Source: Stenotrophomonas sp. BIO128-Bstrain (lineage in GTDB: Bacteria; Pseudomonadota; Gammaproteobacteria; Xanthomonadales; Xanthomonadaceae). From it: a DNA stretch of 64,000 nucleotides. Location: assembly GCF_030128875.1 (NCBI RefSeq), contig NZ_CP124620.1, positions 2,232,001-2,296,000 of the forward strand, read 5' to 3'. A program made the position numbers and the translations under genes. The notes under the pieces are model-generated. The model did no database searches. It was not told the DNA's origin and was given only the letters and a program-made list of their open reading frames with translations. Positions within the stretch are counted from its first letter, which is position 1, and each line of letters begins with the position of its first letter. Positions 1-64,000 of the stretch are shown one piece after another.

Positions 1-195
1 CTGCCAGCCCGGCCAGTCGGCGTCATCCTCGGCGACCACCACCATCACCCCGGCCACGACCGGGTGCGAGAGCAGCGCCTGGAGGGTATGGGCCAGCAAC
101 ACGCGGTCGCCGGCCAGCAGATACTGCTTGGGCGTGGGCCCGCCGAAGCGGGTGCCACGTCCAGCGGCGGGCACCACCGCCCAGATGCCGGCCAT
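1..195 (-). CDS. ispD: IspD, 2-C-methyl-D-erythritol 4-phosphate cytidylyltransferase (N-terminal part)
   Basis: This is the first 65 codons of a gene running off the left edge of the window. The enzyme transfers CMP from CTP to methylerythritol phosphate in the MEP route to isoprenoids. The N-terminus reads AVVPAAGRGTRFGG followed by PKQY, the nucleotide-binding loop of IspD-type cytidylyltransferases. Its ATG overlaps the ftsB stop as ATGA, so the two genes are translationally coupled. The ftsB-ispD pairing is the usual one in gammaproteobacteria and supports the call. The C-terminal part cannot be assessed. Confidence 0.93.
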   Translation of the reverse strand, partial: MAGIWAVVPAAGRGTRFGGPTPKQYLLAGDRVLLAHTLQALLSHPVVAGVMVVVAEDDADWPGWQ

Positions 196-545
196 CAGGG
201 CACGTCCTGGTGCGGCGCGTCCGGATCGGGAACGGCCGTCGGTGCACGCGGCGGCGGCACCGGCGCGTCTTCGACCACGCGGTAGAACTTCTCGCCGGGC
301 TTGATCATGCCCAGCTCGCTGCGCGCGCGTTCTTCGATGGCCGCCTCGCCTTCCTTGAGGTCCTTGACCTCGGCAGCCAGCGCGTCATTGCGCTGCTGCA
401 GGCCGGCGTTGTCCCGCTTCTGGTTCTCGACCTGGGCTTCGAGCATCATCACCTCGCCCGAGTTGCCCGGTCCAAACCAGAAGCGGTACTGCAGCCACGC
501 GAGCAGCAGCGCGAGCACCAGCAGCAGCCAGCGCCAGTTGCGCAT
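195..545 (-). CDS. ftsB: FtsB, cell division protein
   Basis: A 116-residue bitopic membrane protein of the divisome; FtsB links FtsL and FtsQ at the septum. The sequence begins MRNWRWLLL with one membrane segment at about residues 4-21. A heptad-like coiled coil follows at about residues 30-75, then a polar proline-rich tail of about 25 residues that is longer than in the E. coli protein. The gene sits 4 bases downstream of the eno stop and overlaps ispD by ATGA, the standard eno-ftsB-ispD order. The family call is secure; the tail is the only unusual part. Confidence 0.93.
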   Translation of the reverse strand: MRNWRWLLLVLALLLAWLQYRFWFGPGNSGEVMMLEAQVENQKRDNAGLQQRNDALAAEVKDLKEGEAAIEERARSELGMIKPGEKFYRVVEDAPVPPPRAPTAVPDPDAPHQDVP

Positions 546-549
546 GCGA

Positions 550-1905
<1,356 letters not shown>

Positions 1906-2319
1906 TTATCCCTGCACACCCGTCACTTGCCAAATCGGCGGGGCCGACGGCAGCACCCCGGCCACGGTGGCCTGGCGCGAGACCAGCGATGGGATCAACA
2001 ACACCAGCATCAACAGGGCCAGCAGGAGCAGTGCGCCACCGCCGCCAGCCGCCTGCCGGCGCAGCCGGAATGCGAGCACGCTGGCAGTGACACAGACCAG
2101 CGCGACGGTCCCGGTCAGCGACAGCGTCACCAGCAGCAGCGGGCGCACCGAGCGCAGCGCGTTGTCGCCATCGCCCGGCGAGCCGACGCTGGCGAATACC
2201 AGCAGCACCAGCACGAACACACCGCCCCAGGCGGTCATCGCCGCACCCAGCGCGATCCAGCCCCAGGCCCAACCGCGCCAGCCGCGGCGCACCGCGGGTG
2301 ACGCCGACACGTCGGCCAT
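1906..2319 (-). CDS. Small membrane protein of unknown function between kdsA and eno
   Basis: About 137 residues with three strongly hydrophobic segments (roughly residues 15-42, 61-86 and 98-116) separated by short arginine-containing loops. No catalytic motif is visible and no family is recognised. Two adjacent ATG codons (2322 and 2319) could start it. The one at 2319 overlaps the kdsA stop as ATGA, so coupling to kdsA is likely. The stop is about 70 bases upstream of eno. It is probably a conserved inner-membrane accessory of this operon in the family; the function is unknown. Confidence 0.7.
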   Translation of the reverse strand: MADVSASPAVRRGWRGWAWGWIALGAAMTAWGGVFVLVLLVFASVGSPGDGDNALRSVRPLLLVTLSLTGTVALVCVTASVLAFRLRRQAAGGGGALLLLALLMLVLLIPSLVSRQATVAGVLPSAPPIWQVTGVQG

Positions 2320-3149
2320 CATGCGAAGCGCGAGAACCCGTGCTTCTTGGTGACCGCGTCGAGTTCCATCAGGGTTTCAAGCAGTTCTTCCATGCGATCC
2401 AGCGGCCACGCATTGGGGCCATCGGACAGCGCCTTGGACGGATCCGGATGGGTCTCGGCGAACAGGCCCGAGACGCCCACAGCCACTGCCGCGCGTGCCA
2501 GCACCGGCACGAACTCGCGCTGGCCGCCGGAGCTGTTGCCCTGCCCGCCCGGCAGCTGCACCGAATGGGTGGCATCGAACACGACCGGGCAACCGGTATC
2601 GCGCATCACCGACAGCGAACGCATGTCGCTGACCAGGTTGTTGTAGCCGAAGCTGGCACCGCGCTCGCAGACCATGATGTCCTGGTTGCCGGTGGCCTTG
2701 GCCTTCTCGACGACCGGCTTCATGTCCCACGGCGACAGGAACTGGCCCTTCTTGATGTTGACCGGCTTGCCGGCCGCACACACCTTGGTGATGAAATCGG
2801 TCTGACGCACCAGGAACGCCGGCGTCTGCAGCACGTCCACCACCGAGGCCACTTCGTCCATCGGGGTGTATTCGTGCACGTCGGTCAGCACCGGCACGCC
2901 GATCTGCTTCTTCACCTCAGCCAGGACCTTCAGGCCCTCTTCCATGCCCGGGCCGCGGAAGGCGGTACCCGAGGTGCGGTTGGCCTTGTCGAAGCTCGAC
3001 TTGAAGATGAAGTTGATGCCGAGGCGATCGGTGATTTCCTTCAACTTGCCAGCCACGTCCAGCTGCAGCTGCATCGACTCGATCACACACGGGCCGGCGA
3101 TCAGGAACAGGGGCTGGTCCAGCCCGACGTCGAATCCACACAGTTTCAT
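2319..3149 (-). CDS. kdsA: KdsA, 3-deoxy-8-phosphooctulonate synthase
   Basis: KdsA (276 aa) condenses phosphoenolpyruvate with arabinose 5-phosphate to give Kdo 8-phosphate, the precursor of the lipopolysaccharide inner core. The start [10 protein letters not shown] is selected over an upstream in-frame start at 3224; it gives the normal family length. The GPCVIES motif (residues 19-25) and the [19 protein letters not shown] and [12 protein letters not shown] stretches are typical. It lies between pyrG and a small membrane protein, the conserved pyrG-kdsA-eno neighbourhood. Another gene of the same pathway, kdsB, is elsewhere in the window. Confidence 0.97.
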
Positions 3150-3254
3150 GGCGTTTCCTTGTTGTCCGGCGAACACTGGCCAGGCCAGCCGCCGTGGGTG
3201 ATTAGCGCTCTGCAATGGGGGCACGTGGCCCCCACTGCAAGTGCGGCGTGCCGA

Positions 3255-5176
<1,922 letters not shown>

Positions 5177-5197
5177 GCACTACTCCCGGAAAGCCAT

Positions 5198-5226
5198 AGT
5201 TTACAGATTGACGGCCTCCAGCCCAA
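5198..5226 (-). promoter_or_regulatory. Putative sigma-70 promoter of pyrG
   Basis: On the minus strand TTGGGC (5221-5226) and TAAACT (5198-5203) are separated by 17 bases. Transcription would begin just upstream of the GGGAG ribosome-binding site of the small leader ORF. The -10 is reasonable and the -35 weak. Confidence 0.4.
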
Positions 5227-5247
5227 GGGGCGGATGACGGTCTTCAC

Positions 5248-5282
5248 ATAAAAAGAAGAGCCCCGGCGCGATACCGGGGCTC
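5248..5282 (-). terminator. Rho-independent terminator downstream of the small secreted protein gene
   Basis: A perfect 9-bp stem, GAGCCCCGG (5258-5266) and CCGGGGCTC (5274-5282), with a 7-base loop is followed on the minus strand by a T-rich tract (TTCTTTTTATG). It ends the transcript of the gene at 5438-5677 after a long 3' region. Confidence 0.75.
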
Positions 5283-5325
5283 ATGTTGACTACTTTTTCA
5301 GATCCCCAGGTCTCTCTGGTGGAGA

Positions 5326-5417
5326 GCCCCCTTGGAGTTCAAGGGGGCGCGCCGACAGGCGCGGGGATGTGGAAGAGAGGGTGAGCGGGGCCCACGGTTT
5401 GCCGCGCAAACCGTGGG
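5326..5417. repeat. Two perfect inverted repeats (hairpins) in the 3' region of the small secreted protein gene
   Basis: One 9-bp stem with a 5-base loop spans 5326-5348 (GCCCCCTTG/CAAGGGGGC). An 11-bp stem with a 5-base loop spans 5391-5417 (CCCACGGTTTG/CAAACCGTGGG). Neither has an adjacent T tract, so they look like mRNA-stabilising or structural elements, not terminators. Confidence 0.6.
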
Positions 5418-5437
5418 GAAGCGTCAGCGCGAAGCGC

Positions 5438-5677
5438 TTATCGCTTCTTCCGCGCTTCTTCTTCCTCTTCCTTCTGCGGGGCCTGCTCGCCCCTGGCCTT
5501 CATTTCGGCCGTGGCGGCCGCGCGGCGCTTGGCCTTGGCGTCCGCCTCGGCCTGCGCCTTGTCGGCCTGTTCGCCCTGCTGCGGCGTGGGCTGGCCCTGT
5601 CCGGCGTTCTGGGCCAGTGCCATGGGCACGGCCACCACGGCGGCGGCGATGGCAACGATGGTCAGCAACTTCTTCAT
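5438..5677 (-). CDS. Small secreted (periplasmic) highly charged protein
   Basis: A 79-residue protein starting MKKLLTIVAIAAAVVAVP, a clear Sec signal peptide with likely cleavage after ALA at about residue 22. The mature part is rich in Gln, Ala, Glu, Lys and Arg, and ends in a run of glutamates followed by lysine and arginine. It has no cysteine and no known domain. The start is fixed by GAGGAG about 8 bases upstream; an upstream in-frame ATG has no such site. It is monocistronic, divergent from parE, with its own terminator. The composition suggests a disordered periplasmic protein; the function is unknown. Confidence 0.75.
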   Translation of the reverse strand: MKKLLTIVAIAAAVVAVPMALAQNAGQGQPTPQQGEQADKAQAEADAKAKRRAAATAEMKARGEQAPQKEEEEEARKKR

Positions 5678-5840
5678 GGGGTGCTCCTCGCGGTATGGCA
5701 TGGAATGGGGCGCCGGAGGCTCCGGTTTCCCATCCAGTACAGTCTATCGCGCCCCGGTCGGCCGCCCCCTGAACGTGTGGCGTGCAAAAAACCCGTCCAG
5801 ACCGCAAACTTCGCCGTCGCATTGCGCTTTATGAAGACAG

Positions 5841-7730
5841 ATGAACGCCCGCTATAACGCCGCCGATATTGAAGTCCTGTCCGGCCTGGACCCGGTCAAG
5901 CGCCGCCCCGGCATGTACACCGACACCGCGCGCCCGAACCATCTGGCGCAGGAAGTCATCGACAATGCCGTCGACGAAGCCCTGGCCGGGCATGCCCACA
6001 CGGTCGAAGTCACGCTGTTCAAGGACGGCAGCTGCGAGGTCAGCGATGACGGCCGCGGCATGCCCGTGGACATCCACCCCGAGGAGAAGATCCCCGGCGT
6101 CGAACTGATCCTGACCCGCCTGCACGCGGGCGGCAAGTTCAACAACAAGAACTACACCTTCTCCGGCGGCCTGCATGGCGTTGGCGTGAGCGTGGTCAAC
6201 GCGTTGTCCACCCTGGTCGAAGTGCATATCAAGCGCGACGGCAGCGAACACCGCATCACCTTCCGCAACGGCGACCGCGCCACCCCGCTGGAAGTGGTCG
6301 GCAGCGTCGGCAAGAAGAACACCGGTACCCGCGTGCGCTTCTGGGCCGACCCGAAGTACTTCGACACGCCCAAGTACAACCTGCGCGCGCTGCGCCACCT
6401 GCTGCGTGCCAAGGCCGTGCTGTGTCCGGGCCTGACCGTGAAGCTCCACGACGAAGCCACCGGCGAGCAGGACACCTGGTACTACGAAGACGGCCTGAGC
6501 GATTACCTCAAGGCCGAGCTCGGCGAGCGCGAGATGCTGCCGGCCGACCTGTTCGTGGGCCACCTGAAGAAAGAAAACGAGGTGGTGGACTGGGCCCTGG
6601 CCTGGATCCCCGAAGGCGAGCTGGTCCAGGAAAGCTACGTCAACCTGATCCCGACCGCCCAGCACGGCACCCACGCCAACGGCCTGCGCACCGGCCTGAC
6701 CGAGGCGCTGCGCGAGTTCTGCGACTTCCGCAACCTGCTGCCGCGTGGCGTCAAGCTGGCCCCGGAAGACGTCTGGGACCGCGTGTCGTTCGTGCTGTCG
6801 CTGAAGATGACCGACCCGCAGTTCAGCGGCCAGACCAAGGAACGCCTGTCCTCGCGCCAGGCCGCCGGCTTCGTCGAGGGCGCAGCGCATGATGCCTTCA
6901 GCCTGCTGCTGAACCAGAACGTCGCATTGGGCGAGCAGATCGCCCAGCTGGCGATCGAGCGCGCCAGTGCGCGCCTGAAGACCGAAAAGCTGGTGACCCG
7001 CAAGAAGGTCACCCAGGGGCCTGCCCTGCCCGGCAAGCTGGCCGACTGCATCAGCCAGGACCTGTCGCGCACCGAGCTGTTCCTGGTCGAAGGCGACTCC
7101 GCCGGCGGCAGTGCCAAGCAGGCCCGCGACAAGGACTTCCAGGCGATCCTGCCGCTGCGCGGCAAGATCCTCAACACCTGGGAAGTGTCCTCGGGCAGCG
7201 TGCTGGCCTCCGAGGAAGTGCACAACCTGGCCATCGCGATCGGCTGCGACCCGGGCAAGGAAGACATCGCCGGGCTGCGCTACGGCAAGGTCGTCATCCT
7301 GGCCGACGCCGACTCGGACGGCCTGCACATCGCGACCCTGCTGACCGCGCTGTTCCTCAAGCACTTCCCGGCACTGGTCGATGCCGGCCACGTGTTCGTG
7401 GCGATGCCGCCGCTGTTCCGTGTCGACGTGGGCAAGCAGGTGTTCTACGCCCTGGACGAGGAAGAGAAGCGCACGATGCTGGACAAGATCGAGCGCGAGA
7501 AGATCAAGGGCCAGGTCAGCGTGACCCGCTTCAAGGGCCTGGGTGAAATGAACCCGCAGCAGCTGCGCGAGTCCACCATTCATCCCGATACGCGTCGCCT
7601 GGTGCAGCTGACCATCGATGATGGCGAGCAGACCCATTCGCTGATGGACATGCTGCTGGCCAAGAAGCGCGCCGGCGACCGCAAGGGCTGGTTGGAAAAG
7701 AAGGGCGACCTGGCTTCGCTGGAGGTCTGA
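5841..7730 (+). CDS. parE: ParE, DNA topoisomerase IV subunit B
   Basis: The ATPase subunit (629 aa) of topoisomerase IV, which decatenates daughter chromosomes. The N-terminal GHKL ATPase domain shows IDNAVDEAL, DDGRGMPVDIH and the glycine-rich GLHGVGVSVVNAL. The TOPRIM domain contains LVEGDSAGGSAKQ and LADADSDG. The length and the start KRRPGMYTDT favour ParE over GyrB, which is usually about 800 residues in this family because of an insertion. It is followed by a strong terminator at 7750-7777. Confidence 0.95.
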   Translation: MNARYNAADIEVLSGLDPVKRRPGMYTDTARPNHLAQEVIDNAVDEALAGHAHTVEVTLFKDGSCEVSDDGRGMPVDIHPEEKIPGVELILTRLHAGGKFNNKNYTFSGGLHGVGVSVVNALSTLVEVHIKRDGSEHRITFRNGDRATPLEVVGSVGKKNTGTRVRFWADPKYFDTPKYNLRALRHLLRAKAVLCPGLTVKLHDEATGEQDTWYYEDGLSDYLKAELGEREMLPADLFVGHLKKENEVVDWALAWIPEGELVQESYVNLIPTAQHGTHANGLRTGLTEALREFCDFRNLLPRGVKLAPEDVWDRVSFVLSLKMTDPQFSGQTKERLSSRQAAGFVEGAAHDAFSLLLNQNVALGEQIAQLAIERASARLKTEKLVTRKKVTQGPALPGKLADCISQDLSRTELFLVEGDSAGGSAKQARDKDFQAILPLRGKILNTWEVSSGSVLASEEVHNLAIAIGCDPGKEDIAGLRYGKVVILADADSDGLHIATLLTALFLKHFPALVDAGHVFVAMPPLFRVDVGKQVFYALDEEEKRTMLDKIEREKIKGQVSVTRFKGLGEMNPQQLRESTIHPDTRRLVQLTIDDGEQTHSLMDMLLAKKRAGDRKGWLEKKGDLASLEV

Positions 7731-7749
7731 TCCGCCTCGTGTGGTACTG

Positions 7750-7777
7750 AAAAAACCCGCCTTCCGGCGGGTTTTTT
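7750..7777 (+). terminator. Rho-independent terminator of parE
   Basis: The stem AAAAAACCCGCC/GGCGGGTTTTTT with a TTCC loop ends in a run of T, 20 bases after the parE stop. It can work in both directions. Confidence 0.95.
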
Positions 7778-7853
7778 CTTGCCTGTGCCACCAGGCATGG
7801 ATGCATGCAGCGGGAAGGATTACCGTGGCGTCACCGCATTCGCAGGAACCCGC

Positions 7854-8426
7854 ATGCCGTTCGACCCGTCCCTGATGCTGGAAACCACGCGCCTGGTGCT
7901 GACACCGATCCGCGCCACGGACGCGCAGGCCTTGTTCGCGATCCAGTCCGACCGTGTGGGCATGCGCTACTGGAACCATCCGGCGTGGACCGACCTCAAG
8001 CAGGCCTACGTACAGATCCTCGACGATCTCGCCGCGCTGGAGGCAGGCACGCAACTGAAACTGGCGATCCGTGAGCACGTGGACGGACCGCTGCTGGGCA
8101 TCGTGGGCGTGTTCGCGATCGACGAGACGTCCAGGCGCGCGGAGATCGGGTATCACCTGGCGCCGTCGGCACAGGGCCAGGGCTACATGCACGAGGCGCT
8201 GTCACGGTTCGCGGCCTACCTGTTCGATGAACTGCGCATGCGTCGGCTGGAAGCGGAGATCGATCCGCGCAACGTCCCGTCGGCGAAGGTGCTGGAGCGG
8301 ATCGGGTTCCAGCGCGAAGGACTGCTGCGGGAGCGCTGGCGGGTTGCCGGCGAGGTCTCCGATTCAGCCGTCTACGGCCTGTTGGCACGCGAGTGGCAGG
8401 ATCGGGCCGACCCGGCGCCGCGTTAG
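7854..8426 (+). CDS. GNAT family N-acetyltransferase (RimJ/RimL-like)
   Basis: A 190-residue acetyltransferase starting MPFDPSLMLETTRLVLTPI, the usual beginning of RimJ/RimL-type GNAT proteins. The acetyl-CoA-binding core is visible as IGYHLAPSAQGQGYMHEAL (the Q/R-x-x-G-x-G/A loop). The later NVPSAKVLERIGFQREGLLRER is the typical family C-terminal motif. The start is chosen because the upstream codons are not GNAT-like. The substrate cannot be told. It stands alone between two terminators. Confidence 0.88.
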   Translation: MPFDPSLMLETTRLVLTPIRATDAQALFAIQSDRVGMRYWNHPAWTDLKQAYVQILDDLAALEAGTQLKLAIREHVDGPLLGIVGVFAIDETSRRAEIGYHLAPSAQGQGYMHEALSRFAAYLFDELRMRRLEAEIDPRNVPSAKVLERIGFQREGLLRERWRVAGEVSDSAVYGLLAREWQDRADPAPR

Positions 8427-8499
8427 AACCGGCGCGGCGCCATCCTGCGTATACCGGCCTCGCCCCGTCCCGCCCCGTCCGGCACGCTCCCTCCCACGA

Positions 8500-8525
8500 A
8501 AAAGCCCGCCTTGCGGCGGGCTTTT
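8500..8525. terminator. Bidirectional terminator between the GNAT gene and the pit operon
   Basis: The perfect stem AAAAGCCCGCC/GGCGGGCTTTT with a TTGC loop lies between two converging genes and serves both strands. Confidence 0.92.
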
Positions 8526-8548
8526 CGATGTTCAACCGTGCGGACCGG

Positions 8549-9670
8549 TCAGGCCCAGCCGAACAGTTCGAACAGGCGCAGGATCAGGTACGCACAGCCG
8601 CCGGCGGCCGGGATCGTCAGGATCCACGCCCACACGATGCGCTCGATCACGCCGAAGCGCAGCGAACGCGGGTTCTTGGCGAAGCCCACGCCCATGATCG
8701 CGGTGGAGATGCTGTGGGTGGTCGAGACCGGCATACCGAAGTGCGCGGCCAGGGTCAGGATGGTGGCCGAGCTGGTTTCCGCGGCGAAGCCGTGGATCGG
8801 GTGCAGCTTGACCATCTTGTGGCCCAGGGTCTTGATGATCTTCCAGCCGCCCGAGGCAGTACCGGCGGCCATCACCACGGCGCAGGTCAGCACGATCCAC
8901 ATGGCGATGCCGTCGCCGGCGCTCGCGTCCGGGTGCATGAAGGCCAGCCAGGACGGCAGGTCATTCAGGGCACCGGTCGCTTCGGCACCGATCAGCGTCA
9001 TCGCGATGATGCCCATGGTCTTCTGCGCATCGTTGTGGCCGTGGGCGAAGCCCATGTAGGCCGCCGAAGCGATCTGGGCCTTGCCGAAGAACGCATTGAC
9101 GATGCGCGGGCGCGCCAGCCGGCCGATGAACCCGCCCACCTTGGCCATGCCCGCGATGATCGCCCACAGCAGCAGCATCACCGCGATGCCGAGCAGGAAG
9201 CCGGCGATCGGCGAGGTGATCATCGGCAGGAACACCTTCCACAGCAGGCCCTTGTTCTGGGCCCAGGTGCCGATGCGCTCGGACCAGATCAGCGCGTCCC
9301 AGTTGTTATGGGCAGCGGCCAGGCCGGCGCCGCACAGGCCGCCGATCAGGGCATGCGAGGACGAGGACGGCAGCCCCTTCCACCACGTGATCAGGTTCCA
9401 GATGATGCCGCCCAGCAGCGCGCACAGGATCACCTGCGGGGTCACATCGACCACGTTGGTGTTGAGCAGGCCCGAGGCGATGGTCAGCGCCACGGCGGTG
9501 CCGGTCAGGGCACCGATGAGGTTCATGAAGGCCGCCAGCATCACCGCCCAGCCGGGCGAGAGCACTTTGGTCGCCACCACGGTGGCGATGGAGTTGGCGG
9601 TGTCGTGGAAGCCGTTGATGAACTCGAAGACGAGCGCGGCCAGGATCACCACCAGGACAAGGGTCAGCAT
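8549..9670 (-). CDS. PiT family inorganic phosphate transporter
   Basis: A 373-residue multi-spanning inner-membrane protein. It carries the two PiT signature repeats, FEFINGFHDTANSIATVV near the N-terminus and AYMGFAHGHNDAQKTMGII in the second half, plus GLPSSSSHALIGG and MPVSTTHSI. PiT proteins import metal-phosphate by proton symport at low affinity. The gene lies 13 bases downstream of a DUF47 gene, the standard pit accessory pairing. The length is shorter than E. coli PitA (about 500), matching the short bacterial subclass. Confidence 0.94.
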   Translation of the reverse strand: MLTLVLVVILAALVFEFINGFHDTANSIATVVATKVLSPGWAVMLAAFMNLIGALTGTAVALTIASGLLNTNVVDVTPQVILCALLGGIIWNLITWWKGLPSSSSHALIGGLCGAGLAAAHNNWDALIWSERIGTWAQNKGLLWKVFLPMITSPIAGFLLGIAVMLLLWAIIAGMAKVGGFIGRLARPRIVNAFFGKAQIASAAYMGFAHGHNDAQKTMGIIAMTLIGAEATGALNDLPSWLAFMHPDASAGDGIAMWIVLTCAVVMAAGTASGGWKIIKTLGHKMVKLHPIHGFAAETSSATILTLAAHFGMPVSTTHSISTAIMGVGFAKNPRSLRFGVIERIVWAWILTIPAAGGCAYLILRLFELFGWA

Positions 9671-9683
9671 GCTGTGGCGTCCG

Positions 9684-10310
9684 TCAGCTGTTCTTCAAGA
9701 CGATCTGGTAGGCGACCACGCCGGCCTCGCGGCAACGATCGATGGCCTTTTCCAGGATCTCGAAGAACTCCTTGAGCAGGAACATCTGCAGGCTGTCCAG
9801 GCGGCCGGAATAGATGTCGCGGTACAGCTCGAGCATCAGGCGGTCGGCTTCGTTCTCCAGCGAGCGCAGCTTCTCGTTGAGCGCGGTCATCCGGTCCAGG
9901 TTCATGTGGCGCAGGTCGCCCACCATCTCCACCACCACGCTGGCGGCCTGCTCCAGCATCGCCGCGCGCGGCGCGAAATCGATGTGTTCCAGGTGCTGGG
10001 TGGCCAGCGAATAGCGATCGGCGAACTTCTCGATCTGCTTGGGAATCTTGTACAGCGCCGAGCCCAGCGCTTCGATGTCTTCGCGCTCGATCGGGGTCAT
10101 GAAGCTGTCGACCAGCGCCTGGCTGATCTTGTCCGAGGCGGCGCGCTCGCGCAGGCGGGCCAGCTTGAAGGCGTCCAGCGCCGGCTGGCGGTCCGCTTCG
10201 CGCAGCATCGCGTGCAGCGCCTTGGCGCTGTCCTGGGCGGCCTGGGCAGCCTCGTCCAGCAGGGTGTAGAACTGTTTGCCGGAGCCAAAAATGGTCTGCA
10301 GAGAGAACAT
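9684..10310 (-). CDS. DUF47 family protein, PhoU-like partner of the Pit transporter
   Basis: A 208-residue all-helical cytosolic protein starting MFSLQTIFGSGKQFYTLLDE, typical of DUF47 (TIGR00153) proteins. The family has a PhoU-like fold and is nearly always encoded next to a pit gene; it is thought to control Pit activity. The start is chosen at the family N-terminus; the upstream in-frame extension to 10436 is not conserved-looking and overlaps the divergent promoter region. The stop is 13 bases before pit, so the two form an operon. Confidence 0.92.
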   Translation of the reverse strand: MFSLQTIFGSGKQFYTLLDEAAQAAQDSAKALHAMLREADRQPALDAFKLARLRERAASDKISQALVDSFMTPIEREDIEALGSALYKIPKQIEKFADRYSLATQHLEHIDFAPRAAMLEQAASVVVEMVGDLRHMNLDRMTALNEKLRSLENEADRLMLELYRDIYSGRLDSLQMFLLKEFFEILEKAIDRCREAGVVAYQIVLKNS

Positions 10311-10430
10311 TGAGAAACCTATTCGCCGTCGAGGAAGGACGGCACCGGGCGGAATTATGACGGTTTGATGTCCAATCCGGGTACTCCCTGTCATCTTCAC
10401 GCTCCCACGGCCCTGCCTGAACGACCCTGA

Positions 10431-10461
10431 TTGCATCCCTGCCCCGGCCTTTTGTTAAGAT
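10431..10461 (+). promoter_or_regulatory. Putative extended -10 promoter of the CorC/HlyC-type gene
   Basis: TTGCAT (10431-10436) and an extended -10 TGTTAAGAT (10453-10461, TG-n-TAAGAT) are separated by 19 bases. A short GCACC-TTCG-GGTGC hairpin follows about 10 bases downstream in the 120-base leader. Confidence 0.5.
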
Positions 10462-10583
10462 GCGCGGGCACCTTCGGGTGCACTCTATGGACGACGACCC
10501 TTACCCCCCGCCGCACCGCCGCGCTTACGCGCCCTCCGGTAGCCGACATCGCTTGAACACGCCCTCCCTGCCACCAACCGGGG

Positions 10584-11903
10584 ATGAAGCCCGTGTTTGA
10601 ACTGCTTATCGTCCTTGCCCTGATCCTGCTCAACGGCTTCTTCGCCATGTCCGAAATGTCGGTCATGACCTCGCGCAAGAGCCGCCTCAAGCAGATGGCC
10701 GCCTCCAGCAAACGCGCCGAGCGCGCGCTTGAACTGTCCGAAAAGCCCGAGAGCTTCCTGTCCACGGTCCAGATCGGCATCACCCTGATCGGCATCCTGA
10801 CCGGTGTGTTCGGCGGTGAGGCGATCGGCCTGGCCATCGCCGAGTGGCTGCACGGCATCGTCCCGGCCTTCGCCTACTCCAGTGAAGTGGGCAAGGCGCT
10901 GGCGGTTGCCCTGATCACCTTCCTGACGCTGATCTTCGGTGAACTGGTCCCCAAACGACTGGCCATCACCCGTTCGGAAGACATCGCCGGGCTGGTCGCC
11001 TGGCCGATGGGCTGGCTGTCCCGGATCGCTTTCCCGTTCGTGTGGCTGCTCTCCCACAGCACCCGGCTGGTGCTGCGCGTGCTCGGCCTGGGCAAGGATG
11101 AGGCCGCCTCGGTCACCGAAGAAGAGATCCGCATGCTGGTGGCCGAGAGCCACGAAGCCGGCGTGATCGACGCGCACGAGCGCGACATGATGAACCGCGT
11201 CATGCGCCTGGGCGACCGTACCGCCGACAGCCTGATGACCCCGCGCAACCGGATCGCCTGGCTGGATACGCAGGCCGCGCCGGAGAAGAACATCGCCACC
11301 ATGCGCGAGAACGAGTTCTCCCGTTACCCGGTGTTCCGCGACAACGACCAGGACATCGTCGGGGTACTGGAAGTCAAAAGCCTGGTGACGCGCCTGGTGC
11401 GCGATGACCATTCGCTGTTCCAGAACCTGCGCGAGCCGCTGTACGTCTCCGAGTCCACCCACGCGATGAAGCTGCTGGAGATCTTCCGCGAGGAGCAGCA
11501 GTCGATGGCGCTGGTGGTGGACGAGTACGGCGAGATCCAGGGCCTGGTCACCATCAGCGACCTGATGGGCGCGGTGGTCGGCCGCCTGCAGTCGGTGGAG
11601 AACGTGGACGAGGACGCACTGGTCGTGACCCGTGAGGACGGCTCGTTCCTGGTCGATGGCTCGCTGTCGATCGAGGACCTGCGCGAACTGATGGGCAACG
11701 CCGAGCTGCCCGATGCCGACGATGGCGATTACTACACGCTGGCCGGCATGTGCATCCATTATTTCGGCCGCATCCCGCATGCGGGCGAGTACTTCGATTG
11801 GGCCGGCTGGCGCATCGAGATCGTCGATCTCGACGGCGCCCGTGTCGACAAGCTGCTGCTGCGCACCCTGAGCGAAGACGAAACCGATGACATCACCGGC
11901 TGA
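10584..11903 (+). CDS. CNNM/CorC-HlyC family membrane protein with CBS pair
   Basis: A 439-residue protein with an N-terminal DUF21 membrane domain (about residues 1-180; starts MKPVFELLIVLALILLNGFF). A CBS-domain pair follows at about residues 200-335 (MTPRNRIAWLD, DEYGEIQGLVTISDLMG). A C-terminal CorC_HlyC domain spans about residues 345-430 (LVDGSLSIEDLRELMG, YTLAGMCIHYFGRIP). Members are annotated as haemolysins or as Mg/Co efflux proteins; ion export regulated by nucleotide binding at the CBS pair is the better supported role. It overlaps the next gene by 17 bases, so the two are co-transcribed. Confidence 0.93.
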   Translation: MKPVFELLIVLALILLNGFFAMSEMSVMTSRKSRLKQMAASSKRAERALELSEKPESFLSTVQIGITLIGILTGVFGGEAIGLAIAEWLHGIVPAFAYSSEVGKALAVALITFLTLIFGELVPKRLAITRSEDIAGLVAWPMGWLSRIAFPFVWLLSHSTRLVLRVLGLGKDEAASVTEEEIRMLVAESHEAGVIDAHERDMMNRVMRLGDRTADSLMTPRNRIAWLDTQAAPEKNIATMRENEFSRYPVFRDNDQDIVGVLEVKSLVTRLVRDDHSLFQNLREPLYVSESTHAMKLLEIFREEQQSMALVVDEYGEIQGLVTISDLMGAVVGRLQSVENVDEDALVVTREDGSFLVDGSLSIEDLRELMGNAELPDADDGDYYTLAGMCIHYFGRIPHAGEYFDWAGWRIEIVDLDGARVDKLLLRTLSEDETDDITG

Positions 11904-12546
11904 GCCGACGCCGCCGGATCCGACGCGGCCGCAGTACCGCAACGAGGGTATCCGTACCCTCCTGGCGATGTTCGACCACGGTGACCCGGAGGAACGGCTG
12001 CTGCTGGGCCAGATCCTGCAGGACCTGCAGCAGAGCGCGTTCGGTGTGTTCCTGTTCGTGGCGATCCTGCCGGCCTTCATTCCGATTCCCGGGATCGGCG
12101 GCGCGGTCAGTGGGCCGCTGGTGGTCCTGATCGGTGCGCAGATGCTGTGCGGCATGCGCCGGCCGTGGCTGCCGGGCTTCATCCGCAACCGTGGGCCCAA
12201 GCGCGGCACCATGCATCGCTTCCTGGAGCGCATCGACGGCCCGCTGCGGCGCTTGGACCGCCTGCTCAAACCGCGGATGGCCGGACTGCTGGTGCCGCTG
12301 CCCGCCCATGCCTTCAGCGGCCTGCTGCTGATCCTGATCGGCGTGCTGTTGTCGCTGCCGATCCCGCTTACCAACTATCTGTTCGGCTTCCAGTTGCTGC
12401 TGTTCGCGCTGGCGCTGCTCGAACGCGACGGCGTGCTCATGCTGGTCAACTGGGTCGGCGCGGTGGCTGCCGTGCTGTTCTTCGGCTTCAGTTCGGGCCA
12501 CCTGGTGGGCTACACGGTGGACCTGTTCCAACGCTGGTTCGGCTGA
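11887..12546 (+). CDS. ExoD family membrane protein
   Basis: A 219-residue integral membrane protein. It has a short hydrophilic N-terminus, then LLLGQILQDLQQSAFGVFLFVAILPAFIPIPG, and several further hydrophobic segments (about residues 135-165 and 175-205). This pattern matches ExoD (PF06055), named for an exopolysaccharide phenotype in Sinorhizobium; the molecular function is unknown. The start overlaps the end of the CorC-like gene in another frame. Nine C in a row follow the stop at 12553-12561. Confidence 0.85.
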   Translation: MTSPAEPTPPDPTRPQYRNEGIRTLLAMFDHGDPEERLLLGQILQDLQQSAFGVFLFVAILPAFIPIPGIGGAVSGPLVVLIGAQMLCGMRRPWLPGFIRNRGPKRGTMHRFLERIDGPLRRLDRLLKPRMAGLLVPLPAHAFSGLLLILIGVLLSLPIPLTNYLFGFQLLLFALALLERDGVLMLVNWVGAVAAVLFFGFSSGHLVGYTVDLFQRWFG

Positions 12547-12578
12547 GGCCGGCCCCCCCCCTTCACGCGACGCGCCAT

Positions 12579-12606
12579 GAAAAAAGCCGACCCCGCGGCC
12601 GGCTTC
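12579..12606 (-). terminator. Rho-independent terminator of the stress-protein gene
   Basis: On the minus strand an imperfect GC-rich stem (GAAGCCGGCC to GTCGGC) is followed by TTTTTT. It lies 43 bases after the stop of the gene at 12649-13158. Confidence 0.7.
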
Positions 12607-12648
12607 AGCACCACACTGGCCGGCGCAGGGCCGGCCCTGTGAGCCCGG

Positions 12649-13158
12649 TTACGCGCCGGGCTTGAGATCCACCGTGCCGGTGTCGGACATCGCGCCCGGG
12701 TCATCGGTCACGGCCGACAGCACGAAATACAGGGCCTTGCCGAGCAGGCCACCCGGGCCATCCCAGTATTCGGCCGATTCGGCGCTGACGTGGATCAGGC
12801 GCAGGTTCGGGTCGTCCTTGCCGCCCGGGAAGAAGATCTTCATCGCCGGCGACCAGAGTTCGTCGATCTTGGCGCGGTCATGGACCACCCGCGCGGTACC
12901 CGAGACCGAGACATAGGTATTGCCCGAGGGCGAGGCGTAGGCCACGTTGACGCGCGGGTTGGCGGTGATTTCCGCGATCTTCGGGCTGTCGGCGCCGGTG
13001 GCGAACCACAGGTCGCCATCGAACTCGACTTCCTGCGTGCCCAGCGGACGACTGAACAAGCGTCCGTCCACACCGACCGTGGTGAACATCGCGATGTCCA
13101 CGCCGCGGATCAGTTCGGCCAGTTGTTTGATGTGCTGCTGACGATCGTGCTCGGCCAT
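12649..13158 (-). CDS. General stress protein 26-like FMN-binding split-barrel protein
   Basis: A 169-residue protein of the pyridoxamine 5'-phosphate-oxidase-like split-barrel superfamily. The FMN-contact region reads MFTTVGVDGRLFSRPLGTQ (residues 24-42), followed by LWFATGADSPKIAEI and NVAYASPSGNTYVSVSG. A close relative from Xanthomonas citri binds FMN and FAD and has been linked to stress response in plants. The start is supported by AGGAG about 8 bases upstream. It is monocistronic with its own terminator. The reaction is unknown. Confidence 0.88.
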   Translation of the reverse strand: MAEHDRQQHIKQLAELIRGVDIAMFTTVGVDGRLFSRPLGTQEVEFDGDLWFATGADSPKIAEITANPRVNVAYASPSGNTYVSVSGTARVVHDRAKIDELWSPAMKIFFPGGKDDPNLRLIHVSAESAEYWDGPGGLLGKALYFVLSAVTDDPGAMSDTGTVDLKPGA

Positions 13159-13255
13159 GGGGTGGCTCCTGTAAGGGGAGCCACCATCACAGCCGATCGG
13201 CGGCTACGGCGACGTGAACCGCGCGGTCACACCTTCTTCGCATGCGCCGTGGGCA

Positions 13256-14248
<993 letters not shown>

Positions 14249-14386
14249 GAATGCTCGTTCCAACCAGGAGATATCTCACTGAGATGGGGCTGTCCGCGCG
14301 GTTTGCCACCGCCCACAAGGCACGCGTGGCAAGACGCTGATTTCCGTCTCGCGACGATTCAGGACAATCAACGCCGTGAAGACGGC

Positions 14387-15139
14387 TCAGGCGGCGTCAG
14401 CGTCCTGGTCCACCAGCGGCTGCAGGGCCGCGTCCAGCGCCACGCGCTCGTCGAACACGAAGCAGCGGCCGTCATAGCCCTCGCCGCCCACGGCCTCGAA
14501 ATAGCCCAGGATGCCGCCGTCCAGCTGCAGCACGTTGTCCATGCCGTCATTGCGCATCCACAGGGCCGCCTTCTCGCAGCGGATGCCGCCGGTGCAGAAG
14601 CTGACCACGGTGCTGTCCTTGAGCGCCTCACGGTGCGGGGCCAGCGCGTCGGGCAGATCGGTGAACTTGGTGATCGGCAGCACCAGCGCGTCCTGGAAGG
14701 TGCCGTACTCGATCTCCTGGGTGTTGCGGGTGTCCAGCATCACCACCGGCTTGCCGGCGTCGTCATGCCCCTGGCGCAGCCAGCGCTGCACCGTGGCCGG
14801 GTCGATCGACGGGGCGCGCGGGTAGGCCAGCGGCTGGCCGTCGTCGATGCGGAAGCTGATGATCTCCGGCTTGACCTTGGCCTTGAGCCGGGCAAAGGGC
14901 TGCATGTGGCTGTAGCTGGTCTTCACCCGCAGCCCGGCAAACCGGGCATCGGCCCGCAGGGCGGTGTAGAAGCCATCGATTGCCTGCACCGCCCCGGCCA
15001 GGAACAGGTTGATGCCCTCGCCCGCTACCAGGATCGTGCCGCGCAGCTGCGCGGCGGTGGCCCGCTCCAGCAGGGTCGCGCACAGCGCGTCCGGGTCGGC
15101 GACGGGGGTGAAGTGGTAGGCGGCGGTATTGGCGATCAT
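14387..15139 (-). CDS. trhO: TrhO, tRNA uridine(34) hydroxylase (rhodanese-like)
   Basis: A 250-residue YceA/TrhO-type protein that hydroxylates U34 of some tRNAs on the way to 5-(carboxy)methoxyuridine. The N-terminal ferredoxin-like part (GTILVAGEGINLFLAG) precedes a rhodanese domain with the active-site loop FCTGGIRCEK (Cys182, Cys188). VMLDTRNTQEIEYGTF is the family signature. The C-terminus is shorter than in E. coli YceA (350 aa), lacking most of the C-terminal extension, as in several xanthomonads. The start has GGCGGG directly upstream. Confidence 0.9.
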   Translation of the reverse strand: MIANTAAYHFTPVADPDALCATLLERATAAQLRGTILVAGEGINLFLAGAVQAIDGFYTALRADARFAGLRVKTSYSHMQPFARLKAKVKPEIISFRIDDGQPLAYPRAPSIDPATVQRWLRQGHDDAGKPVVMLDTRNTQEIEYGTFQDALVLPITKFTDLPDALAPHREALKDSTVVSFCTGGIRCEKAALWMRNDGMDNVLQLDGGILGYFEAVGGEGYDGRCFVFDERVALDAALQPLVDQDADAA

Positions 15140-15188
15140 CCCGCCATTTTAGCCGCTGGGCGGCCGCGACGCCTGAGCCGCGCCGGAA

Positions 15189-15554
15189 TCAGCCGCGCAG
15201 CAGCACGAACGGCAGGAGCACCAGCGCGGCCGCGACGGCCATCCCGACCAGCACCGTGACCACGAACACCGGGCGGCGCCGGATCAGGCTGCCGAAGGTC
15301 TCGGCCGTGCCCTCGCGCAGCGCGGCCTCACGCTCGCCGCGCACGCGCTCACCGCGCGTCTGCTGGTAGTCGGCCATCAAGGCCTTGGCCCGCGGGTGAT
15401 CCTCGTTGTCGCGCACCCAGATGCCGCCGAAGGAGATGCCCCACGGGCTGGGCTCGGTGCGGTAATGGGCAATGCCCGCCTTGTCCAGCAGGGCAGTGAC
15501 ATCCTGGATTTCATCGTCCGCGACATTGCGCAGGTTGAGCAGCAGTTTCGACAT
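15189..15554 (-). CDS. Small DUF6164-like membrane-anchored protein
   Basis: A 121-residue protein: an N-terminal ferredoxin-like part (MSKLLLNLRNVADDEIQDVTALLDKAGIAHYRTEP, then PWGISFGGIWVRD) and one C-terminal transmembrane helix (about residues 96-118). The N-terminal part resembles the DUF2007-like fold that recognises small ligands or nucleotides, but no function is established. The call as DUF6164 is from memory of the family pattern. It is divergent from the FKBP gene. Confidence 0.7.
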   Translation of the reverse strand: MSKLLLNLRNVADDEIQDVTALLDKAGIAHYRTEPSPWGISFGGIWVRDNEDHPRAKALMADYQQTRGERVRGEREAALREGTAETFGSLIRRRPVFVVTVLVGMAVAAALVLLPFVLLRG

Positions 15555-15621
15555 GCGCCCATGATAGCGCCCGGCGATGCGCTACCCTTGCGTCCCCGTT
15601 TTTTGGATCCGGAGCCCGCCC

Positions 15622-16062
15622 ATGCGCCGTCTGCCGCGTTACCTGCTCGCCCCTCTGATGCTGTCGCTGCTGGCCGCCTGCACCCCGCCCGGCCCGCCGC
15701 CCGGTGGCAGCATCGCGCAGTTCGAGAAGATCGACACCCAGCCGGGCACCGGCGCCGAGGCCACGCCGGGCAGCAAGGTCACGGTGCACTACACCGGGTG
15801 GATCTACGACGAGCGCACCGCCGACAAGCACGGTGACAAGTTTGACAGCTCGGTGGACCGTGGCGAGCCCTTCAGCTTCGACCTGGGCCAGGGCCAGGTC
15901 ATCAAGGGCTGGGACGAAGGCTTCGCGGGCATGAAGGTGGGCGGCAAGCGCACGCTGATGATTCCGGCAGAGTACGGCTATGGCGCCCGTCGCGCCGGCC
16001 CGATCGCGCCGAACTCCTCGCTGGTGTTCGATGTCGAGCTGCTCGACGTCAAGCCGCGTTGA
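15622..16062 (+). CDS. FKBP-type peptidyl-prolyl cis-trans isomerase lipoprotein
   Basis: A 146-residue secreted prolyl isomerase. The N-terminus has a lipoprotein signal with lipobox LLAAC (Cys20), so it is probably membrane-anchored in the periplasm. The FKBP domain (about residues 35-146) shows KVTVHYTGWIYD, FDSSVDRGEPFSFDLGQGQVIKGWDEG, MKVGGKRTLMIPAEYGYG and SLVFDVELLDV. The start is chosen at MRRLPRYLL to begin the signal peptide. A flavoprotein gene follows after 10 bases on the same strand. Confidence 0.94.
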   Translation: MRRLPRYLLAPLMLSLLAACTPPGPPPGGSIAQFEKIDTQPGTGAEATPGSKVTVHYTGWIYDERTADKHGDKFDSSVDRGEPFSFDLGQGQVIKGWDEGFAGMKVGGKRTLMIPAEYGYGARRAGPIAPNSSLVFDVELLDVKPR

Positions 16063-16072
16063 TCCTGCCTGC

Positions 16073-17320
16073 ATGAGCATTGCCCTGACCACCCCACGCC
16101 GGGTCGCGATCATCGGCGGCGGCCCCGCCGGCCTGATGGCGGCTGAAACCGTGCGCGCTGCCGGCCACGCCGTCGATCTGTACGAGGCCAAGGGCTCGCC
16201 CGGTCGCAAGTTCCTGATCGCCGGCAAGGGCGGCCTCAACCTGACCCACTCCGACGCGCCTGACGTGTTCGTTTCGCGCTACCGCGAGCGCGCGGAGGCG
16301 GTGGGCGGGTGGCTGGCCGATTTCAATGCCGAGGCGCTGCGCGCCTGGGCGTTGGACTTCGGCGTGGAAACCTACGTGGGCAGTTCCGGCCGTGTGTTCC
16401 CGGTCGACCGCAAGGCCGCGCCGCTGCTGCGCGGCTGGGTGCGCCGGCTGAAGGAACAGGGCGTGCGCTTCCACGTGCAGCATCGCTGGACCGGCTGGGA
16501 TGACGCGGGCGCGCTGCGCTTCCAGACGCCCAATGGCGAAACGTCGGTGACGGCCGACGCGGTAGTGTTCGCGCTCGGCGGCGGCAGCTGGCCGGAACTG
16601 GGCTCGGATGGCGCGTGGGTGGCGCCGATGGCCGCCACCGGCATCGACATCGCCCCACTGCAGCCAGCCAACTGTGGCTTCGACATCGGTTGGACGCCCT
16701 ACTTCAGCGAACGCCAGGCCGGCGCCCCGCTCAAGCCGGTGGTGGCGCACTGGACCGACCTGAAGGGCGAACCGCGCTCACTGCAGGGCGAGTGCGTGAT
16801 CACGGCGACCGGCATCGAAGGCAGCCTCATCTACGCGCTGTCGGCCGATCTGCGCGACAGCCTGGCCCGCGACGGCCAGGTGGAACTGCAGCTGGACCTG
16901 CTGCCGGGCCAGACCGAAGCGCAGGTGCTGGAGAAGCTGGGCAAGCCGCGCCAGGGCCGCAGTTTCGGCGAGGTCCTGCGTCGCCAGCTCGGGCTGGGCG
17001 GGGTGAAGTCCGCCCTGCTGTTCGAGGTGCTGGGCCGCGAGGCCGGGCAGCTGCCGCTGGCGCAGATCGCGCACGCGCTCAAGCGGCTGCCACTGGCCCT
17101 GGAACGACCGCGTCCGATCGATGAAGTCATCAGCACCGCCGGTGGCGTGCGCCTGGAGGCATTGGATACGCAGTTGATGCTGCGCGCACGGCCGGGCACG
17201 TTCTGTGCGGGCGAGATGCTGGACTGGGAAGCACCGACCGGCGGCTACCTGCTCACCGCGTGCTACGCCAGCGGGCTGCGCGCCGGGCGTGGCGTGGTGG
17301 CCTGGCTGGCGCAGGGATAG
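16073..17320 (+). CDS. BaiN/HI0933-like NAD(P)/FAD-dependent oxidoreductase
   Basis: A 415-residue flavoprotein of the TIGR03862/HI0933 group. The N-terminus has a Rossmann FAD-binding motif, VAIIGGGPAGLMAAE, and the group motif PGRKFLIAGKGGLNLTHS. The end carries FCAGEMLDWEAPTGGYLLTACYASG, the second FAD contact that defines the family. The reaction is not known. It lies 10 bases after the FKBP gene. A REP pair lies just downstream. Confidence 0.9.
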   Translation: MSIALTTPRRVAIIGGGPAGLMAAETVRAAGHAVDLYEAKGSPGRKFLIAGKGGLNLTHSDAPDVFVSRYRERAEAVGGWLADFNAEALRAWALDFGVETYVGSSGRVFPVDRKAAPLLRGWVRRLKEQGVRFHVQHRWTGWDDAGALRFQTPNGETSVTADAVVFALGGGSWPELGSDGAWVAPMAATGIDIAPLQPANCGFDIGWTPYFSERQAGAPLKPVVAHWTDLKGEPRSLQGECVITATGIEGSLIYALSADLRDSLARDGQVELQLDLLPGQTEAQVLEKLGKPRQGRSFGEVLRRQLGLGGVKSALLFEVLGREAGQLPLAQIAHALKRLPLALERPRPIDEVISTAGGVRLEALDTQLMLRARPGTFCAGEMLDWEAPTGGYLLTACYASGLRAGRGVVAWLAQG

Positions 17321-17328
17321 ATCGCGAG

Positions 17329-17352
17329 GTGCCGGCCAGCGGCCGGCACTAC
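17329..17352 (-). repeat. GTAG-type REP palindrome (Stenotrophomonas-like), minus orientation
   Basis: Read on the minus strand, the element starts GTAGTGCCGGCC and forms the stem GCCGGCC-GCT-GGCCGGC. This is the pattern of the GTAG (SMAG) REP family of Stenotrophomonas. It lies just after the flavoprotein stop. Confidence 0.8.
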
Positions 17353-17400
17353 CAGTGACGTGCCCTGACAGGCGCTCGGCGCGGCTCAGCGCGGCATCCG

Positions 17401-17426
17401 GGTGGTGCCGGCCACTGGCCGGCATC
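17401..17426 (+). repeat. REP palindrome, plus orientation, partner of the one at 17329
   Basis: GGTGGTGCCGGCC-ACT-GGCCGGCATC is the same palindrome in the opposite orientation, with a GTGG variant head. It runs into the stop codon of the GNAT gene. The two form a REP pair between converging genes. Confidence 0.75.
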
Positions 17427-17904
17427 AACGCGTGCGCTGCATCCGCACCGACGCGAGTGCGACGCCGCTGGGGTGTGGGTAGCTCTCCTCGCGCAGCGCC
17501 TCAAAACCACAGCGCTGGTAGAACGGCACCGCGTTGAGCGAGGCCGAGAGCACCAGCGGCCGCGCAGGGTCGGCCAACGCCTCCATCGCCTGCATCAAGG
17601 TCAGGCCGATGCCACGGCCGCCGCAGTCGGGATCGACGAACAATGCATCGATCTCGTTGCCGGCCAGATCGATCACGCCGTAGCCCAGCAGCGCACCCTC
17701 GGCGTCTTCGGCAATCACACCGCCACCGCCGGCGAGCAGCGCGCGGTAATGTTGCGGCGGTGGCGAGGCCGACCATGGGGCAATTACCTCCGGCGGATAC
17801 GCCGTACTGCACAGTTCGCGGACGCAGCGCGTACGCAGTACCCACAGCCGGTCCGCCTCGTCGGCGCGGCCGACCCGCAAGCGCACTGCACGATCGCCCG
17901 TCAT
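17425..17904 (-). CDS. GNAT family N-acetyltransferase
   Basis: A 159-residue acetyltransferase. The core beta4-alpha3 region reads EIDALFVDPDCGGRGIGLTLMQAM, with the acetyl-CoA loop (CGGRGIG). The end has ASLNAVPFYQRCGFEALREE, typical of YafP/PhnO-like GNATs. The ATG overlaps the stop of the upstream glutamate-synthase-like gene (ATGA), so the two are coupled. The substrate is unknown. The stop codon overlaps a REP element. Confidence 0.88.
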   Translation of the reverse strand: MTGDRAVRLRVGRADEADRLWVLRTRCVRELCSTAYPPEVIAPWSASPPPQHYRALLAGGGGVIAEDAEGALLGYGVIDLAGNEIDALFVDPDCGGRGIGLTLMQAMEALADPARPLVLSASLNAVPFYQRCGFEALREESYPHPSGVALASVRMQRTR

Positions 17905-19523
17905 CGCGATTTGCTCGCGCGCAGCGCCTGGATGCGCGCTGGTGGCTGGAACGAGTCGCTGCGCGCATCGGCCCAGTAATCGTGGAAGACCGCGTGGTCT
18001 GGCACCTTGCGCAGCAGTTCACCGGGCGCAAGATAGCGATACAACGAGGCCAGCGAACGGATTTCCACCGGCGAGACCCGGCGCAGGATGTGCTCCGGCC
18101 CCAGCTCGGAGGGATCGTTGAGGCCGGCCGCGCACAGCAGGTCGCGCAACGCGCGCAGCGTGTTCTCGTGGTAGCTGTGCACGCGCGTGGCCTTGTCGGC
18201 CGCATCCAGGTGACGCCAGCGATTGGGGTTCTGGGTGGCGATGCCGGTCGGGCACTTGTCGCTGTGGCAGCTCAACGACTGGATGCAGCCCAGCGCGAAC
18301 ATGAAACCACGGCCGGCGTTGCACCAGTCCGCGCCCAGCGCGATGGTGCGCGCGATCTCGAACGCGCTGGTCACCTTGCCGGCCGCACCCACGCGGATGC
18401 GGTCGCGCAGGTCCAGCCCGACCAGGGTGTTGTGCACCAGCAGCAGGGCTTCGTGCATCGGCACGCCAACGTGATCGATGAACTCGGCCGGCGCGGCGCC
18501 GGTCCCGCCCTCGGCGCCGTCAACGACGATGAAGTCCGGCAGCAGCCCGGTTTCCTGCATCGCCTTGGCAATACCGAACCACTCCCACGGGTGGCCGATG
18601 GCCAGCTTGAAGCCGACCGGCTTGCCGCCGGACAACTCGCGCAGCCGCGCGACGAACTGCAGCAGCTCGACCGGAGTATTGAACGCGCTGTGCCTGGAGG
18701 GCGACACGCAATCCACGCCCATCGGCACGCCACGGGTGATCGAGATCTCTTCGCTGACCTTGGCCGCCGGCAAGACGCCGCCGTGGCCAGGCTTGGCGCC
18801 CTGCGAGAGCTTGATCTCGATCATCTTGACCTGATCATGGTTCGCGTTGGCGACGAACTTCTCTTCACTGAAGCCGCCGGCCTCGTCACGACAACCGAAG
18901 TAGCCCGAGCCGATTTCCCAGACCAGGTCACCGCCCATTTCGCGGTGATAGGGAGAAATCGACCCTTCGCCGGTGTCGTGGTAGAAGCTGCCGCGGCGCG
19001 CGCCTTCGTTCAGTGCGCGGATCGCGTTGGCCGACAACGAGCCGAAGCTCATCGCAGAGATGTTGAACACGCTGGCCGAGTACGGCTTGGCGCAGTTGGG
19101 CCCGATCTGGATGCGGAAATCGTGGTGGCCGATCTCGGTCGGCGCCAGCGAGTGGTTGATCCATTCGTAATCCACCGCATACGTGCTGCGCAGCGTACCG
19201 AATGGCACCACGTCCATTTCATTCTTGGAGCGCTGGTAGATCAGGGCACGCTGCTGGCGCGAGAACGGCACGTCTTCCAGATCGCTCTGCACGAAGTACT
19301 GGCGGATCTCCGGCCCGATCGATTCCAGCCCGTAGCGGAAGTGCGCCATCACCGGGTAGTTGCGCCGCAGCGTGCTGCGCTTCTGCAGCATGTCCCACGT
19401 GCCCAGCACCACCAGCAGGGCCGTCACCCCCACTCCCCAGTACCAGGCGGGCCAGATCGTGGCCAACCACAGGCAGACCGGGAACAGCAGGATGGCGAGC
19501 AGATACGCGAGATAGCGGTGCAT
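17901..19523 (-). CDS. FMN-binding glutamate synthase family protein
   Basis: A 540-residue protein with two N-terminal membrane segments (about residues 4-36) and a glutamate-synthase central/FMN-binding domain after residue about 150. Signatures seen are VFNISAMSFGSLSANAIRALNEGA, KLSQGAKPGHGGVLPAAKV, FIVVDGAEGGTGAAPAEF and GADWCNAGRGFMFALGCIQSLSCHSDKCPTG. The last stretch holds the cysteines that bind a 3Fe-4S cluster in true glutamate synthases. It lacks the amidotransferase domain, so it is not a complete GltB; the physiological reaction is unknown. The start is set by GAGGAAAG. Confidence 0.88.
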   Translation of the reverse strand: MHRYLAYLLAILLFPVCLWLATIWPAWYWGVGVTALLVVLGTWDMLQKRSTLRRNYPVMAHFRYGLESIGPEIRQYFVQSDLEDVPFSRQQRALIYQRSKNEMDVVPFGTLRSTYAVDYEWINHSLAPTEIGHHDFRIQIGPNCAKPYSASVFNISAMSFGSLSANAIRALNEGARRGSFYHDTGEGSISPYHREMGGDLVWEIGSGYFGCRDEAGGFSEEKFVANANHDQVKMIEIKLSQGAKPGHGGVLPAAKVSEEISITRGVPMGVDCVSPSRHSAFNTPVELLQFVARLRELSGGKPVGFKLAIGHPWEWFGIAKAMQETGLLPDFIVVDGAEGGTGAAPAEFIDHVGVPMHEALLLVHNTLVGLDLRDRIRVGAAGKVTSAFEIARTIALGADWCNAGRGFMFALGCIQSLSCHSDKCPTGIATQNPNRWRHLDAADKATRVHSYHENTLRALRDLLCAAGLNDPSELGPEHILRRVSPVEIRSLASLYRYLAPGELLRKVPDHAVFHDYWADARSDSFQPPARIQALRASKSR

Positions 19524-19554
19524 GGCTTTCCTCAATCAATAGCTGCCAACGAGT

Positions 19555-20841
19555 CTACAGGCGGTCGTCCACCACTTCCCGGGGCCATACGGATTTGACG
19601 TCGTACACCACGCCACCCGGTGCCAACAGCGCGCGCACCTGCGCCGCATCCAGGGCACGGAAACGATCGTGCGCCACGGCCAGCACGACCGCGTCATACC
19701 CGCCCGCATCCGGGGCTTCGACCCAACGCACGCCGGCATCGGCCAGTGCCGCCGGACCGACCCACGGGTCCTGCACGTCCACCCGGGCCCCACTGGCCTG
19801 CAGGCGCTGCGCCAGTTCCAGCGCGCGGCTGTTGCGCAGGTCCGGGCAGTTCTCCTTGAAGGTGACGCCCAGCACCAGCACCCGGGCCTGGGCGACATCG
19901 ATGCGGCGCGATGCCAGCAGCGCCAGCACGCGTTGCGCGACGTGCTCGCCGACCCGGTTGTTGACCTGGCGCGCGGTGTGGATCAGATCGGGGTGATAGC
20001 CCACGCTCTCGGATTTGTGCAGCAGGTAGTACGGATCCACGCCGATGCAGTGGCCGCCGACCAGGCCGGGCCGGAACGGCAGGAAGTTCCACTTGCTGCC
20101 GGCCGCGTCCAGCACATCCTGGGTATCGATGCCGAGCCGATCGAAGATCAGCGCCAGCTCGTTGACCAGGGCGATGTTGACGTCGCGCTGGATGTTCTCG
20201 ATCACCTTGGCGGCTTCGGCCACGCGGATCGACGGTGCCGGCCACGTGCCTGCGGTGATGATGCTCTTGTACAGGGCATCGACCACCGCGGCGACCTCGG
20301 GCGTCGAGCCGGAGGTGATCTTGCGGATGTCCGGCAGCCGCCGCTCGCGGTCGCCCGGGTTGATCCGCTCCGGGCTGTAACCGCAATAGAAATCCTCGTT
20401 GAAGCGCAGCCCCGACCCTTCCTCGAGCAGGGGGACGCAGACTTCCTCGGTGGTACCGGGATAGACCGTGGATTCATAGATCACGATGTCGCCGCGCTTG
20501 AGCAGGCCGGCAATCAAGGTACTGGCGCTGCGCAGCGGCGCCAGATCGGGCTGCTCATGCGCATCGATCGGGGTCGGCACGGTCACGATGTACACATTGC
20601 ACGCGGCCAGATCGGCGGGATCGGCGCTGTAACGCGCATGCACAGCGGCAGCGAGCTCATCGGCCTCCAGTTCCAGCGTGTGATCCAGGCCACGCTGCAG
20701 CTCGGCGACCCGCGCGGTATCGATGTCGTAGCCCACCGTGGCCTGCTGCCGGCCGAAGGTCACCGTCAACGGCAGCCCGACATAGCCGAGCCCGATGACG
20801 CCGATGCGCGGCGCGGCCGCGGCGGAAATGGCCTGGGTCAT
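19555..20841 (-). CDS. Nucleotide-sugar (UDP-sugar) dehydrogenase, TviB/WbpA-like
   Basis: A 428-residue enzyme of the UDP-glucose/GDP-mannose dehydrogenase family, which oxidises a sugar nucleotide at C6 to the uronic acid for surface polysaccharides. The N-terminal NAD-binding motif is IGVIGLGYVGLPLTVTFG. The middle domain shows YSPERINPGDRERRLPDIRKITSGS and the C-terminal domain VLVLGVTFKENCPDLRNS. The pattern is closest to TviB/WbpA, which act on UDP-N-acetylglucosamine-type substrates. No sugar partner gene is adjacent. The start at MTQAISAAAAPRIGV is chosen because the long upstream extension looks non-coding. Confidence 0.9.
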   Translation of the reverse strand: MTQAISAAAAPRIGVIGLGYVGLPLTVTFGRQQATVGYDIDTARVAELQRGLDHTLELEADELAAAVHARYSADPADLAACNVYIVTVPTPIDAHEQPDLAPLRSASTLIAGLLKRGDIVIYESTVYPGTTEEVCVPLLEEGSGLRFNEDFYCGYSPERINPGDRERRLPDIRKITSGSTPEVAAVVDALYKSIITAGTWPAPSIRVAEAAKVIENIQRDVNIALVNELALIFDRLGIDTQDVLDAAGSKWNFLPFRPGLVGGHCIGVDPYYLLHKSESVGYHPDLIHTARQVNNRVGEHVAQRVLALLASRRIDVAQARVLVLGVTFKENCPDLRNSRALELAQRLQASGARVDVQDPWVGPAALADAGVRWVEAPDAGGYDAVVLAVAHDRFRALDAAQVRALLAPGGVVYDVKSVWPREVVDDRL

Positions 20842-21144
20842 CGCTCGGCTCCGCATCGCGGAACCGGGCCTGCCAGCAGGCGGGGCGTCATCAGGGGATA
20901 CGTCATGCGATACGGAGCCGGGATACAGGTCATGCAAGCCTAACGCGCCTGCCCCTGCCCCACAAAGAACAAAGCCGCCGCCCGCGGAGAGTACGGACGA
21001 CGGCCAAAGGAATAATGGTCCAGCTGCGGTTACTACCCTTTCAGACAGCCTCCAAGGGCAAACCCCGCAAGACTGGTCACAGCTGGTAGGAAGAGGATAG
21101 GCGGGCAACCGTGATCATTGTGTTACGGGCAGCGTTGTTCTGCG
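20842..21144. other. Intergenic region upstream of the UDP-sugar dehydrogenase
   Basis: About 300 bases between the BLUF gene stop and the dehydrogenase start, on the side where the dehydrogenase promoter must lie. No gene was seen. An in-frame extension of the dehydrogenase crosses most of it but is not protein-like. No clear promoter, terminator or repeat could be assigned. Confidence 0.5.
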
Positions 21145-21600
21145 TTACGAACCCAGCGTCACCGCAGCCGGTTCCAACTCGCCGGAGACACCGGTCCACG
21201 CCGCAAGCAGACAGCCAAACCCCGTGGGCGCGTCGCCCACTGCGGGCAGGACGGCCAGAAATCCGTGCCAGGGCGCATCGATGATGCGCGCCAGTGCTTC
21301 GGGCTCCACTGCTGCGGAGGCCATCGTCCAGCGGGGGAAGTGGCGGGCACCGACCGACCCGCGCGCAAGCTCGCGCAGGTTGGTATGGATGCGCGCGTTG
21401 AACACACGCTGGAATACCGAATCCACGCCATCCTCCGGACCTTCGAAATACTGCAGGAACCGACGCCCGTCGAACATCAGCACGCCGGTGACGCCGGCCA
21501 CTTTATTGAATCCCGATGCCGCGCGCAGGATCTGATCGATATCAGACGTTTCGATTCCATCGACAGCGTCGCTGACATAAGCGACCGCATGCAGCGGCAT
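21145..21600 (-). CDS. BLUF-domain blue-light photoreceptor (copy 1)
   Basis: A 151-residue short BLUF protein. The domain covers residues 1-95 and the rest is a helical cap with no output domain. The residues needed for FAD photochemistry are present at the expected spacing: Tyr8, Asn32 (in GFNKVAGVTG), Gln50 (in RRFLQYFEG), Trp91 and Met93; they match Tyr21, Asn45, Gln63, Trp104 and Met106 of AppA. The start MPLHAVAYVSD is chosen by comparison with the second copy at 27145-27606. Short BLUF proteins act through protein partners; none is encoded next to it. Confidence 0.93.
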   Translation of the reverse strand: MPLHAVAYVSDAVDGIETSDIDQILRAASGFNKVAGVTGVLMFDGRRFLQYFEGPEDGVDSVFQRVFNARIHTNLRELARGSVGARHFPRWTMASAAVEPEALARIIDAPWHGFLAVLPAVGDAPTGFGCLLAAWTGVSGELEPAAVTLGS

Positions 21601-21709
21601 GAAGGATTTCCGGAATGAACTGAAGCTGACTATGCCATGAAGTATTCGCACTGGGTAGACATCGACTGTGTCTGCCATCCCGTTCCGGAAAAGCGCGTCG
21701 GCGCACGCC

Positions 21710-22765
21710 TCATTCCGGGATCTGCACCTCGAATCCACGCTCGCGCAACTGATCGATGTAGCCGCCGGGCGTGACCAGCGAGGTCACCGGCACCGTCGCG
21801 AAGGTCACCGCGTTGCGTGCCAGCGCGTCGCTGGCCATGGAGATCCATTTGCGGTGAGCCTGGGCATCGACGTCGGTAAGGCCGCGGCGGCGCCCGAAGT
21901 CACTGTTGGCCACCGCATCCACGCAGGCCACGTACTGCCCTTTCACTGCAAGGCGCTGCAGCGCCTGGATATCACCCACGGCCCAGGCATTGGCCCGCTC
22001 GGCCAGCAGCGGCAGCCCGTGCTCGATCACCTCCAGCGTGCGACGGAAGCATTCCACGTCCTGCAGGGCCGTCCCGCGCACTTCCTTCAACGCCTGCCGC
22101 GGGTCGGCGATCTTGATGGTGACCTGGGTCGACACCGGCTTGAGGCCGTGTGTCTTGCTGGCCTTCTCGATGATCCTGGAGACCGGCGAGGATCGGCCGA
22201 GCCCCACATCCTTGAGGGCGGCGGCGTACAACTGCGTGGCCGCCACCAGCGGGCGGTCTTTCTCGATGCCATTGTCGCGCCCGATGTGACGCTGCTTGAG
22301 CAGCGCCCAGCGTGCATAGAGATCGGGCGGCAGTACCTCGCGCAGCGTGCGTCCGTCCGGATCGCGCGCCGCCTTCATCGCCGCAGGCGCCAGGGTCAGG
22401 CGGCGGAAGAACCCCACATCGGCATCCAGCGTCCAGCCGGGTGAGCCGAGCACCTCCTGGGCACTGGCGATCACCGCCTGCACCTCGTCGGCGCGCCAGT
22501 CCAGCTTGGCCGGCAGCGGCGAGACGGTGCCGAGAATCCACAGTGTGTGCCCCTGGCTGTTGCGGACCTGCCACATGCCCGGCCCCGGCTGCACGCCGGA
22601 GACCAGCACCGGGGCAAGGTCGATCACCTCGCCCGCCGCCTGCGCCGGTACCGGTACCGGTTCCTGCGCCGGCGCATGGACCTGGGCATTGGCATGGACC
22701 GCGCCGCCGAGCAGCACCGCCATGCCCCACACCAGTGCGTTCCCTGCACGTCCTGCGTTGGCCAT
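21710..22765 (-). CDS. TraB/GumN family protein
   Basis: A 351-residue exported protein. It starts MANAGRAGNALVWGMAVLLGGAVHANA, a signal peptide (cleavage near residue 27), after a good AAAGGT site. The body has the TraB/GumN features QGHTLWILGTVSPLP near residue 80, and a C-terminal LARNAVTFATVPVTSLVTPGGYIDQLRERGFEV. GumN lies in the xanthan gene cluster of Xanthomonas, but the family, related to TIKI-type proteases, has no proven role there. Several family histidines or glutamates cannot be checked by eye. It is monocistronic. Confidence 0.82.
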   Translation of the reverse strand: MANAGRAGNALVWGMAVLLGGAVHANAQVHAPAQEPVPVPAQAAGEVIDLAPVLVSGVQPGPGMWQVRNSQGHTLWILGTVSPLPAKLDWRADEVQAVIASAQEVLGSPGWTLDADVGFFRRLTLAPAAMKAARDPDGRTLREVLPPDLYARWALLKQRHIGRDNGIEKDRPLVAATQLYAAALKDVGLGRSSPVSRIIEKASKTHGLKPVSTQVTIKIADPRQALKEVRGTALQDVECFRRTLEVIEHGLPLLAERANAWAVGDIQALQRLAVKGQYVACVDAVANSDFGRRRGLTDVDAQAHRKWISMASDALARNAVTFATVPVTSLVTPGGYIDQLRERGFEVQIPE

Positions 22766-22861
22766 GTGACCTTTCCGAAGTGAGTTGCTGCGCAGCGTAA
22801 GGCGGCGCGCGGCCGGCTGCGTAAAGTTTGCGTTGCACCGGAACGCCGGCTGCAACGAACA

Positions 22862-22883
22862 AGGGCAGCCGGTTGGCTGCCCT
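22862..22883 (-). terminator. Terminator hairpin downstream of tRNA-Leu
   Basis: The perfect stem AGGGCAGCC/GGCTGCCCT with a 4-base loop is followed on the minus strand by TTGTTCGTT. It lies 67 bases past the tRNA 3' end. Confidence 0.7.
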
Positions 22884-22949
22884 CGCGTGGAATCATCACC
22901 GGCGTGCGTCGATCGCAGCGCGATCAGAACCCACGCCAAGGGGAAGCCT

Positions 22950-23036
22950 TGGTGCCCGGGGCCGGAATCGAACCGGCATGGGGTCGCCCCCGGCGGATTT
23001 TAAGTCCGATGCGTCTACCAGTTTCGCCACCCGGGC
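22950..23036 (-). tRNA. tRNA-Leu(UAA)
   Basis: An 87-base class II tRNA including an encoded CCA. The acceptor arm pairs GCCCGGG with CCCGGGC. The anticodon stem-loop reads CGGACTTAAAATCCG, giving anticodon UAA. It has the long variable arm and the T-loop GGTTCGATTCC. No strong promoter is visible directly upstream. The identity matches E. coli leuZ, which in that species directly follows glyW and cysT. Confidence 0.97.
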
Positions 23037-23102
23037 AACGGCGCGCATAGGGTGCCTGATCGCGCCCGGTTTTGGAATGCACGCACGCCGGGGCGATGGC
23101 AC

Positions 23103-24512
23103 TCAGATCGCCCTGGAATACCGCACCGGCTGGTCCGGCTGCGCCAGATAACGGTCGAAGCACATCGCCAGCAGCCGCAGCAGCGGGCGCCCGCGTTCGC
23201 TGGCGCGTACCACGCCGTGCGCGTAGTCGGCCAGGCCGTCGGCCTGCAGCGTGGCCAGCGCGCGCAGCCCGTCGGCGAAATACGCCTCGAAGTCCACGCC
23301 ATGCCGTGCTGCCAGCGCGGCGCCATCCACTTCGCCCTGGCACATCAGCTGGCCGATCAGCTCGGCGCGCAGTACGTCGTCCTCGTCCAGCTGCAGGCCA
23401 CGCCAGACCGGCAGGCGCCCTGCATCGACGGCCGCCTCCCAGGCCGGCAGCTCGCGCGGGTTCTGGCTGTAGGTGTCGCCGATGTGGCTGATCGCGCTGG
23501 CGCCCAGGCCGACCAGATCGGTATCGGCATGCGTGGTGTAGCCCATGAAGTTGCGGTGCAGCTGGCCCGCGCGTTGTGCCCGCGACAGATCCTCCTCCGG
23601 CAATGCGAAGTGGTCCATGCCGATGTACTGATAGCCCGCCTCGGAAAGCCGTTGCACCGCCAGGCCGAGCAGGGCGAGCTTCTGGTCGGGACCGGGCAGA
23701 TCCGCATCGGCGATCTGGCGCTGCGCGCGGAACAGGTGCGGCAGGTGGGCATAGCCGTAAACCGCCAGGCGATCGGGGCGCTCACGCAACACCGTTTCCA
23801 GTGTCTGCGCGAAGCCGGCCAGCGTCTGCTTCGGCAGGCCATAGATCAGATCGACATTGACCGAACGCAGCCCGTACTCGCGGCACGCGCGCAGGATGTC
23901 CAGGGTGGCCTCCACGCCCTGCTCGCGGTTGATCGCCTTCTGAACGTCCGGATCGAAATCCTGCACGCCCAGGCTGGCGCGGTTGAAGCCCAGCGCGGCC
24001 AAGCCGGCGATGTCGGCGCGGGTGACGAAGCGCGGGTCCAGTTCGATGGAGAAATCGCGTGCGGCCGCAGTGCTGAAATTGAAGCGCTCGCGCAGCCCCT
24101 CGAGCAGCTCACGCATCTGTGCTGGCGCGAGGAAGTTCGGCGTGCCGCCACCGAGGTGCAGCTGGATCACTTCGCGGGCCGGATCGAACTGCGGCGCCAT
24201 CAGGTCCGCCTCGCTCAGCACGCGGGCGACGTAGCTGATGCCCTTGCTGTGGTCGCGGGTGATGACACGGTTGCAGCCGCAGTAGAAGCATGGGCTGCTG
24301 CAGTAAGGCACGTGCACATACAGCGACAGCGGCCGGCCGAGCCGGTTGCTGCCGGCGATGGCCTCGCGCAGGGCCAGCTCGCCATACCCGTCATGGAAGT
24401 GCGGCGCGGTCGGATAGGAGGTGTAGCGCGGCCCGGGCCGGTCGTGGCGGCGCAGCAGCTCGGGGTCGAAGTGCCAGGCAAGCCCGGCGGCGGCAGGCGA
24501 GAAAGTATCCAT
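23103..24512 (-). CDS. hemN: HemN, oxygen-independent coproporphyrinogen III oxidase
   Basis: A 469-residue radical-SAM enzyme that decarboxylates coproporphyrinogen III to protoporphyrinogen IX without oxygen. The cluster motif CSSPCFYCGC (Cys71, Cys75, Cys78, Cys80) matches the HemN CxxxCxxC pattern. PGPRYTSYPTAPHF near the N-terminus and the length indicate true HemN, not the shorter HemW. The start MDTFSP is preferred to an in-frame ATG 15 bases upstream. A half-conserved ANR/FNR-like site lies 35 bases upstream of the start. Confidence 0.96.
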   Translation of the reverse strand: MDTFSPAAAGLAWHFDPELLRRHDRPGPRYTSYPTAPHFHDGYGELALREAIAGSNRLGRPLSLYVHVPYCSSPCFYCGCNRVITRDHSKGISYVARVLSEADLMAPQFDPAREVIQLHLGGGTPNFLAPAQMRELLEGLRERFNFSTAAARDFSIELDPRFVTRADIAGLAALGFNRASLGVQDFDPDVQKAINREQGVEATLDILRACREYGLRSVNVDLIYGLPKQTLAGFAQTLETVLRERPDRLAVYGYAHLPHLFRAQRQIADADLPGPDQKLALLGLAVQRLSEAGYQYIGMDHFALPEEDLSRAQRAGQLHRNFMGYTTHADTDLVGLGASAISHIGDTYSQNPRELPAWEAAVDAGRLPVWRGLQLDEDDVLRAELIGQLMCQGEVDGAALAARHGVDFEAYFADGLRALATLQADGLADYAHGVVRASERGRPLLRLLAMCFDRYLAQPDQPVRYSRAI

Positions 24513-24546
24513 GCCGCCAGCGTGCACGCGCGCGGGCGCGCACGCA

Positions 24547-24560
24547 TTGCGTCAGATCAA
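24547..24560 (-). promoter_or_regulatory. Degenerate ANR/FNR-like site upstream of hemN
   Basis: On the minus strand TTGAT-CTGA-CGCAA matches 8 of 10 positions of TTGAT-N4-ATCAA. It is 35 bases before the hemN start and overlaps the haemoglobin stop codon. hemN is a classical ANR/FNR target in proteobacteria. Confidence 0.5.
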
Positions 24561-24994
24561 TTCAGGCCCTGGCGGCCGACCAGCGGCAGGCTTGGCCAAC
24601 GCAGCATCTGGAAGCGACGCCAGAACGTATCGGCGATCCGCCCGGCAACGTCATCGGCCAGCCGCTGCATCGGCGGATTGCCACATTCGGCGGTGGTCTG
24701 CCGGAACAGGGCCAGCCAGCGGTCGAACAGATCGCGGTCGAGCTCATCCATGGCCATGTGCTTGGGCATCGGCGCGCCTTTGAAGCGGCGCGTGCCGCGC
24801 AGCATCGCCGACCAGAAATCGACCAGTTGGGCCAGGTGCGCATCCCAGTCGTGAATCCGTGCCGCGAAGACCGGCCCCAGCCGCGGCTCCTCGCGGACGC
24901 GCGCATAGAAGTCATGCACCAGCCGGGTGACCTCATCTTCGCTGCACAGGTCCGGCGCAGGGAGAGGCAGCGCGTTGTCGGTGGGATCGGCCAT
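24557..24994 (-). CDS. Group III truncated haemoglobin
   Basis: A 145-residue globin. FYARVREEPRLGPVFAARIHDWDAHLAQLVDFWSAML, followed by GTRRFKGAPMPKHM, is the hallmark of group III truncated haemoglobins, with the proximal haem histidine at His79. Such proteins bind oxygen or nitric oxide and are linked to microaerobic growth or NO detoxification. A perfect ANR/FNR box is centred about 60 bases upstream of the start. The gene ends 45 bases before hemN, so both may be read from the same transcript. Confidence 0.92.
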   Translation of the reverse strand: MADPTDNALPLPAPDLCSEDEVTRLVHDFYARVREEPRLGPVFAARIHDWDAHLAQLVDFWSAMLRGTRRFKGAPMPKHMAMDELDRDLFDRWLALFRQTTAECGNPPMQRLADDVAGRIADTFWRRFQMLRWPSLPLVGRQGLN

Positions 24995-25046
24995 GAACGT
25001 CCTCGGGCGGCAACGCCCAGCATCGGCGGCAGCGCGTGCCGCTGCC

Positions 25047-25060
25047 TTGATCAGAATCAA
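25047..25060. promoter_or_regulatory. Perfect ANR/FNR box between the haemoglobin and CcoG-like genes
   Basis: TTGATCAGAATCAA matches TTGAT-N4-ATCAA at all ten conserved positions. It lies between divergent genes, about 53 bases from the haemoglobin start and 123 bases from the plus-strand membrane protein. It can serve either or both promoters. Confidence 0.85.
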
Positions 25061-25182
25061 TGAAGGCCGTCGCGAAGCCTTCTAGTCTGGGAGCTCGACA
25101 GGAAGCGCGCACCCGCGATCCCGGCCCCCGGTCGGCGCGAAGTATAGCCGTGCCCTGCCCCCTCCTCCTGACCGTGGCCGCA

Positions 25183-25476
25183 ATGAACGACCTGCACGAC
25201 CCGCCCGACGGCAGCCGCCGACGGCTGATCCAGCAATGGGGCGCCATCCTGTGGCCCAGTTTCGTCGCAGCCGGCCTGGCCAGCGTGGTGTTCTTCGCGT
25301 TCGTCGACCCGCTGCGCCTGCGCGACATCACCTTCCCGCAACACGAGATCAGCCGCGAACTGGGCTACACACTGGGGTTCTTCATGTTCTGGGCGGTCAC
25401 CGCCGCCGCCAGCACGATCACCTGGTACCTGCTGCGGCCGATGCCCGGCGACGACGACGATCTGCCGCTGGGGTGA
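25183..25476 (+). CDS. Small two-helix membrane protein preceding the CcoG-like gene
   Basis: A 97-residue protein with two transmembrane segments (about residues 21-42 and 62-86). LYTLGFFMF-like text and a charged end (DDDD) are seen. It ends 2 bases before the start of the CcoG-like gene, so the two are co-translated. No family is recognised. Its position suggests a membrane partner of that ferredoxin, or a regulator of the same respiratory step; this is inferred from context only. Confidence 0.75.
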   Translation: MNDLHDPPDGSRRRLIQQWGAILWPSFVAAGLASVVFFAFVDPLRLRDITFPQHEISRELGYTLGFFMFWAVTAAASTITWYLLRPMPGDDDDLPLG

Positions 25477-25478
25477 CC

Positions 25479-26564
25479 ATGACAGACCGCCTCACCCTGC
25501 ATCTTGTCGATCCACCACCGGCACCGCCGCCCACCGTTCGCCGCGCGCCACTGCGCTGGCGGCCGCTGCTGTCGGCGCTGCTGCTGGCCGGCTTCTATGC
25601 CCTGCCGTGGCTGCGCTGGGAGGGCCGCCAGGCACTGTTGTTCGACCTGACCGCGCGCCGTTTCGATCTGTTCGGCTGGACGCTCTGGCCGCAGGACGTG
25701 GGCATCCTGCTGGGGCTGGCCGCCGTGCTGGCCACCACCCTGGTGCTGCTGACCAACCTGGCTGGCCGGGTCTGGTGCGGCCATGTCTGCCCGCAGACCT
25801 TGTGGAGCCGGTTGTTCCGCTGGATCGAACAGGCCGCCGCGCACTGCCTGCCGGCCGCACCGGCGCGCGCGGCCAAGCATCTGCTGTGGCTGCTGGTGGC
25901 CGCGTGGACCGGCATCACCTTCGTGGGCTTTTTCAGCCCGATCCACGGTCTGGTCGGCACGCCGTGGCCGCCGGCCTGGAGCGGCTGGGAAACGTTCTGG
26001 ATCCTGTTCTATGCCGCCGCCACCTGGGGCAACGCGGGCTTCCTGCGTGAACATGTCTGTCGCGAGTTGTGCCCGTATGCGCGCGTCCACGGCGTGTTCT
26101 GCGACAGCGACACGCCGCGCATGCACTATCACGCGCGTCGCGGTGAGCCACGTGGCCCGCGCGTGGCGGGGTTGGGTGGCGTGCAGGACCGTGGCCGCGG
26201 ACTGCTCGATCCCACCAGCGCCAGCGATTACGCGTTCCGCGCCGCGCATGAGGACATCGCCGGCCCCATGCCGCACTTCAGCGCCGATCGGCTCGGCGAT
26301 TGCCTGGATTGCGGGGACTGCGTCACCGCCTGTCCGATGGCGCTGGACGTGCGCGCCGGGCCGCATGCCGATTGCATCGGCTGTGGCGACTGCCAGGACG
26401 CCTGCGATGCGCGCATGCGTGCGTGGCAGTTCCCGACCGGTCTGATCCGCCGTGCCAGCCCGTCAGCCATGCAGCAACGCCCGCCACGCTGGATCCGCCC
26501 GCGCACGCTTGCCGCGGCCAGCACGCTGCTGGCCCTGCTGGGCATCGGTCTCCATTACCTGTAG
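25479..26564 (+). CDS. CcoG/RdxA-like 4Fe-4S membrane protein, short form
   Basis: A 361-residue polyferredoxin with about five membrane segments. Redox cysteines are at CGHVCPQT (Cys100, Cys104) and CRELCPYAR (Cys194, Cys198). Two 4Fe-4S motifs follow: CLDCGDCVTACP (Cys275, 278, 281, 285) and CIGCGDCQDACD (Cys299, 302, 305, 309). The layout matches CcoG, which reduces copper for cbb3 oxidase assembly. It is about 100 residues shorter than usual CcoG because the C-terminal Ig-like FixG_C domain is replaced by a single helix. No ccoNOP genes are nearby. An ANR box lies upstream. Confidence 0.85.
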   Translation: MTDRLTLHLVDPPPAPPPTVRRAPLRWRPLLSALLLAGFYALPWLRWEGRQALLFDLTARRFDLFGWTLWPQDVGILLGLAAVLATTLVLLTNLAGRVWCGHVCPQTLWSRLFRWIEQAAAHCLPAAPARAAKHLLWLLVAAWTGITFVGFFSPIHGLVGTPWPPAWSGWETFWILFYAAATWGNAGFLREHVCRELCPYARVHGVFCDSDTPRMHYHARRGEPRGPRVAGLGGVQDRGRGLLDPTSASDYAFRAAHEDIAGPMPHFSADRLGDCLDCGDCVTACPMALDVRAGPHADCIGCGDCQDACDARMRAWQFPTGLIRRASPSAMQQRPPRWIRPRTLAAASTLLALLGIGLHYL

Positions 26565-26618
26565 TGGCGCCGCGTTGGCGGTTGTCCCCGTCCCGATTCC
26601 CGGTCCCCCGACCCGGTT

Positions 26619-26867
26619 TCAGCGAGCGCGCGGTCGCGCACTGCGTGGGGGCACCAACTGGGCGCGCCGCACGATCCCCAACTGTTCGATGATCAACGCC
26701 AGCTCATTGGTGACACGGGTTCGCGCGGTGCCCTGCGCCGGTGGGACCAGTCGCTCCAGCACGCGCTGGTAGGTGGACCAGAATTCCGGGCCGCAGCCAT
26801 GTTTCACGTAGCTGGCTTCCAGCTCGGTTCGCACTCCGTCAGCCAAGTCATGTTCGCCGTATTCCAT
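26619..26867 (-). CDS. Small hypothetical protein
   Basis: An 82-residue protein starting MEYGEHDLADGVRTELEASYVKHG. GGAGGT lies at good spacing upstream, so the start is firm. The protein is soluble and mostly helical in pattern, with a basic C-terminus (PPRSARPRAR). It contains one cysteine and no known motif. It is monocistronic, downstream of a direct repeat and possible promoter. The function is unknown. Confidence 0.7.
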   Translation of the reverse strand: MEYGEHDLADGVRTELEASYVKHGCGPEFWSTYQRVLERLVPPAQGTARTRVTNELALIIEQLGIVRRAQLVPPRSARPRAR

Positions 26868-26919
26868 ACGACCTCCGTGGGACTTGCTTGCTTCAGGGAC
26901 GACAAAACCCCCTCAGGGG

Positions 26920-26941
26920 CGGATTCACTTCGGGTTCACTT
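26920..26941. repeat. Tandem 11-bp direct repeat upstream of the 82-residue gene
   Basis: CGGATTCACTT and CGGGTTCACTT follow each other directly. The repeat lies just downstream of a possible minus-strand promoter (TTGACT at 26966-26971, A/T-rich -10 near 26943). It looks like an operator. The remaining sequence up to the BLUF stop at 27145 shows no gene. Confidence 0.45.
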
Positions 26942-27144
26942 AAAATTTGCACTTCCTTTGCATTAAGTCAATTACCACACGGCCAAAGGCCACGCCCCTG
27001 ATGAATGGTTCATCTCGCGCCTGCGCCCGCATCTGCATCATGCAGGGCGCATATTGACAGCAGCATGTCAGCGCGGCGGCGGATACTCCGCCTCTGGCCG
27101 GCTCCTGGTATCAGCCCCTGCGGGTAAACGCTGCAGGCGTCATC

Positions 27145-27606
27145 TCATTCCGCTGCCGAGCGCACCGGCTGTGACGCGGCCTGCCCGGGCAGGTGCGGGG
27201 CGACGAACTGCAGCAGCCGCTCCATCCCGCTGCCCGCCGGCGAGCCGCCGGCGATACGGTCTGCGAAAGCCTCCCAGTCACCTGCCGAGAGCACCTCGAT
27301 CAAGGCAGGCTCCACGCCCAGCCAGCGCATGCTCCAGTACGGGAAAAAGCGCTGCGGTACGCGCGCGTGGCCGAGCTTGTGGATGGCGCGATGGCTGCGC
27401 GCCTGCAACACCCGCTCATGCACCGCCGACACCCCGTCATCGGGACCTTCGAAGTACTGCAGGAAACGACTTCCGTCGCACAGCAGTACGCCGGTTACCC
27501 CCGCCAGGCTGTTGAAGCGGATGGCATCCTCGACAAGGGCGTCAAGATGCGCCGCAGACAGCGGGCCCGCAACGTCGCTGACATACGCGATCGCGCATAA
27601 GGGCAT
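27145..27606 (-). CDS. BLUF-domain blue-light photoreceptor (copy 2), next to the KaiC/kinase locus
   Basis: A 153-residue short BLUF protein starting MPLCAIAYVSD, with CGGAG 7 bases upstream. All key residues are present at canonical spacing: Tyr8, Asn32 (FNSLAGVTG), Gln50 (SRFLQYFEG), Trp91 and Met93. The tail after residue 100 is helical with no output domain, so it must signal through another protein. It lies 151 bases downstream of the hybrid histidine kinase, on the same strand; this gap may hold its own promoter. It is a paralogue of the BLUF gene at 21145-21600. Confidence 0.94.
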   Translation of the reverse strand: MPLCAIAYVSDVAGPLSAAHLDALVEDAIRFNSLAGVTGVLLCDGSRFLQYFEGPDDGVSAVHERVLQARSHRAIHKLGHARVPQRFFPYWSMRWLGVEPALIEVLSAGDWEAFADRIAGGSPAGSGMERLLQFVAPHLPGQAASQPVRSAAE

Positions 27607-27757
27607 GGGTAAACTCCGACATTCTCAAAGCACTATGCTGGCACTTTCAGGTATCTAAATAAAGCCGCTGGCTGAAGCATTCAGATGCCGCCGCAAACGA
27701 AAGTTTCCATCGCGCGGTGGTTTCGTCACCCGGGCCGCTGCGGGCAGCCGCGCGCAC

Positions 27758-29812
27758 TCACTGCCGCGTGGCGATCGAACTACGTACTGCCTCACTGAAT
27801 GCATCGAGCAGGAACGGCTTGGCGATCATCGCCATGCCGTTGTCGAGGAACGCCGAGCGTTCCTGCGCCTTCTCCGCGTAGCCGGTCATGAACAGCACCG
27901 GCAGGGATGGCCGCGTCTGCCGCGCGATTTCCGCCAGCTGCCGCCCATTGAGACCGGGCAGCCCGACATCGGTGATCAGCAGGTCGATCTTCTTCGACGA
28001 GCCAAGGATGGGAATGGCGCCATCGGCGTCGCCGACCACCTCGGCGGTATACCCGAGATCCTCAAGCACCACCGTCACCAGCATCCGCACCTGCTCGTCG
28101 TCCTCCACCACCAGGATCGACTGCCCGGCGCCAAGCGATACCGCCTGCGCGTTCGGCGTGTCCTCATCCTCGGCCGGGTCGTGCACCACCGGCATGAACA
28201 AGGACACCGTCGTGCCCTGCCCTGGCGTGGAGTCCACGGTGATGTGGCCCCCGGACTGCTGCATGAAGCCGTAGATCATCGACATGCCCAGCCCGGTGCC
28301 CTTGCCGATCGGCTTGGTGGTGAAGAACGGCTCGAAGATCCGTTCGACCACCTCCGGCGGCATGCCGGTGCCGGTATCGGACACGGCCACCACGGCGTAC
28401 TCGCCGGCCGGGATGGTCGGCACCTCCGCCTCGGCGACATGCACATGCGAGGTGCGCAGCCGCAACTCTCCACCATCGGGCATGGCATCGCGTGCGTTGA
28501 TGGCCAGATTGAGCAGCGCGCTTTCAAACTGGTTGCTGTCCAGGTTCGCGCGCAGCGGGGTATCGCTGGTCACCATCTGGATGCGGATCGTTTCCCCCAG
28601 GGTGCTGCGCAGCAGGTGCTGGACCGACCCCACCAGTGCGTTGAGTTCGACGGTTTTCGAATCCAGCGATTGCCGGCGCGAGAACGCCAGCAGGCGCTGG
28701 GTCAACGCGGCCGCACGCTGGCTGGAGGCGGTGGCGGCATCCAGGAACCGTTCCAACCCTTCCATGCGCCCCATTTCCACGCGCATGCGCATGATGTCCA
28801 GCGAGGACAGGATGCCGGTCAGCATGTTGTTGAAGTCATGCGCGATGCCGCCGGTGAGCTGGCCGATCGCATCCATCTTCTGCGACTGGCGCAGTGCGGC
28901 TTCGCTGGCTTCGCGCGCGGCCATCTGGTGTTCCAGTTCGGCGGTGCGCTCGGCCACCATCGCCTCCAGGTCCAGCGCGTGCTGCTGGCTGGTCTCCAGG
29001 GCCAGTTTGGAGGCGGTGATATCGGTGACGAACACGTGGAACCCGTCGGGCGTTCCATCCGCATCAACGCGTGGCGAGTAGCGGATCTCACTGTCGCGCC
29101 GCCGGCCATCGCTGAACGGCCAGTTCGCCTCGAACACGATGTGCTCGCCGGCCAGCGCACGTTCGATCAACGGCCGGCGACTGGTCCACACTTCCTGCCC
29201 GAACACGTCGGGCACACGCCTGCCGATCACGTCCGAAACCGGCCGCTCGAACCAGGCTTCATACGCCTTGTTGGCGAAACGGTAATTCAGGTCACGGTCG
29301 ATGAAGGCGATCAGCACCGGCATCGCGTCGGCCACCAGGCGCAGTTCGGCTTCGCTGCGCTCCAGCGCGGCACGCCCATCGGCCAGCGCCCGCATCTGGT
29401 CACGCACCAGGAACTGCTTGTCGCGCGCGCGCAGCGCACTGCGCACCGAACTCAGCAGCGAGCTGCTGCCCAGTGGCCGGTCCAGTTCGATGATGTTGAT
29501 CGCGAGCTGCAGGCCGGCGTCGGCCAACGGCCGCTTCTGCGAGCGCGGGGACCGCAGCAGGATGAAGGGTATATCCGACCAGGACGGTTGCCGGGCCAGA
29601 GGCTCGAGCAGGGCAGCCGTGCCTTTCGCCACGGCCTCCTCGGTGACCACCACCGCGCCCACCTCGTCATCAAGCGCATCGGCCAACCACGCCAGGCTTT
29701 CGTGGATCGTGGTCCGCAACCCGGCGGCGTTGAGCACGGCAGCGATGCTCGGCGCATCACGCCCGAACGGTGCAACGATGTGCACCACGCCGGACGTGGC
29801 GTCAGTCTGCAC
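27758..29812 (-). CDS. Hybrid histidine kinase: pseudo-receiver, PAS, HisKA, HATPase, receiver
   Basis: A 684-residue soluble sensor kinase. Residues 1-130 resemble a receiver domain, but the phospho-acceptor position reads VVVTEEA and the usual Lys-Pro is ELDRPL, so it is a pseudo-receiver. A PAS domain covers about 155-270, then a short coiled coil. The kinase core has GGIAHDFNNML (His325), NLAINARDAMP, DTGTGM and GKGTGLGMS. The C-terminal receiver has Asp615, Thr643 and Lys665. The start overlaps the kaiC stop by 11 bases, so the two were one operon. Kinases of this plan accompany KaiC-like ATPases in several non-cyanobacterial genomes. The input signal is unknown. Confidence 0.93.
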   Translation of the reverse strand: MQTDATSGVVHIVAPFGRDAPSIAAVLNAAGLRTTIHESLAWLADALDDEVGAVVVTEEAVAKGTAALLEPLARQPSWSDIPFILLRSPRSQKRPLADAGLQLAINIIELDRPLGSSSLLSSVRSALRARDKQFLVRDQMRALADGRAALERSEAELRLVADAMPVLIAFIDRDLNYRFANKAYEAWFERPVSDVIGRRVPDVFGQEVWTSRRPLIERALAGEHIVFEANWPFSDGRRRDSEIRYSPRVDADGTPDGFHVFVTDITASKLALETSQQHALDLEAMVAERTAELEHQMAAREASEAALRQSQKMDAIGQLTGGIAHDFNNMLTGILSSLDIMRMRVEMGRMEGLERFLDAATASSQRAAALTQRLLAFSRRQSLDSKTVELNALVGSVQHLLRSTLGETIRIQMVTSDTPLRANLDSNQFESALLNLAINARDAMPDGGELRLRTSHVHVAEAEVPTIPAGEYAVVAVSDTGTGMPPEVVERIFEPFFTTKPIGKGTGLGMSMIYGFMQQSGGHITVDSTPGQGTTVSLFMPVVHDPAEDEDTPNAQAVSLGAGQSILVVEDDEQVRMLVTVVLEDLGYTAEVVGDADGAIPILGSSKKIDLLITDVGLPGLNGRQLAEIARQTRPSLPVLFMTGYAEKAQERSAFLDNGMAMIAKPFLLDAFSEAVRSSIATRQ

Positions 29813-30561
29813 GGGTGTGGCCGAGCAGATGCGCCGTATTGCCCACGAATTCCGGCGTGCCGGTCAGGATCCCCTTGAACTCGTTGAGGGGCGCACTGAG
29901 CGAAATGCCCTTGCCGTCGATATTGAGCTCGCGGATCGTGTTCTCGTGCGCACCGCCGCGGTTCTTGATCACCGAGATCGCCTTGCGGATCCGCCCCTGC
30001 GACTCGAAGAAGCGGAACAGCACGACCGAGTCGGCGATGTAGGACACGTTGAGATTGCCCGTGGACATGGTGCCGACCAGGCCATGCTGCGGATTGATCA
30101 GGATGGTCGCCACGCCCTTCTGGTTGAGATAGGACAGCATCTCGTGCAGCTGGAGCATCAGCTGCTTTTCCTGCGGCATCGCCGTGACGTAGCCGTTGAG
30201 GCTGTCGATCACCAGCAGGCGGCACTGACGTTCTTCCACCGCACGCTGCATGTTCCAGGCGAACTCGCCCGGCGAGATCTCGGCCGGGTCCACCTGCTGG
30301 ATCTCCAGCAGCCCCGTCTCCAGATGTTTGCTGAGGTCGATGTCCAATGACTCCGCGCGGGCCAGCAAGGTGCCGATGCGCTCATCGAATTCGAAGATGC
30401 AGCAATGCTCACCTCGCTCGCACGCGGCCCACACATACTGCAGCGCCACGTTGGTCTTGCCGCTGCCGGCCGGGCCGGTCAGCAACGTGCTGGTGCCCCG
30501 TAGCGGTCCACCACCGAGCAGGCTGTCGATCTCGCCCACCCCGCTGCTGATCGGGGTACCC
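29802..30561 (-). pseudogene. kaiC: kaiC, 3' part (second ATPase domain), separated by an ISL3 element
   Basis: This holds the second KaiC ATPase domain (residues about 248-499 of the rejoined protein). It has Walker A GPAGSGKTN (276-284), the CIFEFDERIG acidic motif, LLVIDSLNGY (Walker B) and the C-terminal VIKNRGGAHENTIRELNI. At the positions of the Ser431/Thr432 phosphosites of Synechococcus KaiC the sequence reads VSYIAD (Ser420, Tyr421). A GTG at 30539 could re-initiate and give a 245-residue single-domain protein. Removing the insertion and one target copy joins it in frame with 31880-32619 to a 499-residue KaiC. Confidence 0.93.
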
Positions 30562-30569
30562 TTGAATTT
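30562..30569. repeat. Target-site duplication, left copy
   Basis: TTGAATTT directly flanks the left end of the insertion element. The identical copy is at 31880-31887. Eight bases is the usual ISL3-family duplication. Confidence 0.95.
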
Positions 30570-31879
30570 GGTTCTTCACCCAACTCCGGGGAAGGCCGCC
30601 CGGATCTTCAGGAAGAAGTACGCGTCATCTCGGTATCCGTAGGCAACGCGCTTGATGACCTTGATCTTGTTGTTGATGCCTTCCACCAGGTTCGTCCCGA
30701 GCGGCCATCGGCAGTGGGCCAGGATGCCCGGGAGATAAGGCTGCAGACGGCGGACAAAGATGCGCAGCGGCTCCAGCCCGCTTCGCAGGGCGCGATGCTT
30801 CCATGACCGCCAGGCCTTCTCCGCCCAGCTCTGGCTTCGGTAGCGCCACAGCTGCTTCAGGTCGTCTTTGAGCAGATAAGTGGTCAGCAGGGCTTTGTTG
30901 GCGGCCAGCAGCTCCTCGAGTTGGACGCGCTGCTCGGCCGGGACGTTTTGCCGGTTGCGCAGCAGGAGCCAGCGCGAGGTCTTCACCACCCGTCGCGCGG
31001 GCTTGTCGGTGCGTAGGCGATTGGCCTCGTCCACCCGCACCCGATCAATGACTTCGCGCCCGTACTTGGCCACGACATGGAAGAGGTCGTAGACCACTTC
31101 AGCATTGGGGCACTGGGCTTTGACCTCCACATCAAAGGCCGAATTCATGTCCATTGCTACGGCTTGGATGCGTTCGCAACCGACCCTGCCGAGTAGTTCA
31201 AAGAAGGGACGGATGTCAGCGCGGCTGCGTCCTCGGCCGACCCAGAGCACGCGCTTGCGCGATGGCTCGACGACCACGGTGGCGTAGCGATGCCCCTTCT
31301 GGATCGCAAACTCGTCCATCGCGATCACGCGTACGTCCGATAGGTCCACTGGGCCCAGCGTCTGCATCAGATGCCTGAAATCAAGCGCTTTGACCGTCTT
31401 CCAGTCCAGACCATGCCACTTTGCGGTGGCATGGATCGAGGTGGTGGCGCACATGCGTGCCACGCTCTGCGCAAGCCGTTGCGTTACCCGGGCATGCCGC
31501 TCCAGCCAATCCAAGTGCTCCAGTTTCGGCCCGCAGCGAGGGCAGGCCAGCCGCTGCCGCTGGACTTCCAACTCCACCGGCTCGTCGAACACGGGCAAGT
31601 CACGGATGCGCCGGAGCGTCTGGTCGTGGATGGCCACGACCCACTTGCCGCAGCCACTGCAGCGTCGTCGGCGGCGTGAATCAGGCAACAGCGAAAGCAC
31701 CAGCCACGTGGCTCCGCCACGTGCCTCGCGGCGCCATCCATCCAGGCGATACCCCGCCCAGCCTCCCAGCAACGGCATACAATCCAGCTTGGCCACGGCC
31801 GGCCTCGGTTTGTTTTCTCGACAACTACAAATCTAGCTGGTCGGCCGTGCGCCTTCTCCCCTCAGATGGGAGAAGAACC
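30570..31879 (-). mobile_element. Complete ISL3-family insertion sequence inside kaiC
   Basis: A 1310-bp element. The ends read inward as GGTTCTTCACCCAACTCC and GGTTCTTCTCCCATCTGA, an imperfect terminal inverted repeat with the first 8 bases identical. It has one long transposase gene and perfect 8-bp target duplications. No second copy is present in the window. The transposase is on the same strand as kaiC, so transcripts from the element may read into the kaiC 3' part and the kinase gene. Confidence 0.96.
30576..31796 (-). CDS. ISL3 family transposase
   Basis: A 406-residue DDE transposase. The N-terminal zinc-binding part has CSGCGKWV and LACPRCGPKLEHLDW cysteine pairs. The catalytic triad is visible in VIAMDEFAIQKGHRYAT, IQAVAMDMNSAF and NLVEGINNKIKVIKRVAYGYRD. 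The length is standard for the family and there is no frameshift, so the element is probably still active or recently so. The stop codon lies within the left inverted repeat. Confidence 0.97.
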   Translation of the reverse strand: MAKLDCMPLLGGWAGYRLDGWRREARGGATWLVLSLLPDSRRRRRCSGCGKWVVAIHDQTLRRIRDLPVFDEPVELEVQRQRLACPRCGPKLEHLDWLERHARVTQRLAQSVARMCATTSIHATAKWHGLDWKTVKALDFRHLMQTLGPVDLSDVRVIAMDEFAIQKGHRYATVVVEPSRKRVLWVGRGRSRADIRPFFELLGRVGCERIQAVAMDMNSAFDVEVKAQCPNAEVVYDLFHVVAKYGREVIDRVRVDEANRLRTDKPARRVVKTSRWLLLRNRQNVPAEQRVQLEELLAANKALLTTYLLKDDLKQLWRYRSQSWAEKAWRSWKHRALRSGLEPLRIFVRRLQPYLPGILAHCRWPLGTNLVEGINNKIKVIKRVAYGYRDDAYFFLKIRAAFPGVG

Positions 31880-32619
31880 TTGAATTTGGCGTGGTGGTCC
31901 GAGGCGATCAGTCGCGGAAACACCTCCAGACCGCCCTCGCGGATGGTCATGTCATGGTAGCCGGCAGTGAAGTTCACCCCGCGCAGCTTCTGCACATGCA
32001 TCCGCCGGCGGGCCGGACCGAAATCCAGCGTCAGCCGTTCCAGCGATACGACGCCATGACACAGGCTGTGCAGCTGGCCATCACGCTCCTCGCCGGAGGC
32101 GGTCATGTCATCGACCAGCACCACGGTTGCGCTCTTCGGCGCGAAGAACTGCTTGAGCGACAGAATCTGCCGGCGATAGCGCAGCGGATCCTGCGAGAGC
32201 AATCGCAGCTCGGAGAGCGAGTCGAACACCACCCGGTGCGGCTTGATGCGCTCCACCTCGCCCAGGATCAGCTTGACCGTCTCATCCAGCTCGACCTCCC
32301 AGGAGTGCAGGACCGACTGCATGCGGCCGTCGCCCAGCGCTTCCTCGGCCGAGGCCAGCTCGAACAGGTCCAGCCCGTCCAGCGACCAGCCGTGAGCGTT
32401 GGCGACTTCCCGGAGTTCGTCAGCCGTCTCGGAGAGCGTGATGTACAGGCAGCGCTCCCCCTTGCTCAACCCGTGCAGCAGGAACTGCAGGGACAGCGTG
32501 GTCTTGCCTGAGCCGGGCGGACCCTCGAGCAGATACAGCCGCCCCTGCGGGAAGCCCCCGCCCAGGATGCTGTCGAGGCCTTCGATACCCGTCGCTACGC
32601 GTGCTTTTTGTGTCTGCAT
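31825..32619 (-). pseudogene. kaiC: kaiC, 5' part (first ATPase domain), truncated by an ISL3 element
   Basis: The first 247 codons of a KaiC-like ATPase, then 17 codons of insertion-derived sequence to a stop. The start MQTQKARVATGIEGLDSILGGGFPQGRLYLLEG is normal for KaiC. Walker A is GPPGSGKTT (33-41), with a single acidic residue in TLSETADEL and Walker B VVFDSLSEL (130-138). KaiC proteins are RecA-like, usually double-domain ATPases; in cyanobacteria they run the circadian clock, elsewhere they act in poorly known signalling. The original gene started 130 bases after tRNA-Cys and had no strong ribosome-binding site. Without the insertion it would encode 499 residues. Confidence 0.93.
31880..31887. 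repeat. Target-site duplication, right copy
   Basis: TTGAATTT, identical to 30562-30569, directly outside the right end of the insertion element. Confidence 0.95.
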
Positions 32620-32716
32620 AAGGCTGCCAATATGGACGGGCGCAGCATACGAAGCGGGTTGTGTAGGCCCTGTCGGCTCTCGCCTGCGAAACTGAATGGA
32701 GGCCCACAACGCACAA

Positions 32717-32734
32717 AGCCCGCATGCGCGGGCT
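32717..32734 (-). terminator. Probable terminator of the tRNA-Cys transcript
   Basis: The stem AGCCCGC/GCGGGCT with a 4-base loop is followed on the minus strand by TTTGTGCG. It lies 18 bases beyond the tRNA 3' end and upstream of kaiC. Confidence 0.55.
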
Positions 32735-32751
32735 CTGGGCTACTTTCTATT

Positions 32752-32825
32752 TGGAGGCCTGGGTCGGAATTGAACCGGCGTACGCGGATTTGCAGTCCGC
32801 TGCATGACCACTCTGCCACCAGGCC
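32752..32825 (-). tRNA. tRNA-Cys(GCA)
   Basis: A 74-base tRNA with an encoded CCA. The acceptor pairs GGCCTGG with CCAGGCC. The anticodon arm reads CGGACTGCAAATCCG, anticodon GCA. T-loop GGTTCAATTCC. It follows tRNA-Gly on the same strand, as cysT follows glyW in E. coli. Confidence 0.97.
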
Positions 32826-32902
32826 GGTGACCCTACGATCATCGGAGGCGTGTTGCATGCCCCGATAGAGCAAGACCCCGAGAACGGGGCCTGGTCAGGA
32901 TT

Positions 32903-32978
<76 letters not shown>

Positions 32979-33090
32979 AAAATCAAGCGTGCATGTTACC
33001 GAAACCACTCGAAACACACCAGCTTTTTCACACTTTTTTTCACATCCCGGCCAATGCTTCCGGACCGGATGCCCGCGTGCCACCGCGGAG

Positions 33091-33114
33091 AAAAACAAGG
33101 CCCCGAGGGGGGCC
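33091..33114 (-). terminator. Terminator after tRNA-Gly copy 2
   Basis: The stem GGCCCC/GGGGCC is followed on the minus strand by TTGTTTTTC, 12 bases past the tRNA. Copy 1 may therefore need its own promoter or read-through. Confidence 0.65.
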
Positions 33115-33125
33115 CTGTCGAAATC

Positions 33126-33201
<76 letters not shown>

Positions 33202-34078
33202 AGACTTTCGCTTGCCCCGACGGCACCGCACCCTGGGGTGCTGGAGGCTGTCGGCCCCTCGACCTGCGTCGAAGGAGCGCTATTCTGTCGGAATTCCTTC
33301 ACGTCGTCAACATCCTTTTTGCTGCATTTCCGTGCGTTGCCTCGGGCCGTGCGAGCCAAGGGATGCACCCCGGCTACACCCGCATCCCCTGCCGGTGGAA
33401 ATAGCTCTGTTCGGCGATCCGCTGCATCGCGCCGGACTGCAGCATCAAGTCGATCGGTCACTCCACCTGCAGGTGCTCCATCGCCCAGCGCAACGCGCGT
33501 CTGGACCGGAACCTGGGCGCCACCCGCGCCGCTGCGGCTTCGGCCGGCCAACCCTCGCCGCGCAATGGCAGGGCGACCGCATCGCCTACCGCCCAGCCGT
33601 GCCGCCAGGACGAATGGATGCCGCCGGCCGAGCGGGGCAACACATCCCGGCCGCGTCGCCTGAGGATCACGCCCGGGCCGGTGATCGGCCCATCGCGCAC
33701 CCCACACGGCACTCGGTCGCACTAAGGCAGATGCCCGAGTGGGGATTAAGCCGAACCTGCGACGTGTCTGAACATTGCAACTCGTTGCATGGCTTGGCCG
33801 CAGGGTCTGGCACATCCTCAGTTGAAACGCAGGTCTGCCGTAGCAACCATGGCGCTGCATTTGGCGCCACCAGCCCGGGCGGCAATGGAAGGAACCGAGC
33901 TGGAATCAGCTACAGGGAATCTCCTTTGATGCCTACTGGAGACGCCTCCATGACCTAATACGCGAGCAGAGCAACGGATCACTCCAATGAATTCATCTTT
34001 GTCATGGACGAACAAGCTGGATAGCTGGGGGACGAAGTTGCAAGGAACAGAACGACGTTATCCATAAGCCCAGCCCTC
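33202..34078. other. Region without a firm gene between tRNA-Gly copy 2 and the AT-rich cassette
   Basis: The first part holds the tRNA-Gly promoter. On the minus strand 33390-33712 contains an 84-codon GTG-start reading frame ending in ALRWAMEHLQVE, a stop, and then in the same frame 27 codons ending QSYFHRQGMRV and a second stop. The amino-acid text is protein-like, so it may be a decayed gene with an in-frame stop. From about 33720 the base composition becomes AT-richer. Longer ORFs here on both strands are not convincing. Confidence 0.4.
33282..33310 (-). promoter_or_regulatory. Sigma-70 promoter of tRNA-Gly copy 2
   Basis: On the minus strand TTGACG (33305-33310) and CAGAAT (33282-33287) are separated by 17 bases. 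A GC-rich discriminator (AGCGC) follows, as in stable-RNA promoters. Confidence 0.7.
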
Positions 34079-34516
34079 ATGAAAAACACAATAGCGAAAT
34101 TGTGGGAACAGGAATTACTTCCAATCAAGGACGCCATCTACTTCTCCAACGGGGAGTCTCACGAATGCAGGATTACGACCCATCCAGTTCCGAGCATAAA
34201 CGTCGGGGAGAAATTCAGCCTTGACGACTTTAACGAACACAATAAGCAGGACGTCTGCGCCATAGACATTTTCAAGGAAATCCCTCTCACCACTGGAGGG
34301 TACTGCTGCACAGGTGGATGCAGCTATGGATCCGACGGATTTATTGCTTACCTGGACAACGAAAGGAACCTTGCCTGGGCGATTTACTCATCATCATCAA
34401 ACCCTTTCACTGATGCCGTCCAAGTGGACGATCGAACAGTGAAGGTGACAACCACCACGAACCTTGAAATCAACATCGATCTCGAAAGCCCCCTAACCCT
34501 TGATCTCACCCAGTAG
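34079..34516 (+). CDS. AT-rich orphan protein, immunity-protein-like
   Basis: A 145-residue soluble acidic protein starting MKNTIAKLWEQELLPIKDAI. It contains GGYCCTGGCSYGSDGFIAYLD with three cysteines, and a beta-rich C-terminus. Codon use is much more AT-rich than the neighbours, a sign of horizontal transfer. No Shine-Dalgarno site is clear. The general look (small, acidic, aromatic, AT-rich, in a cassette of unrelated small genes) is that of polymorphic-toxin immunity proteins, but no family is recognised and no toxin is next to it. Confidence 0.65.
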   Translation: MKNTIAKLWEQELLPIKDAIYFSNGESHECRITTHPVPSINVGEKFSLDDFNEHNKQDVCAIDIFKEIPLTTGGYCCTGGCSYGSDGFIAYLDNERNLAWAIYSSSSNPFTDAVQVDDRTVKVTTTTNLEINIDLESPLTLDLTQ

Positions 34517-34626
34517 CCACCCGTCCAAAGAATGCAAAACAACACATCATTTGCATCGCACCTCATCCAATACCACGCAGACGGGACACACACCCCCAAC
34601 TTACCCAGTAAAACAAATGGACATAA

Positions 34627-34944
34627 ATGAAAATCACTAACGGGAAAAAGGTAGAACTTCGCACCTTCTTTGGCACAAGCACTCCAAACCAAACCACGCG
34701 CGCCTCCGAAAATTACTGGAAGCTCATCGGACAGGCCGGAACGGTTATAGCGCAAGAGAATGAGTCCAGCCTTCCTAGACACAAACTCGGCAGCCGGGTA
34801 CTAGTCGAATTCACCGCATGCATCACTGATCTTGGTCTCATCTGCCACAACGAAGTACCAGACAGCCTTTGGATCCTAGTGACAGACCTAGTCATAGCCC
34901 CGGAGAATCAACCATCAAGTTCGACAGAGCAAGCTAATACCTGA
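34627..34944 (+). CDS. AT-rich orphan protein with SH3-like pattern
   Basis: A 105-residue soluble protein starting MKITNGKKVELRTFFGTSTP. The central part, YWKLIGQAGTVIAQENE and GSRVLVEF, followed by LGLICHNEVPDSLWILVTDLV, suggests a small beta-barrel. It lies 110 bases after the previous orphan gene on the same strand, with the same AT-rich codon use. The function is unknown; an immunity-type role is only a guess from context. Confidence 0.6.
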   Translation: MKITNGKKVELRTFFGTSTPNQTTRASENYWKLIGQAGTVIAQENESSLPRHKLGSRVLVEFTACITDLGLICHNEVPDSLWILVTDLVIAPENQPSSSTEQANT

Positions 34945-35055
34945 CAACTTTATCTCGGGTCCGTCGATATCCCATATCCCCAATGACTTACCGACTGCGT
35001 CATCCTTCCCATCATCATCTCCGGCACGAGCACCCACGTCCTCTCCAATGCGTGG

Positions 35056-35301
35056 ATGATGTTGACTGACCTAAGCAACGTGATCCCGAGCGAATCCTCG
35101 ATCCTGTGGTTCGAACCCTATGTGATGAACCCGGGCTCATCGAACTACTGGCGTTACGGCAAGGACCGCACGAACTATTACCACTTCGTGCACACGGAGC
35201 AGGCGCTCTACGTGTACTTGCCCATCAAGAACAGCTGCCCGCGGTTCGACCGCGAAAACATCCGCACGTGGTGCAACGTCCGGATCGGAACGCGCCACTG
35301 A
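35056..35301 (+). CDS. Orphan protein or gene remnant at the end of the cassette
   Basis: An 81-codon frame starting MMLTDLSNVIPSESSILWFE, then NYWRYGKDRTNYYHFVHTEQALYVYLP. The frame is open for 23 further codons upstream with a hydrophobic, protein-like text (ILPIIISGTS), but without a start codon. It may be the C-terminal remnant of a longer gene. Aromatic-rich composition resembles the other orphan genes. It ends in front of a strong terminator. Confidence 0.5.
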   Translation: MMLTDLSNVIPSESSILWFEPYVMNPGSSNYWRYGKDRTNYYHFVHTEQALYVYLPIKNSCPRFDRENIRTWCNVRIGTRH

Positions 35302-35320
35302 CCGCAGACACGCGCATACA

Positions 35321-35349
35321 AAAAAAGCGACCCGGAAGGTCGCTTTTTT
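35321..35349. terminator. Strong bidirectional terminator
   Basis: AAAAAAGCGACC and GGTCGCTTTTTT form a perfect stem around a 5-base loop. It ends both the orphan-gene cassette (plus) and the tRNA-Gly copy 3 transcript (minus). Confidence 0.95.
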
Positions 35350-35390
35350 AGGCGTTTCCCTTCGCGACGGATCGCGATGGAAACAGTATC

Positions 35391-35466
<76 letters not shown>

Positions 35467-35478
35467 TTGGGAGGCGAA

Positions 35479-35506
35479 ATTCTACAGCCAAACGAGGGGC
35501 TGTCAA
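35479..35506 (-). promoter_or_regulatory. Sigma-70 promoter of tRNA-Gly copy 3
   Basis: On the minus strand TTGACA (35501-35506) and TAGAAT (35479-35484) are separated by 16 bases, between the pgsA stop and the tRNA. Confidence 0.8.
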
Positions 35507-35512
35507 CAGCCC

Positions 35513-36136
35513 TCATGCATTCTTTTTCGCTTTGGCGTTCTCACGCGCAAGGCGCTCGTCCTCGCGCAGGCTCGGCCATGCCGCGTGCAGGTACTGCAGG
35601 CCCGACCACAGCGTGAGAATCGAGGCGATGGCCAGGGTCCAGTCACCGATATGGAAGACCTGGGTACCCATCCAGATGTCCTGCATCGGGGTGTGCGGCG
35701 CCACCGAGTACAGCAGGCACAGCAGCGCGATCATCTGCGCGGTGGTTTTCACCTTGCCGATCACCGCCACGCGCACCTTCGCACGCTGGCCGATTTCGGC
35801 CATCCATTCGCGCAGTGCCGATACGGCAATCTCGCGGCCGACGATCACCGCCGCCCACACCGCCATCCACGCAGTGGGATGGCCCTGCACGATCAGGAAC
35901 AGTGCCACGGCCACCATCAGCTTGTCCGCGACCGGGTCGAGGAAGGCGCCGAACGCGGACTGCAGGTCGTAACGGCGGGCGATCCAGCCGTCGAGCCAGT
36001 CGGTGAGCGCGGCCAGGCCGAAGATCGCCGCGGAAGCGAAATTGGTCCACTTGTAAGGGAGATAGAACACCAGCACCAGGACGGGGATCATCACGATCCG
36101 CAGCAGGGTCAGCCAGGTGGGGAGGGTCAACTTCAT
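35513..36136 (-). CDS. pgsA: PgsA, CDP-diacylglycerol-glycerol-3-phosphate 3-phosphatidyltransferase
   Basis: A 207-residue inner-membrane enzyme that makes phosphatidylglycerol phosphate, the first committed step to phosphatidylglycerol and cardiolipin. The CDP-alcohol phosphotransferase motif is seen as ALTDWLDGWIARRYDLQSAFGAFLDPVADK (D-x2-D-G-x2-A-R-x8-G-x3-D-x3-D). The N-terminus PTWLTLLRIVMIPVLV is typical of PgsA. It lies 9 bases after uvrC, the conserved uvrC-pgsA pair. The C-terminal tail is basic. Confidence 0.96.
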   Translation of the reverse strand: MKLTLPTWLTLLRIVMIPVLVLVFYLPYKWTNFASAAIFGLAALTDWLDGWIARRYDLQSAFGAFLDPVADKLMVAVALFLIVQGHPTAWMAVWAAVIVGREIAVSALREWMAEIGQRAKVRVAVIGKVKTTAQMIALLCLLYSVAPHTPMQDIWMGTQVFHIGDWTLAIASILTLWSGLQYLHAAWPSLREDERLARENAKAKKNA

Positions 36137-36145
36137 TGCGTCTCT

Positions 36146-37993
36146 CTACTCGCCCGCCGCATCGGGCGTAGGCAGTCCATGAAGGTTAGCGTAGATACGC
36201 GCAGCGAGGGCGTCATTGATGCCGTCCACTTTCGCGATTTCCGCTTCGCCGGCGGCTTTCAGGCCGACCAGGCCGCCGAAATGCTTGAGCAGGCTGGCCC
36301 GCCGGCGCGGTCCGATGCCGGGAATATCTTCGAGTTTGCTGGTCATACGGGCCTTCTGGCGGCGCCCGCGGTGGCCGGTGATGGCGAAGCGGTGGGCCTC
36401 GTCACGCACCTGCTGGATGAACTGCAGGGCGGGCGAGGCAGCGCCCGGGCGCAGCTCGCGACCATCCGGCAGCACCAGGGCTTCATGCCCTGCCCTGCGC
36501 TCCACGCCCTTGGCCACACCGACCAGCATCACCCCTTCCACGCCCAGGTCGGCCAGCGCCGATTGCGCCTGGGCCAACTGGCCGGCGCCGCCATCGATCA
36601 GCAGCAGGTCCGGCAGCACGCCGTCTTCCTCGACCGCGCGGCGGAAGCGCCGTTCGATCGCCTGGCGCATGGCCGCGTAGTCATCGCCGGGCTCGATGCC
36701 ACTGATGTTGAAGCGGCGGTACTGGCTGCGCACCGGACCGGCCGCATCGAACACCACGCACGAGGCCACGGTGGCTTCGCCCATGGTGTGGCTGATATCG
36801 AAGCACTCCACGCGCTTGACCTGTTCGGCAAGGCCCAGCACCTGCCGCAGGTCCTCGCTGCGGGCGTGCTGCGCGTTGCGGCTGCCCAGCTCGGTGACCA
36901 GGGTGATCTGCGCGTTGCGTGCGGCGAGCTCGACATAGCCGGCGCGCTCGCCGCGCACGTTCCATCGCAACTGCACCTTGTGCTCGGCCGAGGCACTGAG
37001 CGCCGACTCGATCAGGCTCGCGTCGGGAATTTCGCGGTCGAGCAGGATCTCGCGCGGCGGGGCGTGCTCGGCGTAGTACTGCGAGACGAATGCACCCAGC
37101 ACTTCATCGGCGCTTTCTTCGCCATTGGTGCGCGGGAAGAACGGGCGCGTGCCCATGTTGCGGCCGTCACGGAAGGCCAGCAGCAACACGCAGGCACTGG
37201 CGCCCTGGGTCGCGCAGGCGAGCACGTCCAGATCCGCCGCGCGGCCATCCACGTACTGGCGGGTCTGCATGCTGCGCAGCGAGGCGATCAGATCGCGCAG
37301 GCGCGCGGCCTGCTCGAACTCCAGCGCTTCGCTGGCAGTCTGCATCTGGGTGCCAAGCTCACGGGCGAGCTGGTCACTCTTGCCCTCCAGGAACATCGAG
37401 GCGCGGCGCACCGATTCGGCGTAATCCTCCGGCGCCACCAGATCCACGCAGGGCGCGCTGCAGCGACCGATCTGGTACTGCAGGCAGGGCCGCGAGCGGT
37501 TGCGGAACACGCTGTCTTCGCAGCTGCGCAGCTTGAACAGCTTGTGCATCAGGTTGAGCGTTTCGCGCACGGCGGTGACGCCCGGGTACGGACCGAAGTA
37601 ACGCCCCGGCACCGCACGCGGGCCGCGGTGCAACGCGATCCGCGGCCATTGCTCGCGGGTCAGCAGCACGTGCGGGTAAGTCTTGTCGTCGCGCAGGGAG
37701 ACGTTGTAGCGCGGCGAGAGCGACTTGATCAGCTGGTTTTCCAGCAGCAGCGCCTCGGCCTCCGAGCGGGTCACGGTCACGTCCATGCGCGCGACCTGCG
37801 ACAGCATCGACATGATCCGGGTGGTCTTGGGCGTGCCGTTGAAATAGCTGCCCACGCGGTTGCGCAGCGCGCGCGCCTTGCCGACGTACAGCAGCGTGTC
37901 GTCAGCGGCGTACATGCGGTACACGCCGGGGGCGGTGCTCAGGTGGGCCGCAAATGCCTTGCCATCGAAGGCGGGGGCGGAAGAAACAGTCAT
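36146..37993 (-). CDS. uvrC: UvrC, excinuclease ABC subunit C
   Basis: The 615-residue dual endonuclease of nucleotide excision repair. The N-terminal GIY-YIG nuclease domain reads GVYRMYAADDTLLYVGKA. A UVR motif for UvrB contact lies near residue 210. The C-terminal RNase H-like nuclease shows VECFDISHTMGEATVASCVVFD and DLLLIDGGAGQLAQA, followed by paired helix-hairpin-helix motifs (IPGIGPRRRASLL). Its start overlaps the stop of the NHL gene by 4 bases. Confidence 0.97.
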   Translation of the reverse strand: MTVSSAPAFDGKAFAAHLSTAPGVYRMYAADDTLLYVGKARALRNRVGSYFNGTPKTTRIMSMLSQVARMDVTVTRSEAEALLLENQLIKSLSPRYNVSLRDDKTYPHVLLTREQWPRIALHRGPRAVPGRYFGPYPGVTAVRETLNLMHKLFKLRSCEDSVFRNRSRPCLQYQIGRCSAPCVDLVAPEDYAESVRRASMFLEGKSDQLARELGTQMQTASEALEFEQAARLRDLIASLRSMQTRQYVDGRAADLDVLACATQGASACVLLLAFRDGRNMGTRPFFPRTNGEESADEVLGAFVSQYYAEHAPPREILLDREIPDASLIESALSASAEHKVQLRWNVRGERAGYVELAARNAQITLVTELGSRNAQHARSEDLRQVLGLAEQVKRVECFDISHTMGEATVASCVVFDAAGPVRSQYRRFNISGIEPGDDYAAMRQAIERRFRRAVEEDGVLPDLLLIDGGAGQLAQAQSALADLGVEGVMLVGVAKGVERRAGHEALVLPDGRELRPGAASPALQFIQQVRDEAHRFAITGHRGRRQKARMTSKLEDIPGIGPRRRASLLKHFGGLVGLKAAGEAEIAKVDGINDALAARIYANLHGLPTPDAAGE

Positions 37994-39405
37994 TCGTTGA
38001 TCGGCACGTCGCTCAGGACACCACTGACGGGGTCGAACCGCAGCACGGCATGGGCATCGGTCTCGGCGATCCAGACCGCACCACCGCCCAGCGCCAGGCC
38101 GGCCGGACCATGCAGGCGCCGCGGCAGCTCCAGCGTGCTCAGCTCACCACCGCCCAGGCGCAGGGTGCGTAGGCGGCCGTTGCCGGCATCGGCGATCCAC
38201 AACAGCGGCGCATCCGGACTCAGCGCGATCGCCTGCGGGTACTGCAGCAGTGCCGAGGCGCGCGGCCCGTCCTGGTCGCCGAAGCTCCACAGCCCCTGCC
38301 CGACCAGTGTCTGGACCAGATCGCCACGCAGTTGCATGGCGCGGATCGACGAGCCCAGCGCGTCGCAGACGTACAGCACCTGCTGGACCGCGGCGACCGA
38401 GCACGGCTGCGCGAAGGCAGCCATATGACCACTGCCGTCGCGTTCGTCGATGGCGCCACTGCCGGCGCGCCACTGCAGGCTGCGCTGGCCGAGGTGGTAG
38501 CTCCAGATGCGGTTGTCGCCGGCCATGGCGATGTGGACCTGGTTGTCGGCGACCGCCAGTCCCTGCGGGTGGTTCAGTGCGGTACGGCGCGGCTCGGCGA
38601 TCGGCCCTTCGACCGGCTCGCCAGGGCGGCCGGTGCCGCACAGCGTGTCGACCTGCCCGGAGAGCAGATGGATCCGGCGCAGCGCGTGATTGCCGGTATC
38701 GGCCACGTAAAGCCATTCGCGCTCCAGCGCGAGGCCCTGGGGATGATGGAAGGCCGCCTGGGCCTGGTCACCATCCATGAAATCGGCGGTGCCCATGCCG
38801 AACTGGCGCAGCACACGGCCGCCATGGCTGCACTCGAGCACGCGGTGGTGACCGGTGTCGGCGATGTACAGGCGCTCGGTGGTCACCGCCAATCCGGTCG
38901 GGAAGCGCAGCGGCAGGCGGGGCTCGGGGCTCAGCTCGCGGGCGCCGTGCAGGTCTTCATCGGATGGGTGCGAACTGCCCTCGCACTGCGCCGTGAGCGA
39001 ACGCTCCAGCTCCCCACCGAGACCGACCAGCCGCTCACGCTCGCGTCCCTGCGCATCGAGCAGCACCAGGGTCGGCCATGCGGTCACGCCGAACCGGCGC
39101 CAGCCATCCCAGTCCGCATCCAGCAGGGCCGGGGCGTTCAGCCCATGGCGGCGCAGCAGTTTCAGGGACTGGGCAGGATCGCGCTCACCATCGAAACGCG
39201 GCACCTGCAGCACCAGCAGCTGCACCTTGCCGGGGTTGCGCGATTGCCACTGGGCCAGCTCGGCCAGCCGCTGCGCGCACCACACCGAGGCTGCGTTGAC
39301 GAAGGCCAGCACCACGGGCCGCCCCTGCAGCTCGCCCAGCGTGGTGGGCGTGGCGTTGAGCCAGGTGGCGAATTCGGGCAGATCCTGGACGGGCTGGACG
39401 TTCAT
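37990..39405 (-). CDS. Thioredoxin-like/NHL-repeat protein (NHLRC2-like)
   Basis: A 471-residue cytosolic protein. Residues 1-135 look like a thioredoxin-fold domain (RPVVLAFVNAASVWCAQRLAEL, GVTAWPTLVLLDAQGRE), but the CxxC position is WCAQR, so the resolving cysteine is missing. From about residue 160 on there are NHL repeats of a beta-propeller (LYIADTGHHRVLE, LYVADTGNHALRRI, LWIADAGNGRLRTL). This order resembles NHLRC2-type proteins, whose function in bacteria is unknown. It is coupled to uvrC by ATGA. Confidence 0.85.
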   Translation of the reverse strand: MNVQPVQDLPEFATWLNATPTTLGELQGRPVVLAFVNAASVWCAQRLAELAQWQSRNPGKVQLLVLQVPRFDGERDPAQSLKLLRRHGLNAPALLDADWDGWRRFGVTAWPTLVLLDAQGRERERLVGLGGELERSLTAQCEGSSHPSDEDLHGARELSPEPRLPLRFPTGLAVTTERLYIADTGHHRVLECSHGGRVLRQFGMGTADFMDGDQAQAAFHHPQGLALEREWLYVADTGNHALRRIHLLSGQVDTLCGTGRPGEPVEGPIAEPRRTALNHPQGLAVADNQVHIAMAGDNRIWSYHLGQRSLQWRAGSGAIDERDGSGHMAAFAQPCSVAAVQQVLYVCDALGSSIRAMQLRGDLVQTLVGQGLWSFGDQDGPRASALLQYPQAIALSPDAPLLWIADAGNGRLRTLRLGGGELSTLELPRRLHGPAGLALGGGAVWIAETDAHAVLRFDPVSGVLSDVPINE

Positions 39406-39451
39406 GCCCCGATTATGCCGGAGGACGCGTCATGCAGCCGTCGTGCCAGGG

Positions 39452-40225
39452 TCACGGGTGGGCGGCCCACCAGGCCTCGGCGCGCGCCAGATCGTCCGGG
39501 GTGTCGATGCCGGGCGGGAACTCGGCCGGGGTCAGGGCCACGCTGATGCGGTGCCCTGCTTCCAGCACGCGCAGCTGCTCGAGCGATTCCAGCTGCTCCA
39601 GCGTGCCCGGCGGCAGCGCGGCGAACCGGCGCAGGAAGCCGGCGCGGTAGCCGTAGATGCCGATATGGCGCAGCCAGTGTGGGCCGGCGAGCGTGTCGCG
39701 CGAGCGCGCGAAGGCGTCGCGGTGCCACGGAATCGGCGCGCGGCTGAAGTACAGCGCGTCCAGATTCTGCTTGCGCACCACCTTGACCACGTTCGGGTCG
39801 AACAGCGTTTCGGCGTCTTCCACCGGGGTGGCCAGCGTGGACATCTCCGCACCGCTGTAGACCAGCGCTTCGGCCACGGCACGGATGCCCTCGGCCGGGG
39901 CGAACGGCTCATCGCCCTGCAGGTTCACCACCAGGGTGTCGTCCGACCAGCCCGCCTGTGCGGCGCACTCGGCCAGGCGATCGGTGCCGGAAGCATGATC
40001 GGTGGAGGTCATCGCCACACGCACCTCGGCCAGGCCCTGCAGCGCATCGGCGATGCGCTGGTCATCCGTGGCCACCCACACTTCGCGAGCGCCGGCGAGC
40101 AGCGCGCGTTGCGCCACGCGCAGCACCAGCGGTTCGCCGCCCAGCAGGCGCAGTGGCTTGCCCGGCAGCCGCGAGGCGGCGTAACGGGCGGGAATGGCGA
40201 CGACGAACTCGACGGAAGCGCTCAT
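39452..40225 (-). CDS. kdsB: KdsB, CMP-Kdo synthetase
   Basis: A 257-residue cytidylyltransferase that activates Kdo with CTP for lipopolysaccharide assembly. The motif [15 protein letters not shown] near the N-terminus, [10 protein letters not shown] and [16 protein letters not shown] are diagnostic. The start MSASVEF is chosen at the family N-terminus; the 17 upstream codons are not conserved-looking. It lies downstream of lpxK, in the usual msbA-lpxK-kdsB order. Confidence 0.97.
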
Positions 40226-40291
40226 GGGGGATGACCTGTACGAAAGGAAGGCAATCAGGGCCTCAGTGTGCCGCAAGCGGCACCGGAGGCG

Positions 40292-41317
40292 TCAACGCTT
40301 GCCGAGCTTCTCGACGCGATCCAGCAGGCTGATCCAGAACGCGGCCGGCAACTCCGCCGACAGCGGCACCGCGAAGTGCCACTCGGTCGCGAAGGCCTTG
40401 CACTTGACCGCATCCTTCTCCGTCATCAGGACCGGCAACTCGCTGCCGAAGCGCAGGTCCGCGGGCTGGTAGGCATGGTGATCGGCGAAGGCATGCGGCA
40501 CCACGCCGATGCGGTGCGCGCGCAGCATGTCGAAGAAGCGCTGCGGGTTGGCGATGCCGGCCACGGCATGCACCCGCTGCCCCTGGAAATGCGAGAGGCG
40601 CCGCGCACGGCCGCCCTGCAGCGGCTGCGCACTGTCGATGCGCAACTGCATCGGCCATTCGCCGAAGCCGCAGGCGGTCTGCGCTTCGGTACCGTCACTG
40701 GCCTGGCCCATGTTGACCACGCGGAAATCGCAGTCGCGCGCACGGCTGGCCGGCTCGCGCAGCGGACCGGCGGGAATCAGGCGGCCGTTGCCATAGCGAC
40801 GCTGGGCATCGACCACTTCGATTTCGATGTCGCGCGCCAGCCGGTAATGCTGCAGGCCGTCATCGCAGACGATGATGTCGCAGCCCGCTTCGACCAGCGC
40901 CTTGCCCGCCGCGACGCGGTCCGCATCGACCCGCACCGGCACGCCGGTTTTCCAGGCGATCAGCACCGGCTCGTCGCCACCGACCGAGGTATCGGTACTG
41001 GCCAGCACCCAGCGCGGCGTGCCCGCCTCCTCGCGGCCATAGCCACGGCTGGCGACCCCCGGCTTCCAGCCCGCGTCGCGCAGGCGGTTGACCAGGGCAA
41101 TCGTCAGCGGGGTCTTGCCGGTGCCGCCGGCGGTGACGTTGCCGACCACCACCACCGGCACCGGCAGCGAATGCCGCTTCAGCCAACGGCGGCGATAGGC
41201 CATCCGCCGCAGCGCGATCGCCGCGCCATACAGCGGTGACGCCAAACGCGCCAGGAACGGAATGGTGCTGCCGTCATACCAGTACGACGGCGTCTGCGTG
41301 CCCTTGCCTGCCATCAA
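40292..41317 (-). CDS. lpxK: LpxK, tetraacyldisaccharide 4'-kinase
   Basis: A 341-residue inner-membrane-associated kinase that phosphorylates the 4' position of the lipid A disaccharide. The P-loop is [16 protein letters not shown], and [27 protein letters not shown] and PAGPLREP follow, all standard LpxK features. The N-terminal amphipathic helix carries many arginines. Its ATG overlaps the msbA stop. Confidence 0.97.
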
Positions 41318-43062
41318 GGCTGCCTTTCGCGGAACTGCATCCTGTGCAGGTGCTCGTACAGGCCACCCAGCGCCAGCAGTTCGTTGTGCGTGCCACGTTC
41401 GACGATGCGGCCGTGGTCCATCACCAGCACCTGGTCGGCATGTTCGATGGTGGACAGGCGGTGCGCGATCACCAGCGTGGTGCGCTCGGGCATCAGGCGC
41501 TGCAGGGCGTCCTGCACCAGGCGTTCGGATTCGTTGTCGAGCGCAGCGGTGGCTTCATCCAGGATCAGGATCGGCGCGTCGCGCAGGATCGCGCGGGCAA
41601 TCGCCAAGCGCTGGCGCTGGCCACCGGAGAGCAACGCGCCATTCTCACCAACGGGCGTCTGCAGCTGCTGCGGCATGCGCGCGATGAACTCCCACGCATT
41701 GGCCGCTTCGGCCGCCGCGCGGATCTGGTCTTCGGTGGCATCCATGCCGTAGGCGATGTTGGCGCCCACGGTGTCATCGAACAGCATGACCTTCTGCCCG
41801 ACCATGGCCACCTGGCGACGCAGGTCGGCGAGCGGGTAGTCGTCCAGGGCCACGCCATCGAGCGTGATGCGGCCGCCGCTGGGCTCGTAGAAGCGCGGCA
41901 CCAGGCGGATGAGGCTGGTCTTGCCGCTGCCGGAGCGGCCGACAATCGCCGTCACCGTGCCCGGCCTGGCCACGAAACTGATGTCGTCCAGCGCGATGCC
42001 GGTATCCTCGCGATAGCGCAGCATCACGTGCTCGAACGCGAGCTCGCCGCGCGCGCGGCCGATGCGCTGGAGGCCTTCGTCGCGCTCGACCGGCATGTCC
42101 AGAATCCCGAACAGGCGCTCGGCAGCAGCGACACCACGCGAGATCGAGGTCTGCACACTGGTCAGGCGACGCAGCGAGGGAATGATCGCCATCATCGAGG
42201 TCATCAGGCCCATGAACTGGCCTGCGTTGAGCTTGCCGGCCAGCGCCTCGCGGGTGGACACCCACACGATCACCGCCAGCGCCAATGCCGCCAGGAACTG
42301 CACCGTGCTGGAGGCCAGCGCGCGCGTGGTTTCGACCTTCATGTTCAGGCCGAGCATGCGGTTGGCCAGACGCGAGTAGCGCGAGATCTCGTGCGCCTGG
42401 GTGCCATGCACCTTCACTTCCTGCTGCGCGGCCAACGACTGTTCGGCGGTCTGCGCCATGCCGCCCATGCCGTCCTGGATGCCACGGCTGATCCGGCGGT
42501 AACGCTTGCCGACGATCGAGACGATCACGCCGATCAACGGCACCACCACCAGCATCGCCATGGTGACCTTGACGCTCATCTGCAGCATCACCACCAGCAT
42601 GGCGATGATGGTGAGGGTATCGGCCACCAGGGTCTTGAGCGCATCGGCACTGGCCTGGGTGACCTGTTCTGTATCGAAGTTCAGGCGGCTGACCATCACC
42701 GGCGTGGCCTCGGCATCGAAATGCGAGGATGGCAGGTGCAGGTACTTCTCCAGCACCTGCTCACGCAGGTCGCGCACCACGCTGCGCCCGGTGCGGGCCA
42801 GCGCGTAATCGCTGACCAGCGTGGCCAGGCTGCGCATCATGAACAACCCGAGGATGGTCAGCGGCAGGATCACCGCCATGCGCGGCTCCGGGTTGACGAA
42901 CCCCCGGTTGACCAGCGGCTCCATCAGCTTGGTGAAGCTGTAGCCGGCCAGCGCCTCGACCACCATCGCGATCACGGCCGCGACCATGAACACCCAGTAC
43001 GCCCCGGTGTACCCGAGCAGCCGCTTGTAGATCGGCCAGACGGAAGAATGTTTCTTGCTCAT
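41314..43062 (-). CDS. msbA: MsbA, lipid A export ATP-binding/permease protein
   Basis: A 582-residue half-size ABC exporter that flips lipid A core across the inner membrane. Six membrane segments fill about residues 20-310. The nucleotide-binding domain has Walker [10 protein letters not shown], the signature [15 protein letters not shown] and Walker [13 protein letters not shown]. Context (lpxK and kdsB downstream) supports MsbA over other exporters. It overlaps exbD by 4 bases. Confidence 0.96.
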
Positions 43063-43481
43063 GGACGCACCTCCGGCGCGGTAGCGATGGCGATGCGGCG
43101 GAAGCCCAGCTGGCCCAGGGCATCCTGGGCCGTGACCACGGCCTGGTAAGGCGTACGCGCGTCGGCGCGCAACAGCACGGTCTGTTCCCGATCGCTGCCG
43201 GCGACGGCGGCAATCGTCTGCTTGACCGACTCGACGTCGGTGCGCAGCACTTCCTGATCGTTGATGAAGTAACGCCCTTCGGCATTGACCAGCACGCTCA
43301 GCGAGCGCGGCGGCTCGGTGGTGTCCTGCTGGCTGGCGGTCGGCAACTGCAACTGCAGCGTCGAGCGCGCGTCGAAGGTGGTGGTGACCACGAAGAAGAT
43401 GATCAGGACGAGGATCACATCGATCAGCGGGACCAGATCGATATGCGGTTCGTCCTGGATCCGGTCATTGCGGATACGCAT
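43059..43481 (-). CDS. exbD: ExbD/TolR family biopolymer transport protein
   Basis: A 140-residue protein with one N-terminal membrane helix (about residues 15-36, IDLVPLIDVILVLIIFFVVTTTF). The Asp in the helix (LIDVILVL) is the protonatable residue of this family. A periplasmic domain follows. With ExbB it forms a proton-driven motor energising TonB or a similar partner. No tonB is next to it; the exbBD-msbA arrangement is common in xanthomonads and may serve envelope functions other than iron uptake. Confidence 0.93.
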   Translation of the reverse strand: MRIRNDRIQDEPHIDLVPLIDVILVLIIFFVVTTTFDARSTLQLQLPTASQQDTTEPPRSLSVLVNAEGRYFINDQEVLRTDVESVKQTIAAVAGSDREQTVLLRADARTPYQAVVTAQDALGQLGFRRIAIATAPEVRP

Positions 43482-43484
43482 CCG

Positions 43485-44159
43485 TCAGCCCTTGACCATG
43501 ACCGGTGCGGCGCCGGCGGGGGCACCGGTGGCACGCGGGGCCGTGTTCATCACGCCCGGGCGGCCATCCAGCGCGTCCAGCAGGGCCGAAGCTTCCTGCT
43601 CCATCTCGATCACGTAGCCGGCGATCCGGCCCTTGAAGTAGCGATGGAACATCAACGCGGGGATCGCCACGATCATGCCGGTGGCGGTGCACACCAGTGC
43701 CTTGCCGATACCGCCGGCCAGCTGGTTCACATCGCCCACGCCGTGGTCGAGGATGCCCATGAACATCTGGATCATGCCGACCACCGTGCCGAGCAGGCCC
43801 AGCAGCGGGCCGGCCGAGGCGATCGTGCCCAGGGCATTCAGGAACCGCTCCATGCGGTGAACCAGGTGCCGGCCGGCGTCTTCAATGCGCTCGCGGATCT
43901 GGTCGCGCGGGCGATTGCGCGCTTCCAGCGCGGTGGCCAGCAGCGCGCCCAGCGGCGAGTTGCCGCGCAGCGACTGGATGTGGCTCGGGTCGAGCTTGCC
44001 GCGTGCGGCCCAGTTGCGCACTTCCTGCCCCAGCCCCGGGGGCAGGACTTCATTGCGGCGCAGGGTCCAGAAACGCTCCAGGACAATTGCCAAAGCCAGT
44101 ACGCCCAACAGCAGCAGCGGCAGCATCGGCCAGCCACCGGCCTTGACCAGTTCCCACAC
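43485..44159 (-). CDS. exbB: ExbB/TolQ family proton channel protein
   Basis: A 224-residue inner-membrane protein with three helices (about residues 12-34, 115-140 and 155-180). ALGTIASAGPLLGLLGTVVGMIQMF and GIGKALVCTATGMIVAIPALMFHRYF are the MotA/TolQ/ExbB signatures. It lies 3 bases upstream of exbD. The MotA/ExbB call is certain; the exact partner (TonB or another) is not. Confidence 0.94.
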   Translation of the reverse strand: MWELVKAGGWPMLPLLLLGVLALAIVLERFWTLRRNEVLPPGLGQEVRNWAARGKLDPSHIQSLRGNSPLGALLATALEARNRPRDQIRERIEDAGRHLVHRMERFLNALGTIASAGPLLGLLGTVVGMIQMFMGILDHGVGDVNQLAGGIGKALVCTATGMIVAIPALMFHRYFKGRIAGYVIEMEQEASALLDALDGRPGVMNTAPRATGAPAGAAPVMVKG

Positions 44160-44162
44160 GTT

Positions 44163-46571
44163 TCAATCCTCCGGCCCAGCGGCCGCCTGTTTGATCGCCG
44201 ATAGGATAGCAGCCGACCGGCTCCGCTCCGCGGCATCCCACCAACGCCGCTCGAAAACCCGTTGTTCACGCACCTGCAGGCCTTCACGCCCGAGCCAGAT
44301 CCGCACCGCGCCGCTCTCGGCCGTGTTGAGCACCTCCGCCCCCACCGCCTGCCAGCGCGACACCACCTCGGCGCGCGGGTGGCCGAAGCGATTGCGATGG
44401 CCAGCCGAGACGATCGCCAGGCGCGGCGCGACGGCATCCACCCAGGCCGGGGTGGACGAGCTGGCACTGCCATGGTGCGGCACCACCACTGCTTCGGCCG
44501 CCAGCAGCGCACCTGCCTGCTGGAGCAGCCGCGCTTCGCTGCCTTTTTCGATGTCGCCGGCCAGCAGGATCGCCCCCCGGGCGGTTTCCATCCGCAGCAC
44601 GCAACTGCTGTCGTTGATCGACCGGGCTTCGCCGGGAAGGGGATGCAGCACCCGGAACGTGACCCCGTCCCACGCCCAGGATTGTCCGGCATGGCAGGCC
44701 GATGCGCGGCCACGCAGGGCGCCCTGCGGTGCCTGCACGACCGCATCGGGGAAGCTGCGGCGCACCCCGCGCAGGCCACCGGTGTGGTCCCGGTGGTCGT
44801 GGCTGATCATGATCCGGTCCAGCCGCCCCTGGCCCAGCGCACGCAGCGTGGGCACCACGATACGCTCACCAGCATCGAAGCCATCGTCGGTCCCGGGGCC
44901 GGTGTCGTACAGCAGCGTGTGGCGGCGCGTGCGCACGACCACCGCCAGGCCCTGCCCCACGTCCATCACCAGCAGCTCCACCTCGCCCTCGCCAGGCCCG
45001 TGACGCGCCGGCCATAGCAGCGGCAGGCACAACAGCAGCGCCGCCACCCGGCCGCCACTGCCGCGCGGCAACAACAGCCAGAACACGCCGGACACCGCCG
45101 CCAGCAATGCCCAGCGGTTTGCCTGTGGCAGCCACCACAGCGACAGCTCGCTGCGCGCGGCATAGCCGAACAGCCACCAGCTCGCGTCGAAGCACCATGC
45201 CGCCAGCTGCCAGGGCCAGCGCCCCGCCCCCTCGATCAGCGCCTCAAGCGCGGTACCGAGCAGTGCCAGCGGCACCACCACCATGGTCCACCACGGAATC
45301 GCCACCAGGTTCACCAGCGGACCGGCGCGCGAAGCCTGCCCGAACAACGCCACGGTCAGCGGCAGCAACGCGACGGTGGCCACGCCCTGGGCACTCAGGA
45401 ATCCCCGCAGCCAGCCCTGCTCGCGCCCCGGCAGGCACCAGATCAGCCACAGCACGCCGGCAAAGCTCAGCCAGAAGCCGGGGGCCAGAACCGCAAGCGG
45501 ATCGAACAACAGCATCGCCAGCGCCGCCAGCGACAGCGACTGGGCGACCGTCGCCCGTCGCCGGCTGCAACGCGCCGTTGCCACCACCGCGATCATCAGC
45601 ACGGTGCGCACCGTCGGCAGCGCGAAACCGGCCGCTGCTGCGTACAGCGCCGCACCTGCGACCGCCGCGGCTGCGGCGCCCATCGGGCGCGGCAGGTAAA
45701 GGCCCATTATCGGCAGGCACCGCCAGAGCCCGCCTGCCAGCAGTGCGGCCACGCCAGCCACGACGCCGACATGGAAACCCGAAATCGCTACCAGGTGAGT
45801 CACCCCCAGCGCACGCAGGTCGTCCCAATCGGCCTGGCCAAGACCACGGGTATCGCCCAGTGCCAGCGCCTGGACGAAGCGGCGGCCGTCGTCCTGGACC
45901 GCGCGGGCGATCGCGTCGGCCATCCGCTCGCGCCATGCCGGCAAGCCGGCCGGCTCGCCCAGTGGATGCGCCCGGGCGGGCTCGCGCACGTACCCACTGC
46001 CCGCCACCCGCTGCCGCAATGCATAGCCCTCGGCGTCGAACCCGCCCGGATTCACCAGGCCACGCGGCGGCCGGACCCGCACGCTGAGCGACCAGCGCTC
46101 GCCGGCCCGCAGCGTGCGCCGGCGATCATCGGCGGCGCCACGGAATCCGTCGTACCAGCCCAGCGCCAGGTCGCGACCGCGGAGTCTGGTGGGCATCGCC
46201 GGATCTTCGTCCACCCGGAAGCGGAAGCGGGTTCCCCCGGGACCGTGGTCGGGGAGGCTGACCACCCGCCCGTGCAGCACGTGGTCGACGGCGGCGCTGC
46301 CGGGTGTCAGCTGCTGGGCGAGCCCGGCGTGGCCGTGGAAGGCCGCCCAGCCTAGACCGAAGAGGGCGGCGCCGAGGAGGCGCAGGCGGGAGGGGACGAT
46401 CCAGAGCAGAAGACCGACCGCCGCCGCAGCAACGCCCCATTCCATCGGCAGCAGCCGGGGCGAGAAGATGATCGCGCAGATGCCTGCCAACAGCGAAACG
46501 ACACACGCTTTGCCGAAGATCGGGAAGGCGGCATCGGTGGCGTGATCGGCACTGTCGAGCACCCGCGACAT
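44163..46571 (-). CDS. comEC: ComEC/Rec2, DNA uptake channel protein
   Basis: About 802 residues. It has N-terminal membrane segments and an OB-like DUF4131 domain. The competence domain contains LRALGVTHLVAISGFHVGVVAG. The C-terminal metallo-beta-lactamase-like part has DVGQGLAVVV and ISHDHRDHTGGLRGV. ComEC forms the inner-membrane pore for transforming DNA. The start is uncertain: ATG 46571 (used) or 46595; an open frame continues further upstream but is not protein-like. It fits with the type IV pilus genes nearby, as natural competence needs both. Confidence 0.92.
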   Translation of the reverse strand: MSRVLDSADHATDAAFPIFGKACVVSLLAGICAIIFSPRLLPMEWGVAAAAVGLLLWIVPSRLRLLGAALFGLGWAAFHGHAGLAQQLTPGSAAVDHVLHGRVVSLPDHGPGGTRFRFRVDEDPAMPTRLRGRDLALGWYDGFRGAADDRRRTLRAGERWSLSVRVRPPRGLVNPGGFDAEGYALRQRVAGSGYVREPARAHPLGEPAGLPAWRERMADAIARAVQDDGRRFVQALALGDTRGLGQADWDDLRALGVTHLVAISGFHVGVVAGVAALLAGGLWRCLPIMGLYLPRPMGAAAAAVAGAALYAAAAGFALPTVRTVLMIAVVATARCSRRRATVAQSLSLAALAMLLFDPLAVLAPGFWLSFAGVLWLIWCLPGREQGWLRGFLSAQGVATVALLPLTVALFGQASRAGPLVNLVAIPWWTMVVVPLALLGTALEALIEGAGRWPWQLAAWCFDASWWLFGYAARSELSLWWLPQANRWALLAAVSGVFWLLLPRGSGGRVAALLLCLPLLWPARHGPGEGEVELLVMDVGQGLAVVVRTRRHTLLYDTGPGTDDGFDAGERIVVPTLRALGQGRLDRIMISHDHRDHTGGLRGVRRSFPDAVVQAPQGALRGRASACHAGQSWAWDGVTFRVLHPLPGEARSINDSSCVLRMETARGAILLAGDIEKGSEARLLQQAGALLAAEAVVVPHHGSASSSTPAWVDAVAPRLAIVSAGHRNRFGHPRAEVVSRWQAVGAEVLNTAESGAVRIWLGREGLQVREQRVFERRWWDAAERSRSAAILSAIKQAAAGPED

Positions 46572-46795
46572 GCGCAACGCCCCACTGAAAACCATACTGT
46601 GCTTGTTCCCACAGCGTGTGCCCATCGGCGCCGGACCTGCCCGTCTGTCGGAAACTTGGAGACTCACGGGACAGGGAAGAGCCTTGGCCTGGCCATGTGC
46701 GGGAGGCCTGACCTGCCATTGCAGCAGCCTGTATTCGCCGATAGTGTCCGAGCAGTGCTGGTGACTGGTATCCAGCCCCCCGACAGGAGGCGACC

Positions 46796-48259
46796 GTGGC
46801 GTTCGACTGGTTGAGACGCGACATCCACCTGCACGTACGCCTTCATCCCGGTGGCGTGCTGCTGGCGGTGAGCTATGCCGTTGCCTTCTGGGCAGCTCGC
46901 AATGTTTCGGTCGACCAGCTCTATCTTCCTGCGGGCCTGCGCGTTGCCGCCCTGCTGCTCTGCCCACCGCGCTACTGGGTCTACCTGATTGCGGGCGAGT
47001 ACGCCTTCTTCGCCCTAGCGCGGTACCCGCTGATCCCGCAATATGGCCTCGCCTGGGCCGTGGTCGCTTCGGCCAGCCTAATGCCCGCTGTCGCAGGGAT
47101 CGTGCACACGCATCGACGCTGGATGGCGTCGAGCAATGACACGTGGCTGCTCTCGGTCGCCCTGCTCGCGGCGATCGTGGTCACCGCCCTGAATCAGGGC
47201 CTTGCGTATCTACTGATGCCCACGCAGCACGTGGCCGTCTCCTGGGAAGGCGCTGCGCGATATGCCGTGGGGGACTATCTGGGCATTCTGTTGATCGCGC
47301 CCTTGGTCGTCATGTGGCGACGCAGGCGCATGGCTGCCGAATCAATGCGTGGCTGGACACTGGCAGCTGTGGTTTCTCTGGTAGTGATCGGCGTCAACTT
47401 GATGGTCCTGCTCCGCATGGATAGTACTGGCCTGCCAGGCTCCCATGACCCCGCCGCATTCACCGCACAGCAGATTCTTGCAGCAACTGGAACTGTACTG
47501 CTCCTGCTCGGCGCGACCACCTCGCACTACTATCATCGTTTCCGACAGAACGAGTGGCTGGGGCGCCGCGCCATCGCCATGACCAGGACCACGCTTGTCG
47601 CCGGCGAACAGGACAGGCGCGAGCGCGCTTGGTACCTGCGGAATGTCGGCGATGACATCGACCGGTCCCTGCAGAAAATCGCAAATACGCTCGCGGCAAA
47701 GGGCCAGGACGGCTTGGCCTTGGAGCTCCAGCGCTTGCATGCCGCACAATCGGGTGCGTTACGGGTGCAGGCGAACTTGGTTTACCCCGTCGAAATAGAA
47801 TCCGCGGGACTGTACGTAGCTCTCCGGGCCGGCGCGATCGCCGATGCCTGGGCGCAGACGGATCGCGTCCTGCCCGCGCATTTGATGGGCGACCCGTGTG
47901 ATCTGAGCCTTGATCTGCAGTTGGCGGCGTTCCGGAGCATGGCAGACGTCGTCGCGGTCCTGCTGACGGCAGAGAAAGGATCTCTACGTCTTCGCGCACG
48001 CACGATTCAACGTGGAGGACAGCAGGGCATCGTGGTGATCGCCGGGCTTCTGGATCCCCACCGGACGCTGGCACCCGGTACTGTGGAGCTCGCCAGGCAG
48101 GCGCTCGGTGCCCGCGCGCTGGCCTATCAGGGCAACGTGCAGTGCCGAGGCAACCGGATCCGCCTGGTGTTGAGGGAGACTCGTGGCTGCCAGGCAGAGC
48201 GACACGCCAGCGCGCCAGGAACACGCGCGCTTCCACGCAGCAACGTGAGCTTCTTCTGA
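46796..48259 (+). CDS. MASE1 membrane protein with degenerate histidine-kinase-like core
   Basis: A 487-residue protein with a GTG start, set by AGGAGG 5 bases upstream. About eight membrane segments (residues 20-265) match a MASE1 sensory domain, e.g. YLPAGLRVAALLLCPPRYWVYLIAG. The cytosolic part has RRERAWYLRNVGDDIDRSLQ, which aligns with the HisKA_3 H-box ER-x-RIARDLHDGL, but Gly replaces the phospho-acceptor His. No clear N, G1 or G2 ATP-binding boxes are seen. It is probably a pseudokinase sensor acting through a partner. The signal is unknown. Confidence 0.72.
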   Translation: MAFDWLRRDIHLHVRLHPGGVLLAVSYAVAFWAARNVSVDQLYLPAGLRVAALLLCPPRYWVYLIAGEYAFFALARYPLIPQYGLAWAVVASASLMPAVAGIVHTHRRWMASSNDTWLLSVALLAAIVVTALNQGLAYLLMPTQHVAVSWEGAARYAVGDYLGILLIAPLVVMWRRRRMAAESMRGWTLAAVVSLVVIGVNLMVLLRMDSTGLPGSHDPAAFTAQQILAATGTVLLLLGATTSHYYHRFRQNEWLGRRAIAMTRTTLVAGEQDRRERAWYLRNVGDDIDRSLQKIANTLAAKGQDGLALELQRLHAAQSGALRVQANLVYPVEIESAGLYVALRAGAIADAWAQTDRVLPAHLMGDPCDLSLDLQLAAFRSMADVVAVLLTAEKGSLRLRARTIQRGGQQGIVVIAGLLDPHRTLAPGTVELARQALGARALAYQGNVQCRGNRIRLVLRETRGCQAERHASAPGTRALPRSNVSFF

Positions 48260-48279
48260 CTGGGCGCCAGAAAACGAAA

Positions 48280-48301
48280 AAGCCGGCCTATTGGCCGGCT
48301 T
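48280..48301. terminator. Bidirectional terminator between the MASE1 gene and tRNA-Val
   Basis: AAGCCGGCC/GGCCGGCTT with a 4-base loop. On the minus strand it is followed by TTTTCGTTTT. It lies 20 bases after the MASE1 stop. Confidence 0.85.
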
Positions 48302-48343
48302 CGTCTTGTTCCACCTGTTCCCGTGGTTTCCCAGGTACTGAAG

Positions 48344-48418
48344 TGGTGGGCGGTACAGGGTTCGAACCTGTGACCCCTACCATGTCAAGGTAGTGCTCTA
48401 CCGCTGAGCTAACCGCCC
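48344..48418 (-). tRNA. tRNA-Val(GAC)
   Basis: A 75-base tRNA with an encoded CCA. The acceptor begins GGGCGGT and the anticodon arm CTACCTTGACATGGTAG gives anticodon GAC. T-loop GGTTCGAACCC. Confidence 0.97.
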
Positions 48419-48464
48419 GTTCTGCTTCCCTGCCCCGCTGCGAATGCGTCGGTGCAGGCCGCGT

Positions 48465-48493
48465 ATATTACGGATGCCCCCCGGAAAGCGCAA
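48465..48493 (-). promoter_or_regulatory. Sigma-70 promoter of tRNA-Val
   Basis: TTGCGC (48488-48493) and TAATAT (48465-48470) on the minus strand are separated by 17 bases, followed by a GC-rich discriminator. Confidence 0.75.
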
Positions 48494-48525
48494 CACTTTT
48501 GTGAAGATATTTCACGATGTGTTGT

Positions 48526-50556
<2,031 letters not shown>

Positions 50557-50698
50557 GGTGCCGCCACTGCCGGGAAGCCTTCAGTATAACGGCCGGGTTG
50601 GTGACGGCCTGTTGAGGAATCCACCGATGCCTGGGGCCCGGTCAGGCTGATATTCAGCCTCGGCACCGGCGCGCAAGCTCAGGGCTCCCCGCTGACGG

Positions 50699-51241
50699 AT
50701 GACCTGCCCCATGCGCCTCCGGCCCAGCCCGCGTGACCGAAGCGCTGGCCTCACCCTGATGGAGCTGATGGCCACCCTGGCGATCCTCGCGCTGGTGGTC
50801 GCCGTGGCGGCACCCAACCTGGCCGAGACCGTCTCCAGCCTGCGTGCCGATGCCCTGCGGCTGCAACTGAACTCGGCATTCGCCGGCGCTCGCATGGCCG
50901 CGGTGACACGACGCGAGATCGTCACCATCTGCCCCAGTGACGATGGCCGGCGCTGCGCGTCGGAATGGAGCACGGGGTGGCTGACGTATCGCGATCCCCG
51001 TCGCCAGCCACAACCGGCCGAGGCAGACATCCTCCAGTACTACCCGGGGCAGACCGGCCTGACCCTGCGGGCTCCGGCCTCTGCCGGGCGCCCTCGGCTG
51101 CGGTTTCGTCCGGACGGCAGCAGCATGGGTGTCAACCTGACGGTCACCATCTGCACCAGAGGACAAAGACACAGCAAGGTGGTTGTCAACAATGCCGGGC
51201 GCGCCCGCTCGGAGCGACTGCGCGACCGCGCGCCCTGCTGA
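50699..51241 (+). CDS. FimT/GspH family pseudopilin (orphan)
   Basis: A 180-residue minor pilin-like protein. It has a prepilin peptidase site (SAG/LTLMELMATLAILALVVAV, Glu at position 5 of the mature protein) at about residues 15-37, then a GspH/FimT domain (ALRLQLNSAFAGARMAAVTRREIVTICPSDDG). It lies 0.65 kb from the downstream end of the minor-pilin operon but on the opposite strand. FimT proteins bind DNA for uptake in Legionella, so a competence role is possible. The start may be 50699 or 50711. Confidence 0.85.
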   Translation: MTCPMRLRPSPRDRSAGLTLMELMATLAILALVVAVAAPNLAETVSSLRADALRLQLNSAFAGARMAAVTRREIVTICPSDDGRRCASEWSTGWLTYRDPRRQPQPAEADILQYYPGQTGLTLRAPASAGRPRLRFRPDGSSMGVNLTVTICTRGQRHSKVVVNNAGRARSERLRDRAPC

Positions 51242-51276
51242 TGCAGGCCTGCCGGAAATGCCGGCACGAAAACGAC

Positions 51277-51302
51277 AGAAGCCGCGATTGCTCGCGGCTT
51301 CT
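51277..51302. terminator. Terminator hairpin between the FimT-like gene and tRNA-Asn
   Basis: The perfect stem AGAAGCCGCG/CGCGGCTTCT lies 35 bases after the pseudopilin stop and 9 bases beyond the tRNA. On the minus strand it is followed by GTCGTTTTC. Confidence 0.75.
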
Positions 51303-51310
51303 GCAGAATC

Positions 51311-51387
51311 TGGCGCCCGAAGTTGGACTCGAACCAACGACCCCCTGATTAACAGTCAAGTGCTCTAACCGGCTGAGCTATTCGGGC
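51311..51387 (-). tRNA. tRNA-Asn(GUU)
   Basis: A 77-base tRNA with an encoded CCA. The acceptor begins GCCCGAA, and the anticodon loop CTTGACTGTTAATCAG gives anticodon GUU. T-loop GGTTCGAGTCC. Confidence 0.97.
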
Positions 51388-51397
51388 GGGGAGGCGC

Positions 51398-51426
51398 ATT
51401 GTACGGGGCACTCGCGCGGAGGGCAA
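51398..51426 (-). promoter_or_regulatory. Sigma-70 promoter of tRNA-Asn
   Basis: TTGCCC (51421-51426) and TACAAT (51398-51403) on the minus strand are separated by 17 bases, then a GC-rich discriminator. Confidence 0.75.
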
Positions 51427-51455
51427 CACCCTTGTGCATGCCGCCGTCCGTCATG

Positions 51456-51911
51456 TCACCAGCACTCGGAGAGCGTGCCCCCACTGGTCTTGACGTTGGC
51501 CTGGTTGATGCCGAGGTCGCCACACTTGTCCTTGGCCTGGTTTCCCTGTGCGGTCGCGGTCAGCGTGAACGTGGACTGGGTGCCGACGAACCCGACACTG
51601 TAGGCGGCCGTACCCCCTTCGCGCGGCGAGCTGACCGAGTTCCCACCGCCGGGCAGCGTGAACCCTTCATAGGTGTTCTGCGTGGTGTGGAACCGTTCGG
51701 CCAGCTGCGCGTACTCGACCAGGTCGGCCTTGACCTGCCCGCGCTTGGACTTGCGCGTCTGCTCGACGTAACTGGGGTATGCGATACCGGCCAGGATGGC
51801 CATGACGATCACCACCAGCATCAACTCGATCAGCGTGAATCCCCCCATCGCGCGGGCGGGGACAGGCGGTACGCGTCCGGCGCGGGCCAGGGCGGGAAAC
51901 GAACGACTCAT
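51456..51911 (-). CDS. pilE: PilE, type IV minor pilin
   Basis: A 151-residue pilin. After a 22-residue leader (ending RAMGG) the cleaved N-terminus would be FTLIELMLVVIVMAILAGIAYPSY, the conserved N-methylated helix with Glu5. Two cysteines near the C-terminus (DKCGDLG, LSECW) could form the disulfide loop. It is the last gene of the fimT-pilV-pilW-pilX-pilY1-pilE operon. Its ATG overlaps the reconstructed pilY1 stop (ATGA), which shows which reading frame pilY1 must end in. Confidence 0.93.
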   Translation of the reverse strand: MSRSFPALARAGRVPPVPARAMGGFTLIELMLVVIVMAILAGIAYPSYVEQTRKSKRGQVKADLVEYAQLAERFHTTQNTYEGFTLPGGGNSVSSPREGGTAAYSVGFVGTQSTFTLTATAQGNQAKDKCGDLGINQANVKTSGGTLSECW

Positions 51912-54900
51912 TGCAACTGCCTCCAGGACTGGCGACCACAGGGATACGGCACGTACATGGGGACGCCGCCTGCCGCGGTGACCAGCATCTGGCAGGGCTC
52001 GGCGGGCGGGTCCACCGGGGGGGCGTGCCGCCAGGTGAACCCGGTCCACCGCCGCCTGGGCTGTCGCCGGAAATCTTGCCGGGTGGCTGCTGGCGCGGCA
52101 GTACCTGCACCCCGACATCCTTCACCGGGGCGTTGCCGCCGGTCGACAGCGGAACCGCCGCCGTGCCAGCGCCGAACTTGGTGCCGGTCGGCGACCCGGC
52201 GCGCATTTTCGACAATGCCGGCGCACCGGACTGCGCACTCAGCCCGAACAGCCAATTGGAGCCATCCGACGCACAGCTCTTGGTGCTCGGATTGGGCACA
52301 TAGGTGGGCATGAAGACCACCCCGGACGCCAGCGCGGGATACGCGAGGAAGCGCTCGCCCGCCGGCAGGTCGACATGCCAGCCGCGCGAATCGGCGGGCT
52401 TCGTGCCCGGCGTCATCGTCCGCACATCACCCGAGGCAGACACGGTATACGGCCGCAGATCGGCCGCGGTCATCGTCAGGGAAGGCATTTCGTCGGAGGC
52501 ATCCAGGACCGCGTACAGGGACTGGATCGATTCGTCACGGGCATCTTCGTTGAAGACGAAACTGCCCGTGCCGAAGAACAGCATCACCCCACCGCGGTCA
52601 CCGTTGGTGGCGTTGATGCCGCCGGTGATCGGCTGACGGTAGGTCAAACCATTCCTGGTGCTGGTCTGCGTGGTGAACAGCGGCGTGGAGACCTTCGCAC
52701 TGGTGTCGCGCAGATCGAACTTCCATACCGCGCCCTTCTGGTCGGCCGCGTACACCGTATCGGCATAGCCATCACGGCCGCGCGTGTTGCGGCCGCTGCC
52801 GGTCCAGCGGTCGACCACCAGGATGTTGCCCAGGCCATTCTTGCCAGCCGGCGGGGTTCCTGCCGTCTCGGACGCTTCGATCATCGTGATGTTGGGGGAG
52901 CCGGTGCCGATGTCCACCATGAACAGCACCACCTTGCCACTGGCACTGCCATAACCATTGCCGAAGATGGCCTTCCAGGTCACGGTTCCGCTCGCATCCT
53001 TGAACGGAACGATGACCGGCTTGCCCAGCACATGGCCGATATTGGCCTTCACGCCATCAGACCCGCTGAGGTCGTTGATTTCCCACAGGCGGCTGCCGGT
53101 GCCGAAGCTGCCCGGCTTGGTCACGTCCAGTGCGAACACGCCGCGGCCGCCCGCGCCGGTACTGCCGACCAGTACGGTGCCCCAGCTGTTGCCGATACGC
53201 GCATCGGACACGGCGACCGGACCATCGACGTAGTAGCGATGAGAGAACTTCTGGAAGGCCTGATTGTTCGGATCGAGCGGGAACAGCAGGTTGCCCATGT
53301 GCCCCATGGAGGTGGCGGGAATGTAGGCGAACGTTTCCGCGCCGCCGCCACTATCCATCGTGCCGCTTACGCCCATGCCGCCATCAAAGGCATGCAGCAT
53401 GCCGTCGTTGGCGCCGACATAGACCATGTAACGCCCACTGCGCTTGGTTTCCAGGTAGGTGGCGTAGCTCGCGCCCAGGCCTTGATCCAGCCCGCGATAA
53501 CCGTAGTCGTCGATGGGGGCACTGATGACCGGCGACGAATTGATGATGTCGCCAAGCACCGTGGTGCGATCGCGGAAGCGCCCCCCTCGCCGCGTTTCCA
53601 GACTCCTTTCGCCCAGCAGGTAGCTGACCGCGTTTGCGCGCGTCGCACCGAGATCGGTCAGCCCACCGACCGAACACAGGGCCATGCCCGGGTACAACGA
53701 TGGGGACAGGTCACACAACGACTCCAGCGTGACACTGTTGCTGCTGAAGGGAAGCACGTCGGTGTTCGTACCGAAGAACACCTTGCGCGCGGTCGGCTGC
53801 GGCATCTTGGCGCTGGCTTCCCACGCTGTGGTGTAGACCGCTTTGCGCGTGGCCTGGTCCACGGTGATCTGGCTCGCGGTGAGGCGGCTGAACCAGTCGG
53901 TCGATTCGTTGGCGATCTCGTAGTACGGCGCCACCGCCATCGAGCCTGTGCCGATGCGCGCGCCCGACTGCGCGTAGCTGCCCGAGGAAGATGCACCGGC
54001 CGTCACCGACGACAGCACGCGGCGCATGGCCTGGGTGATGTCGGCCGGGGTACGCGCGTTGATGAACTCGCCACGCGTGTTGACGGCGGCATGCCAGATA
54101 TCATCGATGGTGCTGATCGCACCGTTCTCGCGCTGTGGCCAGTTGTTGTAGATGGAGGCGTTGGTATACGGGTCCTGGACGATATCGGGGTTGAACAGCT
54201 TGCCGCGTCCCCCCAGGGTGATGCCGTAGAAATTGACGTGCAGGTTCTTCTGGCAATCCAGGCGCGGATCCGGGTTGGCCGTGTTGCAGGCCTCCGGCAC
54301 CGGCACCAGCCCGGGCGCGAGATCCGGACGCAGTGGGGATTTGCCCTCCTTGTTGATGTAGTACGAAGCCGCGATATCGGCCATCGTATTGGCGTGGACA
54401 TCCTTGAACGGAATGCCCATGTTGCCGTCGCCATTCGCATTGGCGACCTCCGGGCCATCAAGGTTGCTGTAGCCATCGGTGAACAGCATGACGGCGTTTT
54501 TCTGGCAAGCCAGCTGCACCGGCGCCTGATCATCGGTCCGGGTGAACTGGGTGGCCGCCGCCTTCACCGCCTGGCGATTGGGTGTACTGCCCGAGGCGTT
54601 CAACGCGATCATGTCGGCGTACAACGCACGCTTGTCGTCCTTGGTACCCAGATCGCGGATGGGCAACGCCGCACCCTTGTCGCTCATGTCGTAGTCGGCG
54701 TTGTCGTTGATCTTGAAATAGCCCACGCGCAGGTTGTCCACCGTCGCCATGGATCGGGTCATGCCGGCGATCATGGAGCGGTTGCGGTTGCCGTAGTAGG
54801 AGAACCAGTTGGCGAAGTTCTGCAGCGCGACGCCGTCGGTGCTCTTGATCGTGTACTTCCACATCGTGCAACCCGTGCCACAGGCATTGGCGGCCTCCGT

Positions 54901-55716
54901 GCGCGCTACCGCCGTGTAGGCGCCGGGGCTCCCGGCCAACTCCGGAACCGGATCGCTCTTCCCCGTGAACGGAAGAAAGAACGTGGCTGGAACGTAGGTG
55001 AAGGTCGCGTCGTATCGCGTTGGTTGATTTTTGTTGACCTTGTAGAAATCCTGGGTGTTCCAGACGTAGTCCTTGTTGGCCGCGTAGGGCGTTCCGTCCT
55101 TCCCGTTCGCCGCGAAGACAGTGCCCTGGGGCACCACCATTCCATCGACCATGTTGAACACACCGGTGGTGGCCGCGGTCAGATCCACCGCATTGGACGC
55201 GTTCGCCGCCAGACGTGGATCTATCAGGGTCTTGGACATGGCTGCCTGTGCGTAATCGACCACCTTTTCCTGGGCGGTGTCATAGCGCATCCACGGCTCA
55301 TACTTGATCGTGGGGTTGTAGAAGGCCGGGTTGTAGGTCGGGGAGCGTGCGAAGCCGAACTTGTCGAACGGTGCAATGCCGTAATACGCGCCGGAAATGC
55401 GCGTGCCCGGCAGCACGTAATAGAAGGCGCAGGTACCCGTCGTACTGAGCGTCTTGGTGCCGCTGAAGAAACTCTTGGTCGACGTATTCCAGCAGGCCTG
55501 GCCATCCGCCCCGGGGAACTGGGTCTGGAAGGTCATCGAGCCGGAGTTGTCGACCGTCATGATGAAGGCCGGCTGCGCCTGCACCTGGTTGTTCAACGGC
55601 ACCTGGGACAGCGTCCCCTGCCCCTGCGCGGCGATCAGCTGATAGGTCAGCACCCCGCCGCCGACCAGAACGGCCAGTACCGACGCGGAAATGAGTGTGG
55701 TCCTGCGCGATACCAT
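51908..55716 (-). pseudogene. pilY1: PilY1, type IV pilus tip/biogenesis protein, frameshifted at a C tract
   Basis: Reconstructed length about 1269 residues. A signal/anchor segment (residues 9-29) precedes a von Willebrand factor A-like region with the MIDAS motif DNSGS (56-60) and FTDGYSNLDG. The C-terminal half is the PilY1 beta-propeller (YMVYVGANDGMLHAFDGG, VTWKAIFGNGYGS, GRDGYADTVYAADQKGAVWKFDL). At 52017-52023 a run of seven C (sense strand) shifts the frame; one extra C restores it to the normal end AEPCQMLVTAAGG...SWRQLQ before the stop overlapping pilE. Without it the frame runs on to 51667. It could be a sequencing error, a mutation or phase variation. Confidence 0.9.
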
Positions 55717-55726
55717 GTGCGCGTCC

Positions 55727-56245
55727 TCAGAGCTTGAAAACCGTGTCGATCACGGTCGAAGAGGTGGGATGTTCAGCGTCATCGGCGGCGTAGCCGGTGA
55801 TCTGATAGATCGGAATGGGGGTATCGCGCGGCCCGCCCAGGCCCACGCCGGTGCCGAAGGGCACGCAGGTATCGATCTGCCTGACCGTTACCGCTGGAAC
55901 CGCATCGAAACTCTGCTCGCTGCCCCACTCTGACGGGTCGAAGGCAGCATCGCAGCCGGCATCGATGTCGCCGGCGACAATCAGGCTGCCATCGGGCAGC
56001 TCCTGACGATTGGCGATTTTCTCCACCAGATGCTCGGCAGTGCGCACGGTCGCTTCGGTGTTCTGGAAGGACAGATTGCTCGCACGATAATTGGCCGACA
56101 TCTTCTCCTGCATGCCGGCGACCTGCATGCCCGCGATACCGATCAGCGCCAGCAGGATCAACATCACCAGCGCCACATACAGCACGGCGCCACGCTGGCG
56201 ATGTGGGGCCGGAGAACGAACGACGGGGCGGACGGAGGCGTGCAT
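55727..56245 (-). CDS. pilX: PilX, type IV pilus assembly minor pilin
   Basis: A 172-residue protein with an N-terminal membrane segment, QRGAVLYVALVMLILLALIGIAGMQVAGMQEKMSANYRASN, the classical PilX opening with a Gly before the helix and no Glu5 (Leu in that region). It lies between pilW and pilY1. The start at 56245 directly follows the pilW stop (TGACATG); an in-frame ATG 12 bases upstream is an alternative. PilX is part of the pilus-priming minor-pilin complex. Confidence 0.92.
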   Translation of the reverse strand: MHASVRPVVRSPAPHRQRGAVLYVALVMLILLALIGIAGMQVAGMQEKMSANYRASNLSFQNTEATVRTAEHLVEKIANRQELPDGSLIVAGDIDAGCDAAFDPSEWGSEQSFDAVPAVTVRQIDTCVPFGTGVGLGGPRDTPIPIYQITGYAADDAEHPTSSTVIDTVFKL

Positions 56246-56246
56246 G

Positions 56247-57416
56247 TCAGTTCCCATAGAGTCGATTGCGCAAGGCCACCGATACTTCATAGCTGGCCCG
56301 GTAGCGGGTATCACGGGTATCGGACGGCGCGAACTCCACGCCCAGTGCGCCCTGGCGAGCCACCTTCTGCTGGGCCTGCAGCGCATCGGCCGGCTGCGGG
56401 CTGCGCGCCAGCACGCCGACCTGCACCAGACCCACGCGTCGCCACTGCCCGGCCGCGGCCGCATCGGTGCCCGTGGAGACGCCACTGGCGGTTGCCTGCA
56501 CGGTGATGTTGCCGATGGGCGAGGCATCGACACTGATGTCCGGGGTCGAATCCAGGCCGAACAGAACCTGCAGGTTTTCGATGCCTTCCACCAGCTCCTC
56601 ATTGAGCTCGGCCGGATACGCGCCGGCCGCATTGGCGCGGGCACGGCGCAACGCTGGCTCGCCGGACGCGCCGGCCCCGATGTAGTACACGATGGACTCG
56701 GCGCGGTAGACCAGCGTCTGCCCATTGGGCGGCGCATACCTGGACAGGTCCGCATTGGTCGCCGTGACGATGCCGCCGGCGACGCTTCCCGGGAAAATGT
56801 CGACATGGGCACAATCGGCGATGCCGAACATGGTCGGCGCAGCGGGCGTGCCCTGGCTCAACCGGGCGGCGCGCTCGGTGTCCACCGTCAATTCGCTGCC
56901 GCCGCTGTCCGCGGTAATGGCCGTGACCGGAACGCCTTCACCGGCCAGGAAGCGCAGTACCAGCACATCGCTGCCCCCCAATGGATTCAGCCCGGCGATC
57001 TCGGACGGCAGGTTGCCTGCGTCACTCCAGGCCTCGCCCAGGGTCAGGGTATCGCCCGGCGCGGTACCTCCCGCTTCATAGCCCTGCACCGCCACCGAAA
57101 AATCCAGCGGACTGCCGGCCCCGGATGCGGCCGTGAAGTGATGGCGCGGGTCGCCCTCGTCCTTGATGAAATGCGCCTGATCGTTGACGCAGCCGTAGTG
57201 GCCGGCCATGCGGATGTCGCGCTCGAGGAAATCGATCGCAAACCGGGCGTTTTCCTGGGTGCGTGCCACGCCTTCAGCCAACCTCGAGGCGGTGCGCGAG
57301 GCGATGAAGACCTGGATGACGCCCAGCATCAGCACGGTGCCGATCACCACCGCGACCATCAGCTCGATCAGCGACAGACCCGACTGCCTGCGCCGTGTGT
57401 TCGGGAAAGGGCTCAT
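56247..57416 (-). CDS. pilW: PilW, type IV pilus assembly minor pilin
   Basis: A 389-residue minor pilin. The prepilin cleavage region is RRQSG/LSLIELMVAVVIGTVLMLGVIQVFIASR, with Glu5. The long periplasmic part has ENARFAIDFLERDIRMAGHYGC, a well-kept PilW motif. It overlaps pilV by 4 bases. PilW joins FimU/PilV/PilX/PilE in the priming complex that starts pilus assembly. Confidence 0.93.
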   Translation of the reverse strand: MSPFPNTRRRQSGLSLIELMVAVVIGTVLMLGVIQVFIASRTASRLAEGVARTQENARFAIDFLERDIRMAGHYGCVNDQAHFIKDEGDPRHHFTAASGAGSPLDFSVAVQGYEAGGTAPGDTLTLGEAWSDAGNLPSEIAGLNPLGGSDVLVLRFLAGEGVPVTAITADSGGSELTVDTERAARLSQGTPAAPTMFGIADCAHVDIFPGSVAGGIVTATNADLSRYAPPNGQTLVYRAESIVYYIGAGASGEPALRRARANAAGAYPAELNEELVEGIENLQVLFGLDSTPDISVDASPIGNITVQATASGVSTGTDAAAAGQWRRVGLVQVGVLARSPQPADALQAQQKVARQGALGVEFAPSDTRDTRYRASYEVSVALRNRLYGN

Positions 57417-57895
57417 AGCTGCGATGTCACGGTGAAGGTGGTCTTTTCATCGGGTTTGTCCTTGTCCCAGCGCTGGTCACCCCAGGCGATCTGGACGGTG
57501 ACGCTGCCATCTTCGTAGGCCACGTTGGCACTGGCGGTCTCGCCCAATGCCTTGGCCACCTGGCACTGCCATCGCGCAACGTTCTGCTGGATGGTGACCG
57601 CATTGCCGGTCGGCCGGCCGCAGGCCCCGGCAACGGCCACCGTCCCGGGCGAGAACGACGCCGTGCTGTACCAGGCCGCCTGAAAGCGATTGGCGCGCAT
57701 CTGATCGATCAGGTCGTACGCCAGGTTGGTCGCCTGGGTGCGGTAGTTGGCGCTCTGGGTGAAGCGCACACTCATGGTCTGCAGCAGCGCGAAGCCGAGC
57801 AGGCCGAAAGCAAGCACGACAATGGCGACCAGCACCTCGATCAACGTGAAGCCACCCGGCGCTGCGCGCAGGCGGCGAGGATGCTTGCGCTTCAT
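57413..57895 (-). CDS. pilV: PilV, type IV pilus modification/minor pilin protein
   Basis: A 160-residue minor pilin. It starts MKRKHPRRLRAAPGG/FTLIEVLVAIVVLAFGLLGFALLQ, followed by TQATNLAYDLIDQMRANR, typical of PilV. The cysteines Cys and WQCQ lie in the second half. The start is chosen at the basic leader. It overlaps fimT (upstream) and pilW (downstream) by 4 bases each. Confidence 0.92.
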   Translation of the reverse strand: MKRKHPRRLRAAPGGFTLIEVLVAIVVLAFGLLGFALLQTMSVRFTQSANYRTQATNLAYDLIDQMRANRFQAAWYSTASFSPGTVAVAGACGRPTGNAVTIQQNVARWQCQVAKALGETASANVAYEDGSVTVQIAWGDQRWDKDKPDEKTTFTVTSQL

Positions 57896-58407
57896 TGGCA
57901 CGCTCCCTGGGCACTGCGTGCCTGGCCGGAGGAATTGATGGTCACGGTGCGCTGCATCGGTTGGCCGCTGCATTCGTCCGGCCGCAGGGTCAGCGTCTGG
58001 TCGGCAGGCGCCTGGCGGCGACCTCGCCCGTCGAAACTGATGGCCACGTTGTCCGGCCCGTCCACGACCAGCCTGGGGTGGCCCTGGCTGTAGCGCAGGA
58101 CCGTTTCGCCGGTTTCCAGGGTACCGCTACCGTCGGGGTCGGCGAAGGCGAGGATGCCGCTGTTCCAGTCCCCGTCGCAGCTGGTGCCGGTGGCGCTGCC
58201 ACAGACACCGCCGCCCTTGTTGTTGCGGATCGCCTCGCTGCGCGCGAGCGACAGCAGGCCCAGCGCTTCATTGTTGGCCGCGACCACCCGGTTGGAGCGG
58301 ATCACGCTCAGGAAATTCGGGAACCCCACCGCGACCAGCACGGCAAGCACCGCCATGGTCACCATGAGCTCGATCAATGTGAAGCCGTTGGACCGGCGCA
58401 AAGACAT
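57892..58407 (-). CDS. FimT/FimU-type minor pilin, first gene of the operon
   Basis: A 171-residue GspH-type minor pilin: MSLRRSNG/FTLIELMVTMAVLAVLVAVGFPNF, then SNRVVAANNEALGLLSLARSEAIRNNKGGGVCGS. The start has GGGGAGCG upstream. Four cysteines in the globular part could form two disulfides. In Pseudomonas aeruginosa the equivalent position holds fimT or fimU. The gene begins the minor-pilin operon; its promoter should lie in 58408-58570, but none is clear. Confidence 0.9.
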   Translation of the reverse strand: MSLRRSNGFTLIELMVTMAVLAVLVAVGFPNFLSVIRSNRVVAANNEALGLLSLARSEAIRNNKGGGVCGSATGTSCDGDWNSGILAFADPDGSGTLETGETVLRYSQGHPRLVVDGPDNVAISFDGRGRRQAPADQTLTLRPDECSGQPMQRTVTINSSGQARSAQGACQ

Positions 58408-58569
58408 GAAACGCTCCCCAGCGTTGATGACACAGAAGATGAACGTCCCGCCGCCGATCAGCAAGCGGCGGCAGGACGAACGGTCGCCCGGAGGCGACAG
58501 GCGTCAATGGGTTGACGCAGATCGAGAACCGGCAGCGGCCCCCTGCCCGCCGCCGGTCCGGTCAGACCC

Positions 58570-59964
58570 TCAGGCCATGACCTTGTAGCAGGGCTGGTAC
58601 TCGCCGGAGATCTTCATCCGGCGCTGCTCGACGAAGGCGCGCAGCAGTTCGTCCAGGGCCTGCATCATGTCCGCATCGCCGTGGATTTCGAACGGGCCGA
58701 ACTGCTCGATGCGGCGCATGCCGTCTTCCTTCACGTTGCCGGCCACGATGCCGGAGAACGCGCGGCGCAGGTCGGCCGCCAGGGCATGTGGCGGACGGCC
58801 GTGGTGCAGGTCCAGCGACGCCATCGCCTCGTGGGTCGGCACGAACGGCTGCTGGTACTCCCACGGAATCTCGATGGACCAGTTGAAGAAGAACGAATCC
58901 TTCTGCGCCAGGCGGTGCTCGCGCACGCGCTTGATGCCCTGGGCCATCTTGCGGGCGACGTTGACCGGGTCGCCGATGATGATCTCGTAGCGGCTGGCGG
59001 CCTCTTCACCCAGCGTGAGGCGGATGAAGCGGTCGATCTGCTCGAAGTACGGCGCGGCCACGGTCGGGCCGGTCAGGATCAGCGGGAACGGAAGGTCCTT
59101 GTTCTCTTCGCGCAGCAGGATGCCCAGCAGGTACAGGATCTCCTCGGCGGTGCCGACGCCACCGGCGAACACGATGATGCCGTGGCCGATGCGCACGAAC
59201 GCTTCCAGACGCTTCTCGATGTCCGGCATGATCACCAGATGGTTCACGATCGGGTTCGGTGACTCGGCGGCGATGATGCCCGGCTCGGTCAGGCCGATGT
59301 AGCGCGTGGTGGTCTTGCGCTGCTTGGCATGGGCGATGGTGGCGCCCTTCATCGGGCCCTTCATCGCACCCGGGCCGCAGCCGGTGCAGATGTCCAGGCC
59401 ACGCAGGCCCAGCTCGTAGCCGACCTGCTTGGTGTACAGATACTCGTCACGACCGATCGAGTGGCCGCCCCAGCAGACGACCAGGTTCGGGTCGCCGGGG
59501 TTGAGGATGCGCGCGTTGCGCAGCAGCCCGAACACCGCGTTGGTGATGCCCTCGGACGACTCCAGCTCGGCCGCGTAGGCCGGGCCCATCTCGATGGCCA
59601 TGTAGGCCAGATCGCGGACCACCGCGAACAACAGCTCGGCCACACCGCGGATGATCTCGCCATCCACGAAGGCCATCGCCGGCGCGTTGACCAGGTCGAT
59701 GCGCACGCCGCGGTCCTGCTGGGCCACCTGGATATCGAAATCGGGATACAGATCGCGCGCCGCGCGCGGATCGTCCGAGGCGCTGCCGCTGGTCAGCACG
59801 GCCAGCGCGCAGCGGCGCAGCAGCTCGTGCATGCCGCCGCCGGAGGCGTCGCGCAGGCGTGCCACTTCAGCACGCGACAACACATCCAGCCCACCGCGCG
59901 GGTAGATCCGCGCGTCCTGCACCGGCAGCGTACGCGCCGGCTTTTCGTTGATCGTCATGTCCAT
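58570..59964 (-). CDS. ppnN: PpnN, pyrimidine/purine nucleotide 5'-monophosphate nucleosidase
   Basis: A 464-residue YgdH/PpnN protein that splits nucleotide monophosphates to base plus ribose 5-phosphate and is activated by (p)ppGpp in E. coli. The LOG/lysine-decarboxylase-like core shows GCGPGAMKGPMKGA and VFAGGVGTAEEILYLLGIL (the PGGxGTxxE motif). The flanking N- and C-terminal domains are of full length. The start MDMTINEK has GAGGAAAG upstream. A terminator-like hairpin sits in its leader (60008-60042). Confidence 0.92.
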   Translation of the reverse strand: MDMTINEKPARTLPVQDARIYPRGGLDVLSRAEVARLRDASGGGMHELLRRCALAVLTSGSASDDPRAARDLYPDFDIQVAQQDRGVRIDLVNAPAMAFVDGEIIRGVAELLFAVVRDLAYMAIEMGPAYAAELESSEGITNAVFGLLRNARILNPGDPNLVVCWGGHSIGRDEYLYTKQVGYELGLRGLDICTGCGPGAMKGPMKGATIAHAKQRKTTTRYIGLTEPGIIAAESPNPIVNHLVIMPDIEKRLEAFVRIGHGIIVFAGGVGTAEEILYLLGILLREENKDLPFPLILTGPTVAAPYFEQIDRFIRLTLGEEAASRYEIIIGDPVNVARKMAQGIKRVREHRLAQKDSFFFNWSIEIPWEYQQPFVPTHEAMASLDLHHGRPPHALAADLRRAFSGIVAGNVKEDGMRRIEQFGPFEIHGDADMMQALDELLRAFVEQRRMKISGEYQPCYKVMA

Positions 59965-60007
59965 CTTGTTCGCTTTCCTCAAGGTTACCGACTGTACCGC
60001 TGCCCCC

Positions 60008-60042
60008 TTAAAAAGCAAAACGGCCGGGAAACCCGACCGTTT
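60008..60042 (-). terminator. Terminator-like hairpin in the ppnN leader
   Basis: On the minus strand AAACGGTCGGG-TTT-CCCGGCCGTTT (one mismatch) is followed by TGCTTTTT. It ends 44 bases upstream of the ppnN start. It may be a second terminator for the receptor gene upstream, or an attenuator of ppnN. Confidence 0.6.
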
Positions 60043-60202
60043 GGATGTGTCCTGACCGCGACAGGGGCACTGGACCGTCGCAATTGCGCTGATTTCCGCG
60101 CAACCAACTGAATATACAGGCATGCACTACCCAGCACAACACTCAGTGGGGCGGCCGATGGAGACCGGGGCGCTCCAGCCGCCCCCGCCCTGACAGACAA
60201 AA

Positions 60203-60232
60203 AAAAGCGACCGGGTTGCCCCGGCCGCTTTT
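60203..60232 (-). terminator. Rho-independent terminator of the TonB-dependent receptor gene
   Basis: On the minus strand AAAAGCGGCCGGGG-CAA-CCCGGTCGCTTTTTTTT. It lies 24 bases after the stop codon. Confidence 0.92.
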
Positions 60233-60256
60233 CAATCATCCACTAGGTCCGACGCA

Positions 60257-63200
60257 TCAGAACTTGTAGCGGAAGCCCAGCTGCAGCGACCACTGCGACA
60301 CACCGGTGTTGAAACCGTCGGCGTCCGCGTTGGCGAAGGCGCTGTCGGTCACGGTGGCGCTCGTGTTGCCCTGGCGCTCTGCACGGAACTCGTACAGGTA
60401 CTTGCCAGTGGTCGGGTCGATGCCGCGGAAGTTGGCGATGCCCTGGTCAGCATAGAAGCCGAAGTCGTCGATGCGACCCCACTTCTTGTTGAGCAGGTTG
60501 CCCACGTTCTGGATATCGAGCCAGATTTCGGACTTGTGGCCCTTCATGAAGCCCGGCAACTGCTGGGTGATACGCACGTCAAAGGTGTTGACCCAACCGG
60601 CGCGAGCCGAGTTCTGCGGGGTCACCTGGCCGGCGTAACGGTTCAGCTGCGCATTGTTCTCCATCCATGCGAAGAAGGCTTCTTCCATCGCGGCACCGCC
60701 GGTGAACAGCACGTCGCCACGACCCTTCGGCACATAGAACAGGTCGTTGTAGGTGCGGCCGTCGCCGTTCATGTCGTTGGAGTACACGAAGCTGTACGGA
60801 CGACCGGTACGGCCTTCATAGAACATGCCGACCTGGGTCTCGTAGTCACCGAAGAACGCATGCTTCCAGTTCACCGAACCCGAGATGCGGTTGCGGATCT
60901 CGTAACGCGAGCGCGCAAGCGCGTTCTCGTTGGCCTGGAAGATGTAGTTGTTGTTCCAGTTCGAGGTCGCCACCGAGGAGGTGTTGCTGGCAACTTCCTT
61001 CGCATCGGTATAGGTGTAGCCCAGGTTCCAGGCCCAGTCACTGTCCGGGCTGAACGGCTTGGCCAGGGACACGGTGAACTGCGCGGTGCGGCCCTTGTCG
61101 GTGTTGTCCAGCAGCACGGCATCGCTCACCCAGCTCGGGGTGGTCGACTTGGAGGTCGAGGCGTTGGCAACGTTGCCCCAGTAGAAGTTGCGACCGTCCG
61201 GACCGCCGGTGTAGCTCGGCTGCATCAGTTCCAGGCGCTTGAAGTACAGACCATCCTTGACCTTGGTCACCAGCAGCTCGGCCGATGCGACCAGACCGTT
61301 CCACGGCAGTTCGTGATCGAACGCCAGATTGGCCTTGTACACGGACGGGGTGCGGAAATCGTCGGAGACGAAGTTCACGACCTGCTGTGCCGGACGGTTG
61401 CGGTTGTTGTACGGGTAATCGGTGCCCTGGGTGAAGTTCACGCCGTTGTTGGCGTAGATGTTGCCCAGCCACACCTGCGGCGCTTCACCACGGAAGAGGC
61501 CAACGCCACCGCGCAGCTGCGTCGGGCGATCGCTGTCGAAGGTGTAGTTGAAGCCCACGCGCGGCTGCACCAGGAAGCCGTTGTCGCCGATCGAACGGTT
61601 GTCGTAACCGAAGAACTCGCTGGCGCGCTGGTTGTAGGCCGTGTCCTTGTTGGTGTCGTACTTGTCCGCACGCACGCCCAGGGTCAGGGTCAGGTTGTTG
61701 TTGACGTACCACGTGTCCTGCACGAACAGGCCCAGGGTGGTGTAGTCGTAGTCGGCCGCAAGGCTCTCCACGCCACCGTCCACCGGGTTGCGCCAGGTAC
61801 TGACCACCGGCGTGTTGTTACGGAAGCCTTCGATGCCGTTGTAGACCAGGTAACCGTCAATGTTCGGTGCGTACAGGTTGTAGATTTCGTTCTTGCTGTA
61901 ATCCGCACCGAACTTCACGTCATGGTCGCCCAGGGTGAGCGTGCCGGAGGCGAAGTAGTTCCAGGTCTTGGTGTACAGCTCGTTGTACTGGGTGTTGGCT
62001 TCGGTACCCAGGTACAGGGTCGGGTTGGCGACCGACTCGCGGTTCGAGTTCAGACCGCCGAAACCGATCAGGATCGCCGGAGTACCCGGAGCCGACGGAT
62101 TGCGGATGGCCGAGTAATCGCGGTAGCTGGCCTTGATTTCGGTCGAGAAGTTGTCGCTCCAGTCGCTGAACAGCTGGCCGACGTAGGACTCGATCTTCTT
62201 GTCGTGCTGGTACCAGTACGAGCTGATCGAGGCACCGGTGGTCTGGCCGTAGCCGTTGATGCGCAGCTTGTCCTGCTCCAGCTTGCTGTAGCGGAAGCTC
62301 GCACGCTGATTGTCGGTGATGTTCCAGTCCAGCTTCAGCGCGTACTCTTCGAGGTTGGTGTCCGAAGCGGCGTCGTAGCTGCCCGCCGACACGCCATAGC
62401 GCTCCTGGAAGATCTGCTGGGCCTGCGCGATCTGGGCATCGGTGATGGTACCGGCGCCGATGGCGCTGCCGGCGATGTCGGCGCCCGGGGCGGACTGCTC
62501 GAACTTCTCATAGTTGGCGAAGAAGAACAGCTTGTCCTTCACCAGCGGGCCACCCAGCGTGAAGCCGTAGGTCTTCTCGTCTTCGAAACCGTTGAACTTG
62601 CCGCCACCCGGGTTGTCACCGAACCAGCTGCCGTCACGCATGTAGCCGTAGACCGAGCCGTGGAACTCATTGGTACCCGACTTGGTCACGGCATCAACCA
62701 CAGCGCCGGTGGCGCCGGTGATGGTGATGTCGTAGCTGGACAGGTCGACGTTGATGGCTTCGATGGCTTCCATCGAAACCGGCTGGCGACGGGTCGGGAA
62801 GCTGTTGCCTTCCAGGCCAAAGGTGTCGCTGGCGGACACGCCATCGATACGGACGGCGTTGTAGCGCGGGTTCTGGCCGCCGGCGCTGATGCTGCCCGAA
62901 GCCCGGTCAACGAAAGCGACGCGCGGGTCCAGGCGCATCATGTCCTGGATGTTGCCGCCGACGGACGGCATGGCTTCGATCGTTTCCTGGCTGATCGACG
63001 TGCCCGAGCCCATCTTGGTGGCGCTGAACACTTCCGAGCCTGCGGCCACGGCGGTGACCTGCACGGCATCGAGGTTCGTTGCAGCGAGGTCGCCGGTCAG
63101 TGCCGCATTGACGGTACCGATCTGGTTGACGCCGAGGTACACACCCTCTTCCGTCTTGGTGCCTTCACCCGGCTTGTTGATGGTGATGGTGTACGGACCA

Positions 63201-63439
63201 CCCACGCGCAGGCCGCGCGCGTTGTAACGACCCGATGCATCGGTCGTGGCGCGGCTGACGGTGCCCGACTCGGTGTGCGTGATGGTGACTTCTGCACCGA
63301 CGACAGGCGCGCCTGCAGCCGACGTGACCTGACCGCCCACACCGGAAGAGGTGCTCTGGGCGAAGGCGGGAGCGGCGGCAAGTGCAGCCACGAGACCAAG
63401 CGTGAGCTTGGACATCCGGAGACAACGGGAGTGGGTCAT
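60257..63439 (-). CDS. Oar-like TonB-dependent receptor with carboxypeptidase-regulatory-like domain
   Basis: A 1060-residue outer-membrane receptor. It starts MTHSRCLRMSKLTLGLVAAL with a signal peptide cleaved after AFA (residue 27). An Ig-like carboxypeptidase-regulatory domain follows (about 30-110: GAPVVGAEVTITHTESGTVSRATTDASGRYNARGL). The plug domain shows GQNPRYNAVRIDGVSASDTFGLEGN and VDAVTKSGTNEFHGSVYGY. The C-terminus is a beta-barrel ending in the outer-membrane signal SLQLGFRYKF. Oar-like receptors are abundant in Stenotrophomonas and Xanthomonas and have been linked to peptide or polysaccharide uptake; the ligand here is unknown. Inverted repeats upstream suggest regulation. Confidence 0.93.
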   Translation of the reverse strand: MTHSRCLRMSKLTLGLVAALAAAPAFAQSTSSGVGGQVTSAAGAPVVGAEVTITHTESGTVSRATTDASGRYNARGLRVGGPYTITINKPGEGTKTEEGVYLGVNQIGTVNAALTGDLAATNLDAVQVTAVAAGSEVFSATKMGSGTSISQETIEAMPSVGGNIQDMMRLDPRVAFVDRASGSISAGGQNPRYNAVRIDGVSASDTFGLEGNSFPTRRQPVSMEAIEAINVDLSSYDITITGATGAVVDAVTKSGTNEFHGSVYGYMRDGSWFGDNPGGGKFNGFEDEKTYGFTLGGPLVKDKLFFFANYEKFEQSAPGADIAGSAIGAGTITDAQIAQAQQIFQERYGVSAGSYDAASDTNLEEYALKLDWNITDNQRASFRYSKLEQDKLRINGYGQTTGASISSYWYQHDKKIESYVGQLFSDWSDNFSTEIKASYRDYSAIRNPSAPGTPAILIGFGGLNSNRESVANPTLYLGTEANTQYNELYTKTWNYFASGTLTLGDHDVKFGADYSKNEIYNLYAPNIDGYLVYNGIEGFRNNTPVVSTWRNPVDGGVESLAADYDYTTLGLFVQDTWYVNNNLTLTLGVRADKYDTNKDTAYNQRASEFFGYDNRSIGDNGFLVQPRVGFNYTFDSDRPTQLRGGVGLFRGEAPQVWLGNIYANNGVNFTQGTDYPYNNRNRPAQQVVNFVSDDFRTPSVYKANLAFDHELPWNGLVASAELLVTKVKDGLYFKRLELMQPSYTGGPDGRNFYWGNVANASTSKSTTPSWVSDAVLLDNTDKGRTAQFTVSLAKPFSPDSDWAWNLGYTYTDAKEVASNTSSVATSNWNNNYIFQANENALARSRYEIRNRISGSVNWKHAFFGDYETQVGMFYEGRTGRPYSFVYSNDMNGDGRTYNDLFYVPKGRGDVLFTGGAAMEEAFFAWMENNAQLNRYAGQVTPQNSARAGWVNTFDVRITQQLPGFMKGHKSEIWLDIQNVGNLLNKKWGRIDDFGFYADQGIANFRGIDPTTGKYLYEFRAERQGNTSATVTDSAFANADADGFNTGVSQWSLQLGFRYKF

Positions 63440-63562
63440 TGGGGAGTAGCCTCGATGCGAGATTGGCGATGGCGGAGAAAAAAACGCGCCCAAGCAGCCT
63501 TGCTGGCGGCTGACTGGACTTTTATCTGGGTTCCCTAGCCGCGAGCTGGTTTCAGCCGCAAC

Positions 63563-63579
63563 GGTTAACACTAGATTAA
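63563..63579. promoter_or_regulatory. Palindrome upstream of the TonB-dependent receptor
   Basis: GTTAACACTAGATTAAC, an inverted repeat with arms GTTAA/TTAAC about 125 bases before the receptor start, in the only AT-rich patch of the promoter region. It is a likely operator or promoter element. Confidence 0.4.
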
Positions 63580-63593
63580 CACGATAGCCTCGG

Positions 63594-63666
63594 ATTGTGA
63601 CGGTTTGGCGACAAAACACACGCCATCACAACGGGATCATGACGCCATCTTCACATTTGATTGTGA
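63594..63666. promoter_or_regulatory. Cluster of TGTGA/TCACA half-sites upstream of the receptor
   Basis: Half-sites occur at 63595-63599 (TGTGA), 63626-63630 (TCACA), 63651-63655 (TCACA) and 63662-63666 (TGTGA). The last two form the palindrome TCACA-N6-TGTGA, the reverse of the CRP consensus order. They could bind a Clp/CRP-type or other dimeric regulator. Confidence 0.3.
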
Positions 63667-63733
63667 CCGGCTGAATGCGGGCTACTGAGGGCCTCAGCGG
63701 TGTCCGGTTGGCGTTCTGCGGGTTGGCTGGGGA

Positions 63734-63755
63734 GCCGGCCAGCGTCCGGCACTAC
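63734..63755 (-). repeat. GTAG-type REP palindrome, minus orientation
   Basis: Read on the minus strand, GTAGTGCCGGACGCTGGCCGGC, the same family as the pair at 17.3-17.4 kb with one mismatch in the stem. Confidence 0.7.
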
Positions 63756-63760
63756 CCATA

Positions 63761-63820
63761 AGGAGCCCGGGGCAACGTTTAGGAGGCCCGGGGCACATTC
63801 AGGAGGCTCTGGGCAGGTTC
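63761..63820. repeat. Three tandem 20-bp imperfect repeats
   Basis: Units at 63761-63780, 63781-63800 and 63801-63820 share AGGAG-CCCGGGGCA-TT. The repeat starts 5 bases after a REP element and lies in non-coding DNA between the receptor and the dehydrogenase gene. Confidence 0.7.
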
Positions 63821-63847
63821 GCGCCAGCGGCCACGCCTTTGCCGCGC

Positions 63848-64000
63848 TCAGGCGTCGAGAATCTGGCCGCGATACGCCGCGCCGGCAGCGGACAACAGCA
63901 GGACCGCGGCGGCGGCACACTCGGCCGGGTCACGGGCGGTGCGGTCCTCATCCAGCGAGAACGCACGCGCGCGCAGGGCCGTGCGCATCGGGCCCGGCTG
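63848..64000 (-). CDS. Short-chain dehydrogenase/reductase, YciK-like (C-terminal part)
   Basis: The last 50 codons of a gene entering from the right edge. It reads PGPMRTALRARAFSLDEDRT, then RDPAECAAAAVLLLSAAGAA and ends YRGQILDA. The PG-x-MRT-x-LR turn followed by a 'P-x-E-x-A' segment and a G-x-x-x-D-A end is the C-terminal pattern of YciK-type SDR enzymes. The cofactor and active-site motifs are outside the window. Confidence 0.75.
   Translation of the reverse strand, partial: QPGPMRTALRARAFSLDEDRTARDPAECAAAAVLLLSAAGAAYRGQILDA

Follow-up and report, generated by a model that had tools for sequence, protein, structure and literature searches.

A kaiC-kinase pair of a known proteobacterial type beside a probably unrelated BLUF photoreceptor gene in Stenotrophomonas, with kaiC split by an ISL3 element

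KaiC is a hexameric ATPase built of two rings. In the cyanobacterial KaiABC/CikA/SasA system, pseudo-receivers occur in KaiC-linked proteins, namely CikA and KaiA (PMC12632262). A different arrangement, termed the 'second kaiC context', is described by De Luca et al. (2011; PMC3164672): behind kaiC there is systematically a specific kinase, whose N-terminus is conserved and receiver-like, kaiB is missing, and the phosphosites are SY, TY or SF. The example pair given there, Rta_04330/Rta_04340 of Ramlibacter tataouinensis, was found by RT-PCR to be cotranscribed, and the same genome also carries BLUF genes, which the paper treats separately from kaiC (De Luca et al., 2011; PMC3164672). In environmental Pseudomonas, KaiC proteins are credited with a role in stress resistance and biofilm formation, with no evidence of a circadian function, as cited in PMC11832031.

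The locus described here lies within a window of 64,000 nucleotides (the whole stretch of Stenotrophomonas DNA that was analysed), and its minus-strand gene order reads tRNA-Gly, tRNA-Gly, tRNA-Cys, KaiC CI frame, ISL3 element, KaiC CII frame, hybrid kinase and BLUF gene (Table 1). A first-pass annotation, made from the letters and a list of open reading frames, had placed the kaiC, kinase and BLUF genes on one strand, with the kinase start overlapping the kaiC stop, and both points were borne out: the GTG at 29812 overlaps the end of the kaiC frame (29802) by 11 nt. An Rfam scan of 26000-35000 returned the tRNAs and nothing else; a scan of 26950-33000 for sigma-70-like promoters, which misses other promoter types, returned none against 0.9 expected, and a terminator scan returned four against 2.9 expected, every one on the opposite strand.

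Table 1. Features of the kaiC-kinase and BLUF locus, in coordinates of the window
Feature	Position	Strand	Details and basis
Short BLUF photoreceptor gene	27145..27606	-	153 aa; PF04940 E 1.9e-20; orthologues at same tRNA-Cys site without kaiC
Conserved element 5' of BLUF, CTGAATGCTTCAG-N21-CTGAA	27646..27684	-	ends 39 nt before ATG
Hybrid histidine kinase, probable KaiC partner	27758..29812	-	684 aa; GTG start 29812; Pfam and profile matches, kaiC adjacency
Kinase N-terminal pseudo-receiver (supported), residues ~10-135	29408..29785	-	receiver matches by profile
KaiC CII-domain fragment, downstream half of split kaiC	29802..30539	-	245 aa; possible GTG start; PF06745 E 1.2e-28
Target-site duplication AAATTCAA, CII-side copy	30562..30569	.	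sequence
ISL3-family insertion sequence, ends GGTTCTTC...GAAGAACC	30570..31879	-	1310 bp; 5 genome copies
ISL3 transposase	30576..31796	-	406 aa; PF01610 E 8.9e-65; NF033550 E 8.9e-97
Target-site duplication AAATTCAA, CI-side copy	31880..31887	.	sequence
KaiC CI-domain fragment	31825..32619	-	247 KaiC residues plus 17-residue IS-encoded tail; PF06745 E 4.1e-42
CCTACACA in region upstream of kaiC	32660..32667	-	11 upstream regions compared (4 linked, 7 not)
tRNA-Cys (gca), left neighbour of kaiC-kinase block	32752..32825	-	tRNA search
tRNA-Gly genes, upstream of tRNA-Cys	32903-32978, 33126-33201	-	tRNA search

The first-pass annotation spoke of a two-domain KaiC gene and merely hinted at a break through its word 'uninterrupted'; both domains do match PF06745, but they lie in two open reading frames, separated by an ISL3 element at the linker between the two ATPase domains. 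ISL3 elements generate 8-bp duplications, and this copy is bordered by a perfect one within kaiC; it shares with the family its transposase and terminal inverted repeats, its position inside kaiC being the only notable point. Four further copies in the genome encode a transposase 100% identical to that of the kaiC copy; three of them lie between perfect A8 or T8 pairs and the fourth between a pair with one mismatch. Measured against the intact 499-aa KaiC of a genome of the same species (G155, locus L146), the CI and CII frames together miss only residues 248-254. The gene is uninterrupted in all six other genomes of the clade defined below, G155 among them; judged from these comparisons, the species' locus is a member of the kaiC-kinase pair type, of which the window strain carries a broken copy.

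The pair itself is an already known Proteobacterial type, published in 2011 (PMC3164672). By description, the locus resembles the second context in having kaiC followed by a kinase with a receiver-like N-terminus, SY-type sites and no kaiB. It differs in its hybrid kinase, which ends in a receiver, in the position of the block, with tRNA-Cys on one side and BLUF on the other, and in the insertion sequence that splits kaiC. Searched by its CI domain, kaiC is present in 29 of 91 Stenotrophomonas genomes, and the kinase follows it directly at all 28 of the other loci, including the most distant (G228, 35-40% identity), and at five of five loci in a neighbouring genus of the same family. Shorter kinase frames (576 aa), whose match seems to end before the receiver, occur in G201 and G172. 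More widely, the family of pseudo-receiver kinases ranges across Stenotrophomonas, Pseudomonas, Sphingomonas and Bradyrhizobium. A third conserved neighbour was sought in 22 Stenotrophomonas loci, where the flanks proved mixed; several long open reading frames in these flanks look to be called on the wrong strand, and only two flanking proteins were used, as queries. The first-pass statement that KaiB is absent agrees with a search for its family (PF07689), which gave no match in the window genome at E 0.001 but did detect the family in 6 of the 14 genomes used as controls, one of them Synechococcus. The KaiC of the species aligns with S431, Y432 and G426 (Synechococcus numbering), and its best match of solved structure has an E-value of 8.2e-58; aligned with the top-scoring KaiC chains of known structure, the protein is covered to about residue 486 of 499. 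With the cyanobacterial clock the locus shares a two-domain KaiC and a pseudo-receiver in a KaiC-linked protein; it differs in that the window genome lacks a KaiB match, Thr432 is replaced by Tyr, and the pseudo-receiver is N-terminal in a kinase with a PAS domain.

In the kinase, Pfam delimits a PAS domain (162-268), HisKA (317-382), HATPase_c (425-542) and a C-terminal receiver (566-676), and finds no domain in the N-terminal region of the window protein taken alone. A profile of this region from 22 kinases, mostly neighbours of kaiC and hence biased toward detecting a domain found beside it, does match receivers, including PhoB (E 6.7e-6), FixJ (8.5e-4) and CheY. Read by eye and with an uncertainty of one column, the phospho-Asp column holds Glu58 and the Lys column Arg112 in the window kinase. 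These profile matches support the first-pass view that the kinase begins with a pseudo-receiver, that is, a receiver-like domain without the phospho-acceptor Asp. The acceptor column varies among homologues, and by eye 5 of the 22 sequences in the profile have Asp there, so that not every homologue need be a pseudo-receiver. A kinase search in named genomes gave at least 593 relatives, from which the best 80 loci were kept; among these, which share descent and are not independent, kaiC lies just upstream of 31 of the 34 pseudo-receiver kinases and of none of the 46 kinases without the domain. The three without kaiC are L212, L213 and L233, of which L213 begins too near a contig end to judge, and in one of the 46 (L222) a distinct kaiC-kinase pair lies downstream of the kinase that the search had hit. 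Since the pseudo-receiver tracks an upstream kaiC in this way, it is likely to be the KaiC-coupling domain. A KaiB-like fold for the same region, hinted at by De Luca et al. (2011; PMC3164672), finds no support here: neither KaiB nor SasA appears among the 60 of 68 profile matches listed.

The BLUF translation holds Tyr8, Asn32, Gln50, Trp91 and Met93, among them the Tyr, Asn and Gln of the flavin pocket; we take these five, all of which the first-pass annotation had named, to be the photochemical residues of the protein. Its further remark that short BLUF proteins have no output domain also held for this one, Pfam detecting none in the 153 residues, which end in a short C-terminal extension. 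BLUF relatives with solved structures were found, and the protein presumably resembles the BlsA and PixD types of short BLUF protein; it shares with short BLUF proteins the core with its photochemical residues and the short extension, and differs in that its gene has a conserved upstream element of its own. The pattern CTGAA-N3-TTCAG-N(17-25)-CTGAA lies upstream of 12 of 14 BLUF orthologues, comprising all seven that are linked to kaiC and five of the seven that are not, and one of the two that lack it (G203) differs by a single base. No fit arose in 30,000 base shuffles of the BLUF upstream stretches, the pattern having been derived from some of these same sequences. As a regulon signal the element was rejected, because the full pattern was found once in the genome. 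The gap between BLUF and kinase measures 151 nt (27607-27757) and, together with the element, gives no sign of a single kinase-BLUF transcript. The window genome contains four BLUF matches.

In seven of the 29 kaiC-bearing Stenotrophomonas genomes (the window genome, G155, G202, G211, G190, G183 and G170), BLUF starts about 2.2 kb past the stop codon of kaiC; on the kaiC tree these seven group as a single clade, with support of 95/99. A BLUF profile had no hit in the flanking sequence retrieved (about 7-8 kb) for the remaining 22 Stenotrophomonas loci, nor in that of 31 further named kaiC-kinase loci and five loci of the neighbouring genus (roughly 5-8 kb, shorter where a contig ended), the latter two sets sharing at least one contig. 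The count of kaiC-kinase-BLUF neighbourhoods that the first-pass annotation had proposed thus comes out against it: that annotation held its module idea to fail if BLUF were not linked to kaiC-kinase loci in other genomes, and with BLUF found beside kaiC in one clade only, the idea largely fails on its own terms. Of its proposal that light and KaiC converge on one kinase, the kaiC-kinase half is supported, with its full set of 28 loci and its precedent of 2011, whereas the BLUF half, seen in seven genomes of one clade, is not; the genomes compared lend no support to a switch on which light and KaiC act together. Both genes occur in 9 of 149 genomes of a family sample and in at least 3 of 369 of a class sample, the latter a lower bound as at most four kaiC candidates per genome were scored. 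In these wider samples they are close together in the window genome only, and in the others (eight in the family, two in the class) either more than 100 kb separates them or each has a contig of its own. In one of these, the fragmentary assembly G143, both contigs are too short for linkage to be judged. Some BLUF match occurs in 29 of 29 kaiC-bearing and in 55 of 62 kaiC-less Stenotrophomonas genomes, a difference too weak to count either way (Fisher p 0.09). No publication describing this linkage of kaiC and BLUF was found among titles and abstract openings of the open-licence literature.

Comparison of sites offers an account of how the two came to adjoin. In G175, G200 and G171 a BLUF orthologue (63-66% identity) immediately follows tRNA-Cys; the pgsA-tRNA surroundings are those of the window locus, but kaiC is lacking from the site. 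Next to the orthologue of G193, a genome that has no kaiC, no tRNA-Cys was found. In G175 the neighbours of the kaiC-kinase pair are instead, judging by eye, an amylase-like gene on one side and a large peptidase/transporter-like gene on the other. At the corresponding site in the window genome, some 525 kb from the window's kaiC, the flanks align and 3.7 kb of the G175-type sequence (L158, 7873-11599) are replaced by about 31 bp, so the pair is missing where G175 has it, which fits a move. The heptamer CTACACA precedes kaiC in all 11 genomes compared, four BLUF-linked and seven not, and its occurrence at kaiC genes in other sites suggests that kaiC brought its own upstream region along. The simplest reading is that the kaiC-kinase pair relocated to the BLUF site, the direction of the move being deduced from comparison with one relative (G175). 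Loss of the pair at the old site followed by a separate regain would look like a move as well. The adjacency of BLUF and kaiC, on these comparisons, looks accidental.

Drawing on the observed gene order, its conservation, the insertion, the confinement to a single clade and the kaiC-less sites, we favor, with a probability of about 0.85, the reading that a known kaiC-kinase pair moved beside a pre-existing BLUF gene, which is a bystander, and that kaiC was later split by the ISL3 element, leaving the KaiC arm probably inactive or altered. In the ancestor of the seven sampled genomes, the two-gene block would have landed between tRNA-Cys and a BLUF gene already equipped with its own upstream element, and it is this order of events that makes BLUF a bystander; later, in the window strain, the insertion would have separated kaiC into its CI and CII frames. 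Where the pair is intact, the double-ring KaiC ATPase would signal to its dedicated hybrid histidine kinase, most likely via the N-terminal pseudo-receiver, which would read the nucleotide or phospho-state of KaiC; the kinase would then autophosphorylate and relay the phosphate from His to Asp, to the receiver at its own C-terminus and on to a downstream protein. We infer KaiC-kinase binding, the mechanism leaning on the published proposal (De Luca et al., 2011; PMC3164672) and on KaiC biochemistry. BLUF is probably independent of the KaiC system and would act on some other partner. Against its being a bystander speaks that the linkage of kaiC and BLUF has been kept throughout the clade, in each of the seven genomes sampled, something that neutral neighbours need not do.

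A light-linked module, in which the kinase takes input from BLUF as well as from KaiC and the block has been kept beside BLUF because the two inputs are now coupled, could draw on the common strand of the three genes, on their contiguity in every sampled genome of the clade, and on the need of a BLUF protein without a detected output domain for some partner. Such a module is nevertheless improbable, as the linkage has a single origin, the flanks of the other Stenotrophomonas, neighbouring-genus and named loci hold no BLUF, genomes of the wider samples with both genes keep them far apart or on separate contigs, and BLUF is found at the same site, with a similar upstream element, also in genomes whose kaiC lies somewhere else. 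More improbable still is the elaboration in which the pair and BLUF form one light-and-ATPase input on a single kinase, with the insertion sequence, in the window strain, uncoupling the CI and CII rings, now made separately, as a natural experiment.

The insertion might also be read as an error of assembly, a repeated element having been misplaced into kaiC, and five copies with identical transposase are indeed a repeat on which assemblers can go wrong; this we consider the least credible of the alternatives, given that the genome is a single contig and that the 8-bp duplication in kaiC is perfect, as at three of the four other ISL3 sites. A less remote alternative, albeit an unlikely one, is a split but working KaiC, whose CI and CII, produced as separate proteins, would still come together, expression of CII and the kinase starting inside the insertion sequence or after it. 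The break falls in the interdomain linker, a mere seven of 499 residues are missing, and the transposase stop lies in frame with CII, 36 nt ahead of its GTG, so that reinitiation would be possible; set against this, no ribosome site is evident by eye ahead of that GTG, and the promoter scan reported above, limited to sigma-70-like types, was empty. Both KaiC halves retain open frames, which counts against taking the probable loss of function in the window strain as certain.

What might be taken for the blue-light sensor of a heterotroph wired to a KaiC timer appears, then, to be a trap of gene neighbourhood, traceable to one event in one clade. From sequence comparison, the hypothesis that the pseudo-receiver marks, and probably mediates, coupling to KaiC is sharpened, and the output of KaiC in heterotrophs thereby becomes testable with two proteins. 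The additions made here are modest: a count that ties the pseudo-receiver to kaiC, the probable relocation of the pair, and a kaiC gene split by an insertion sequence.

From the predicted frame of 576 amino acids, the C-terminal receiver of the kaiC-linked kinase appears to be missing in two related genomes, G201 (locus L160) and G172 (locus L162), so the relay may end differently in both relatives. Among the best 80 of at least 593 relatives of the kinase, two loci (L212 and L233) encode kinases that carry the pseudo-receiver, with no kaiC detected just upstream; these are possibly orphan or divergent cases.

The palindrome upstream of the first BLUF gene, together with its third half-site, may constitute an activator site; the full pattern occurs once genome-wide. 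The second BLUF gene lies about 5.5 kb from the first, and the genome holds four BLUF matches, two of which form a close pair near 2.594 Mb. Elsewhere in the genus, genomes G197 and G205 each contain 10 BLUF matches, seemingly a large number for one heterotroph.

Features in the window
Feature	Position	Strand	Remark
Second short BLUF gene	21145-21600	-	43% identity to first BLUF gene over 129 residues
First BLUF gene	27145-27606	-	
Palindrome CTGAA-N3-TTCAG, third half-site 21 nt on	27646-27684		Upstream of first BLUF gene
ISL3 element	30570-31879		

The ISL3 element, both here and at its four other genomic loci (L256-L259), is inserted at A- or T-rich octamers: pure A8 or T8 at three of those four, and a duplication with one mismatch at the remaining site.
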